Shown in pieces: positions 1 through 53,077 of a DNA stretch of 53,077 nt. The translations under genes were made by a program, and so were the position numbers. This DNA comes from Isohypsibius dastychi (taxonomy: Eukaryota > Tardigrada > Eutardigrada > Parachela > Isohypsibiidae), in the NCBI GenBank assembly GCA_034696485.1, contig JAQIWT010000027.1:1-53077 (forward strand), given 5' to 3'. The notes under the pieces are model-generated. The model saw only the letters and a program-made list of their open reading frames with translations, was not told the origin of the DNA and did no database searches. The number at the start of each line of letters is the position of its first letter. The first letter of the stretch is position 1.

Positions 1-155
1 CAGTTTTCCACAATTCGTCAAACCTCGAACGCATGGCGTCCCATGAAGGCTTCCGCCACGTCGCAGATTGTCCAATGGAGTAGGTATGACCATTTAGCGT
101 GCAAAAGATATGTCAAATTTCTTCACGCAAGCAACAATTTGTGACCTTTACTCAC

Positions 156-558
156 AGTCTAACGAAGTACTTGCGGGGGTTACCTATCATCAACCCGGCA
201 ACGTGTACGATTGACATCTCCTCCATGACGTTCTTAAATTCAGCATTTGTTTTATCGATGTCTTGACCATTGCTCCAGATCAGCTTTAGCAGTCTGGGTT
301 CCAGTTGGTCATGGATGAGTGGCTCACTGAAAACAACTGTGATGAGAATGTTCATATATGATAGAAGGGCTCACGAAAATGTGCTTACCCAGTCCCAAGT
401 CCCAAATACACAGGAGTTACGGTGAAGCGGTGATTCCCAGTAGCTTTTAAACTCGTGATCACACTGATGATCCTTCCATGGTCTGGGTATTCATCAGACA
501 TCGCGAAACTTTTATCAAACGTGGATCTCGCGGATTCAAAATTGAACATGTCCATCAT
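156..558 (-). CDS. Partial two-exon gene of unknown function
   Basis: Not recognised. On the minus strand an ATG at 558 opens an exon (558-389) that ends at a GTAAGC donor. The intron is 388-327 and ends in TTTTCAG; the second exon runs 326-156 and ends at a GTGAGT donor. The splice phase is coherent (phase 2 to phase 2), and both exons stay open, giving about 113 codons. The peptide starts MMDMFNFESARS, is mixed in charge, and has no signal peptide or membrane segment. An in-frame stop follows the last donor, so a further exon must lie at or beyond the left edge (a weak acceptor is near 50). The ATG choice is the first in frame. The reading rests on splice coherence only, not on homology. 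Confidence 0.45.
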
Positions 559-1048
559 GTTGAAAAAAGCAGAAGCCGGAAGTAGGAAGAGTTGAAATGA
601 AAATGTGCCGAGAAATTTGGTAGTTTAAACAGACATTGGTAGTGCAAAATGTGGCGTGATGTTTCATAGGTAAAAAACACACCACATTGCGATTGAGCCT
701 TACGAAGTGAACTAGTGCAAACCCGATGATGTTACATAGTTTAATAATACGAGACAGTGCCAGAGTGCCTCACGAGGTGAACCAGTGCGATCCTGAAAAG
801 CCCTGAATTGTTAAGAAGTGGTGACCTGCTCATGAAAAAAGAGCAGTACTGTTTTCTGGAGGTGACCCGGGCCCGAAAAAAAGAAATGGATTGTGCTGAG
901 GCCATGACTTTGAAGGGGGAAAAAGCCTCGACAAAGTCGAAACAACAAATGAGATGTGTATAAAACTCTGAGGTTTTTAAGTCACAAACCAGTATCCACT
1001 TCTGCACCAATTCATCAGGGATAACCCAGAAACACTTCACAACCCAAG

Positions 1049-1130
1049 TAACCACTCAACCAGACCGGAAACTACTCGCCCACTCAAAAAACCATTCGCC
1101 CACGCCCGGAACCACTCGCCCAGGCCCCAA
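1049..1130. repeat. Short imperfect C-rich tandem repeats
   Basis: About three imperfect copies of a ~24 bp unit built around ACCACTCGCCCA and CCGGAAACTACTCGCCC. The rest of 560-1300 shows no convincing gene; a 104-codon minus-strand frame at 741-1055 has no recognisable feature. Confidence 0.4.
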
Positions 1131-1314
1131 CCCATTTTCCACCCCAAAGGCCCAGGACCCATTCCCGGGTCACTTCAGCCGCCCAGACGCTCATGAACCA
1201 TCAAAAACAGCTGGAAAACGTAAAACTCCACCGGATTCTACCAGGACGTCAAAGTAGGGAGGTAAGGGACGGGAAATCTATCCCTAAGTAATCGTTGAAT
1301 CATTGTTACAGAGT

Positions 1315-1650
1315 TATTTCGATTCATATTTGCATTTGGATCCTGATTTTGATTTTGATTCTGATTTTCACTTCCATTCTTATTTTGATTTCTTTTTTTA
1401 TTTTCGTTTCTATTTCTATTCTCAATTTGATTTTTTGTTTTTGTTTTTAGCTTTTATTTTTTCTTTCGTTACTCTGATTCCGATTCTGATTTCAATTTTG
1501 ATTTTGATTTCATCTTTCAATTTCATTTCCATTTTCATTTTCATTTTTATTTTTATTTTCATTTTCATTTTCATTTCCATTTTCATTTCCGATCTCATTT
1601 TCATCTCCGATTTCATTTTCATTTTCTTTTCCATTTCATTTTCATTTTGA
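1315..1650. repeat. Degenerate ATTTTC/ATTTTG hexanucleotide microsatellite
   Basis: About 330 bp of imperfect hexamer repeats (ATTTTC, ATTTTG, ATTTCC). The tract opens a 115-codon plus frame made almost only of F, I, S and D, and a Met/Lys-rich minus frame; both are by-products of the repeat. Confidence 0.85.
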
Positions 1651-1651
1651 A

Positions 1652-1903
1652 CAATCTGCATACCGGATGTGATGTTGGAGAATGGGTCGGCTCCGATGGT
1701 GTCCGTTTCCTAACATACATCTTACCTAGTTGCTTATATTCGGGATATGATAAATTGTATTAGTTCAAAGAAAATGACATATTACATTTTTGGAATATAA
1801 TGTCTAAAATGTTTGAACAATCTGCATACCGGATGTGGTGATGGAGAATGGGACGACCCGAGGGAGCGACGTTTCCTACCATACATCTTTCCTGGTTGAT
1901 GCA
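1652..1903. repeat. Direct duplication, two ~87 bp copies
   Basis: Copies at about 1652-1740 and 1817-1903 share AATCTGCATACCGGATGT, GGAGAATGGG, CGTTTCCTA and CATACATCTT in the same order, about 165 bp apart. They differ by small substitutions and an indel. The second copy sits just upstream of the promoter of the small membrane-protein ORF. Confidence 0.8.
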
Positions 1904-1918
1904 GTTGTTTGTTGGATG

Positions 1919-1931
1919 ATATATTAAATAA
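1919..1931 (+). promoter_or_regulatory. TATA-like box of the 1995 ORF
   Basis: TATATTAAATAA lies about 65-75 bp before the ATG at 1995, similar to the spacing before the first NADAR gene. A prediction from sequence only. Confidence 0.35.
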
Positions 1932-1994
1932 GTTTAGGGAATATTGGATTGCCATGGAATTCAATATTCACCTGTTTTTCAATTTTCACTAACC

Positions 1995-2330
1995 ATGAGT
2001 CAACGAAACGGAAGCCAAGTCGGAAGGAGCAGAGCCGAGTATATCCAAACAGCCATTGCTCGTGCCACCCTTGTCGAGGCCGGCAACGACGGAATCAGCG
2101 GACCGCCACCAGCCAGTGCAGAGGAGCATGTCGTTGAGGCTGGCAACGGTGAAATGGAAGAACAGCAAGCAACCAGCGCCCAGGTCCCAACTTGTGAGTT
2201 TAACAACGGTTGCTGGAATTTCGTTTATCTTTTGATTTTCATTCTTGGTTTAAGTTTGCTTTCGATTGTCAGTTTCGGCGGCTTTATATTATCCATCATG
2301 GAATTGTTCAGTTTCCAGAGATTGAATTGA
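1995..2330 (+). CDS. Small putative single-pass membrane protein
   Basis: No family recognised. The ATG at 1995 gives 111 residues (an upstream in-frame ATG at 1944 would add 17). The first ~70 residues are polar and contain two VEAGN repeats (VEAGNDG, VEAGNGE) separated by a Pro/Ala stretch. A single strongly hydrophobic segment of about 25-30 residues follows (from WNFVYLLIFILGL to ILSIMELF), so the protein would be anchored near its C terminus. A TATA-like box lies upstream. A possible splice donor (GTGAGT) inside the frame at about 2192 means a spliced form without the membrane segment cannot be excluded. Expression is not shown by sequence. Confidence 0.4.
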   Translation: MSQRNGSQVGRSRAEYIQTAIARATLVEAGNDGISGPPPASAEEHVVEAGNGEMEEQQATSAQVPTCEFNNGCWNFVYLLIFILGLSLLSIVSFGGFILSIMELFSFQRLN

Positions 2331-2840
2331 GAATATTCGTTGATCGTAAATATCCGCAGTTTGAACTGCGAATCTTTCGAATGATAAATCCAACAACGGA
2401 GTAAAAAAATATCAATTATGAGCTTATTTCCGAATCATAAAATCATCCCTAGTTTGTGACTGTTCAAGGCTACTGAATTCTATTCAGGTTTCAGGTGAAT
2501 TCTATTGCAAGCTTTAGTCAACGATACTCGTTGATTTGGTTCGAGGCTTTTTAGAGTCATCACAAATGGTGCTAGTTCACGCACTTTATCCGTCATTTTT
2601 GGGGGAATGAGGTTTCTTCCGGATTGACATACACTCGCATACGAATTACTAGCAGAATGTGAGAACGTATCCGAAAATAGTCCGGTGTATCACCGCGAAA
2701 ATCAATGACAAGAGGCTGGTAGGTTTCTGACATGACCATATCATATGCGCTGCTTGAATGCTTGAGTTAAGGTGAATAGCTCTCATCGAATTTTCCTGTT
2801 TGTACAAATTATGCAGCATGAATAGAATTGATACACTTTT
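2331..2840. other. Intergenic, no gene seen
   Basis: Contains short in-frame stops in all frames and no homology I recognise. The TBP-like frame begins directly after an in-frame TGA at 2829, so no upstream coding extension exists without an intron. Confidence 0.5.
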
Positions 2841-3509
2841 ATGATGGATCTTTTGCGTGAAAAATTTGGTAGCGTTCTTATTGCCCACAAGACCTTCGGT
2901 AACATCATCCAAAATGAGGAGCGTTTTTTATTCAAATTTGAAAACAGCTTCGTCTTCAAAAATTTGAGTGATGTTTTTCGTGAAGAAAATCTCCGGCATG
3001 TTACGAGTCAGCTCTCCGTAGATCGATTGCCATTCATCACACACGTAAACTATGCGGTCAGTTGGGTGTTCAGTTCGGGTGTTCAGTATATTCCATCAGA
3101 ATTTTCCGGATTATTGTTTCGTCAAAATTTGGCGATCAAGAGTCACTGCCAGATTTACAAGAACGGCAACATTACGGTAAACGGAGGGAAATCTGTTTGG
3201 CAGTCACGATATCCTTTGCGCAAATATGTCAGAACCACCAAAGCCCTGGGTTATACCGAAATTCATCCTTTAGATTCTCGAGTTGTCAATCTCATTGGTT
3301 CTGCTGATCTTGGACGTCGGCTTAGTCTGCAATCCGTAGCAAAGAAATTCAATTTAACCTTTGATTCTGAACTTTTTCATGGCCTTACAATCAAGCTCAG
3401 CGAATGTATTGCGGTTGTGTTCTATGGCGGAAAAGCAAATTTTCTGGGTGCAAAAAGTGAACTAGCACTTCATGCGATGCTGATTGAACTGGTGATCATG
3501 ATTGACTAA
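2841..3509 (+). CDS. Divergent TATA-binding protein (TBP/TRF-like), intronless
   Basis: The 222-residue frame contains the two imperfect repeats of the TBP core fold, which in the family bind the TATA minor groove and nucleate RNA polymerase pre-initiation complexes in the nucleus. Repeat II is clear (about residues 140-222): RKYVRTTKALGY, then a region matching NMVGSCD of TBP as NLIGSAD, then ELFHGL (ELFPGL in TBP) and VVFYGGKANFLGAK (IFVSGKVVLTGAK in TBP). Repeat I (about 52-135) is weaker: EFSGLLF and QIYKNGNITVNGGK. Of the four DNA-kinking phenylalanines, three appear kept and one is Tyr. About 50 N-terminal residues are not alignable. An 11-bp duplication (GGGTGTTCAGT twice, near 3064-3089) enlarges repeat I. 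The gene is intact but so divergent that it is a paralog or foreign copy, not the housekeeping TBP. No TATA box of its own is evident. Confidence 0.7.
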   Translation: MMDLLREKFGSVLIAHKTFGNIIQNEERFLFKFENSFVFKNLSDVFREENLRHVTSQLSVDRLPFITHVNYAVSWVFSSGVQYIPSEFSGLLFRQNLAIKSHCQIYKNGNITVNGGKSVWQSRYPLRKYVRTTKALGYTEIHPLDSRVVNLIGSADLGRRLSLQSVAKKFNLTFDSELFHGLTIKLSECIAVVFYGGKANFLGAKSELALHAMLIELVIMID

Positions 3510-3725
3510 AGTCGTATGGTTTCACAGATGAACTCAAATGGTCGCTCTCTGCAATTTAAGAGGCATTCATGCCGACATGCTCGCTTGACCTGATGATTGG
3601 ATCCGTCTCCGAGCGGCAGGAACATGTAGCCGCATCGCACGCCCTTGAGGTGACCATCTCTGCTGAAACAGTAGATTCCCAATCCGGCCGAAATGGAATG
3701 ACAATCACTGTCTGTTTTGTTCATA

Positions 3726-4663
3726 CCGGGTTGTCCACTATTTTTGACTGTAAACTTTGATGCAGTGCACCTCGGCCCCTTTTGCTACAAAACTTGAGAC
3801 TTTGATCACGGTCGACAGCGAATTCATTTTTCTATCTAATCGGCTTTCTAACTGAAGGGTAAAGCACGGAATTCCGCCAGGAGCGTCAAACTAACAAGTA
3901 ATGGTCGGAAGTTTTTTTGGCTTGGCCAAAAAACTCGAAATCTATCAAACTCGTGAACAACTTTCTTGTCCACGCATCTTTGTGATGTTTTAGTATCAAT
4001 TTTCAAGGCGCTACAGTTTTTGTAGCAATCACCTAAAGATTGAATGATGCAGCGAGAAGATACAGCCCCCTCGTAAAATTAAAAATTGTCAAAAACCCGT
4101 TTTCGTGGACACGTGGTTGGTCACTTTCGGTTTTGCGTTGCTAGTGGTCACTTGAGGGATCAAAACGACTTCTGTAGTCATTTTTTTGGTAGTCAGAAGA
4201 AGCACGAACAAAAGGATATGTTTGCTGGACCATATTTTGAATTACTCGGTTCCTGCACCTCAAAAAACCATAAAAATTAACCGAAATCGCCGTTTTTGGT
4301 TCAAGCCTGATTTTTGCAATGCCAATATGTTTTTTCCTCTGAAATAAATTGCAGCTGTCATGAGTAGTTTTTGAGGTACATTTTGATATGGAAAACAAGG
4401 CAAGCAGATCATTCACTTAATAGCTGTTGTCATGGAAACTTTGCCAAGACAAAAAAATTGTCGAAAAGCCATGGAACTATTTGACCGGCCTCCAGTTTTA
4501 CAGCTCCCCTTTGGAGAGAAGTTGCACCACATGAATACCTTGCCCATCACCGAATAGAGAGATAAATTCCCGATCTAATGATTACTTATATTTCTGTATT
4601 TTAAAGCAACATACAGAAATATGCAGGACAGGAATTTACAGTCAAAGATAGTGGACAACCTGG
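3726..4663. mobile_element. Non-autonomous Tc1/mariner-like element (938 bp)
   Basis: Near-perfect terminal inverted repeats of about 29 bp: the left end begins CCGGGTTGTCCACTATTTTT and continues GACTGTAAA; the right end is its reverse complement with three differences. Both ends are flanked by TA (3724-3725 and 4664-4665), the target duplication of Tc1/mariner-type transposons. No transposase frame is inside; the longest frames are 64 and 91 codons on opposite strands. A second, right-truncated copy lies at 31632-31953. It inserted between the TBP-like gene and the next coding remnant. Confidence 0.85.
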
Positions 4664-4789
4664 TACTTGGCGAAACTTTTGAGCCGGCCATCTGTCCAGT
4701 TCATTTCCGACAGTAACAGATCGGAGTTTATTCCATATTTTTGTGATAATCAGAATCTAACTATATCATATTTTATTCGACATAAAATC

Positions 4790-5370
4790 TCAACCTTTCT
4801 TCAGGACAAAAGTTGCACGAATGTACTGATCGTTCATGAGCTTGCCAGAGAAGCGTTTCCGATTTTGGTCAGTCTCAGCTTGACTTGGACGACGACTCCG
4901 GCGAAATGTCCGCGGCGCTCCGGCCAGCATATCTTGAATCAATTTGTCCCAGGTTTCACGAGGTTCAACTTTGTTATTTGGGGGCTCAATGTGTCGAAAT
5001 ATTCGTTGTTGGTCGAACGTCATCTAGTATGGAACAGCTACCTCAAGCCATTCCAGTGGCAACTCGTGAGCAAATCCGAACCACCCTTCGTAGAAAAACC
5101 TCTTGGCAAAACGCAAATCGGGGTTTTTAGAAGACGTCTCTCGTGGCCTTGGCGAGCCTGATGATTCGCTGCTTGCATCATGAAAACGAAGGACTTGAGT
5201 TGGAACGGGTTCTTCACAATCTTCTTCACTGCAAGACCCCTCCATGTTTTGGTACACACTGTACACCCGTCGTTCACAAGTTTCAGCCTTGTGGGGTTTC
5301 TTTGGTGCATTCAGGATGCTCCCCAATTTTTCCTCGTCTTCCGAAGGCTCTATGAGTTCTAAACCAGCAA
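4790..5370 (-). pseudogene. Unrecognised minus-strand coding remnant with one in-frame TAG
   Basis: A single minus frame from about 5370 to 4790 (roughly 190 codons) is open except for one TAG at 5026-5024, immediately followed by ATG. The upstream half is acidic and Ser-rich (SEEDCEEPVP, ASSESSGSPRPRE) and ends FFYEGWFGF; the downstream half is basic (RRSRRPSQ) and ends before a possible GTTGAG donor. The composition is protein-like on this strand, and the 164-codon plus frame here looks like its shadow. No start codon precedes 5326, so an upstream exon may be missing. The right TIR of the TA element begins 127 bp downstream. It could be a broken gene, two small genes or a transposon fragment. 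Confidence 0.35.
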
Positions 5371-5532
5371 GAGTTGGACAATAGATTCAGCTCTTGGTTT
5401 GATATTTGACATGCCGAAACGACACTTGTGCTCCTTCTCAAGTCGCCTCTCCTTGTGATTATTTTCTGCAGATGATCGGGTTTGGATCTCACGAATCATG
5501 CTCAGGTTAACTTTCTATGCTAAATTCCATGT

Positions 5533-5538
5533 TATATA
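5533..5538 (+). promoter_or_regulatory. TATA box of NADAR copy A
   Basis: TATATA lies 69 bp before the chosen ATG at 5607. Copies C, D and E have a TATA element closer to the ATG. Confidence 0.4.
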
Positions 5539-5606
5539 CCATCAGAGGGTTTGTTTCTTCAAATTATCAGTACATCGACCTTATTTTTCAACGGATTCAC
5601 GGAACC

Positions 5607-6131
5607 ATGGACAACAACAAGGGCAGTGCCAACTTTATAACATTTGTCAGCTTATTTCCTGCTGCTGGAGATAATGGGTACTTGTCTAGTTTTTACCCTC
5701 CACCGATAGCGGCCGACGGAAAGACTCATCGCCACAGTTCAACGTACTACTATGCAATGCGCTTCCCTGATCAACCTCAATTCCAAGAACAATTGCGAGC
5801 GGTTGTCAACCCTTCGACTGTGAAACTCTTGGCCGACAGTGGACTTTATCCTGGCCGATCTGACTGGTTTAAGGTTCAGGATACGATCATGCGTCGAGCA
5901 ATCTTTTACGAGTTCACTCAACATCCCGCCCTCTTTGAAAAACTAACGAAAACAAGAGGAAAAATTATCATCGAGCAGACCAATCGAACCTGCTATTGGG
6001 GCAGCGGTTCCGATGGATATGGTGTTAATCGCATGGGAACTTTGTTGGTTGAGTTCAGAGACATGCATAAAAATGGAGACATCATGGCCGATGTTCTCAG
6101 TCCCGCAATCCAACAATCTAGTCATGACTAA
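5607..6131 (+). CDS. NADAR (YbiA/DUF1768) domain protein, copy A, intact
   Basis: 174 residues, one NADAR domain and nothing else. Characterised NADAR proteins remove ADP-ribose or cleave N-glycosidic bonds of riboflavin or NAD-related intermediates (established for YbiA and DNA ADP-ribosylation reversal). Seen: LSSFYPPPI-DGK near residues 30-45, STYYYAMRF, GRSDWFKVQDTIM around 90, TRGKIIIEQT, and WGSGSDGYGVNRMGTLLVEFRD at the C end (given here only as a position, about 130-160). The glutamate of the family motif S-x-E-x-Y-Y is replaced by Ser here, and the Asp three residues before WG is Thr, so activity may be lost or changed. Start 5607 was chosen because the sibling copies also begin just before the domain; an in-frame ATG at 5517 would add 30 residues. 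Its stop overlaps the ATG of copy B. Confidence 0.8.
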   Translation: MDNNKGSANFITFVSLFPAAGDNGYLSSFYPPPIAADGKTHRHSSTYYYAMRFPDQPQFQEQLRAVVNPSTVKLLADSGLYPGRSDWFKVQDTIMRRAIFYEFTQHPALFEKLTKTRGKIIIEQTNRTCYWGSGSDGYGVNRMGTLLVEFRDMHKNGDIMADVLSPAIQQSSHD

Positions 6132-6555
6132 TTCTGGTTCGTATCGCGGAAGTAATGGATTCCTTTCTTTTCATCATCCATCTCAATTCACCGTGGATTG
6201 GAAAACCTATCGTTTCGCTACAGCATACTTTCAAGCAATGAAATTCCCGGTCAGCCAGCAGTTTCAAAGACGGATTCGTCTTGCAAAGCAGCCTGAGGAA
6301 GCTTACCTACTCGGTGGAACACTTGGCCGTTTACCGAACGACTGGATTGACAAATGTGATGATGTCATGAGAGATGCAATTTGTCACAAGTTTACACAGA
6401 ACCCTCATTTATTTAACAAACTCCTGTTGACTGCGCCACAAGGTGACATCGTTTTTTATTTCGATAGATTCTGGGGCATTGATGTTTTTGGTACGGGTTA
6501 GGGCAGTTACCGCATGGGTCAACTTGTGGTAGAGTATCGCGATTCAAAGCTTTGA
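6124..6555 (+). pseudogene. NADAR copy B with a late in-frame TAG
   Basis: The ATG at 6124 overlaps the end of copy A by 8 bp (ATG inside the last codons, TAA of A at 6129). The domain is recognisable throughout: NGFLSFHHPSQFTVD, TAYFQAMKF, DWIDKCDDVMRDAICHKF, and DRFWG. A TAG at 6499-6501 cuts it inside the conserved Gly-rich C-terminal motif; the same frame resumes for 17 codons (GSYRMGQLVVEYRDSKL) to TGA at 6553. The glutamate of S-x-E-x-Y-Y is Thr here, whereas the Asp before WG is kept. Without its own promoter it would depend on copy A's transcript or on readthrough. A truncated 125-residue product is still possible. Confidence 0.75.
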
Positions 6556-6573
6556 TTTCTTACATTCATCACC

Positions 6574-6580
6574 TATTTAA
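6574..6580 (+). promoter_or_regulatory. TATA-like box of NADAR copy C
   Basis: TATTTAA, 38 bp before the degenerate copy C ATG at 6618; the spacing equals that of copies D and E. Confidence 0.45.
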
Positions 6581-6617
6581 GCAACCATAAACCGTTTGCC
6601 ATTTCAATAAAACAACC

Positions 6618-7156
6618 ATGTCGCAACGAGTCATTTTCTTTTCGAACCCTGAAGGCGCCAATGAATACTTGTCAAATAACTAACGCTCTAAAATTGTGGC
6701 TGATGGCCATGTCTATTCTTGAGTCGAAGCATATTTTCGCTGCATGAGATACATTGATGTTCCCAATTACCCCGAGTGGTTGCGTACATGTGGTAAGCTC
6801 TCGGCTGCACCCTTGTTTGGGAACATGACCGGTTAGCGCCCAGGAGCGACTGGTCCGAGATGCGAGAGTATGTGATGCGCCAACCCATCTTCCTCGGATT
6901 CGATCAGAACCCAGTCTTGATGAGAGAGTTACAAAAGACGGGTGATGCTTTCTTCACTGAGATGCCCCGGCTCCACACTCCGGCCTACTTTTCATTCGCT
7001 GAACTTGAGAGAAGCTTTGATGGCGGACGTGTCCCTTCAAAAACTGTTCTGCCCGATGTGCGCCCCGAGGACTACTGGAAACAAGTTCCCTTCGGCAGCC
7101 GGTTCTCAAACATGGGTCAAATGTTGATGTACTTGCGCGATTTTAAACGTACTTGA
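6618..7156 (+). pseudogene. NADAR copy C, pseudogene
   Basis: The ATG at 6618 opens MSQRVIFFSNPEG...EYLSNN, then TAA at 6681, TGA at about 6720 and a frameshift near 6835. After the shift the frame from about 6845 stays open to TGA at 7154, with SDWSEMREYVM, FDQNPVLMRELQKTGDAFF and SNMGQMLMYLRD. The family glutamate is present (VEAYF). Copy C has a longer loop before the last motif than A and B. The lesions are spread over the 5' half only; the 3' half of 98 codons is clean. The gene is dead by any standard reading. Confidence 0.8.
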
Positions 7157-7213
7157 TTTGTTTTTTTTCCTACCCTCCACGATGTGATGGTTATCAGCGT
7201 GGTCCTGAGGTAG

Positions 7214-7220
7214 TATATAA
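7214..7220 (+). promoter_or_regulatory. TATA box of NADAR copy D
   Basis: TATATAA 39 bp before the ATG at 7259, implying a 5' leader of only about ten bases if transcription starts ~30 bp downstream of the box. Confidence 0.55.
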
Positions 7221-7258
7221 CAAGAAACTGCTAGCTTCACTTTATATGACCGACAACA

Positions 7259-7743
7259 ATGCCAAACTTTAAAAAACGTAAACCTCCTCCTGAAATTAAA
7301 TTTCCCGGGTGCAAAGGTCGGTATGGGTTTCTTTTCAACACATACCCCGCACCAATAACCATCGATGGTACGGTCTATGCGAGCAGTGAATCGTTTTACC
7401 AAGCTATGAAGTATCCACATTTGCCCGATCTTCAAGAACGAATTCGTTTGGCCCCAAACGCCGCAGCAGCAAGGTTTCTGGGAAACTCTAAACGTTTCTC
7501 AGTGCGGTATGACTGGGACGAAGCTCGATTCCACGTTATGCGCCAAGCAGTCTCATCAAAGTTCCGTCTAAATCCAAAACTTTCCCTCTCTTGGCTGCAA
7601 CAAAAGGATGCACGTTCAACGATGCACGTTTTAACGATGCTGGTGACCGTTTGTCCTCGAGCTATCCCCTCGAAGATGTCCGCGATGATCATGAAAACAA
7701 GACCTTGTTTCCATTGGGTTACCGTTCAGACATCCATAATTGA
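7259..7743 (+). pseudogene. NADAR copy D, frameshifted in the C-terminal third
   Basis: The ATG at 7259 gives a basic N terminus (MPNFKKRKPPPEIKF) and then a well-kept first half: TYPAPITIDGTVY, SSESFYQAMKY (family glutamate kept), YDWDEARFHVMRQAV, KFRLNPKL. Near 7580 the homologous frame changes: the original frame runs on to 7774 with unrelated sequence, while the shifted frame reads LLAATKG, YPLEDVRDDHENKTLFPLGY and stops at TGA 7741-7743, without the final MGQMLMYLRD-type motif. A tandem 12-bp-like duplication (ATGCACGTT twice, near 7607-7630) lies in the shifted segment and may be related. The product of the unshifted frame would be a 171-residue protein with an aberrant tail. Confidence 0.75.
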
Positions 7744-7793
7744 ATTCACCATTCTTCTATGCTTGTTTGCATGACCTCTGATTAATGAATGCG

Positions 7794-7800
7794 TATATAA
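7794..7800 (+). promoter_or_regulatory. TATA box of NADAR copy E
   Basis: TATATAA 42 bp before the ATG at 7842. Confidence 0.55.
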
Positions 7801-7841
7801 CTTTGAGCACCTTGCTCTTGCTACATGGTCAATGAACAGTC

Positions 7842-8336
7842 ATGTCGCTTGTAACTATTTTTCTACCCCTTAGTCCATTTTACAAGTCACCATTCACCGT
7901 CGACACCATCAGGTATGAAAGTGCAGAGCACTACTTCCGATCGGCCGGGTATCCTCGAGATATGGCTTACCATACCCTGGTGGCTGGAACCCTTGCTCAT
8001 GAGATCAAACTTCTTCATCCTCCCAGCTCAACACTCTCTCGCAGTGATGGGTCATCCATCCGAAAATGGTTGATGAGAGATGCCCTCTACCACAAGTTTG
8101 TTCAAAACCCCCGGTTGATGAACAAACTCCGGGCAACTGCCGGGCAGGTTATTATTGAACTTCCTCATCTCCCTGTTGAAGCTCATGCAGTTTACGCGAA
8201 CATGGAACTGGGTATCAAACGTGCTCAAGGCAAAACAGTCCCACTCATCATGCCGTTGTAATACTGGCGCGACGGTGAATTTGGTACTGGCTTCAACAAC
8301 TTTGGTCAAATGCTGATGGACCTTCGTGATGGATAA
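7842..8336 (+). pseudogene. NADAR copy E with a late in-frame TAA
   Basis: The ATG at 7842 opens 139 residues to TAA at 8259; the same frame then continues YWRDGEFGTGFNNFGQMLM and ends at TAA 8334-8336, clearly the missing family C terminus. Seen: SAEHYFRSAGYP (family glutamate kept), KWLMRDALYHKFVQNPRLM, ATAGQVIIELPH. The N-terminal Leu-Ser-x-Phe region is shortened. So copy E, like B, is broken by a single nonsense codon in front of the Gly-rich motif. Confidence 0.75.
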
Positions 8337-8925
8337 TACATGACCGCAAAACTAAATGACCTTCCGCCTGACACTTCGTTCTCATTCTCATGAAACAATG
8401 TTCTATGACTCCAAAATTAGCTTCACTGCAGCTCGATATCTCCTGAACAGACTGGCGAGAACACTACGCTTCCTATCTTCACATCTGACGTGTCAGCTCG
8501 TAGTCACTTTACTCGACAGCTTAGTAGTGAGAGATTCTGTTCATAGCGTAATGATGACAGCTTTCCGGACTCTGCGCGCACGCGACCCTGCTGCCTTGCA
8601 GAAAGACGATATTGCCAGTCTACTGCCTCCGGATCATCAAGACAGCAACACTGAAAGTGGGGCTGACTTTAACTCCTAAAGTCATCCTCATAACTTTGAC
8701 ATAGACTGTGAAGAGAACGACTCGGACATTGGACCCGAACCGGACTGTGACCTTTTATAAGTCTACCCGTTACTTCACCGGAATTAGGTCTAACACGCAA
8801 AGTCAATCGATAACTGTCTTCGCATCTCAGTTCACTGACGCTTTTGTTGCCGCTCAAAGAGCGACATGATCCCTATGACCTCCAGCGGAACTCCCTACCT
8901 CCTCTGACAAACCAGACGAAGAAAT

Positions 8926-10177
8926 CAACATGTTCGTCAACCGATGTGAAACCGTTCAATGTGTCAACAACTGCACTTACACTCAGCTCTTCGCCAAGAT
9001 AACTGTCTAGCTCAAATGTCACGCAGAAAGCTGGTGGCAGCGATGCTATCAGAGTACTCCCGCCATCACTTCATGGAAGACGACAGCGACTGACGTAGAA
9101 ATGCAAGAAGTTCTGGTAGACCGATTTCAACCTTTAGACGCTTTGAATTTCCGGATTAGAAACCTGAGCCGACGTGTCATGCAAGAAGGAGAAACCGTCC
9201 ATGAAAACTACTATGTCATTATAGAAATGTACGACATTTACGGGCTTTGTGAAACACTTACACCCCGGAGGAGATGGAGACCAAACTCGTCAAATAAACT
9301 CCAATGCCCTTCTTCACTCACATCTCTATCATGGAGCATACAACGCCGGAACAATATCTGTCGAAGATGTCCAAGGTCCTCAAACTCCATCAAAAAAGCA
9401 CAGCAAAGCAAAACCAGAATCCTGGATATTGGGAACTAGTGCACCCTGTCGACCAACCCTCGAAAATAATACCCCGTCCCGATTTACCCTAACAGCAACA
9501 CGTTAACCACAACACGTTCAATGGTCTGAATCTGCCATTTGTTCGATTACGACAAAACTTCGTGCGCACTCTTCCTCCCTTCGTCAACCAACAAGAACCA
9601 AAATTTGCTCCTCCGCAGTCTCCTAGATCTCCACAGAACTGTATAAACTTCAATCGTGGGATTCCATGCTTCATCCCAATGGGACAACAACGATGTCCAC
9701 ACAAACTCAACTGTGATAACTGTGGTCGCTATGGTCACTCTCTAGTTTTCTGCCGATTCATACAACCACCAGCCTAAAACAGACAACCTTCTATCCCAGC
9801 GCTTCGAAGCCAGCGAGGTCTGCCACCTCATCAGACTATGACAATGCCGCAAGAGAACCAAGTACGCTGTTTTAACTGCGGAGGACCTCACTTTCGGTCT
9901 ATGTGCGACAAGCCACCGCAGCAACAAAGATCTTTTTCAAACGGACCTTCTCAAGGTGGACCTCAAGCCCGGAGGTAGGTCAACATCATGATGAGACTCA
10001 CAACGCCAACAACCGAGGGACAGGAGTCGCCAACGCTGGAGGACACAATTACGTCCCAAACCAACAAGCCCGTGATACCACTCAAGCTAAACAACGCAAA
10101 AGCCGATGAAATATTTTAAGGTCTGGTTGCTATCCGTTCAAATAATTTGTTGCTAGCATTGACAGAATATAATTGTG
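8926..10177 (+). mobile_element. Degenerate gypsy-type retrotransposon gag
   Basis: The frame around 8930 contains a retrotransposon gag core: AESWWQRC, then W-K-T-T spacing, VLVDRFQP and GETVHENYY. It is broken by TAG near 9009 and by frameshifts after 9260. Two zinc knuckles follow: CDNCGRYGHSLVFC (C-X2-C-X4-H-X4-C) near 9715-9756 and CFNCGGPHFRSMC (C-X2-C-X3-H-X4-C) near 9869-9907, then a Gln/Pro/Gly-rich tail with TAA and TAG. The protease start may be near 10080. No reverse transcriptase follows on this strand and no long terminal repeats were found. The gypsy assignment is by gag style; BEL or Copia are less likely. Confidence 0.75.
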
Positions 10178-10472
10178 ACTAAGCATGCTGATGTAAGTGC
10201 ATTTCAGGTTATCAAAATTTTCGTTTTTGTCTACCCGATCGTACACATGTCTACCAAGATTGACATTTCGTATAATTTTGAACTCCGACATCAGGATTGT
10301 GTATCTCCTTCATGTTAATCTTGCAGAGGTCTGTACGACTGGCTCTTTTACACCTTTGAGCTTACCAGGTAAAGCAGCAATTTTCCGCTCCAGCTCGAGC
10401 AAATTCCCGTTTACTTGGAAAGCTGGTCTGTCGGCTACACTGAACTTGAGGACCGTTTTGCTCAATTCACAG

Positions 10473-11083
10473 CTACTGCAACGGAGGAGGTCAAAAGAAA
10501 ATATCGCACAAACATCTGTTCGACTTGATTGCTGTTATGGAGGATATGCACATGCAATGTGCGGCCAGAATGTTGGGCAAATTACAATGGAAGCTGAAAA
10601 GTCGCGTGATCGAATTGAAGAGTCAGCCAGTGCCGAACGAGGCAGTACTCAGATTCTGTGTAAGTGTTTCTCTCTGACGCGTTCTGGTACTCACATAATG
10701 GCGAGCCATGCTGAAGTCTAGCAACCGTGGTTTCTCCGCTACTGTGGAACTAAAATGTTGAAATAGAATTTACGTGAAATTCATTTACCTGTAATATCAT
10801 ACTTCCCCTTAAAGCATTCTTTTGTTCCTTCTTGCAAGCTCCTAGACTTTGAAACTGCAAGTTTCTGTATCCTGTAACAGATACAAAATTGCGATATAAT
10901 TTCAAGCACGCTGACCAAGTCGATCCAAAAGAGTTCGCTGTACTCAGGTTTGTCAAATTAATGGACGATCAGAGTTTTGTCTTTACGGTTCATCGGTATA
11001 AAGTTTTTAGTAGATTTGCGTTCATGGTGAGTAAGGAGCTGGAGGACATTATTGAACTTGTAGTCAAACGATGTCATACATGA
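10473..11083 (+). CDS. Possible two-exon fragment of unknown function
   Basis: Exon-like segment 10473-10659 begins after AATTCACAG and ends at a good GTAAGT donor; its frame includes HKHLFDLIAVMEDMHMQ and KSRVIELKSQPVPNEAVL. The next segment, 10862-11083, begins after GCAAG and in the matching phase continues FLYPVTDTKLRYNF and FAVLRFVKLMDD to TGA. No start was found and no family is recognised. The longest simple frame here (10197-10721) is in another phase and looks less protein-like. The interval 10178-10472 holds nothing I recognise. Confidence 0.3.
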
Positions 11084-13830
11084 GGTCTGTACCGGAATCA
11101 TCTTGTCTTGGTCAACCTGACTTGAACCTGACTGAGATTATTTTGGTTGTCGCGAGTTGTTGATTGGCCGGTTGATCACGATGTTTTGAAAGCGTGACAT
11201 AAACGCAAAAAAACTTTTCAACACAATCATGCTCTTACGTGTCAGTCCCATAGCTTTGTAAAACACCAGGTCGCCGTCCAACCGATTCAAACATGGCTAA
11301 CCGCTACAAGTGTCTTCCGTGTAGTTAATCATGAGGAAATGCTTTGTTAAGTACATCTTTATGTCTTGAATTCCTGATATCTGCAGAAAGACAAATTCAA
11401 AAAACTTCAGCTCATTTACAAGCGAGTTCATTAAACTTTCAAGGCCGGAAATCAGGCTATTCTTGTAACGGATTCATCTGTGACGGAACGCGATATAGCT
11501 GCACTTCGAATCCAAACTGTATCAAGTTAAACAACGAACTACTGAACAATCACAAGAGTAATTTTGTGTTTTGATTTTAGATCTCTGAAGGTTTTGTGAT
11601 GAAGGGGAGAGAATAACACTACATTGACATAAAAATGGCGAACATTTTTTAATCACAGCAAATTTTGGAAAACATTCCAGAAAAAACTTTTTTGTTTTTG
11701 GCATATTTTTGAGGTATTAGGTTTGTTTTTAATTCAAGAAGAATAAAGTGGGGGAAAACAAAAAGTCGAGATTTCAGATGAAAGGTGTGAAAAGTATTTT
11801 TTTTGAAGAAGTTTGATTTTGAATCTTTTCTGGGATTTCGAAGATTTTTTTGCATCAATAAGAAAACGAAAACTGCCTTTTATATTTTCATGCTGCAAAA
11901 GTCGATACTCCAAGTCGGGATCGATGGATAGTCTATTACGCCCACGAGAAAGAGTTTCAGATGCTGGAATCTGTTGCTCACGTTGTTCAGCAGTAGGTTA
12001 ATTTGAATAAGCATGGTAAATATCATACTTGGTACCACGTTCAATCAGCGATTCATGCGTATAATAATCACTCGTTCAGAGAAGACAATAAAATAAAAAA
12101 ACAATTTCATAACTTGCCCGTTCTGCTTTGTCGATGATTTGGAGAGGAGAAAGTCGACGGAGAGATTTGTTCTCGTGTCATGATAGAAAAGGCTATATGT
12201 CCATTCTGTAAGTCATGTGGATTGACAGAAAAAGGGACATGGGGAGCAGAGAGGTTAGGAGGTGCCATTGAGAGGGAATTCGGTTGTAATTTGGTGGGGA
12301 AGGATTGCATTCGATTGTGGTGAAACATTCGATTGCGCATCTGGAAGCATCGGTCAAGAGTGTATCCTAGAGATGGTTTTTAAATTTCTTGAATTTTTTT
12401 GTATGGAACAGGAGCGAAAATCAATGTAGTTCAAAGAAGAAGAAAAGTGATGATTGGAAACATGGTTCTGTGGAAGGAATGAAAGAACTAAAAACTAGCG
12501 AAAAACTCCGAGAATGGTAAGTGATGAAAGATGAATTATAAAGCGAGCGATTTGGTTCGGAATGCAGCAAGCATGTTGTTGTGAGAAAGAAGCCAGAAGA
12601 GTAGATACTCGTCGATAAGTTGTTCAAGAAAGCGGCCTCTGTTCTCTTTATGTCGGAACAGATCTGATCAAAGTTGTGGATTTGATATGATTGGCGAGGA
12701 GATCAGCCATAGCAAGAAACTGGGTTGTTGTGAGCTGTGTATCTTCCCAGTACACAATGGAGTGATTGAAAAACGTATTTTTAACGTCTTCATCTTAGAG
12801 ATTGTCGTAAGAATAACCACTCGGCTGCGGTTGCTTACCGAGAGTCACCATTTTGATGATATGTTAAAGTTCGAAATCGAAAGGATGCAAAACATTGAGG
12901 GAGGGTCGTTTTGTTAGGAAATAACCGTGAGTGTATCATTGGCAAGCACTTAATGTGTGGTAATGGTCATAATCGTCCTTCAAATTTTGGCGCAACTGAA
13001 GAAGACGCTTGGCAATAACAGGATCTGCATTAGAAACAGCTCTGGCCATAGGATTATTAAGTATACGGAAAATTTGTGTTTGGGGTTCCGGACGAGTATG
13101 TGGTAAAGAAAAGGGTGAGGGGGGGGGAGGGAGGTCATTCAGAAAATGCCAAATAATTGGCAGGTGACATGGTGTTTGAGGTGTTAATGCATAACTGCCT
13201 GAAATAAGGAGAATTAAAGAGCTGTTTGTCAGATACAGCGAGTAAAAAAAGGCACAAAACGAGTAGGAATGGAAGGATTCGCCGGAATGGTAGGACGATG
13301 ATCTCCCAGGATTGTTACAGAAAACAGCCGAGTTATTCAAGGGTACTGCTTCATCAATGTGTTAAATCCTAGTAAGGAATGCATAAAGAGAATTTGAAAA
13401 CTAAACATATGCTTCGCGTGGCTCAGCAGAGTCAGGTTTTTTGAAGGCTATCTCCTGTGGGGCGGGACATTTTGGGCAACGCGGAGGAGATTGAAGTGGA
13501 ATCGGTTGCGGCGACGAAATCGCGCGAGGTGCCCGAAGAAGAACAGTTCCTGGTGAATCTTGATTTTAAAAGAGATGTAGATCAGGAATAGGAAGCACAA
13601 CACCTCAAAAGTGGTGACAGAAATGTTGCGGTAACCAGAAAGCCTCATCTTCTCTCGGGGTACTTACCTTAGCATTTGAACGTTCTGATGACCTGGTAAT
13701 AAATTCAATTGTTATTTTTGGAATGGCCGTATTACTTCCTTTTCTTCAGACTGTTTCTGGCGCTCCGGATAAGCCTGGGCCTGCCCCCGGAAACGCGTCT
13801 GGAATGTAACACAGAGTACCGTTTTTCTGA
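11084..13830. other. Region with scattered exon-like stretches, no gene resolved
   Basis: Several short frames end at plausible splice donors: plus strand near 11890-11994 (RDRWIVYYAHEKEFQMLE, then GTAGGT); near 12175-12330 a Cys-containing frame (ICPFCKSCGLTEKGTW); near 12408-12526 a Lys-rich frame ending GTAAGTG, followed after an acceptor by a frame with one TAG; near 13440-13590 an acidic frame (NAEEIEVESVAATKSREVPE) ending TAG; and 13763-13811, a short last-exon-like frame after TTTTCTTCAG. On the minus strand 13198-12936 follows a good acceptor and reads PEPQTQIFRILNNPMARA to a stop. None has recognisable homology. Decayed genes or unusual multi-exon genes are both possible. Confidence 0.3.
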
Positions 13831-14770
13831 TAAACGTGAGTGATCTCAATCCAATTCCACACAATGTAAGGTTCATAGGTTCACTTCACAAAGATGTTCG
13901 AATGTTTTTTTATCTGCGCCCCATTTTTCATGGTGGCCGCAGACAGCTCACATGAGCTGTGACCATTATGAGAATCAAGAACATGGAAGGCCGGGCCCAA
14001 CATTCGAGTCCTTCTACGTGAGCGTTGACCCCCACGGGACAATCTCACAGTGGATCTAACACGGCCACCCTTCGTTGCTTTGCCCGCAATGTGTTAATAT
14101 TTAAGATCTCGTTTGCGTTGTTGCAAAAACTGTTCCCTCAGGCTTAACGTAACAGCCACATCGAGTAGGCTTGAGCTGTCTAGTTTTCTTGTCCTCGGTT
14201 ATAGGCGGATATAAATTTTGGGATCTTTTGCATGATACTTGTTTAAAGAAACTGCAATGTGTCACTTGGATCGGGAGAAAAGAAACAGAGAGACCAGCCC
14301 CAATTATGGGGTTACGAAACCAATTCAATGACACTTTGCGTTTGATGTGAAAATATCGGTAGTTTCTTGGCTGTCGGTGTTGACAACGTCAGAGAAATCA
14401 GTATGAAAGTAAACCAGCGCTAAATTTTGATACTCGCTGTCCCACTGGTGAATTGATAACAATAATAAGGCCAGTGTTTGAGGTTTTTGAAATCATTTTG
14501 CGGTAACCTATCGTATTTTGCTGTGAAACTGGATGTTGAAGGATCGATGACAAGAAACAGAAGTTACATCAAGTAGAGCGTTCATGTGACAATAGCAAGA
14601 ACGTGACTGAATGAATCAAAGAAGGTACACAAAATTACTGCCGGTACAAGAAAATACTGCCGGTTATAACTTGACAAACACAGCAGTTACGATTTGGCCG
14701 GAGCTGAAATTCGGCCATTTATGTAACAGTTTCGGAAACAGCTTTTTCGCCCATAGATAAAGATTGGAAA
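13831..14770. other. No gene seen
   Basis: Only short frames, the longest a 77-codon minus frame at 14101-14334 without recognisable features. The frame of the following remnant can be read back to a TGA near 14708. Confidence 0.4.
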
Positions 14771-15510
14771 ATGTCTCATAAACTTCGAAAAGATTTAAAA
14801 TTATTGGAATTGAGGCATGATTCATTTCTGATGAAGATCAATCAACTATTCCCTGATGGTCTTGAACAACAAGTGCCATTTGAGAGATAGCAAAGGTTTA
14901 AAGGTGCACGCTTGAGGTAATCAGTTGTATTCGCAAGTCGAAAGACTAGAAAGATGCTTTGCTATCGACATGAGCGAAAGGATCTGTACCCCTGAAGTGA
15001 TAAAATGCATATTATGCCAAATCATCGAGTGATCCCTGGAAGACGAGACCGAATGATGTGACGAAAAGGACAACGAGAACTGAACCGAGAACGACGAAGC
15101 TAATCTGAACGTCGACCACCAGCTCAAGTTCAAACATCAACGGTTGATCAGTGTTATGAGCTGTTGCAGCAAGTCGAAATCCGCAAACCCGACGGATCTG
15201 TTTAGCAGAATCCAAATTTTGGTGTTGCCCAGCAGGCTTACCATACACCGCGAAAGATTCTTTTTGAAGCACAGGACTGGGATATGTTCAACTTGGCACA
15301 AACGGAAGTAGATAAAAGCTGCCCTGCTGGATTTGGGAATTGGAATCTTGGACAGCCCATAAAACACCTCAAACTATGTTGAATGTCGTGACTGTATGTG
15401 GAATATTGTGAAAGAACCGAAAATGCAGGCTGGCGAGAAAGTTGTCTAGCAAAAGCCTGAGGAATTCATGTCTGACATCGAGGATATTGAGTGTATTCCT
15501 TAATTTTGAC
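14771..15510 (+). pseudogene. Unrecognised gene remnant broken by nonsense codons
   Basis: From ATG 14771 one plus frame gives protein-like text for about 200 codons, interrupted by TAG, TAA, TGA, TGA, TAA and TAG but without frame change until about 15370. It starts MSHKLRKDLKLLELRHDSFL, has a basic middle and later reads QDWDMFNLAQTEVDK. After a shift near 15370 a second frame contains ECRDCMWNIVKEPKMQ, one TAG, and an acidic end (PEEFMSDIEDIECIP) before TAA at about 15500. Family unknown. The stop density is lower than chance but not zero, so the call of former coding sequence is an inference. Confidence 0.35.
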
Positions 15511-15827
15511 AGTATTTCTTGTGTTTATTTGTGCGTGTTGTCGGAACTGTAACAATGGTGATTCGAATCGGTCGAGATTAATTGAAATTCATTATGTTCT
15601 CTTTCATGTAAATTTAGCTACTTGCAATGTAACGTTGGTAACCTTCTATTACAATGGCAGCTGGTGATAACCATGGCTGAGTAACTGGTAGCGAGTTACG
15701 AATGAAAAATTTGTGAAAGTCAATCGGTGAAATTCTGAAGTTTCTCATCTACATCTGCGAGGTCCTTATCAATTCCGAGCAGAATCAAGCTTTGATCATT
15801 CCGTGTTTTATCAATCGTTAGGTAATA

Positions 15828-16944
15828 ATGTCTACTGATAACAAGTTTGACGAAGAACCGGATTTTGACATCCGCGGTATGCCGACAAACAGTTATTTGC
15901 GACGTCTGGAATAGAAGCAAATCTTGGAGAAATCCGTGCCATCACCAGCGAAATCACTTCGATATTCGGAGGAAAACGAGCAAATTATTTGGGATACGGA
16001 AATTGCAAAGACAAAACAGCGGAACGACATCGCTGAGATCAAGAATAGGGATGAGCAACGTTTCGCGTTGAGAAGAGAAAAGTCTGGAGGAACCCCTATG
16101 CCCACGAAGAACCTTGGTGGACGTTTTCTCCGACTTCAAGGTGAAGAACACCAGCTGATCAAACGTTCTTTTAATGGTCAAATTGGATTCAGCCACCCGG
16201 TTCATTCATTCGTGTTAGCTGGTCGAGAGTAGCAGAAAGAAATGACGTATACGGATTATTGTTAAGAGGTCCCATTCGAAGCTTTGGATATCACTCCGGA
16301 CAACAAGGTGGATCCTCAAAAACGAGACACGGCAGAACGACAAAAAGCACGCCAGATCTTCATGAACAAGATTAAGAAAAGCCGCGAAAACATGAAGTCC
16401 GGAATGGAAACTTCTCGTGACCGAAAATGTGAGTTGATTCGTCTTTCTCAAGAAAATCATCTCGGATTTAGATATTATATTCGTCACTTTATGTAAGTGG
16501 ACAACGACAAACCAAAGGAGCAGCAGATGGTGAAAGTGGACAAAATTAGTCCGGAAGCACCAACTCGACTTGTTGCTCAACGTGATGTTGAACTGGTATC
16601 GTTCGAGCATCTGGAATTGATCAGGCTATTTGCGTCGTTCATTACGCTGCTATGAAGATGGACGCGGCTCCCGAATATCACATGACGTCCTGTGTTGGTC
16701 ACTTGGAAATTATGCTAACTGTGGAGGAGCTGCGAATTGCGAAAGGATTCCGACCATAATCAAGACTGGATTAACGTGTTGTTGGGAAAACTGGACGTTT
16801 TTTTGATGGCAGTCCCGAAGCCGGACAAAGGCGATCTGAAACTCGATCGCGAATTCGCAGTTGTCAGGAAGTGGAATCGTGGGAGAAATTGTCCGAGTCA
16901 AATTGTTCGATTAACGCCGCGTACCGCCGATTGAAATCGTTCAA
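15828..16944 (+). pseudogene. Unrecognised gene remnant, long frame with four nonsense codons
   Basis: An ATG at 15828 opens a charged, protein-like frame of about 271 codons to 16640 that contains only four stops: TAG 15912, TAG 16230, TAA 16263 and TAA 16494. About 13 would be expected by chance. Segments include NEQIIWDTEIAKTKQRNDI, DITPDNKVDPQKRD and RQIFMNKIKKSRENMKSG. Near 16590 the protein-like frame shifts (APEYHMTSCVGHLEIML), has two TAA, and reaches a GTAAG donor at about 16945. No domain is recognised; the product would have been basic and rich in Lys/Arg/Glu. Confidence 0.45.
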
Positions 16945-17164
16945 TGGTAAGAAGCTTCAACTTGCCTAATCAAGACTATGTGAAAGGGGGTTATTTGAAA
17001 TTTGAAAAAAATGATGGAGAATTCGGCGAAATAAACAATGTCTTTCTTTCGTTTCTACTTTCGTTTAACTTTCAATTTCGTTTCATTACGTCATCTTTTC
17101 GTTTTTAAGCGAGGCCTCCAGCCACGCCTTCGAAAACGCGTTAAGAATGAATGCCTCACAGCAA

Positions 17165-17276
17165 AAAATCTTCTGACACTCATCGACACATCTGAATCAC
17201 CACTTTTGTAGTTCTGTGCTTTGTTTCAAGAAAACTGTTAAAACTTGCTTGGACTGCTGATTGCCATTTCTGGCAG
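17165..17276. repeat. Dispersed ~115 bp repeat, copy 1
   Basis: Shares CACTCATCGACACA, GTTCTGTGCTTTGTTTC, GAAAACTGTT and ACTTGCTTGGACTGCTGATT in the same order with 25245-25362, with scattered substitutions. Copy 1 lies in a gene-poor stretch (16950-17940). Confidence 0.85.
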
Positions 17277-17929
17277 TGAAGAAAGAGACCCAGAACGTCC
17301 TCAGTCACTCCAGTTATTAGAATAATTATAACTTCGAGCCCTATCGGGGAACCGCATATGGATGCGGGATATTTCTTGGGATTTCCGATCATTTTATTCA
17401 GCCCAGCGTAAACGAATGAAGGAATCGATCAACCTGCAGATATCTTATTCTGAAAAGAACGTTTCTCGGTCTAAAAACATATCTGAGTTGAGTTAGGCAC
17501 TATACCCTTCAATCGGAAGATGTTTCAGAGGGACAGCCGCCTACCACGATGTCGGGAAAGATGATTTGTTCACTATGATAAATTGTCTTGGACCCCAACA
17601 GATATTTGGGACCTGTAACTTGAATTTTATGCCTGAGTTTCTATGTTTCGTAGATAGTGAACAATATGGCAATCTTGCTTCCCCAAAATGGTAAAGAATC
17701 AAAAATATCCCACAAAGTGCTTTCATGAAGCTGGTCGATGAAAACTGGTGTAGCTGCCAAAATGTTTAAATCTCGTGTCAGGGTGTTAATGAGCTTTATA
17801 AAACTAATCCTCCTTTTCCTCGTGGACATTACGCTACCGACCTTTTTCTGAAAGGTTGAATTTCAACGCAGTGGGTTTGGTCACGTCCATTTCGTCTGCT
17901 GGATTAACGAAAAGTTTGACGCCACAACT

Positions 17930-18345
17930 CCTTAAGGTCAAGAGAATATTGTAAGATTTCTTGACGAGCTTTTACCAACCGAAATACCGGGTGAAAAATG
18001 TGACCCTAATGGTCACCGCTTGGTTATGAAGTACCAGAAACATCGCCATAGCTTCACTTGTCGCAAAGGCACTCGATCTGTTTTCCGAAAAAATAAAAAT
18101 GAAAAGGCTGAGCAACAGGAACGTAAACCCAGTGAAACGGAAATTTATGATGTTGATACTGGGGAAGTTGTTGTTTTCGAAAGATTTTGAGTTGGAAAAG
18201 GCCGAATGTTCAAGAAAAACTGACCTTGAGACGTGGTTGTGTAGATTTGGGTATCCGCACTCAAAATCGGAATACACTTGTTTTTCAACATCCCAAGAGG
18301 CAAGTAAAAGAGGAAAGGTGACACGGACTACAGAATGAAAAGAAT
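17930..18345 (+). pseudogene. Unrecognised coding remnant
   Basis: A plus frame reads FLDELLPTEIPGEKCDPNGH, KYQKHRHSFTCRKGTRSVF and SETEIYDVDTGEVVVFERF, then TGA near 18190 and further stops. The text is protein-like and ends in a normal-looking acidic segment. No start, no family. Another frame (18099-18338) is longer but less convincing. Confidence 0.3.
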
Positions 18346-19082
18346 CACTGATTTTTCGAGGTATATTGTACCATTAAACCTGAGCTGGTTAAAAGTAGTT
18401 CGTTGCAACATGGATCTTCAAATTATTACAGATTGATATGCCGCCGTTGTGTTCATTTTTTCTAACATCACTAAGCCCGAGCAGCAGGACAAAAAAAATC
18501 AATGAGATTCTAAAAGGAAATATGCAAAGAAGTCTTCGTTCATGCCTTCTCCGGATGAGTAATGCGGTACTCAGTCACAGACAAGTCGGAGAATTTGAAG
18601 TAGCCATGATATTAACAGGTTCACCCTTGTATTTCTGTGGTACTGCATCAGTTTTTTTGACTGTTAAACTACCTTCCGACAGAAAACGGACGTGAAAAAA
18701 TTTTCTACAGCTGATTGAGTCCTGGAGAGAAACATGTTTTTTGCAGCAAGCGCTAATCATTATCAGAGTCGTTTTAGCAGTTTGGGTGATCAAGCCGAGT
18801 AGGTCGTTAATCTTTTTTAAAACATGACTCATTATGAGTGGAGTGGCTGGTTTGTTTTGGAGAAAACCGCCAAACTATCAGATGATGACGTTGGTGAGAA
18901 CCGCAACGACGATGACGTTTTTCCTATTCCGGAAACATTCTTCCTGGAAGGTGATCGTATATACGGCCGCCACCCTGAATGGCGATTAAAACATGAACAT
19001 TCACATGAACATTCATTACTTTCAATAACTCCAAATCGATATCTATCCATATCCATATATAATTCCGGAACTCCATATCCAT

Positions 19083-19319
19083 ATGTCCAGTCATATCGCT
19101 AAAAACTTGGACGACGATAGCTGCTTGGGTGTCTTCGAGACCGCGTACCTTCAAAACCATTCCAATTCGAAAGACGCATGTATTACTTATGCTGTCGAAC
19201 ATCTTGAAAGTGTGATGAAGAATGAAAGATTCAAATCCCTGATGAACCATCCGGACCTTATTGAAGAAATTATGGGTCGTATTGCCGCTGCTGGTCAACC
19301 AGATGCGGATATTTCATGA
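19083..19319 (+). pseudogene. BTB/BACK-domain (SPOP-type) C-terminal fragment
   Basis: The 78-codon frame matches the end of BTB-BACK proteins of the SPOP/MATH-BTB kind, which are substrate adaptors of CUL3 ubiquitin ligases: LDDDSCLGVFETAYLQN, ITYAVEHLESVM, FKSLMNHPDLIEEIM. In SPOP the equivalent is an Ala-Asp-Leu-His stretch followed by a helix and SHPHLVAEAY. The BTB fold itself is not visible upstream; 18824-19080 holds an acidic frame and CATATC-rich sequence. So this is an isolated last exon or a fragment. The stop at 19317 is normal for the family end. Confidence 0.55.
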
Positions 19320-19754
19320 AACAGTTATTTTTTTCATTTTCTTCAGCTCTTAATGCAACTGTTTCTGCTATTTCACTGCGTTCTCATGGAAGTTGGTATT
19401 CGCAGGTTCGACACATGTATCATCAATCAATTTATGTGAAATTTCAGTTTTTTATTCTGTTTTTATTCAGTCTCTCATCAATCTCGATATTTCGTCTGAT
19501 GGGATCGTATTTCAGCGGTAATCAAGCAATAAAATAATCTGAAAATCTGTTTTTCTGGTTCAAACACAATTATCGGTAAACTTCACGGAACTCGAGGCTT
19601 TTTTGACCGACCGATTGGATCACAAGGCGGCTCAGCAATGAATTTCTGCTAGTGAAATAAATCAAAACTTCCTTCAATCAAATACTGCGCCAAATATCTT
19701 CAAGGAAGAATATCGAGTTATTCATGAAATTCTCATGTGTTTCGAATAAATACT

Positions 19755-20410
19755 ATGAATGATTTGGTTCGTGAACTGCTACGTGAAGTACAACGCTGGT
19801 TTATTCTGGACGAGAAACATCCCATGACGTTTGAACACGAACCTTATGTCCTTGTTAAACCGGAAGTGGTCGGCAAGGCCAAACCGAAATCTTCAGAAAA
19901 AAATTGCAAGGGTATCTTGTATGCTGGCCGATCTTGCATTTACAAGGCAAGGGTCAGACAACATTCTCATCTCTTTAGACAAACCAAGGTACCGATTGAC
20001 TTTGAAATGGTCAGTTTTTCAGTAAAAATTATGTCTAGTCCCAACTTGATTCCGTCAGAACTGCTTCCTTACGGAAATGCCTCAATGGCCTAGGCATCAC
20101 GCGGATCTACGTGGCTCAGAATCTGACCATTAAAGCTGCGAAAGTTCTAGAATTCATGCTCATCAAGTTCCTGAAAACGCGGAGCACGGCCTTGCTAAAT
20201 ATCCAAATCGTATCAGGATCGACATTCGAGGATCTCTGTGGATTGTGGACCAACGCGGAAAAACTGAAAGCCAGTGAGATTCCTGCCAAACATGTATGCA
20301 CCATTATATCGCAGTTTGCAGCCAGAAAATGGACGATGGCGACTGTTGTCGGGACCAAGCGAAAGAAATCTCACGGAAAAAAGCTGTGCCTGTCAGGAGC
20401 GGGCATTTGA
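19755..20410 (+). CDS. GIY-YIG nuclease-domain protein, two exons
   Basis: Exon 1 is 19755-19988, the intron 19989-20038 (GTACCG...TCTAG, 50 bp) and exon 2 20039-20410; phase 0 to phase 0, 201 residues. The domain order fits GIY-YIG nucleases, metal-dependent DNA-cleaving enzymes: EPYVLVKPE (first strand), ILYAGRS (YIG-like), KARVRQHSH (catalytic Arg), then after splicing a helix KVLEFMLIKFL with the expected Glu, and LLNIQIVSGS. A Glu followed by a Leu-Asn pair recalls the LEM-3/ANKLE1 branch, but ankyrin and LEM domains are absent. The first exon may be preceded by another, because the start context is plain. Unlike its surroundings it has no lesion. The basic tail (KRKKSHGKK) may be a nuclear signal. 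Confidence 0.6.
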
Positions 20411-21230
20411 TTATCGTTTCATTCATTTCTTCTTGAGTTTGCCTTCAGTTTTGCATTCAGTTCTCACACGCTACTGTTCATCAAAAGTGGCTCGGTTAAT
20501 TTCTGTTTACAAAACTGGTCTCAAAAAGTATGGGATAGTCAGATGTTTTTTTAGATCTTTCTAAATTTCCCGTATTTCATCTGCTCACAATCTGCGCAAA
20601 TTTAGCTGATAAATCATGTACCAAACGGGAATATCTCGACGACTTGCAATATTGATGATTTTCTTCATGAGCATTTTGCCTCACAAAATCCAGTGTATGC
20701 AAAGACATTCATGGTTTTCCATTGTGCAGAGCTAAGACGCAACAAGTATGCCTTGATTAAAATGAGTTGGATTAAGGGCCCACACATGTAACGACGTCAC
20801 CGGGAATAGTTTGACCTTGTACCGGCGAATACAGCCGTTAGATGCTCAACAAGTGCTTTAGCCAAAGATCGATTCCGATGACCGTGATCTGATGAACCCG
20901 GCTTAATGGGGATATAATCGTCCGATTTCTGCCGAGAATATATCGAAGAAATGGGTGTCAGCAACTAGTAACGAAACGTCGACGAATCTAAAAAGGTCAC
21001 AAAATGAATCACCTTTCTCGGATTTGTGTTTTCCTAGAATAGTAAACAATGCCTGAGGTATTCAGGAATAACCGTTTTCGTACCGTAGATCCATCTCCAG
21101 CACATTTGTGCATGATGGTTACGAATCTTGAAGACCACCTCCGTACTCAGGATCGGCTTTTGTAAAACGGAAATGTGATTTATGTATGATTGTTAGTCAT
21201 CCGTGGTCCCTCACCTCAGATTGATCTGAG
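20411..21230. other. Degenerate interval
   Basis: A minus frame near 20990-20800 reads DDYIPIKPGSSDHGHRNRSL with nonsense codons and may be the tail of the Ulp1/PIF1 element to its right. No independent gene is supported. Confidence 0.25.
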
Positions 21231-21239
21231 GCACATGAA

Positions 21240-21841
21240 AGTTTATATGGCGAATCCTTGATGTTTCCTTCGATCCTCAGTTCTCTCTGAAGATCTTCGG
21301 CGTTTTCAGAAGATATGGTACGGATTCGACTTCGCTCGCTTCTCGACCACACTTCATCTTTCTGTGCAGCGTTCAGTGGTGGGAGAGTGATTTACTTCAA
21401 CAGCATACAGTTGTGGAACCATCCACGCAAAGCTCAATCATTTCCGAGTTTCACCCTAACCACATGCTGACGGAGTATTCTAAGGACTGCGAAAGCGATG
21501 GCGTAAACTACACAAGAATTGTTGGATGGTTCTTGCTGTGCGACAACTTCTTTGGACACATGGCGGATGCCACCCTCTACTCCGAATACGTTTCATATCT
21601 GCAGCAGCGTTTCAGATGTTAAACGGGATTTCATGCTATCATAGATCCAGACTGCATCCCCGCGCTTTTCACCAACAAAAAAATGCGAGGCATCAACATT
21701 TAAGATCTGGATGTTGATCTTCGTCCCATGATCTAGGAGGCGATGTTCGGCTATACCAGGTACCAAACCGGACAACTTGGCTACGTCTGACGGGCGAAAC
21801 ATTCCGACGAACGTATCTGCGGTGTGTGCCGACGATCTCAA
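21240..21841 (-). pseudogene. Ulp1-like (C48) cysteine peptidase remnant
   Basis: Minus frame: SGLVPGIAEHRLLDHG, then INIQILNVDASHFFVG (family pattern: hydrophobic strand, then catalytic His and Trp; here His-Phe), DAVWIYDSM (the V-x-x-YDS strand), TGA near 21605, and EPSNNSCVVYAIAFAVLRI, the catalytic-Cys segment (family: D-C-G-x-x-A-x-A). Ulp1-like peptidases remove SUMO or serve as passenger genes in large transposons. Several further stops follow. It lies 100 bp downstream of, and on the same strand as, the minus PIF1 remnant, so both probably belonged to one element. Confidence 0.6.
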
Positions 21842-21942
21842 AATGTAGCTACTGCATCAGTGAACTTACAGGTCAGAAACGAACCCAAGCGCAGGAGGTC
21901 TTCTTGATCCACCTTCGTTAATTCCAGATCGTTTAGCCGAAA

Positions 21943-23560
21943 CTAGTTTTGACTGTTGTCTAAAGACGCTGTTGGGTTGTCAACTTTCTGAGTACGCGAA
22001 TACAGTCGTACGGTAGGTTTTCGAAAGAGGTTCGTTGTTGGGATGGGCAGGAGTTGGCACATTTCTTCCTCATCGTTGATATGAGTAATACCGGACCGAG
22101 AATTTCTTCCGGGAAGAGGTTCAACCAGGCTCCGCAGACGCTCGATTTCCACCATGGCCGAACGATTCATCAAGAATGATAATGGGCTGTAATCGAGTAG
22201 AATGAGATTTTTCAGGGTCTTGAACCTCGTCACTAGCACGTAAAGTCCGGCTCCAGGTACAAAACGGCATTTTGGAAAATTCAGATTAGCACATCCCTCC
22301 GTCAACGTTTGGCTTTGAATCTCATGGACAGTGACCGCAAATGCTAGCTCCAATGGGAATTGTTTCCTGATTACCGACTTCTTATTCCACTTGAATCTTC
22401 CGGAAAAAATGGCAATCTTGATGGGTGTTTCAAAGACTTTCTCGTGATGTCCATCCAGAACGATCTCTATAAACGCTGGCATTTCTGCGAGAGTCACCGG
22501 GCTTTTGTTCACTTTACTGAATTTCGATTTCGTTACGGTTTGCTGAGTTGGTGCGTCCACGTAATTGTTAGGTTCCTGTGAGTGCCACATTATTCGATGT
22601 ACCGATCACGTGTTCCATTAACCAGTCCGGAATTTGTATCAAGATCTTGAGTGATCATGACCTTGCAACCAACGCTCAGTAGAAGATCTTTTACAAGACC
22701 ACCTGTTTCGTTCTTGTTGAGTGGTGCGTCGATGGTAATATCGTGGGTCATCCTCACTTCTGCACGTACTTTAGCTTTGCTCAATATGTTCGAATAACCA
22801 TACGAATCCTGAGCTAGGAAAGGATAATTCACCGATTTGGAATGGACGGATGCTGCGTCGAGCGTTTCTGCATTGAAGCGGTCTTTCTGAGCATCGGTGA
22901 CAAAAATATGGCTCCATTGAGACTGCACCTTTGCGTATTCGTCGGCAACAGCTTTCTATTCTTTGGGATTAGCATGGGGATCAAGGCAACGACTACGCAG
23001 TGCAGCATCCAGTTCTTCCGAAGGGACGCCTCCACGAAGTGGTTCGAGAAGTCTCGCAAAGTCTGGATCTTTGGCTTGTCGTACATTTCGATCAAGAAAA
23101 TGTGGTTGGAACAGCTTTTGCCATAATTTAATAGTTATATTGCGTCCTTCGTAAATGCACAGTTCGCGAACCGGTTTCAGCTGAGCAAAATCTACGACGA
23201 ACAGAAACGGTATTCCACCGAAGAGAATATCCAGGCTGTCCCCTGTCCCCATGATTTCGTCCAAACGCAGATTCATATTCTCAAAGAGTGACCGAGGCAA
23301 AATCGAAACATCGTCGACGATAATTACTAAGGCATGTTCAAACTTGCGACGTAAATTTCACAGTCTTTTGCTGTTGGCAGCCTTATATCCTGGCTCTCTC
23401 GAAAACTTAAAAAGGTCATGCACCGTGGTTCCACCAATATTTCTTGCCGCTGTTCCCGTGAATGCGGCCAGAAGAGCTCCAGCTTTATATTCACGTAACA
23501 AAAATCCCAGAATTTTGGTTGGCACTCGAGCAGTTTTTCGGATGGGGAGGGAAAAAAGAA
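21943..23560 (-). pseudogene. PIF1-like helicase remnant, minus copy
   Basis: Read on the minus strand in order: LREYKAGALLAAFTGTAA and NIGGTTVHDLF (motifs Ia/TxGx), an in-frame TGA near 23361, VIIVDDVSILPRSLF (Walker B with DD in place of DE), FLFVVDFAQLKPV, NVRQAKDPDFARLL, an in-frame TAG near 22955, VGCKVMITQDLDTNSGLVNG (motif V region), a frameshift near 22590, and FPLELAFAVTVHEIQSQTL with YVLVTRFKTLKNLILL (motif VI). PIF1 is a superfamily 1B 5'-3' DNA helicase. The Walker A loop is not recognisable in the expected place (about 23640-23560). Dead as a helicase; likely part of a transposon. Confidence 0.85.
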
Positions 23561-23865
23561 CGTGTAGTTCGCGCCTAATCAAGTTTGTCACGTTGAACGG
23601 ATGTATGCGCTTTTGGTGGTCTGCGTGCCTTTTGCTACCGACGAATTGAAAGATCGTCAATAGTGATAGTGAACTGAGTATCTTCACATTGAAAAACGGA
23701 ATTATATGAAAAAGTTGTTTTTGACCAGTTGGACTTTTTCTGAAAGGAAACATCACAGGAATAGATCGACGTCCGACTCGAATGTATCGAAAACTCACCG
23801 CGACAAAGAATAAAGCTGGAATTGATTTTAAACTGGAAAAAGATCTCCTTCATCATAGAAAAAAA

Positions 23866-25209
23866 TGCGACAGTGTGTGCAGTGTAAATAATGACGATAT
23901 GTGCGGGATAATAGTTGTTGAGCCTCATTCAAACGAGTTTAATGCCGAGCAATTAGCTGTTTATTCAATAGTGCACCGGTATTTGGATGAATACTATGAG
24001 TTCATAGTTCATAGTGCAAGAAATAAAGAATGGTGACAAGTTAGTGGAGCCTTAAACTCCCTCTCACCTTTTTGTGCGAGGTGGACCAGGAACCGGGAAG
24101 ACTTGGTTGATAAAAAAGTTCAAACAATTGTTCAAATTCTATCTTCAAAAAGAACGTCATATTGTCATGATACCAAGATTCAAGGCTGCATTGTTGCTAA
24201 CATCTCTCACGGGGTGTGCTGAAGCAAATATTGGTGGCACGACAATACATTATTTATTTCATTTTTCGATCGATGGACCAACTGAATTGGGAGCTCAAAA
24301 AATCGAAAATTTAAGACAACGATTCGAAAATTCACTTTGTTCGGTCGTTGACGAAGTTTCTATGTTACCTATACCTCTATTCCATAATATGAACGATCGT
24401 ATGAATGCATTGCTAGGACATACAAGTTCAGTTGACGTCTTCTTTGGTAATAAGCCGCAGCTGTTCTTCGCAGATTTCGGACAACTGCGGCCAGTCCGAG
24501 CCTTTTTTTTTTGTTTGAATATATGAATGGAAAAGCGGATCTATAGCGGAGATTATTTCAACCAATCTTCTTCCATCAAAATGTTCGTCAAAAAAACGAT
24601 CTGGCAATGCAGAACATTTTGATTAAGGCGAGAGAAGAATCACTTTTGCCAGTATTCGAAATGCAGTTGAAATCCAGATGCATTAACTCACATGTCAATC
24701 CAGAAAGATTCAGAGAAGTTTTGGTTGAATATCAAACAAGTTTTGCAGATTCCTTGCATTTATTCTAACAAAAATATCAGGCAGTCCATCACGATACAAA
24801 AAAACTTGAGGAGCTTGGACAAAGAGAACATTTAGTAATTTTCGATTGTGTTGCAGAAGACCGAATAGATCTGAAGAATTGCACGGTTGATCATATAAAT
24901 CAATTCAAAACGAAGAAAGATATTTCGGTTATTCTTGATGGGTCAGAAAGCACAACTTTGTTAAAGAATGTGATATTTTGCGTTGGTTGTAGGATAATGA
25001 TTCTTGTCAATCACAAATTGTGGTTTGATGAACGGGACAATTGCTATCGTTAAACGTATTATATGGAAAGGCGAAAATGCAACTGTTGACGAGACACCAA
25101 ATGTGAGCAAAGTTTTAATATCTCCATCGAAACCAACGTCTGTTCGGGTGAAATACATTAGAGCCGGCTTACCAGAATTCGTTGAGATTATACTGGAAAG
25201 TGATCTTTA
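23866..25209 (+). pseudogene. PIF1-like helicase remnant, plus copy
   Basis: Order on the plus strand: NEFNAEQLAVYSIVHRYLDE (the N-terminal Q-motif region), a frameshift, then GGPGTGKTWLIKKF (Walker A, about 24080-24120), LTSLTGCAEANIGGTTIHY, SVVDEVSMLP (Walker B, DE kept), FFADFGQLRPV, another frameshift near 24500, HQNVRQKNDLAMQNILIKA, TAA near 24766, CRIMILVNHKLW, a frameshift near 25015, and LMNGTIAIVKRIIW to TAA at 25207. The C-terminal motif VI segment is missing. About half the residues match the minus copy, so these are old paralogs rather than a recent inverted duplication. Confidence 0.85.
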
Positions 25210-25244
25210 AAAGATGTCGCAGTTTTTTGGCACAATCGCAAATT

Positions 25245-25362
25245 TTCGGCAAAATTTTCTAACACTCATCGACACACCAGAATCATCACTTTCGTGGTTC
25301 TGTGCTTTGTTTCCAGAAAACTGTTGAAACTTGCTTGGACTGCTGATTGCAATTTCTGGCTC
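25245..25362. repeat. Dispersed ~115 bp repeat, copy 2
   Basis: Second copy of the repeat at 17165-17276, directly after the plus PIF1 remnant. On the minus strand one frame is open through copy 2 (SSPSKFQQFSGNKAQNHES) but has two stops in copy 1, which hints at an old coding origin. Confidence 0.85.
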
Positions 25363-26450
25363 CACCGAACTGACCAACACCCCTCTACCGCGTCTCAAGG
25401 GAACAACCTCCACTGCCACTCGTTTTGAAAAGCGCCGATTCTGAAGCTAAGCTTGAGGTGTCTGTCAAAATCTCAACCCAAACATTCATTTCCATGTTCA
25501 TCAGTTCGAGGGCTAAAAAATGGACCTGTTGATGGCAAGAATGAGTTTGCTGAATTCTTGAAAAGATTCAAGACTGATGACTCGTTCAAGATTATCATTA
25601 CAAAGGTTGTGACAGTCACAGGCGGAGTTCAATGTAGAATGAAGAACATGCTTTGCTTGATTGACCGTGTGCGGATCTCTCGTTTTCATACGACGCGTCA
25701 TGTGTCTAAAAGTATTTTCCCGGCGGAAACTATCTTACTTGGTGAGTATCGTTTTCATATGGACACTGAAGTAGGTGCAGCATGGCATAGTGGCTAAAAA
25801 AACCACGGACAATTCTCGATCCTCGCCCGCTGGTCGCTAGGTCTGGGCAATGTTGAACTTTCTCAACGACTTGTCTCACCGGAATTTCGAATTGTTGTGT
25901 TTTGCAAAGTCATGAAAATTGAGTTATTCTGAATTTGCATACTTTGAAACTACCGGAATGAGGGTAATGCACGTATCTTGATCATTTGAGCTTAGCAACA
26001 AAAGGTTCCTGCGTTGGATCTATTACTGTGGTAAATAAAAGACAGATTTGAGTTATAAACCAATTTGGATGCTTGCATTTTCTTCGTTGTATCATCCTCT
26101 AACGCAGATTTTGAGCTAACTGATCTCATGTTTTGTTTCGAATGTTCGTTACCACGTTATGAAGAACACAATATTACGGAATGCATAGGGTTAGAAACTG
26201 GTCTTTTTCTGCGTACATTTTTTTGTAAAATCTGCAAAACTCTCCCAAAACTGACAGCACGTCATGAAAAAGACAAAAAATACTTCCGTTGAGATGTTTT
26301 TGCAAGATTTGAGTTTTTTGACCATACGACGAATGGGAGAGTATTCAACCTGATCTCTAAGTTGTTTTTCACGTTTTGTTTTTCAAAAATGAGAACGAGA
26401 AACCATTCTGCATACAATCATTTGCCCAATATGGTCATTCGTCAACGTAG
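25363..26450 (+). other. Two short unrecognised frames
   Basis: A 114-codon frame at 25453-25797 (contains NEFAEFLKRFKTDDSFKIII) and a 75-codon frame at 26065-26292 with paired cysteines (CFEC, CKIC) that could bind zinc. Neither has recognised relatives or a supported start. Confidence 0.25.
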
Positions 26451-27830
26451 TCATGCAAAAATAACAGGTTCACTTCGAATATCTTTTGGCAACTGATCGT
26501 ATAGGACTTCGATCATCTTCGTACAATATTGATCGGTTTGCTGCATGACTACAAGATGACAGAGTTCGTGGAGATTATTGTCGCGGATTTTTTTGTGGTC
26601 TTCAAGGTTTGGAAAACATATCCATGATTCTTCTTTTCTCAATAGGGTTTGATATGAAATAAGACGGCATCCAACTCAGAAATCAAAGTGGCATGGGTTT
26701 CTAAAACAAGAGTTGGCTTTGTTGGAAGTGTCAAGATGGAGCTGTCAACCAGACATTCTTTCAGAGTTCCAAAAAACCTTTGATGACCATGTGACCAGAT
26801 GAAATTAAAATCTTCCTTAATGCGTTCGTTCAACGCATGGGCAATTTCCGGTGAATGGGGTACAAACTCTATTTACTCTGTTTCTGCATTAGCTTGCTAC
26901 ATCACATAGGTAACATGTTTTATATAAATTGGTGAGGGTTGCATCTTCTTGATTGGTGAAACCTCATCAGGTTTGATGGAAAAGCCATCCTTATTAACTA
27001 TATTTACGGTAATTCCAACGAATTTGTCCCAAACTTGCATTCGGAGTGTTTGATTTTCAGGCATGCTGCATGGAGTATTCTAAAAACTTCTTCAGGACGT
27101 TTTAATTAGAATTTGAAAGTAGGTGCAAAAGATTTTACATCATCTAGATATACCAAAACAGGTCTCACCTTCGTACCATCAGGACCTCATTCATTAACTA
27201 AGTAAAGGTAGCGAGTGCGTTGCACAAACCAAATGGCGCACGACGCCAATAGTACATCTCATCTGGGTCAACAAAGGCTGCTATTTCGATAGAGTCCTCC
27301 GCCACCGAAAACATTCTGATAGCCTGAATTACCATCCAGGCCGCAGAACCAACGAGATCTTCTCAGGACGTCAAGACATTCTGCAATTTTTGGCAATAGA
27401 TGATTGTTTCTTCTTGGGAATTTATTCAACTCCAAATATCTATACATATTCTGAAAGTGCCATCCGGTTCCGGCACATCAAGATATTTGCCGCAAAGTCA
27501 CTTGAATTTTTTAACTATAATACCCTTCTCCAGAGGAGAAGGTATGTCCGTTAAGATGTGTCCACGTTTCCAGAAAGCTACCCGGCTCAATTGTCCCCTA
27601 ATAAGCCCGTTATTAAGTGTGTTATTCTTGTGCTTGACCGAATAACTTCACCCAGAGGTCTTTCTTGAGATGCAGAAATATCCGAGTATTCACAACATAG
27701 GCTGGTCATCTTATTTTTCTGTTCTTTACTCATTTCATTCCCGAAAACCAGTCGTAAAATACATTTTCCTGGTGTTTTTTTCCCAAATTTTTTGGAACGT
27801 ATAACGATTGGAATGATATCATCCTTCAAT
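26451..27830 (-). mobile_element. Gypsy-type reverse transcriptase/RNase H remnant
   Basis: Minus strand, degraded by stops and shifts, in the expected order: SLCCEYSDISASQE (N-terminal of RT), PEPDGTFRICIDIWS (the KKDG-x-x-R-x-C-x-D-x-R strand), KIAECLDVLRRSRWFCGLDG and then YYWRRAPFGLCNALATFT (the PFGL-x-NA signature), PVLVYLDDVKSF (YLDD, catalytic aspartates), EEVFRILHAACLKIK, and FFGTLKECLVDSSILTL (RNase H connection). The order and PFGL/YLDD motifs are those of Ty3/gypsy pol. No integrase or LTR was found; it is opposite in strand to the gag remnant at 8.9 kb and unrelated in position. Confidence 0.85.
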
Positions 27831-29839
27831 TAATAAGAGAAATAAGAGGACGACTTTCAAGGGCTGAAATTCACATAGCTGCCAGTTCATTCCGTAGCTT
27901 TGCGTTTTCTCTCTCAGATCTGACAATTGCGACATGACATTAAATACTGCTAGCGTTCCAGTGTGAGCTGTCGTCTTGTACATAGAGAGTAACCTAAAAA
28001 ACAATATATCCAACTCAGAATCGAAGATTCAGCGGTAGGATACGGGTTGTGGTGGTGTGGAATGCTTGTCGAAGCTGCCAACAACAGAGAAAACAACGTG
28101 TTTGAGTTCACGATCTCTTTGCTTGAACTGAGGTTCAAAATGTGAGGGGAAAACCCTTTCAGAGACAATTTACCCCCAGTCATTTCAGAAGCGTGAACAT
28201 CGGTAGTTGTTTGCGATTCCAAACTTTGATAGATGTATTGTCACGAGTTAATTGAAGGAAAAATATCTGTCCTGAAAGTTCAAGATGTTATTATCGACCA
28301 TATCTTTCCCAGAAAGTTTCATGATCTGTTTTTTTCTTAACTGCCAATTGTTATGACACGTTTTTCCATATCAAAAAACCAGGAAAAATTGGTGTGGGTA
28401 AGAACGCGTGGTTCTCATTCCAGAAGCTCGACACCACTGAGACGAAAGTATTGTAAAGTTGTTTCAAAATGGAGCAATCAGCCCGACAGGTCTTCTGATA
28501 GAGATCCGGAAAACTCTGGAAAACCGGGAAATTAGCTCTGAAGACCACTTCTCCTTGATTTGCCGACTAATGAAAAGTTCAGGAGCAGCAAGACCCCACG
28601 ATTCCTGTTAGCTGTGTTGTCTTACATTATTTCTTCTAAACCAACAAATTGAGGTCCTAGTTTAATGAAAGTTCATCAACTCATTCTATCAAGTGGATTG
28701 TCAACTACCAAAGTTTACATAAATGCTGTGTCTGAAGCAACAGCTGAAATTCCTGACACGGGTGAGCTTGAATGTGATTCTTGATCTATGATTCGATAAA
28801 GACAAGGTTGAAGATAAACAGGCATCACAGCATTTTTTCTCATTTTTCATTTTTAGCTCTGTTTTTACATGACTTTTGATGGTCTACAAAACGGGCAGTC
28901 GCTTCACTGGCATCTGTTGTGGCTCAATTGCTGGTGTCGTGCGAACGCAAAATTGGATTGAGGTTTGGTAAGAAGTCTTGCTACCGGATGGTCACTTGGA
29001 ACTTTGATCGAATGTTTGAAAATTATGCCTCAGCACCTGAAGTACCTGCAGATTCTGAAAGGCTGAGTAGTTTCTCAAGATTTTCTGAGCTCTGAGAAGC
29101 TGAATTCTGTTTATTTTAACGACTGTTCATCAATACAGAAGAATCATGCCGAGGAACGTTTCGAGAGAAATTGAAGGTTTGTGAACCTATGCCGAGTTGA
29201 CAAAACAAAACCAAAAGTCTGCAATATGCGTCGAATATTCTAAACGACTCGACGAACAAAGGACGGATAGGTGAAGACAAATGACAATTAGCTTCTGGGC
29301 CCGAATGTGAATAACAAGTTGGAGCTTACGCACCGAGATTGATTGTGCAATGAAAACATCAACGCCAATCATGTTTATGGTGTTTAACAAAACCAGCCAG
29401 GCCGAAAGGTCACAAAGGCAGTGTCGATTCGACACGACAGTAACAGTCGATTAAAAATGTGCACCATTGAGACATGACAAGTAATTCGCGTAGCTTCAGA
29501 ACTTCCATCGCCAAATTATTGCTTGAAGAGTTGTCGAAAAAAATTGTTGCTATTAAAATTCAGATCGTTTTGATCGCAGAATCATTCAAATCCGTTGCTT
29601 TGGATAGATCGAAAACTAGCGCAAATAGTACCCCTTACGGGGTTATAAGACTTCACACACATTTGACGCGGTGCCGAGCAGTAGTGACCAACATAATGTT
29701 TAATTCTCGTTTCTTTGATTTTTTTTCTTCTATATTTCGTCGTAAATCCTTTCTGCCCAATTTTTTGTAACATTTTTTCAGATCTCTCGATTGGAGGTAA
29801 TTGCGGTCCGTACTTCCCTCGATTATGATGAGATTTTAC
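27831..29839. other. No gene resolved; some exon-like frames
   Basis: A plus frame at 28664-28762 (MKVHQLILSSGLSTTK) ends at a GTGAGC donor; near 28885-29095 a frame reads KRAVASLASVVAQLLVSCE and MVTWNFDRMFENYASAPEV to TGA. Connections and homology are unclear. Confidence 0.2.
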
Positions 29840-30387
29840 TTTGTTACGTTGGTCAACTACTCTGCTTTTTCCGGACGTCTCACGCTTCTTCCGTGCTGCC
29901 AATCTCGAGTATCTAGTTCTAAAGATATCGTTTTAGGTGAGTGGTTCTGGTTTATGATTTTTCGCAGAGCCAGATTGGCCTGACTTTCGATCTGCGAGAC
30001 CAGGAATGACCGTCTTCATTGTTGTTGCTTTTTCTGCTGGAATATACTTTTTTGCTTGTCTTGTGACCAAATCACCGTCTTATTCCCAGGGAATTATATT
30101 GTTCCATACTCTTCTTCTCTGGGTGACCAAGAAAGCGTGAATTTGAGTGGACTGACTAACAAAGTCTTTTGCAATTCAGTTGCTCAGAAACTTTTCTCCC
30201 CCGCATTATTGTGAACGGGAGGGGCAGGGAAAATCTGACGTAAATCTGTAATAGTACCTTCACGTATTTTTTGGACCTTCTCAGATCTCTGATCCAGCTC
30301 GGCTTTCAAATCGATATAACTCTTCTTCACGCAATCAGGACTTCTGGCGGAAGTAAATTTTGCTTGGCTTGGGAAAATGTCGGGCAT
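29840..30387 (-). pseudogene. Unrecognised minus-strand remnant with nonsense codons
   Basis: From 30387 down to about 29840 one minus frame is protein-like over roughly 180 codons with TGA, TAA, TGA and TAG. It includes a coiled-coil-like stretch (KKSYIDLKAELDQRSEKVQK) followed by LRQIFPAPPV. The pairing of a coiled coil with an L-x-x-IFP end vaguely recalls ATG14/UVRAG-type autophagy proteins, but this is too short to claim. Upstream sequence (30390-30570) is G/C-rich. Confidence 0.3.
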
Positions 30388-31083
30388 TTCGGCGGATCAT
30401 AATAGATCGAGACCCTTGGTGGGCTAGACGCGGGTTCGGGGGAAGAGAGGGGGAGGGGGGAGGGGCTTGCGTGCAACTGATACATGACGTAAACTCCCGC
30501 TCGGTTAAAGGGACTGGACTGGGTTACAGGGATTAAGACCTTTCTTGTCCGCACCACCAGCAAAATTTGCTCCCGCCGGAGGTCTTCCCTTCTCGGATAA
30601 AATATGATGCCCTCGAATCAGAAAAACTGAGCTGAATTATACAAACCTCTCAGGCTTAGTTTCGTTCTCGTTGTTTCGCTCTGTGGTTATTGCACGTTGT
30701 AGGAGTTGAATAGGAAGAAATACTTAATATTAACGCAAATAAGATGTAGTTAGCCAGGAGATGGATAGAAGATTAGGATAGAATTCGGGAAGAATAAAAC
30801 TTGTACGATTTCTAGTCTCCATATTCACCGCCTTGTACATGTGTTGGGGGAGGTGCACAACATACATAGTCGGACGATACCATGAAAAACTCCATGTTTT
30901 CACTGGGTTCCTCTAGAAGCAGGGACACGGATCTTCCGATAGATTCCAGCAAACCTCTTAAAACTGAGTTGTAAAGCTTTAAATTTTCCACAAAATATGT
31001 CGCCTCATATCAGTCAGGTCGAATTGGAAGCACACGGAGATAAAAGCCGAACACAATTTTTTCTCTGAACTCCCTCTGAACGC

Positions 31084-31136
31084 TTGTAGCCGGCAAGATA
31101 GTTGCTAGTTGCTCACAATTATCTTGCCGGCTACAA
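31084..31136. repeat. Hairpin with 17-bp perfect arms
   Basis: TTGTAGCCGGCAAGATA (31084-31100) and its exact reverse complement (31120-31136) with a 19-base spacer. No gene is close; 30570-31630 is otherwise empty. Confidence 0.85.
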
Positions 31137-31155
31137 ACGCTCTCTCCCAGTTTGA

Positions 31156-31175
31156 CACGTGGTACATGTCACGTG
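31156..31175. promoter_or_regulatory. Pair of CACGTG E-boxes
   Basis: Two CACGTG hexamers at 31156-31161 and 31170-31175, each in the context CACGTGGT, 14 bp apart, 20 bp after the hairpin. Such palindromes bind Myc/USF/CLOCK-type bHLH factors; function here is unknown. Confidence 0.35.
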
Positions 31176-31631
31176 GTGCAGTGTGGAGGCTTGTTAGCGC
31201 GGTGCAACTGCAACAAGCTCCTCAAGAAAGGTTCTGGATGAATGTAAAAAAACAGACGACTAAACTAGAGATTTCCAAATGACTTTTCTTCGGTCCTTTG
31301 AAGAACATTCATTTAATTTTACTTACAACCTCTTGTCACGATATTTTCTGTTAGATTATCCTGGACAATAGATCTTAATTCCGATTCAATCAACTTTCCA
31401 TATCTACGATTTTCTTTTGCAGTTCATATTTCTGTGTCATGACTGTAAGATGTCCCGAATATTTCGTCGGTCAAGTTCAATTCACGAGTCATTAAACGAA
31501 ACCAACACGAGGAGCTCTGAAAAAAGACCCGTGAAATGAACATCTGCGCCAGCGTTGATGGAGAATCGCTTAGATCTGTTTCGCTACCAGTGTCATGAAG
31601 CAGGATTTCTTACTTGCGCCAGAGCTAAGTA

Positions 31632-31953
31632 CCGGGCTGTCGACTCTTTTTGACTGTAAATTTTAGGGTAGTGCACCTCGCCTCCTTTTGCTTCAAAACT
31701 TTCGAATCTCAGTACGGTCGACAGAGAATTCATTTTTCTATGTAAAGCACTGACAAAGCAACGAGTGTCAAAGGAACAAGAAACGATCGGACGTTTTTTT
31801 GGCTTTGCCCAAATACGTTCTACCCGCGTCGTTGAGACTTGCCAGGCTCAGTTTTTATTGAGCTTAATTTTTCATAGCAATTCTCTCAAAATTAGATGAA
31901 GCACTGAGAAGATACAGCTCCCACTTAAAACCAAAAATCATCAAAAACCGTAG
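31632..31953 (+). mobile_element. Truncated second copy of the TA element
   Basis: Begins CCGGGCTGTCGACTCTTTTT after a TA (31630-31631) and matches 3726 to about 4095 with small deletions. The right two thirds and right TIR are missing; a (GAAGTA)n tract follows at about 31959. Confidence 0.8.
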
Positions 31954-32492
31954 AAGTAGAAGTAGAAGTTGCATACCTTCCCTATTTGCAGGGCAGCTAT
32001 GGTACCATCTTCGTTCGACTATTCTTCGCCATCTCCAAAGTCTTCCGCGGTGAAAACTAATCTGACAGTTTGTAATTTATTCCGGGATTTTTGGGTGAAT
32101 AGCGCCCCAGGTGCCCACAGTCCGCTTAGGTAATCTCACATTGGACGATCGAGGAGTCTCCGCAACACTGGAGTTCTGTCGCTGCGCCAGTTTGAATTTG
32201 TCAATTGTTCAACTGTAAACTTGCCTTGTTTTATTCGATCAGCGCGTTAGTGATTTGAAAGCCGTAATGTCATGGTAAGGTCAAGGGTATTGCACAGTAT
32301 CCGAAACTGATAACAGTCCGAACTGAATCACATTGTTACAAAATAGAAAGCATGTTCGCATTCACGAGAGATTATTCTGGAGGAGCATTTCTATAATACA
32401 GATAAGCAATCAATCAGCCAATAAAATCAGCATTAACTCAAGCAAGTTCAAACAGCGCAGGTGCGGAATATTCCTGCAATAATGAGCAAAAG

Positions 32493-33721
32493 TCAGAGGC
32501 CTTTAACAAGTGCGGACTTGCTTGGGAATTTTACCTGGTGTTTGAAATAGGAAAGAATCGTGTTCCAAACAACGAATACGCAGCTGAGGAACAAGATGCG
32601 ATGTTGTGGTCCGACGAGGTAAAAGTTCAGCGATTGCATCGGAACCCAAACCAAACAGTCCGCCGCAAACACTCGAAGAAATTTCTGACCGAATTCGTGG
32701 CGAACTTCTTTGACGCGCTTCCCCTCCATCAGCCCCATGCCTAAAGAAACAGTAAGTAGTCATGACACACGGAATTATCGTCAAAAAAATGATTCTCACT
32801 TAGAAAGAATGCGAACTGGAATGGTGGGCCGGAAACTGTAGAAAAAGTTCAAAGGTCATGGTTTCTGAAGTTCGGAATACAATTGAGAATATATATATAC
32901 TGATTTACCTAGCTGATCGGTGGCGACTTTTTTGGCGATGGTGATTCCATTCCGCAATGGCCAGATCCGATCGAGATACCGGAACCAGTGGTGGGAAAGT
33001 GGTCCCATCACAAACATTCCGGTGGCAGCCATTCTGCCTACATCAACAAAATTTTGTCATTGTTTCATTTTCATTTCCCACTTCACGAAAATGAATCTAA
33101 CAAACCCATTCGGGAATAAAAATTATTCTGCAGATTGAATTCTTAAAACGAAAGCAATAACTTTTCGGACACCAATACTGGACACAAATCAATCAAAATG
33201 ATTCGACCTGAATCGAAATTGAACTTGAACTCTGAACTGCTCTCTAAATGAAAATGAATTGATTACCAAAACGCAAAGTTGAAACCCCATTTTCTGACCT
33301 TTTACCAATATTTTTTCCGATTGCATTCATTAAATGATTCCAAGTTAAGAGTGGAGTCACACAGAATTTTTTTTGTTTTCGCAGAATCCAGGTTCAATTT
33401 AAAAAGTAAGTTTCGGATATTCGCTTTCCCTCAAAACGCCCTCAAAATTGTCTTGTTCAAAACCAGTGAGACTGGAAATTTATTCAGTTCATACCTGTTC
33501 TCTTCCAGTCTCTGGCATGATGCTGTTTCTGGATGTGGATCTCAATACTTTGCTGTAACGCATCCCCTACCCCGAACAGAGTTCCGGCAACGGTGATATT
33601 AGTAAGGAATCTGGAAACTCATAACCATCATACAGTAAATCCAAAACCGTTCCCGATGAAAAACTCACAAATGGCGTTCAAAAAGACGTTTGGTTGCATT
33701 GCGCAGACTGATGAAAAGCAT
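32493..33721 (-). CDS. MPV17L2: MPV17L2-like inner-membrane protein, five exons
   Basis: Complement of exons 33721-33669, 33610-33495, 33037-32909, 32835-32800 and 32740-32493; all phases agree and give 193 residues. Mpv17/PMP22-family proteins are four-helix membrane proteins; MPV17L2 acts in mitochondrial ribosome assembly at the inner membrane. Family marks in order: FLTNITVAGTLFGVGDALQQ (residues ~19-38), GPLSHHWFRYLDR, KKVATDQL, SMGLMEGK, then CLVWVPMQSLNFYLVGPQHR and VVWNTILSYFKHQ. The early QQSIEI and the order of motifs point to MPV17L2 rather than MPV17 or PXMP2. A TATA box lies 61 bp before the ATG. It is head to head with the ATPase gene and shows no lesion. Ortholog assignment is inferred by motif comparison. 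Confidence 0.88.
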
Positions 33722-33781
33722 TTTCGGGACGACATCACGACAAAACCCATAATGAACTCTCTTCGCATTCGACACGTTGCA

Positions 33782-33787
33782 TTTATA
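33782..33787 (-). promoter_or_regulatory. TATA box of the MPV17L2-like gene
   Basis: TATAAA on the minus strand, 61 bp before the ATG at 33721. Confidence 0.45.
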
Positions 33788-35247
33788 CTGTACCACTTTG
33801 AACCCCGTGATGAGAGCATGTTTTCGTGGAGATTAGATTGTTGATAATGCGATAAAACTGTTGACTTCGGAGAAAATCGGTTTGGTTCTAGTATTGTTCT
33901 GCTTGGGAATTTGCTAATTAGGCATGTGATATAATTGTTATCTGGATGCGCAATTAATGAATGACTTTTATGACCATCGCAAATATTTACAACCGCGGAA
34001 AATTTCGTCGAGATGAATCGCTTTTCTCAAAAAGACGAATTAGTTGGGCAAAAAAAAAGAAAGTCAGTTTACGGACGACAATGTCGTTTTTGATAAACCG
34101 TTAACAAGGGTTGTCTCCTGCATCGTGATGGCTTTTTATGTGTTGTGAGATAAGGTCAGTCGAGCTGTTATCTGTTTTCCAACCTCGAGGTTAGTTCGTT
34201 TGTTAACAGTTGTGTAGAGAATGGTGATAGGCTGTAAATTAGGGCCTGGTTCGAGTGTTGCCCGCATAACCACATTTAAATTTGATGAAGGAATGTGCGC
34301 GTGATTCACAAGTTGTGAATCACAACTCTGAAATACAGTAATGGCAGTGAGACAACACGAGAGGATTTTCGCTCAGATCATCATCTTCCTTTCACTCCTG
34401 CCCCGTAAAGACATTCATATCGCGTTTGCCTCTCGGTATTCCACATGCCGTTTTTCTGAAATTGTGCATATAATTAACTACTCTGTAGTCTTCACTTCAT
34501 ACACCTGCAGAGTGACCTCGCCGGGACGGCCATATTTTGCGGGTGAACCGTAAAATGTCCCTAGCATTATCCGAATTGGTCAGGCAATTATTTGGTATTT
34601 GACCAAGCCACTTAACATAATTCGATTGAGGGGGGGGGGGGGGAGTAAGTTTCTTGATGATGCTTTGGAGTGTGAGCTGCGTGACAATTAATCTATGTAC
34701 TTTATACGTACAGTGAGGATGGTGTATACTGGGGCTGACTCCAGATGAAAGACATGCCATCTGTTGCATGTACAGGAATCTTATAGTTGTTTGTCGCTGA
34801 TCTGTCAGTGCAAATTTCCCGAATCTGCTCTGGGTAGTTTTTTGCTGGCGCAGATAACAGTTCGTTGTTCCCCGTTCTATTTCTCCCGTACTTCTTCATT
34901 AGCGGTATTGGTCCACGTTTCTCACACCTGCTTCCGTATGAACGTGTCCGCAATGATTGTTGTTTTAAATAGCAGACCAAAGCCGCATATGAAACTACGT
35001 TGCAACAACGATCTCTGACAGCAGTAGGCCCTTCGGCACTTGTCTTTTCCCCGCGTAGATCACCACATAACCGACACTAGGACGCAGAGATCGCAATGAG
35101 TTCGATCAATAATCGAAAAGAAATAGTTACCAAACTGAGTCAACGGATCATCTTGATCATTTTAACATCGCTTCAATCTCTCGGATATCCACCGTACCCG
35201 CTTTTCGGACCGACCAGTTTGTTCGAGCTCGTTAGCCTTTACTTTGA
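33788..35247. other. Shared upstream region of two divergent genes
   Basis: About 1.5 kb between the MPV17L2-like gene and the ATPase gene. It contains a run of 13 Gs at about 34629-34642. The frame 35096-35290 overlaps the start of the ATPase gene in another phase and shows no homology; it could be 5' leader. Confidence 0.4.
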
Positions 35248-38200
35248 ATGGATAAGAAACCACGAGGATTACCAAGTGCTTTATCGCTGAAAAGTTTCGC
35301 TGGCTGGGAGAACATCAATCAGAGACCGTCGAGATTCGTGGTCCACAGAGCAGACCTTGTTGCACTTGCCAGTCTGCCGTCGGAAGAGGTGGGTGTACAT
35401 CTGTGCATTTACTTTTGGTATTTGTTGACCGGGATACTATATTGCAGCGACGAGAAAGAATTATTCGGGAGTATGGAGGAACTGATGTGCTTTGTGCCAA
35501 ACTGCATACTCATCCAACCGAAGGTTCGTGAACTGCCGGTTGAACGGTAATGTTTGCTCATTTTGCCAAAAACATTCTTGTGGTGAGTGACTCACTGCGC
35601 AAATACGGCATGAGGACAGTCAACAGAAAGATCCCAGTCGTGCTCGTAACTGCCTACTGAACGGCCCACATGTGTACGCATTGATGTAATAATATCGCTC
35701 TACTTAGCCGACTGTTTATGAGCTACTGCGCGAATGTGGATGATGTCGTTAAACTGCCGTGTTTCAAAATAATAACGCGCCATTTTAGGATTTTCGCTTT
35801 GCGCAGAGTAGTTTCAACTACAGTAGCCTGCAAAAATGTAGTGTATCTAAGTAATATCATATCTCTAGGTATCAGAGACACGAAGACAGAACTTGCTCAA
35901 AGACGTGTATTTTACGGCAAAAATGAGCTTCCCGTTCGGAAACAACGAAATCCATTCTGGTTCCTCTGGATGATTCTGAAGTCCTCTCCTCTGATATGTC
36001 TCGAAATACTCGCCATTACATCGCTGGCAGTGGATCTTTGGAGCCTACATCGACCAGATGGCAAGTGTTACAATGCTGAAATTTCTTTTTCACGAAATAT
36101 TTTGCTGACCGTTGGTCCGTTTTTCTAGCCCATGAGCACGAGGAGTCCAAAACAGAATGGGTCAAGAGCGTGGCAATTATGGTGGCCGTCGCCGTCATAG
36201 CCTCCATTAATGCAGGATTAAACTACAGACAGGACAAACAATTCACCGCCGTCAAGAACGAAGTGGAGAAAACTCATTTCGTTGAGGTGATCCGTGGGGG
36301 TAACTACAAAGTTGTCAAGCACAGCGAGGTGGTGGTTGGAGATATCTGTGCACTAAAATACGGTAGGCAAAGCGTAGACATGTCAAGTCTGTGGCTGGAC
36401 CATATTGTCATTTTCTAGGTGACGTTGTTCCGGCAGATGGCATCCTCCTACTTGGGTATGATTTCAAGACCGACGAGAGCACGCTGACAGGAGAGTTCAA
36501 CCGTATCAAGAAACAAGTGGATAGCGATGACATGCTCCTAGCAGGTAACTTTCGAGGGGGGGGGGGGTAATGTCGGATGAAATGACGTTTGATTGTCTAA
36601 GGGACTGGCGTAGTGGAGGGGAGGGGGAATATGTTGGTCCTGGCTGTTGGACTTTATACGCACAGGGGTAAAGTGTTCCTACGCACTGGAACAGCTCGGA
36701 ACAATGAGCAAGATGAACAGACACCCAAAGATCCGGATATCGAGTTGGGCAAAGTGGAACCCCGCGATATATTTGAGATCGGAAAAACTGTGCATCATCA
36801 TGATATGCAGTCGATTATTCAACGGAAAGAGGCATTGATTTCAAGCAGATTCACGAAGTCAGGTAAGACCAGTATACAGTAGTCTATGGACCAATATAGT
36901 TTGAGATCATACTATAACATTATATAAGACCAATAAGATTTGTGACTTTTCTTCAGTTGTTCTATGGTGGAGAAATGTTGCCGTATATAGAGGCGAATTT
37001 ACACTGTTGAACGGTTTGGGTTTCCAGGTCTCGTCTTCGCAATCTCGACCTCGGCTGCAATTATCATTCGTTTCTGCGTGGAACACTTCGTATACGAGCA
37101 AGCTGTTTGGAAAGAAAAAGACTTGTTCAAAATCTTCGATGCCCTAGCCGTTGGAATGACGATCCTGGTCATCGCTATTCCACCCGGTCTTTCACTCGCC
37201 ATTACTCTGACAATGGCTGTCACGGCAAACGTAGGTCACTGAGCGAAAACTTGACGTCTCATTCTCATCAATGTGTGATTTCAGAGAATGATACGGGATC
37301 ACAACTTGGTCCGCCATATTTTTGCATGTGAGACCATGGGTTAGGCCACAACAATTTGCACGGACAAAACGGGCACTCTGACGACGAACCGTATGACCGT
37401 CACGGAATTCTGCATGGACGGTAATTCACTACCCCATCAACTTTGCCTCCATGACAAGTTCTTTTCCACAGGGCGGATATACAAGCCCCACCCACCACCA
37501 ACCGATCTTGACCAATCAGTCCTTGACCTCATCTTCCAAGGAATCTCCGTCAACAGCTTCTACTCATCGAACGTATTTCAGCCGAACCAAGATGGGATTG
37601 TTGTTCATGTCGGCAACAGAACGGACTGTGCTCTCTTGGGTCTGGTGCATGAACTCGGCTCAGACTACAGGGAAATACGGCATATGTATCCAGAAGAAAG
37701 CTTCAGCCGAGTGTACACCTTTAGTTCGGAGCGTCGATTCATGGCGACTGTCATCAAAATGGAGCATGGGTTCCGACTTTTTTCAAATAGCGCCGCTGAA
37801 GTCATCATCGAACAGTACAGAAGTTTTCTGTTCTACGAAGACAATTTTCTTGAATATCATAATTTCAGATGTTCTTATCATTTGAATGAGTTGGGTGAGA
37901 CTGAGAAGCTATCAGAAGAAGACAAAAGCGACCTCCATCGAGGAGTAGTTAGACGGATGTCTTCGGAAGGCCTTCGCACGATTGCTTTAGCGTTCAAAGA
38001 TATGACTGAAACCGGCGGCACAACTCCCGATTTTGAAGATGAGAAATCTACTCTGTCCGAACTCGTCCTTGTCGCCATTTTCGGCATACAAGACCCACTA
38101 CGACCTGAGGTGCCAAATGCGGTCAAGAAATGCTTTGAAGCTGGAATCACAGTGCGGATGGTCACCGGTAAGCTTGTGCTGAGGACACAAACTCCGAAAT

Positions 38201-39648
38201 ACCGTTGCAGGATGAATAATGCCTTCTAGGTGACACTCTGCCAACAGCAGTTTCGATTGCACGAAAATGTGGTATTATAACCAAAGAGATGGATCTTTCG
38301 ACAGCCGTTCTTGATGGATCATCGTTCAACAAAATCATCCGTGATGAATACGGCCAGGTAATCGCAAATTTCGACCGACAGGAAAGTTTTAACTTTCAAA
38401 CCAGTGATTGTAGGTCGATCAGCTTAGGTTTGATACCGTTTGGCCGAAGTTGCGGGTTTTGGCGCGGGCCACCCCTCAGGTCGGTTTCGGTGATATTCGA
38501 TGAATTCCGAGTCCTCAATCTTTGGTACCTGTTAGGACAAGTACACGCTGGTTGACGGAATAATCCGCAGCAAGCTGAATTCCACGAGAGAAGTTGTTGC
38601 TGTAACCGGTGATGGGACTAACGACGCACCGGCACTCAAGCGCGCTGATGTGGGCTTTGCCATGGTCAGTTTTTTTTACGAATTCTAGCTGACTTGCGTG
38701 TTCATACCCCTTGTTGTTCAGGTGGTCTCAGGAACCGATGTTGCAAAACAAGCGTCCGATATCGTGTTGACCGATGACAACTTCGCCAGCATCACAAGAG
38801 CCTGCTTGTGGGGTCGGAACGTCCACGAAACCATCTGCAAATATTTCCGGTTTGAATCCACCGTCTTTCTTGTTGTACTTCTTCTATCCCTCATCGCGGC
38901 CTGCGTGGAGGGGGTGAGTCAAACCACATCCAGCGTACTTACAGATTTTGAACTACCTGAGGCTTGCTTTAGAAAGTGATATTGAAACCCGTCCCTATGC
39001 TCTGGATCAATTTCATCCAGGACTCCCTGGCATCCTTCGCCTTGGCACTGGAGCTACCAGATGAACGTCTCATGCAACTCAAACCGCATGGCCGAAAAGC
39101 AAGCATCATGACACCGATCATGATACGGAATATCATCGGCCAAGCGATCTACCAACTAACCATTCTTCTTCTGGTCACTTTCGGTCAGTCTATTGCTTCT
39201 CGTTTCAGCCTGATTGATGACTAAAATGAAACGTTTTAGGGGGGCAGAAAATGTTCTTCTGGCTTGGTGGTGATTTGGAACAGAAATACGAACGAGAGAC
39301 TCTGGTGTTTAACTTATTTGTGTGGATGACTCTGTTCAACTTGATCCATGGCCGCCGAGTGAGGAATGAAAGGAATGTCTTCAAAGGATTGATAGTGAAT
39401 TACGTCTTGCTTGGAGCGCTTTGGCTCACCGCTGCAGCCCAGGTTAGCCTTGTTTGAAAATGGACTTCACGATTTGACAGCTGGTGTGGTGATTTTAGGC
39501 GGTGATTGTTGAATTCGGTGGAAAGGTGTTTTGGACGACTGGTTTGAACTGGGGGCAGTGGTTGTTCTGTGTGGTTGTTGGATTTGGAAGTTTGGTCTGG
39601 TACCAAGTGCTTGTTTATTCTGATCTTCAAGCAATTGTGATATTTTGA
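35248..39648 (+). pseudogene. PMCA-type calcium ATPase (P2B), 15 exons, one in-frame TAG
   Basis: Exons 35248-35388, 35448-35523, 35869-36060, 36129-36362, 36419-36544, 36602-36862, 37028-37230, 37285-38167, 38230-38357, 38423-38479, 38536-38664, 38722-38913, 38973-39183, 39240-39442 and 39499-39648 join in one frame of 1,062 codons. PMCAs export cytosolic calcium across the plasma membrane. Seen: EYGGTDVLCAKLHTHPTE near residue 60, DKTGTLT (Asp438), [15 protein letters not shown] (791-), WINFIQD in TM6 (Asn887, Asp891 kept). Odd: TAG at 37342 (codon 431); TGES is TGEF (238-241); the TM4 PEGL calcium site is PPGL (395-398); KGA is NSA (579-581); no calmodulin-binding tail. Intron 3 (36061-36128) starts GCAAGT, a GC-AG intron. 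The start at 35248 is the first Met in frame; an upstream exon is possible. Best read as a decaying or non-transporting paralog. Confidence 0.88.
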
Positions 39649-40206
39649 AGAATCGCGAAGTGGTAGTATAAATCTCGGAAAATGTCAGAGTTTTCATTCT
39701 GGTTAGCTTAACTGAATTTTGATTGAGCATTCTACGTCTCCGCCAAAATTAATCAACGACTATCCACGACTATCAAACGACTGTCAACCATCAATCAACG
39801 ACTTACATGCTGTTATACACAAGGGGTGTTAACTCGAATCTGGCGGAGACAGACTGCATCTCGGTTCTTCGTAAGTGTTTTGTTTTAACTCCGTCACGCT
39901 TCGTCTCATCGTAATGTAACTCCGTGGACTGACTCTTGCCACGGGAATGGGATACGTCGTGCAGGGGTCAGTTCTTAGAACAGATACGGTTTTCGAGTGT
40001 TTTTGTGGGAACTACTCTTATGTTTGGTAGCTTTGGGGCTGGGAAGGGGTGAGGTGATATTGTCTGCCCACCAAATAATACCCATGACAATGGACTGAAA
40101 GATTCTGAGAAACGGAAGAGACGGGCCTTTATTCGATTCTGAATCATCTGTGTAGTCAGTTGGGGATCATTCCGAATAAAACGCAATAAGTCCAGCAATA
40201 ACTGAC
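39649..40206. other. Intergenic, no gene seen
   Basis: Downstream of the ATPase gene; only shadow-like minus frames overlapping its last exon. Confidence 0.4.
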
Positions 40207-40817
40207 GGAAAGAGCTCGGGGCACCATCGACATCATCCTTTTACTCGGGGCACCATTGTCCGATCAATGACCAAACCACTCTAGCCTCGGGGCACCATTG
40301 TTTTCAATGGTGTCACAAGGGTTATACAGTAGCACGGCTCACCGTTCACCAAAATTTTATTTAGCACATGCGGGACATTCGCGTTTTTATCGAAAGAATT
40401 CAAGTTTTTCAATGGCTAGTATTTCATCAATTTCATGTTGGGTTATGACCGGTAGCAGCCCCTGGCGACCCTGTCTTTTCGAAACCGGTCGAGATTCTTT
40501 AGGGTTGAAGGACTCCAAAAACCAGTTGCGTAGCGCTTCGCTTTTAAACGATCCCGTCTGTGGATCGCGAAAAACCCGCAGCTGGTGCCCTCTTGCTGGT
40601 TTTGCACGGCGATATACCGACAACGCAGATCCTTCTCACCAGCGGAATGGACATGCCATGGCGTTGCCATGCATGACCTTTCATTAATTTTAAAAAGGAA
40701 TGGTGCTCCAAGGATTGAACACCATTGAAAACAATGGTGCCCCGAGGCTGTGGTCAGTTCCTGGGGAATGGTGCCCCGAGGAAATGGATGGTGTCGATGG
40801 TGCCCCGAGCTCTTTCC
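40207..40817. mobile_element. Foldback element with ~110-bp inverted ends and six 13-bp motifs
   Basis: The left ~110 bp (from GGAAAGAGCTCGGGGCACCA) is repeated inverted at the right end. CTCGGGGCACCAT occurs three times in the left arm (40215, 40244, 40286) and three times inverted in the right arm. The flanks ATAACTGAC (left) and ATAACTGTT (right) suggest a 7-9 bp target duplication, as made by hAT or MULE-type transposases. The middle has a minus frame 40623-40387 that looks protein-like (RGHQLRVFRDPQTGSFKSEA, then ITQHEIDEILAIEKLEFF), perhaps a remnant of a transposase N-terminal part; unproven. Confidence 0.8.
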
Positions 40818-43800
40818 ATAACTGTTTGCGTTTTAACAATCTGGTTTTTATATCAGTTTGAATAACTGGATCTATTATGGCTGATATATAACTGTTCGGA
40901 CAAGCTTTTTGTCCTTGGGCTTGCTATGAGAAAAGAAGTATGGAAAGCACCAACATCAAGCATTGGCTTTTCAGGAAAAGTCCTGCCACATTCTGGTTTC
41001 GACCAGTTGACCATAAGTGCTCTGCTTAGACTTTAAGTAGGAATGATACGAGGTTCACCGCGCTGAAATGTTCAAAATAATGACGGTATGGAAAAATTAT
41101 CTCAAGCCCAGGGGGATTGCGGTGGTTGCTGGACACGAAATGCGGCCAAACATGGTCATCCGGCCATACGTCCTGCATACTAACTGACGTGCACTAATAT
41201 GGCAGTTTATACTATCGTGCTAATTTCCGGTGGGATATGGCAGTTTTAACCCAGTCTCGACCCAAATATCATGCTGATAAAACGACATTACTCATCTGAG
41301 CATGACTGGAATCTGAAATGAACAGCACCATCGACACGGAGAATGATCCCTGACTAACTCTATGCAAATTAAATTTGAATATTTATTACTCCCAACTGAC
41401 ATCACCCTATCTGCTCTCCAGCATCCCCTTTATATTGCTACATGACAGATTTGGGTTGGGATAATGAAACTCAAATTACCAACTTGACCCTTCATTCCCG
41501 GATGGTCAGGAAGAAACAAGATATAGTTTTCACGAAATACTCCATTAAAATAAACATTCCCACACCTTTTCTGGACTCCCTACAGGCCATTCACCGGTGT
41601 TTGGTATTTTGAGTCACAGGGCTCCAGTTTATCCAGAAACAGGGGCAAAAAATGTCAGGTTAAATTACCGTGTTGTGCTTTCTTGCATCGCTAAATGGCG
41701 TCTTGGGAAATGACGATGATGCATATTGTTATTTTAACAAATACGCTGGAAGCAGATAATCCAGGTGAATTAGGGCCGTTTAATACGTCAAAGTGCTATT
41801 CCCGGTTAAACGCTTGGTTATCATCACCGCGTGCGTCCCAAATGACAGATGTTTACGGACTCAGAATAGATCAAGAAAAGGTTAAGAATTATCGATGATC
41901 TATTTCCTACTGATTTCGGTGAACTCGATCTCTTTGAAACACACCTTGACGAACGCTGTACCAGTAAAATGTTAGGTTACTCGACGTAAAGTATGACATA
42001 GAGCAAGTATGAGGCACGTAGAAAATTGCCAAAACAACCAATTTGTGTAGCGGCTGTTTTACATTCCAGACTCAGTGCAAAAAATTCAGTTTTAGGAAGT
42101 TACGGGGCCATCGAAACTTGACACGGCCCTGTTGTTGGATATTGTTAGTTTGTGGATCCTGCACTATGTCCCAGATATGTCATCAAAGTCATCAAAGATC
42201 TCAACCGCTTTGAAGTTCAAGCTGTCACACAAACTTTGACGACTCTGATCATGTTTGACACTCTAATAAAAAAATCCAGATCAACATATTGTCGCAAATT
42301 GTCATGTTATCGTCTCCAAAATGAACTGACATTCAAAACAACTCTAAAGCGGCAAATCTGTAAACATATTTAAAACACCCAAAAAAATGTTTTTAAATTA
42401 AGTGAAGCTGCCCGTTAGGAGACAATGTTTTCTTGGAAAATTCGTATGGGCATTGATCAGAGTGTGGGAAAAACAATGAATTTAATTGAAGACAGCTGGA
42501 TGTGTAAACAGGGATGAGATGGTTTTCCATTACCGAATTGCGGAAGCTGGCTTCGGGGAGAGAGAAGGGATGGCTAGTGCACTTGACCGTCTTGAGAATA
42601 ACATCAAAAGTGCAAGTCGATGACCGTCGCATACGGAAGCCGTTGCAAATCCCGCGTCGGATTATCAATATAACCCTCTGAATCCCCGAATGGTGTTGAT
42701 TGAGGGAGAGGGAGATTTATTGACTGTGGGGATAAAAGTTGGACGTGAAGAGGGGCTAGTCTAATAAATAATGATAAACTACGATGACGTCTACACAATG
42801 TGGCCACATCCGATTACTGCCTCCTTATGCTCATTTAAATTGCTATTTATCAAACTCCCCTGACTGCTGGATTACATGCCCGAGAAATTCGTAATCGTCT
42901 TCCAGTAAGATCGCTATGACGCACACCGAAATTCTATGGATGGGATAAGATGTTATCTTGTAAAATGATTCGACAAAAATTTTAAGAAACATTCCTGAGA
43001 TTTGATACGGTTGAAACGAATCAATGATCCTCAAGCTCATTGGCCAAACTTTGGTTGGAGAATAATAGCGTCGCATGGATAATTCGGGTGTTCTTATTGA
43101 TAACCTTTAAATATTTCTGTACCATGCATGTAATTCTCCAGAAAATGTTTTTATAGAAATATCGCCATCAGTAAAGAATAGACAATTATTTTTCTGTTGG
43201 ATGGTCGTAAAGTTCTGAGTCATGTGTTATTCATTGCATTTATTTCCGTGTTCATGGAAGTTTTTAGTTGTTTTGTGAAATAACGCATTTTATTTAAAAC
43301 CATCAGGTAAGAAATCAGGCGCTCTAGAACGTGATATTGATTGCGAGAAATGTGCTCTTCTCAAATAGGAGTGTTTATAATCGGAACTGTCTCTTGAGTA
43401 CTGAAAGCACTTTCGGGCGCCAAGATACGGATATAGCTTATTTAACTACCGGGTGGAAATGTCAGTGGTATCAGATTTGGCATATTAATAACTCTACCTG
43501 CGGAAAAGGAAGCCGGAATTAGCTGGTGTATTATGGATTACAATATTAATCGGATCATATGGCATGTGATGGAATGCGCGTTCCTCTGACGTGCCTGCTC
43601 AAATCGTTCCGCTAAATTTACAGTTTGTGGGAAATCATGACACGATTTTCGGATTGAATATGATTACGGCTTATTACTTAAGACGTGTCATTTTCTCCAG
43701 TGATAAATTCGGAGTACTATCGGGTTTACTATAAACTAGAACTAGGAATCAATAAATGCTATGATAAAGTTTGTTCTCTTTTTAAAAAAATCTGAATTTT

Positions 43801-44747
43801 TCTGCATTGTTTTTCTTTTGTTCACATTTTTGGCTGTCCATTCAATTAAATGTAAGTTTTTCGAGACAAGTGCATTATTTGAATATCTAAGGGAGTTGAA
43901 CGGAGCCCTTTCCTGTATATGTTCATCTGAAGCAAAGCAAGCAGCTTGAAAACCTTTTGCAGATACGATTGCGTGAAGAAGTATTCTCGATCAAACTACG
44001 CTTTTCCAATCTAGAACCAGCTTTTTGTTGAAATGGAATTTAGTTGGAAAAATCTACTGATTACCACATATTTGAACAAAGCGTTTGAGGCTGACAATTT
44101 CACGATTTTCAGCAAAACAAATCTCGTAACACCAAATCGGGGAAGAGTTTTAGTAACTTTAAATTTGCAATCAATTTAATTTTTCAGTGAAGCGAACCAG
44201 AATCAAATGTCAATTTTTTTCTTCATTTTCTTCAACTTTCAAAAAATAATTTTAATAAATTTTGAAATTCAACTTTCTCAACCGCGTTTCTCCATCCCTG
44301 GTACGCGAGAGAATTCTAGTCCGCTGTATTTCTTTGCGGCTCCGCCTCAACTTTCGATTTGCAAAAAAGTCGTCCTTGCAGCCGATGAAAAAAGGCAGAC
44401 ATCAGTGTTTTTTAGAGCTCGTTGAAACAAGCCGATAAATTGCATTCTATCGATTTCCCATAATAAAAGGCGTCCATGCAGCATCCCCGCCGAGATGCAG
44501 ACTCTCCTCTTCTCTCTCATGCGAATCGGCAATATCCAATATATATTCAAATGACGTCAAGCATCACAATCCATCCCCGAACTTACAAGTCAATCAAACA
44601 CGATACATTTTCAGGACCTCTTCTTAATCAGCAAGACAAGCCAAAGTTTGTTCAGTCGTCCTCTTCCTCTCCCCTCATCTCGCTCCCATTTATCCAGACG
44701 CGGGATGAGAGTTTGAATTAATTCCCATTTTATCGCCGCCATAAAAC
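40818..44747. other. ~3.9 kb without a recognisable gene
   Basis: Two small candidates only: a 67-codon plus frame at 41695-41898, and a plus frame from 43761 whose first ~30 residues look like a signal peptide (FCIVFLLFTFLAVHS) and which ends at a GTAAGT donor at about 43853, i.e. a possible first exon of a secreted protein. No second exon could be assigned. Confidence 0.3.
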
Positions 44748-45503
44748 ATGGGCGCTACTCTATCAACCTTCAGCCCGTCGAACCCCAAGCCGGGCAAGTA
44801 TGTTTTTTTGCAAAGTTCGGAAACGGTTTCGGCGACCCGAAATATGATCTCCCAGCATCTGCATTTATTGCACGGCTCAACTTTGAAAAAGCTTATCTCA
44901 TCCGGCACGCGTAAATCCTCACGGAATATCCTCAAACTCCCCGAGGTCATCCCACCTGAAATCAGTTATCCCAAGCCCGAAGAAGTGCCCCAACCGAAAA
45001 TCGTCAAGAAAACCGTTCTGCAAGCGTCAACCTCAGAGTTATTACGTTGCCTTGGAATATTTCTTCACGCGCGTTTTGACAATTTGGCCGGTGATTTTTC
45101 CCCCTACGACCCGGTCATTTGGCTGCGTGGATTAGACCGGAATCTGATCTCCCAAGGCTGGCAAGATGTCGGCTTCATCAATCCGGCCAATATTGTTTTT
45201 CTCTACTTGCTTCTCCGGGGCTTACGCGCGGAGCAGTGTAAGACTCTGAGACAATTGCAAGCGCAAGTTTTAACGGCGCTCTATCTGGCTTATTCTTACA
45301 TGGGCCATGAGATATCGTATCCGGTGAGATTATTTTTGTATGCCGATGATAACAAAGACGATTTCTGGAAGAGGACGTTGAGTATCATCGATTTGCACAG
45401 CGAGAATATGCTGAGATTAAACGCGGACTCGGCATTCTTCGCCAAAATCTTCGCCGAGCTCAAATCTTTCGGTGCTCCTAAACCGGTTCAGTATAATTTT
45501 TGA
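44748..45503 (+). CDS. CDK5R1: CDK5 activator (p35/CDK5R type), single exon
   Basis: 251 residues. p35-type proteins bind and activate CDK5, mainly in neurons, and are anchored at membranes by N-terminal myristoylation. The N terminus MGATLS fits (Gly2, Ser6). The activator domain begins near residue 88: LQASTSELLRCLG, DPVIWLRGLDRNLISQGWQD, GFINPANIVFLYLLL, AYSYMGHEISYPVRLFL, FWKRTLSIIDLHS, LRLNADSAFF; all match the cyclin-box-like core of p35/p39. It is shorter than vertebrate p35 (about 307) mainly in the N-terminal part. The first ATG after stops was used, and the gene lacks introns, as vertebrate CDK5R genes do. No operon or tandem copy is nearby. CDK5R1 versus CDK5R2 cannot be told apart in an invertebrate. 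Confidence 0.92.
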   Translation: MGATLSTFSPSNPKPGKYVFLQSSETVSATRNMISQHLHLLHGSTLKKLISSGTRKSSRNILKLPEVIPPEISYPKPEEVPQPKIVKKTVLQASTSELLRCLGIFLHARFDNLAGDFSPYDPVIWLRGLDRNLISQGWQDVGFINPANIVFLYLLLRGLRAEQCKTLRQLQAQVLTALYLAYSYMGHEISYPVRLFLYADDNKDDFWKRTLSIIDLHSENMLRLNADSAFFAKIFAELKSFGAPKPVQYNF

Positions 45504-47902
45504 TGACTGCGTTCTCTGACCTCCTCGATCTCTTCCAGTTTATTATGTTTTGTGTGACCGGTTTTTTGGCCCACCCGGGGCGGATATTTGCTCAGTTGTG
45601 CATCGAACATTCCTTTCTGTTTTTTCTCTAATGGGGATTCTTTCTCATCGGTGGAAGAAGTGATTACGGAATAAAAAGTGTTTCTTATGTCACTGATCAA
45701 TATTTCCGGTTGCGCCAGAGAGCACAAGTCCATTTAATATCGTGAGAACATTTTGACTAAGTAAATGTCGCAGCGGATGGTCCCTCTGCTTGAATGAGTT
45801 CTTTCGGCGGGAAAAAAGATTATAATAGCTGATCATGTAATTATTTGCCGAAAAAATGGTTGGGCATTGCGATTCATTCATAGAATGTTTGAACAACGAC
45901 AAGAAAAATCAATTTCAATCAGACCTTTTTGGAAAAAATCATTTCACGGTGCAGCTTTGTGGGTCGACATAGAAATGACTGAACTAACATTATATTTGCT
46001 GAGAAGGCTGTTGTGGAATGAACAACGTTTGCTTTCATGCTCAGTGTTTAAATTTCGGAAAACATATTTTAAATTGATCCTGAATTGGTTTTTAAAATAC
46101 GAAAATATATTTTTTTAAAAACAAAAAACTTGATAGTAAAAAAACGAAAAAAAACCCAGATATGTTGAACACTGAATGAAAAACTACATTTAAATTCAAA
46201 TCGAAGCTTGAACTTGTGAGCTTAGGAACTTGTAAAAGTCGAACATTTATTGGAAATGAAATCCAATCATCATATTTTCATATAATTTCAGGCGTAAAAA
46301 TTGTTTTTCGAATATTCTTCATCTTTTCTCTTATCATGCCACGGCAACTTTTAAACATTGAATCGTGAATGAGCTTTAAACGGTGAACCTTCAGATATTT
46401 CAAAACGAATAGACTTCATCGAATTTAAATGTCTGTATTGAAATATCTACAACTCAGGTCAAAATCTGGACCAGGGCTTGAAGACCCAGTTTTCAAGAAT
46501 AGTTGGCAAATGTTCAAAAACGCCCAAATATTTTCCTATGACGTTTCGATGAAACTCGTCTGACGTTTTTTGATTACACTTGTCTCCAGGGAAAAGAAAG
46601 GGGAGATCGGCTGATGTTTGTTTATCTTGTTCGTCCATTGCAAATTATTCGAGTAGGATTGGAAATTGTGTCTTCCTGCCTCACTCTTTCCCACCAGTCT
46701 GCAATCCGTCAGTTGATCTTTGCATTTCCGCTTTGTCAATCCGTCGGATAATGTTTGTGACGTGAATGTGAATTATGGGATAACAAACTCACGCTAGCTG
46801 CCTCTTTCCTCTCTAATGATCCCCAATGGCAGGTCCTACTAAGTTTATATTGAATAAATTGATCAGGAAGTACTACTTTGCTCCGGCTGGGTTTTTTCTT
46901 CCCCTGAACGAGCGACAAGAGATCCTCCGTTCGGACTGGCAACCGGCTGGAAATGAGCGACAGAAAATCAATTCTAATCGAATTTCGCGTTCGTTTTCGT
47001 CTAGAAAAGAACAAGTTACTTTATTGGGGGAAACGTAATTGGAACGGCAAATTGTGCGTGCGTGACTGGCATGTTGGAAAATAAACATCGAAAACCGATG
47101 ATGGTTCCTATAACAGAAACACAAGCAGAAAACCTCGGACACTCAGACCGACTGTTTTCAATGCCCGGTCCGGAATTGTAGAAACTGAAGACTCCCTAAC
47201 GTAGTGTCCGCATTAAAAACCCGCCCGAAATACGGTAAAAGAACCTCCGAAATAGAAGCCCCAAAAGACCGTCATTTTTAAAGGGTCTCTTCTTCGAAAA
47301 ACGAACGTTTCGTCACGTGATATTTCGGAAAATTTTGTCTGAAAAAATACAAGCCCGGGTTTCTAATTCGTATACCATTTCAGCAGACACCCGAATAAAT
47401 TCATACTTTCTAAGAGCTCTTTCTAAGATGACTCGAGTCATCGTTGAAAAGTGAAAAACTCTGCGTAACGTGACCTTTGGTAAAGTTGTTTTTGAAGGAA
47501 ATGGAGAAGGGCTTTTAATTCAGGGGATTCAAAAACTTCATCACCGTAACGTGTTTTTCGTACCGTATGCTAGGTACGGATCAGGCTCGGTGTGATGCTG
47601 GGGTTCTAGTTCAAAAGTTCGACGTTATATTTTTCAGTATTTATTTTAAGGATTTGGTCATTGTTGTTAAACGTGGCTCTTCGTTTTAATTCGCTCGAAG
47701 TGCGATAACTTTTGAATAATTGGCCTAGTAAAATCGTATTTTTGTGAGGTCGTCTGTACATGCGACTCGATGGTCATTGATTTGTCCATCAAAATCGAAA
47801 TGAAATTATCGGAAACAATTTTCCGCGCTCGAGTGACGTTGAAAGGAATGATTCGCAGAGAAAACGTTAATAATCGGAGCTCATTAGTAGGTCTCGTTTC
47901 AG
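45504..47902. other. No gene resolved
   Basis: AT-rich stretches. A 71-residue basic frame at 46826-47038 (MAGPTKFILNKLIRKYYFAP) has an ATG but no recognised relatives. Confidence 0.3.
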
Positions 47903-48316
47903 ATCACGCGATGTCTATGTTTTGGAAAATCAATTGAAGAGTACGAAGTTGTTCCAGTATTAGCTCGCGGCGCTTCCAGTTCACAAATTCCAAAAACAAA
48001 ATTTGATGAAAAATTGGGCTCGATTGATTTTCTGCATACAAATTGCCACTGCAAGAATAATCCGAGTAAACTCAATTGTCTTTTGCAATCAAAAAGGAAA
48101 CTCAATCAGCGAACCCAGAAAATCGATTGTGACGTGAGTGTGTGTTCGCAGTTGAATTCTTTTCTTCAGCGATTCACGATTATGGAAAGTCGAAAAACTG
48201 GGGTCACCCAACACAAGTATTTATACACTCAAAGACGGTGTTGTACAAGGAAAACCTCCATAGATATCAAGAAAAAAATCGAAGTGACGACAAAGCAGGA
48301 AAATACAGAGGTGTAA
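47903..48316 (+). CDS. Possible internal exon(s) of an unknown gene
   Basis: After CTCGTTTCAG an open frame of exactly 77 codons (47903-48133) ends at a GTGAGT donor. It reads SIEEYEVVPVLARGASS and KFDEKLGSIDFLHTNCHCK, with several cysteines. The following acceptor is ambiguous: TTCGCAG (48151) or CTTCTTCAG (48170). Both keep the frame open to TAA at 48314. Start and function unknown. Confidence 0.35.
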   Translation: MTRCLCFGKSIEEYEVVPVLARGASSSQIPKTKFDEKLGSIDFLHTNCHCKNNPSKLNCLLQSKRKLNQRTQKIDCDVSVCSQLNSFLQRFTIMESRKTGVTQHKYLYTQRRCCTRKTSIDIKKKIEVTTKQENTEV

Positions 48317-48876
48317 CGCTTCTTCCATTTGCGTTTTTTTGCGCGCGCGCTGTCATACACTCGATTTATCATTTGTAGCGAATCACCTCACAAAAAACAT
48401 GTACTACGTTATGATGAAATTATTCGAGAAAAATACCTGTTATCCAGCTGGCAATGGTAGTCATCGTCTTTTTAAAGAACAACCTGTTTCAATACTTGTC
48501 TCTTTTTCAAAAAAACAGCTGTTTTTAAGATTGATTTTGTATAAAGTTCAATATCCTGGTGGCTCCCGTTAAATGGCCATTTGAAACTCAGTCAGTTGAA
48601 TGCATTAGAAACTGAAATGTCACAGGACATCCGTCCTTGCTGGGAAACTTGGCTTCGTTCTTCAAGTGTTTCCACTCTACTAAATCCCAGATGCACAGAT
48701 GCACTGGGAGAAACAAATGAGCCACAAGCTGTCTTCCTCTCCCTCTCATTCACGACGTTTGTCCAGCAGCAGCGCTGAAAATTTGTTTCCACATTTCGAT
48801 TTCAGTCTCATCAGTTTCAGCTAATTACTGTATTTACAGTCATCCCAAGAAAAGGGGGTCAATATAGGGACGTGGA

Positions 48877-49408
48877 TTGCGCTTCATTAATTGCATCCCC
48901 GGAGTGAAAAGCTTACTCATCTTCCTCATCTTATCTCCACTCATCCTCCAAACAACCCTCTTCACAATCATCCTCAAACTCGATAAATTCCCACACAATC
49001 TTCAATCTAAACTCAAAAAAGCTCTTTTCAATGAAATCAAGACCAAATTTCTGACAGCTTCAAAGGTCACCATGCCGCCATAAGTTACTGTAATAAAGCT
49101 AACCACAACGAAAAGTCAACAAAAATATTACTATGTTCTGTGACGAAGAGGATTTTAGTCTTGATTTTTTTTTCTCTGACGTCGTTAGAATCGTTCAGAC
49201 GCCATTATCTGCCAACATCATCAATCACCGTTATCGTTCCTGGAATGGTAGCAGCGTGGTGCCTAATCGATCCTGCAATTTCCCCAGTTTGATTACTAGG
49301 AGAATGTCATTTATAGATAGTATGAGCACGTTCAGTGAGCTAGACTTGATAAAGACGATGCGAGACAATCAGATGGTTGTATCAGAGTGCGTCAGGTTTA
49401 TTGCATAA
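48877..49408 (+). other. Two small unrecognised frames
   Basis: 48877-49083 would encode a short peptide with one hydrophobic segment but lacks an ATG; 49133-49408 has an ATG and 91 residues (FFSDVVRIVQTPLSANII) with no recognised family. Confidence 0.25.
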
Positions 49409-49732
49409 ACCATCGATGATATCAGAAATGTGATATTTCGAGCATATCAGTGTAAAAATAAGGTTATTGTTGGTTAAAAGTTAAACTTATCTTTAAAATA
49501 AAAGGCTGAATTCAGAATCCAATAAAATTGACCTCGGCTGCGATTATAGCTTTTGGCTAACCGAAAGATGGTTGAATCGTGTCGCCACTTTGGCGTATCA
49601 CTTTAACTGGCAGTCTTTGAGACTTCCCAAACTATCAGTTACCAAATACACAGATTGAGCCAGCACGATTTTGAAGAAACCAAACCAAGCTTCCAGACCA
49701 AAGCTCAGACCGAAGTTTGGAGAGAAACCTGG

Positions 49733-49765
49733 TTTGTAACCAAACATCCTCTTTTTGGTTACAAA
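49733..49765. repeat. Short hairpin
   Basis: TTTGTAACCAAA (49733-49744) and TTTGGTTACAAA (49754-49765), 9-base loop; flanking AGACCAAA/TTGGTCT extends the similarity. Confidence 0.6.
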
Positions 49766-50164
49766 CTTGGTCTGAAATTATAAAGTCAAGGGAAAACGAA
49801 GCCATTTGATGTACGTTATCATCCACTGCCTTCATGTCGACTCGGAATATATCACACCTCAGCCAGGGTAAACACAGCGGCACGAAACCACGAAACCAAA
49901 CAAGCAACCGATGCTCATGTCTTGACAACTTAGCATGGAATGATTTCAGCAGTTACTGGTTGATGCCTGCCAGTGGAGAATCCATATTTATTACTGCCGT
50001 GTTCTCAGTCTCCCTACTTTCCCAAGACACTTTTTTGTGACCTTAAAGAAAGAAAGATCACAAATCGAGCTGGCTTCTACGTATTCTGCGCACAATTCAC
50101 GATTGTACTTTGGTTTCAAATTTTGTTTTTACCACACTTCAAACCGTTCTTAATTTCGAAATAG

Positions 50165-50242
50165 GGGGCGGCTATAGTGAAACAGGGACGCCGTAGGGGC
50201 GGCCATGGCGAAATAGGGACTTCAAAGGCGGCTATAGTGTCA
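50165..50242. repeat. Three imperfect ~30-bp tandem repeats
   Basis: Units share GGCGGCTATAGTGAAA / GGCGGCCATGGCGAAA / GGCGGCTATAGTGTCA with AGGGAC between them. A run of 13 Gs lies near 50365. Confidence 0.7.
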
Positions 50243-51286
50243 CCCCATTTTCTTTAGCTGACTGCCCCTCAATTTCTGCAACAACTTTGGCGAGTGGAAT
50301 CAGCATCGGAGCTGTGTCCAGGTTCCCTGAAAAAGAATATCTATTAAGAACAGTGCCATAAACGGGGGGGGGGGGCGTGTTCAGGACTGACGACGCAATC
50401 CTGCTTAACCCTAAAAAAGTCTATTGTTGCCGCTGGACTCAGTCACCAATCTATCCGTAACTTCTCGGCCTGGTTGCCGCTCATTCCAGACAGCACTTGC
50501 TTCCAACTACGCTGCATTCCAGAATGATATCGATACACTCCGTTCAATTTTCCCGATCCTTCGTAGCACAAAATCGTTGCATTCGCAAACAGCATGTGAG
50601 GGTCATTGCCAGCAGCAGTGATCTCCATGTAGCCAAGAACTGGGTTAGTGTAGTTCCCAACGAACTTGTTTTGAAACGGCAAAATTTCGGTTTTGAAATT
50701 TGCATCTCTTTCATCGAAATGTCTACTCGCGAGAGATACCTCACGCGTAGTATTTCAGCTGTGCGCGAGAAATTTGCAAAAAGGGGTTTTTGGTGCATCC
50801 ATGGACATGGTGCCAAAAATTAGCCCAAGTCAGTTTATCAATCACATATTTAATCTATTTCGTAAGATATAGTATGTTCTTGTTACTCACCTCAGCCGGC
50901 AGTCACTATTATGCTGAGGAGGAAGGAAAGTGGACTCTCGATGTCGAGCCAAGCGCTCAAAAAATCTAGGTACTTGTTCGCCGATACTTTGAGGCAACAA
51001 TGTCAAAAGATACTCCCCGGTTTGTCGCAGTTGTCGAATCTTTTAATCATGTTTTAATCCACGTGAAAATAGGTTGAATAGTGGAGCTAGAGGCCAAAAA
51101 CAGCCAACTGAGACAACATTGCGTAGCACTGGTGTAGCTGCTTGTTGCCACGATACGTTACTTTCTGACATCGTTCTTGTTTACTGTTTTCCTTACTCCT
51201 GTGCAATCACATCGTTTTACTCTCAACTGTACCGCATCAAAGGTCTGTTTATACGAATAGGCGGATCAAAAAGAGGAACAAAACTT

Positions 51287-52115
51287 ATGGCTCCATGGGA
51301 CGTGTGTACTCCAGCGAAGAAGAAGCCGAAAAAGGATGAAGACCTGAATATGCCACAGATAGGGAAGAAACCAACGACGATTCAAAAATCAGACGAATTC
51401 CCTGACCCACTTATCCCTGGGTCGAAGGTACAGAGTTTCATTTGTTTCCTCTGAGTGTAACATCAGATATCTCACAGCCAGAAAATCAAGTATTCCCGAC
51501 TTATCGTTTTGGAAAGATCGACAAGAGGGCGGCATGGGGGTTTATTCCACCACGGTACACGTACCAGGAGCATCGCGACCTGATAAAACAACTGACTGAC
51601 CACAATCTTAAGCACAATATCACTGATCCAGTGCTGTTCACGGATAATGATTTTAAACCTCAACTTCGTTCAACTATCTTTCACCCAGACGAATCTGGAT
51701 TAATTCCCGAGAAGCAGAAGAGGATGTTTGACAGATTTTTGAGGATTCTTAAAATCGAAAAGGTTAACGAGACCACGAAGCAAGAAAGACGGGAAGCGGA
51801 TCTCTTTCGAGAGTTGGGGGGAAAAATCGAATGGCGCCGGCCGTTTGAAATACATGATCGGCCGAAATTCGCCATCATGGGAGGTGGAGGTGTCACCAAT
51901 CGCAAAACTAGCTTTCAGCATGATACCCCTGATCGTCCACCGAACCGGAAAGACATCTACCAGGGTTATTTGGGTAAGTCATTATTCTTTTGCTCTTCAC
52001 ACATGAAAACCCTCTTGCCAAAGGCAGGAGGTAAACTCTGTCCCTGTTAGGCACACCATCTCTCCCGCAGGGAGCGAATGAAGTTGTTTGTCAAACAAAA
52101 GATCTAAGCTGGTGA
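51287..52115 (+). CDS. Three-exon gene of unknown function
   Basis: Exons 51287-51427, 51478-51973 and 52051-52115 join in one frame (introns of 50 and 77 bp, ends GTACAG...TCACAG and GTAAGT...GTTAG) to give 233 residues. The protein is soluble, rich in Lys, Pro, Arg and Asp: KKKPKKDED near the start, RAAWGFIPPRYTYQEHRD, PEKQKRMFDRFLRILKIE, KQERREADLFRELGGKIEWR, then Pro/Gly/Asp-rich segments. No domain is recognised. The basic Pro-rich repeats without fold are reminiscent of small microtubule-inner proteins of cilia, but I cannot match one, so this is only an impression. An upstream frame (51074) is continuous with it, so the true start could be earlier. Confidence 0.6.
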
Positions 52116-52950
52116 TCAGCATGTTCGTCATGTACTATCCTGCTTTCTCGAAGGTACCGCGATTTGACAATTTAGTGCGTGGCCAACTAATTCCATTTGC
52201 TTGTACCAAAACCACTGGAGAATAAGTACAACCGGTTTTACTGTATTTCGATGTGATGGCAAACAGCAGAAGACTGGGGTTCCTTATTCTCCATTCAATA
52301 CAGTGGAAAATCAGAAGATACAGAATCGAGGAAGAAAGAAGACAAAAAGTTTGAGGAAGGTTCTTGCTGAGTCAGTGAAGTTCAATGGTACTCAAAATGC
52401 GTTCATTGCTGCGTTCGATTTTCGCACATGGCAGGCTGACCTGAAATAATTGAAGCAACGTCATTAGCGCTTCGATTCGATTAGTTCACATAATGGTGAT
52501 TGGCGGAATAACAAACGCAATTTATCGATATATATATTATATCATTTCCGAGACCCCACCTAATGAAACATTCGGCATCTGGATCATCCATGCATTCTAC
52601 GAAAGAGCTAATGTCGCGATTGCTTGGTAGGCAACTGTTGGTTTCAATCTGCTGTCGTCCAGTTGGCGGACAGGCAGGATGATTTCCGAAGAGTCGTGAT
52701 GCCAGACGACCAAGACTTTGCAGAGAATTACACGGGAATATTCAGATTCCGTTTCTGGATTGATGGAATATGGTGAGAAATGAACACAGGCTTCCTTTGC
52801 ATAATCTTCCAGTAAGGACAACAATTTGGAACATTACTGTGTTTCAGGTAAAATGTGAGACAACCCCGCTTTTTCAATCTCTCAGACACAAACTATCAGA
52901 ACCGGTCTTGATGAGCTTGTTGCACTACGCTAACAAGCCTCCAACGTGTA
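52116..52950. other. No gene resolved
   Basis: An 82-codon plus frame (52201-52449; RGRKKTKSLRKVLAESVKFN) and a 75-codon minus frame (52824-52597; RVILCKVLVVWHHDS) are protein-like but unrecognised; either might be an exon. Confidence 0.25.
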
Positions 52951-52951
52951 C

Positions 52952-52973
52952 CACGTGATTTGCATCACGTGGC
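52952..52973. promoter_or_regulatory. Palindromic CACGTG pair
   Basis: CCACGTGAT (52952-52960), 4-base spacer, ATCACGTGG (52965-52973): a perfect 9-bp inverted repeat with an E-box in each arm. Confidence 0.4.
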
Positions 52974-53077
52974 AAACTAGGGGTGACCAGGCAGACAGAG
53001 TCGAGACCAAAAGTTGTCTTTGGATTTTATTTCCGACTGATTCCGATTGGACCTCACTGTTGTGAGGCGACATATTT

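Follow-up and report, generated by a model that had tools for sequence, protein, structure and literature searches.

What is a tandem array of five NADAR-domain genes doing in a tardigrade genome, and where did it come from? The array lies at positions 5533–8336 of the stretch of Isohypsibius dastychi contig JAQIWT010000027.1 that we analysed (53,077 nucleotides; hereafter, the window). The original prediction took it for either a rapidly expanding defence or nucleotide-metabolism family or an integrated segment of a large DNA virus. As predicted, all five copies sit head to tail on the plus strand without introns, and four of the five are broken. NADAR A (5607–6131) is open over 174 codons and overlaps NADAR B (6124–6555) by the expected 8 bp (6124–6131). 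B carries a TAG at 6499, the starting frame of NADAR C (6618–7156) is interrupted by stops at 6681 and 6720 before the frame changes, and NADAR D (7259–7774) leaves the NADAR frame after about 7600. NADAR E (7842–8336) is interrupted by a TAA at 8259 and has lost, in frame, six residues near its start relative to copy 4 of C432, a colinear sister element on a 20.5-kb contig of the same assembly. Pfam NADAR (PF08719) scores exceeded the cut-off of 35.1 bits for A (64.6), B (58.1), D (37.7) and E (35.5). For NADAR C, the open 3′ part scored just 19 bits, and this copy was identified using tBLASTn, both of its pieces being 70–71% identical to the third C432 NADAR.

Alignment with C432 revealed a decayed, internally deleted Maverick/Polinton remnant (2151–8404, plus strand) whose right arm is formed by the array. 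Colinear BLASTn blocks of 76–91% identity cover window positions 2151–2338, 2402–2491, 2493–2767, 2767–3060, 3074–3684, 4672–5127, 5135–7146 and 7872–8404. At 2491–2493, a match to C432 positions 192–281 ends at window position 2491 and resumes at 2493 with C432 position 13830, so that about 13.5 kb of C432 (282–13829) has no match in the window. The missing stretch encodes the type B DNA polymerase (PolB), a BIR-RING protein, PC4, a protease, a capsid candidate and the integrase; accordingly, neither a PolB match nor an integrase (rve) is present in the window copy. What remains is a broken packaging ATPase fragment (2596–3062, minus strand; 82–83% identical to the C432 ATPase by tBLASTn), a TATA-binding protein (TBP)-like gene (2991–3506, plus strand) and the remnant of a large divergent Maverick open reading frame (4802–5514, minus strand; tBLASTn pieces 66–68% identical to C432 15871–17562). 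The TBP-like gene is damaged in its 5′ part and open in the rest, is 76% identical to the C432 TBP and matches PF00352 with 59.3 bits in two stretches across 2832–3506. A later insertion (3724–4665), bounded by 31-bp inverted ends (3724–3754 and 4635–4665, 94% complementary), falls between the matches ending at 3684 and resuming at 4672, where C432 has only positions 15752–15799. No terminal inverted repeats or target-site duplication were found for the window copy. The array is thus cargo of a dead, internally deleted Maverick insertion, an identity of which we are close to certain.

The C432 element is itself a fragment whose ends lie beyond its contig. It encodes PolB, an integrase, an adenovirus-type protease, a capsid candidate, an A32-like ATPase, a BIR-RING protein, PC4, a two-repeat TBP and four open NADARs. 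Pfam matches above cut-off were obtained for DNA_pol_B_2 (PF03175, 74.1 bits against 25.8), rve (32.6 bits, at the cut-off of 32.6; 33.5 in a further element, C394), Peptidase_C5 (PF00770, 22.4 bits, and 23.7 in element C101, against 21.3), BIR plus RING, PC4 and TBP. The ATPase fell just under the Pox_A32 cut-off (20.2 against 22.8 bits), and matches to it number 46 on 38 contigs of the assembly. The capsid candidate has no sequence match in Pfam, PHROGs or PDB and no relatives among the viral contigs searched. It does match 32 database proteins at E ≤0.001, including five from the tardigrade Paramacrobiotus metropolitanus named ‘uncharacterized protein F54H12.2-like’, a label that we take to be Maverick-related. 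C394 has an 84-bp inverted pair (96%), with no target duplication seen beside either repeat. The gene that follows the C432 array is common to C101 and C394 (36% identity, E 8e-18 for C432), placing the array inside the element.

NADAR genes were found on eight contigs of the assembly, six of which also have a TBP match (C27, C432, C801, C394, C101 and C360). Of the other two, C45 is a fragment about 73% like C801, while on C480 an open NADAR lies between pieces of alpha-2-macroglobulin and no Maverick gene was seen; the genome may therefore have a NADAR gene of its own. Among contigs with a non-host TBP, 6 of 17 carry a NADAR, which makes NADAR an optional component of these elements. No nematode SL1 leader, sought as a clue to the host, was detected.

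These data bear directly on where the array came from. Tandem expansion and decay of a host NADAR family with no viral link would fit the open C480 gene, near which NADAR D falls in the tree, without support. We nonetheless rejected this explanation and consider it very improbable, because the arrays at two different loci have the same Maverick genes beside them in matching order (provided that the C432 assembly is right) and because the C432 array is followed by a gene common to other elements. Derivation from a large DNA virus, either an NCLDV or a nudivirus-like virus, also has points in its favour. TBP and A32 ATPases are also giant-virus genes, and the first viral matches returned by Foldseek were giant-virus NADARs. 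NADARs are also known from NCLDVs, including insect iridoviruses and ascoviruses (PMC9503650). Yet the gene content of C432, with an rve integrase, a DNA_pol_B_2-type polymerase and an adenovirus-type protease compact on 20.5 kb, together with a capsid candidate whose tardigrade relatives are named F54H12.2-like, led us to reject this source too, and we regard it as equally improbable. The predicted foreign, virus-derived origin is therefore supported, with a Maverick/Polinton of about 20 kb as the source in place of a large DNA virus.

Window copies A, B, C and E each pair one to one with a C432 copy (tree bootstrap 99–100), while no C432 counterpart of D was found by BLASTn or in the tree. 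As four of the five copies pair in this way and the other array members are at most 45% identical to A, the array is older than the split of the two elements, which argues against the rapid family expansion first proposed. The phylogeny suggested alongside that proposal recovered the pairing but did not reveal a deep origin, since deep forks were weakly supported in a tree with ten distant database matches. Between the window and C432, NG86 dN/dS was 0.24 for A, 0.32 for B, 0.13 for the 3′ part of C and 0.39 for E, and YN00 gave 0.36, 0.46 and 0.38 for A, B and E. Neutral simulations produced equally few amino-acid differences with P 0.002 for A and P 0.04 for B, and in 0 of 500 runs for C and E. 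The NADAR lineage was under purifying selection, the test for B being weak (P 0.04), and dN/dS of 0.13–0.39 (NG86) on one-to-one pairs marks the paralogues as old. Relaxed selection, which had been read from the broken copies, applies to the dead window copy only and not to the lineage.

We also examined the TATA-like boxes reported upstream of the array genes. The spacings of 38, 39 and 42 bp for C, D and E were reproduced when counted from the end of the six-base box. Measured from its start, TATATA lies at −74 of A (5533–5538; −75 in C432), TATTTAA at −44 of C (6574–6580; TATATA at −42 in C432), and TATATA at −45 of the D start at 7259, or −32 of an ATG at 7246 (7214–7219), and at −48 of E (7794–7799; −44 in C432). 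No TATA-like box precedes NADAR B, whose first 8 bp lie within A in both elements. For A, C and E, compact promoters are thus supported by their conservation in C432. Such motifs arise by chance in 2.2% of 41-bp stretches of the window plus strand, and in 6.1% inside 5501–8400. Across C432, C394, C101 and C801, TATAWA starts at −65 to −30 of 6 genes out of 59, whereas 2,000 shuffles gave 2.4 on average (p 0.03); the 59 are first-ATG open reading frames of at least 90 amino acids, shadows dropped, that have a relative on at least one of the other three contigs, a set in which some starts are wrong and pieces of broken genes count separately. The six comprise three C432 NADARs, the C101 PC4 gene, a small BIR-like gene of C394 and a small gene preceding the capsid candidate in C801 (C801 14058). 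None of the capsid, protease, integrase and ATPase genes of C432, C394 and C101 has TATAWA at −65 to −30. Element-wide TATA promoters served by the element’s own TBP are therefore unsupported.

The TBP itself recurs among these elements: of the 38 contigs that match the ATPase, 13 also match TBP, and on 11 of these 13 the two matches lie within 430 bp of each other. Two repeats were detected, in two stretches each, in C432 (108.0 bits), C101 (114.6), C394 (109.8) and C801 (110.7). The aromatics that we presume to be intercalating are kept at most positions, with Ile at one of them in C101. In the tree, element TBPs group apart from this genome's host TBP (93/93 support; this group and another at 94/99 fall short of the starred support level, and one row, C274, is a very long branch whose place and TBP identity are unsure). 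The second Phe is Tyr in all 14 virus-type sequences of alignment A3 and is kept in its sole cellular-type row and in C801, which belongs to the other group. Eleven unnamed database TBPs from ENA/JGI sources, probably metagenomic, are nearer to the element TBP than the host TBP is. Searches of viral contigs and genome contigs with the element TBP returned no relatives.

We next consider what the NADARs might do. NADAR A, the only copy folded, gave a model (pLDDT 84.5) whose best PDB match was YbiA (2b3w, TM 0.76), with 8bau at TM 0.64; both A and the C480 NADAR are YbiA-like. Published active-site positions are a Glu (E43/E88), a Lys (K50/K95) and a Glu/Asp (E125/D171) (PMC11543638). At these positions A and C432 copy 1 have S, R and E, keeping the second Glu; B and copy 2 have T, K and V; copy 3 has E, K and E, keeping all three; and copy 4 has E, R and E against E, G and E in window E. 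D has E and K before going off frame, and the open piece of C covers only the last position (E). All three are kept in the C480 NADAR. At least one of the three positions is changed in three of the four C432 copies and in the copies on C394 and C101; in two C432 copies the change affects a glutamate, and a purely enzymatic role therefore fits poorly. As judged from sequence, the active-site changes shared by two paralogues suggest a non-hydrolytic role.

On this basis we propose that, in elements with open genes, TATA-box promoters belonging to the NADARs themselves probably drive their expression, NADARs 1 and 2 probably sharing one transcript and the remaining NADARs having one each. The proteins would probably remove or bind ADP-ribose placed on nucleic acid or protein by host ADP-ribosyltransferases during element replication. 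Hydrolysis would fall to the copies that have the active-site residues, namely C432 copy 3, perhaps copy 4 and, until it broke, D, whereas copies 1 and 2, altered at active-site positions in both elements, would mainly bind. The reading as a whole, a Maverick cargo array with its own TATA promoters and an ADP-ribose counter-defence function, has in our estimate a probability of about 0.7. Its counter-defence component, in which expression, substrate and benefit are inferred, is tentative, and we place it somewhat below even odds.

Two other functions deserve weight. Guanine-ADP-ribose is hydrolysed by the NADARs of E. coli C7 and Phytophthora, but YbiA-type enzymes are also active on riboflavin intermediates, the earlier known activity of E. 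coli YbiA (PMC11543638), so that the NADAR substrate may be a metabolite. Nucleotide or cofactor housekeeping by an N-glycosidase acting on damaged nucleotides or riboflavin-type intermediates would suit the YbiA-like A and C480 proteins. Clean-up, however, offers no obvious reason for keeping four to five copies that have diverged, two of them in the active site, and NADARs of animal RNA viruses have been argued in a viral proteome survey to counter host ADP-ribosylation (PMC9503650); we judge housekeeping unlikely, although worth serious consideration. Alternatively, the NADARs could protect in an antitoxin-like manner against ADP-ribosylation carried out by a competing element or by their own, as NADAR is the antitoxin of the bacterial DarT1 and YarT toxins (PMC11125620, PMC11543638). 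The C432 integrase does show a weak match (E 0.17, 13.2 bits, cut-off 25) to FRG, a member of the ADP-ribosyltransferase superfamily (PMC9503650), but this match occupies no separate stretch and we take it as chance. Apart from this, none of the 16 C432 proteins scanned matches an ADP-ribosyltransferase family (Pfam, E up to 1), and we hold self-protection to be rather improbable.

Returning to counter-defence against the host, a broader and more speculative possibility, which we think unlikely to hold in full, is that some animal Mavericks form a clade with a transcription kit of its own, a divergent TBP together with PC4, as a core feature adjoining the packaging ATPase. Part of this clade would add a tandem NADAR set with divided tasks: one or two copies would act as hydrolases, and two conserved, catalytically altered copies would bind ADP-ribose and so protect viral nucleic acid or proteins against ADP-ribosylation by the host. 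If the proposal is true, the NADAR set would be to a DNA virus what macrodomains are to RNA viruses. Mavericks, virus-like elements found in animal genomes, may be related to many eukaryotic DNA viruses. The NADAR sets mark ADP-ribosylation as a possible line of conflict between Mavericks and animals, and a TBP beside the ATPase raises the testable idea that the elements choose their own promoters.

No Polinton paper mentioning NADAR was found in the open-licence literature searched, and titles and abstract openings there indicated no Polinton-encoded TBP. NADAR A shares the fold of the YbiA subfamily (E. coli YbiA, 2b3w; Phytophthora nicotianae NADAR, 8bau), and C432 copy 3 and the C480 protein share its three published active-site positions. 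In contrast to that subfamily, the element NADARs are tandem paralogues, of which copies 1 and 2 lack one or two glutamates and copies 3 and 4 are longer by some 30 residues inserted ahead of the YW motif. NADARs of iridoviruses, ascoviruses, other NCLDVs and invertebrate RNA viruses likewise occur in viruses of invertebrates (PMC9503650); the excerpted text of that survey names NCLDVs, phages and RNA viruses as carriers, and not Polintons. With the TBPs of cells and of mirusvirus-like elements (PMC10675990), the element TBPs share two repeats and most intercalating aromatics, but they form a clade apart from the host TBP and mostly have Tyr for the second Phe. Compared with adintovirus-like Mavericks/Polintons, the window copy lacks the core genes except for ATPase pieces. 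Its sister elements likewise have PolB, an rve integrase, an adenovirus-type protease, an A32-like ATPase, a capsid candidate and many copies in the genome, and they add one to four NADARs, a two-repeat TBP, PC4 and a BIR protein, which in C432 and C101 also has a RING.

All five NADAR-domain copies (A-E) of the tandem array predicted at 5533-8336 are real: A, B, D and E have Pfam NADAR matches (64.6, 58.1, 37.7 and 35.5 bits; cut-off 35.1 bits), and C, whose open 3' part scores just 19 bits, is identified by a tblastn-type match, both of its pieces giving a 70-71% match to the third NADAR of contig C432. The original prediction was also right that four copies are broken, as B, C, D and E contain stops or frame changes and A is open. 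A search of the whole assembly (30.4 Mb, 1648 contigs, with the window as contig C27) found NADAR matches at 14 places on 8 contigs, including a second array, of four copies, on C432. A single open NADAR on C480 (9368-9817, minus strand) is flanked by pieces of an alpha-2-macroglobulin gene, to which it is antisense, and is either a host gene or an old capture.

On sequence grounds, we read the C432 pieces as a Maverick/Polinton, a virus-like transposon. Its Pfam content comprises DNA_pol_B_2, BIR and RING, PC4, an adenovirus-type protease, an rve integrase and a two-repeat TBP, while an A32-like ATPase falls slightly below the Pfam cut-off. A capsid candidate without a Pfam match matches the assembly 53 times, across 36 contigs; it also has 32 protein-database relatives, of which Paramacrobiotus metropolitanus, a tardigrade, accounts for five. 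A BIR protein and, adjacent to it, a PC4-like gene are found on C432 (6656-7834 and 7689-8690; BIR with RING), C101 (17318-18430 and 18703-19590; BIR with RING) and C394 (10032-10721 and 11029-11925; PC4 under the Pfam cut-off).

From 2151 to 8404, the window is colinear with C432 at 76-91% identity, and ~13.5 kb of C432 is unmatched, at 2491/2493. This order of matches and the gap indicate that the window retains part of the element only: an ATPase fragment, a TBP gene with a damaged 5' part, remnants of a large ORF with divergent sequence, and the NADAR array. The array on C432 is followed by a gene (20192-20488) common to the elements on C101 and C394, which places it inside the element. 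An insert with 31-bp inverted ends occupies 3724-4665 of the window; a 39-bp match (85%) to its inverted end at 31624-31662 is perhaps another copy.

The window also encodes animal-type genes: a CDK5 activator (239.9 bits; best PDB match, CDK5 activator 1) and a P-type cation ATPase. Past the Maverick remnant, zinc-knuckle, gag-like frames at 9011-10119 appear retrotransposon-like by eye, and two scanned pieces of them gave no Pfam match above cut-off. PIF1-type helicase pieces on both strands at 22956-24526 resemble Helitron or similar mobile genes, and a low-complexity tandem repeat (family D1) at 1288-1763 is Phe-rich when read as frames.

In a 20-row NADAR tree, A, B, C and E paired with C432-1, C432-2, C432-3 and C432-4, respectively (bootstrap 99-100, SH-aLRT 98-100), defining copies 1 to 4. 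D had no supported partner in this tree, and its region is missing from C432. Identity to A does not exceed 45% for any other member of the array. Comparison of the window with C432 by NG86 put dN/dS at 0.24 for A, 0.32 for B, 0.13 for the 3' part of C, 0.39 for E and 0.09 for TBP; the YN00 values were 0.36 (A), 0.46 (B), 0.38 (E) and 0.16 (TBP). Amino-acid differences were below the neutral expectation, with simulations as low numbering 1 of 500 for A (P 0.002) and 0 of 500 for each of C, E and TBP; for B, P was 0.04. The uneven NG86 dS among genes (A and B 0.24, E 0.56, TBP 0.67, C 1.35) hints at exchange between elements.

The distances from TATA box to ATG originally given for C, D and E (38, 39 and 42 bp) are correct, as is the 8-bp overlap between A and B, which C432 also has. 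TATATA precedes copy 1 in both elements (-74/-75), C432-3 (-42), copy 4 (-44/-48) and D (-45), and TATTTAA lies at -44 ahead of C. Upstream of B there is no TATA-like motif; C432-2 has a TATAAA at -58 that falls within copy 1 and is not conserved in the window. Copies 1 and 2 would probably share one transcript. The motif is not element-wide, occurring in 6 of 59 element genes.

Perhaps more surprising than the array is the presence of TBP in a Maverick clade. The assembly holds 28 TBP half-matches on 18 contigs, among which C792 likely carries the host (cellular-type) gene. ATPase matches occur on 13 of the remaining 17, separated from TBP by 17-428 bp on 11 of these 13 and by 7.2-7.3 kb on C131 and C157. 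Of the 38 contigs that match the ATPase, 13 also match TBP, which suggests that TBP is a marker of one Maverick clade in this assembly. Its genes or pieces, mostly adjoining the packaging ATPase, are on C432, C394, C101, C439, C198, C491, C801, C784, C134, C360, C131 and C157, and in the window at 2991-3506. A C432 TBP query found 13 database proteins; eleven, which come mostly from ENA/JGI sources and are probably metagenomic, share 43-50% identity with the query, compared with 30% for host TBP. These eleven grouped with six Maverick TBPs, separate from host TBP (93/93), and C801 and C439 formed another group (94/99), both values short of the starred support level. At what we take to be the second intercalating Phe position, all 14 virus-type alignment rows have Tyr and C801, of the other group, has Phe.

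Within the open-licence literature, we found no report of NADAR in a Polinton or, judging by titles, in a Maverick, nor, by titles and abstract openings, of a Polinton-encoded TBP. Term searches of the main texts of two preprints on viruses of this kind (PMC11071296, PMC11071308) returned neither TBP nor NADAR. Passages of PMC10675990 concern mirusvirus-like elements.

Beyond gene content, array position, orthology, selection and the conserved residues and motifs, all of which the analysis shows, we infer that the NADARs would take off or bind ADP-ribose attached by host enzymes, given the guanine-ADP-ribose hydrolase activity described for known NADARs (PMC11543638; PMC11125620) and an argument that viral NADARs act on ADP-ribose (PMC9503650); the main rival is that they serve metabolism. 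We read from the NADAR alignment the residues at three active-site positions described in PMC11543638 (E43/E88, K50/K95, E125/D171). These are S, R, E in A and C432-1; T, K, V in B and C432-2; E, K, E in C432-3; and E, R, E in C432-4. All three published residues (E, K, E) are present in C480. Among copies that are broken or partial, the residues are Q, R, K on C394; a gap, R, Y on C101; and G, K, E on C801. As A and B share their residues with their C432 partners under purifying selection, the changes predate decay. In vitro, K95R is reported to remain functional and E88A to have a minor effect (PMC11543638), so that copies 1 and 4 may retain activity. Copy 2, with neither glutamate, is the best candidate for a binder. 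The modelled structure of A (pLDDT 84.5, 10 alignment rows) has a fold like that of YbiA (2b3w), with a TM of 0.76.
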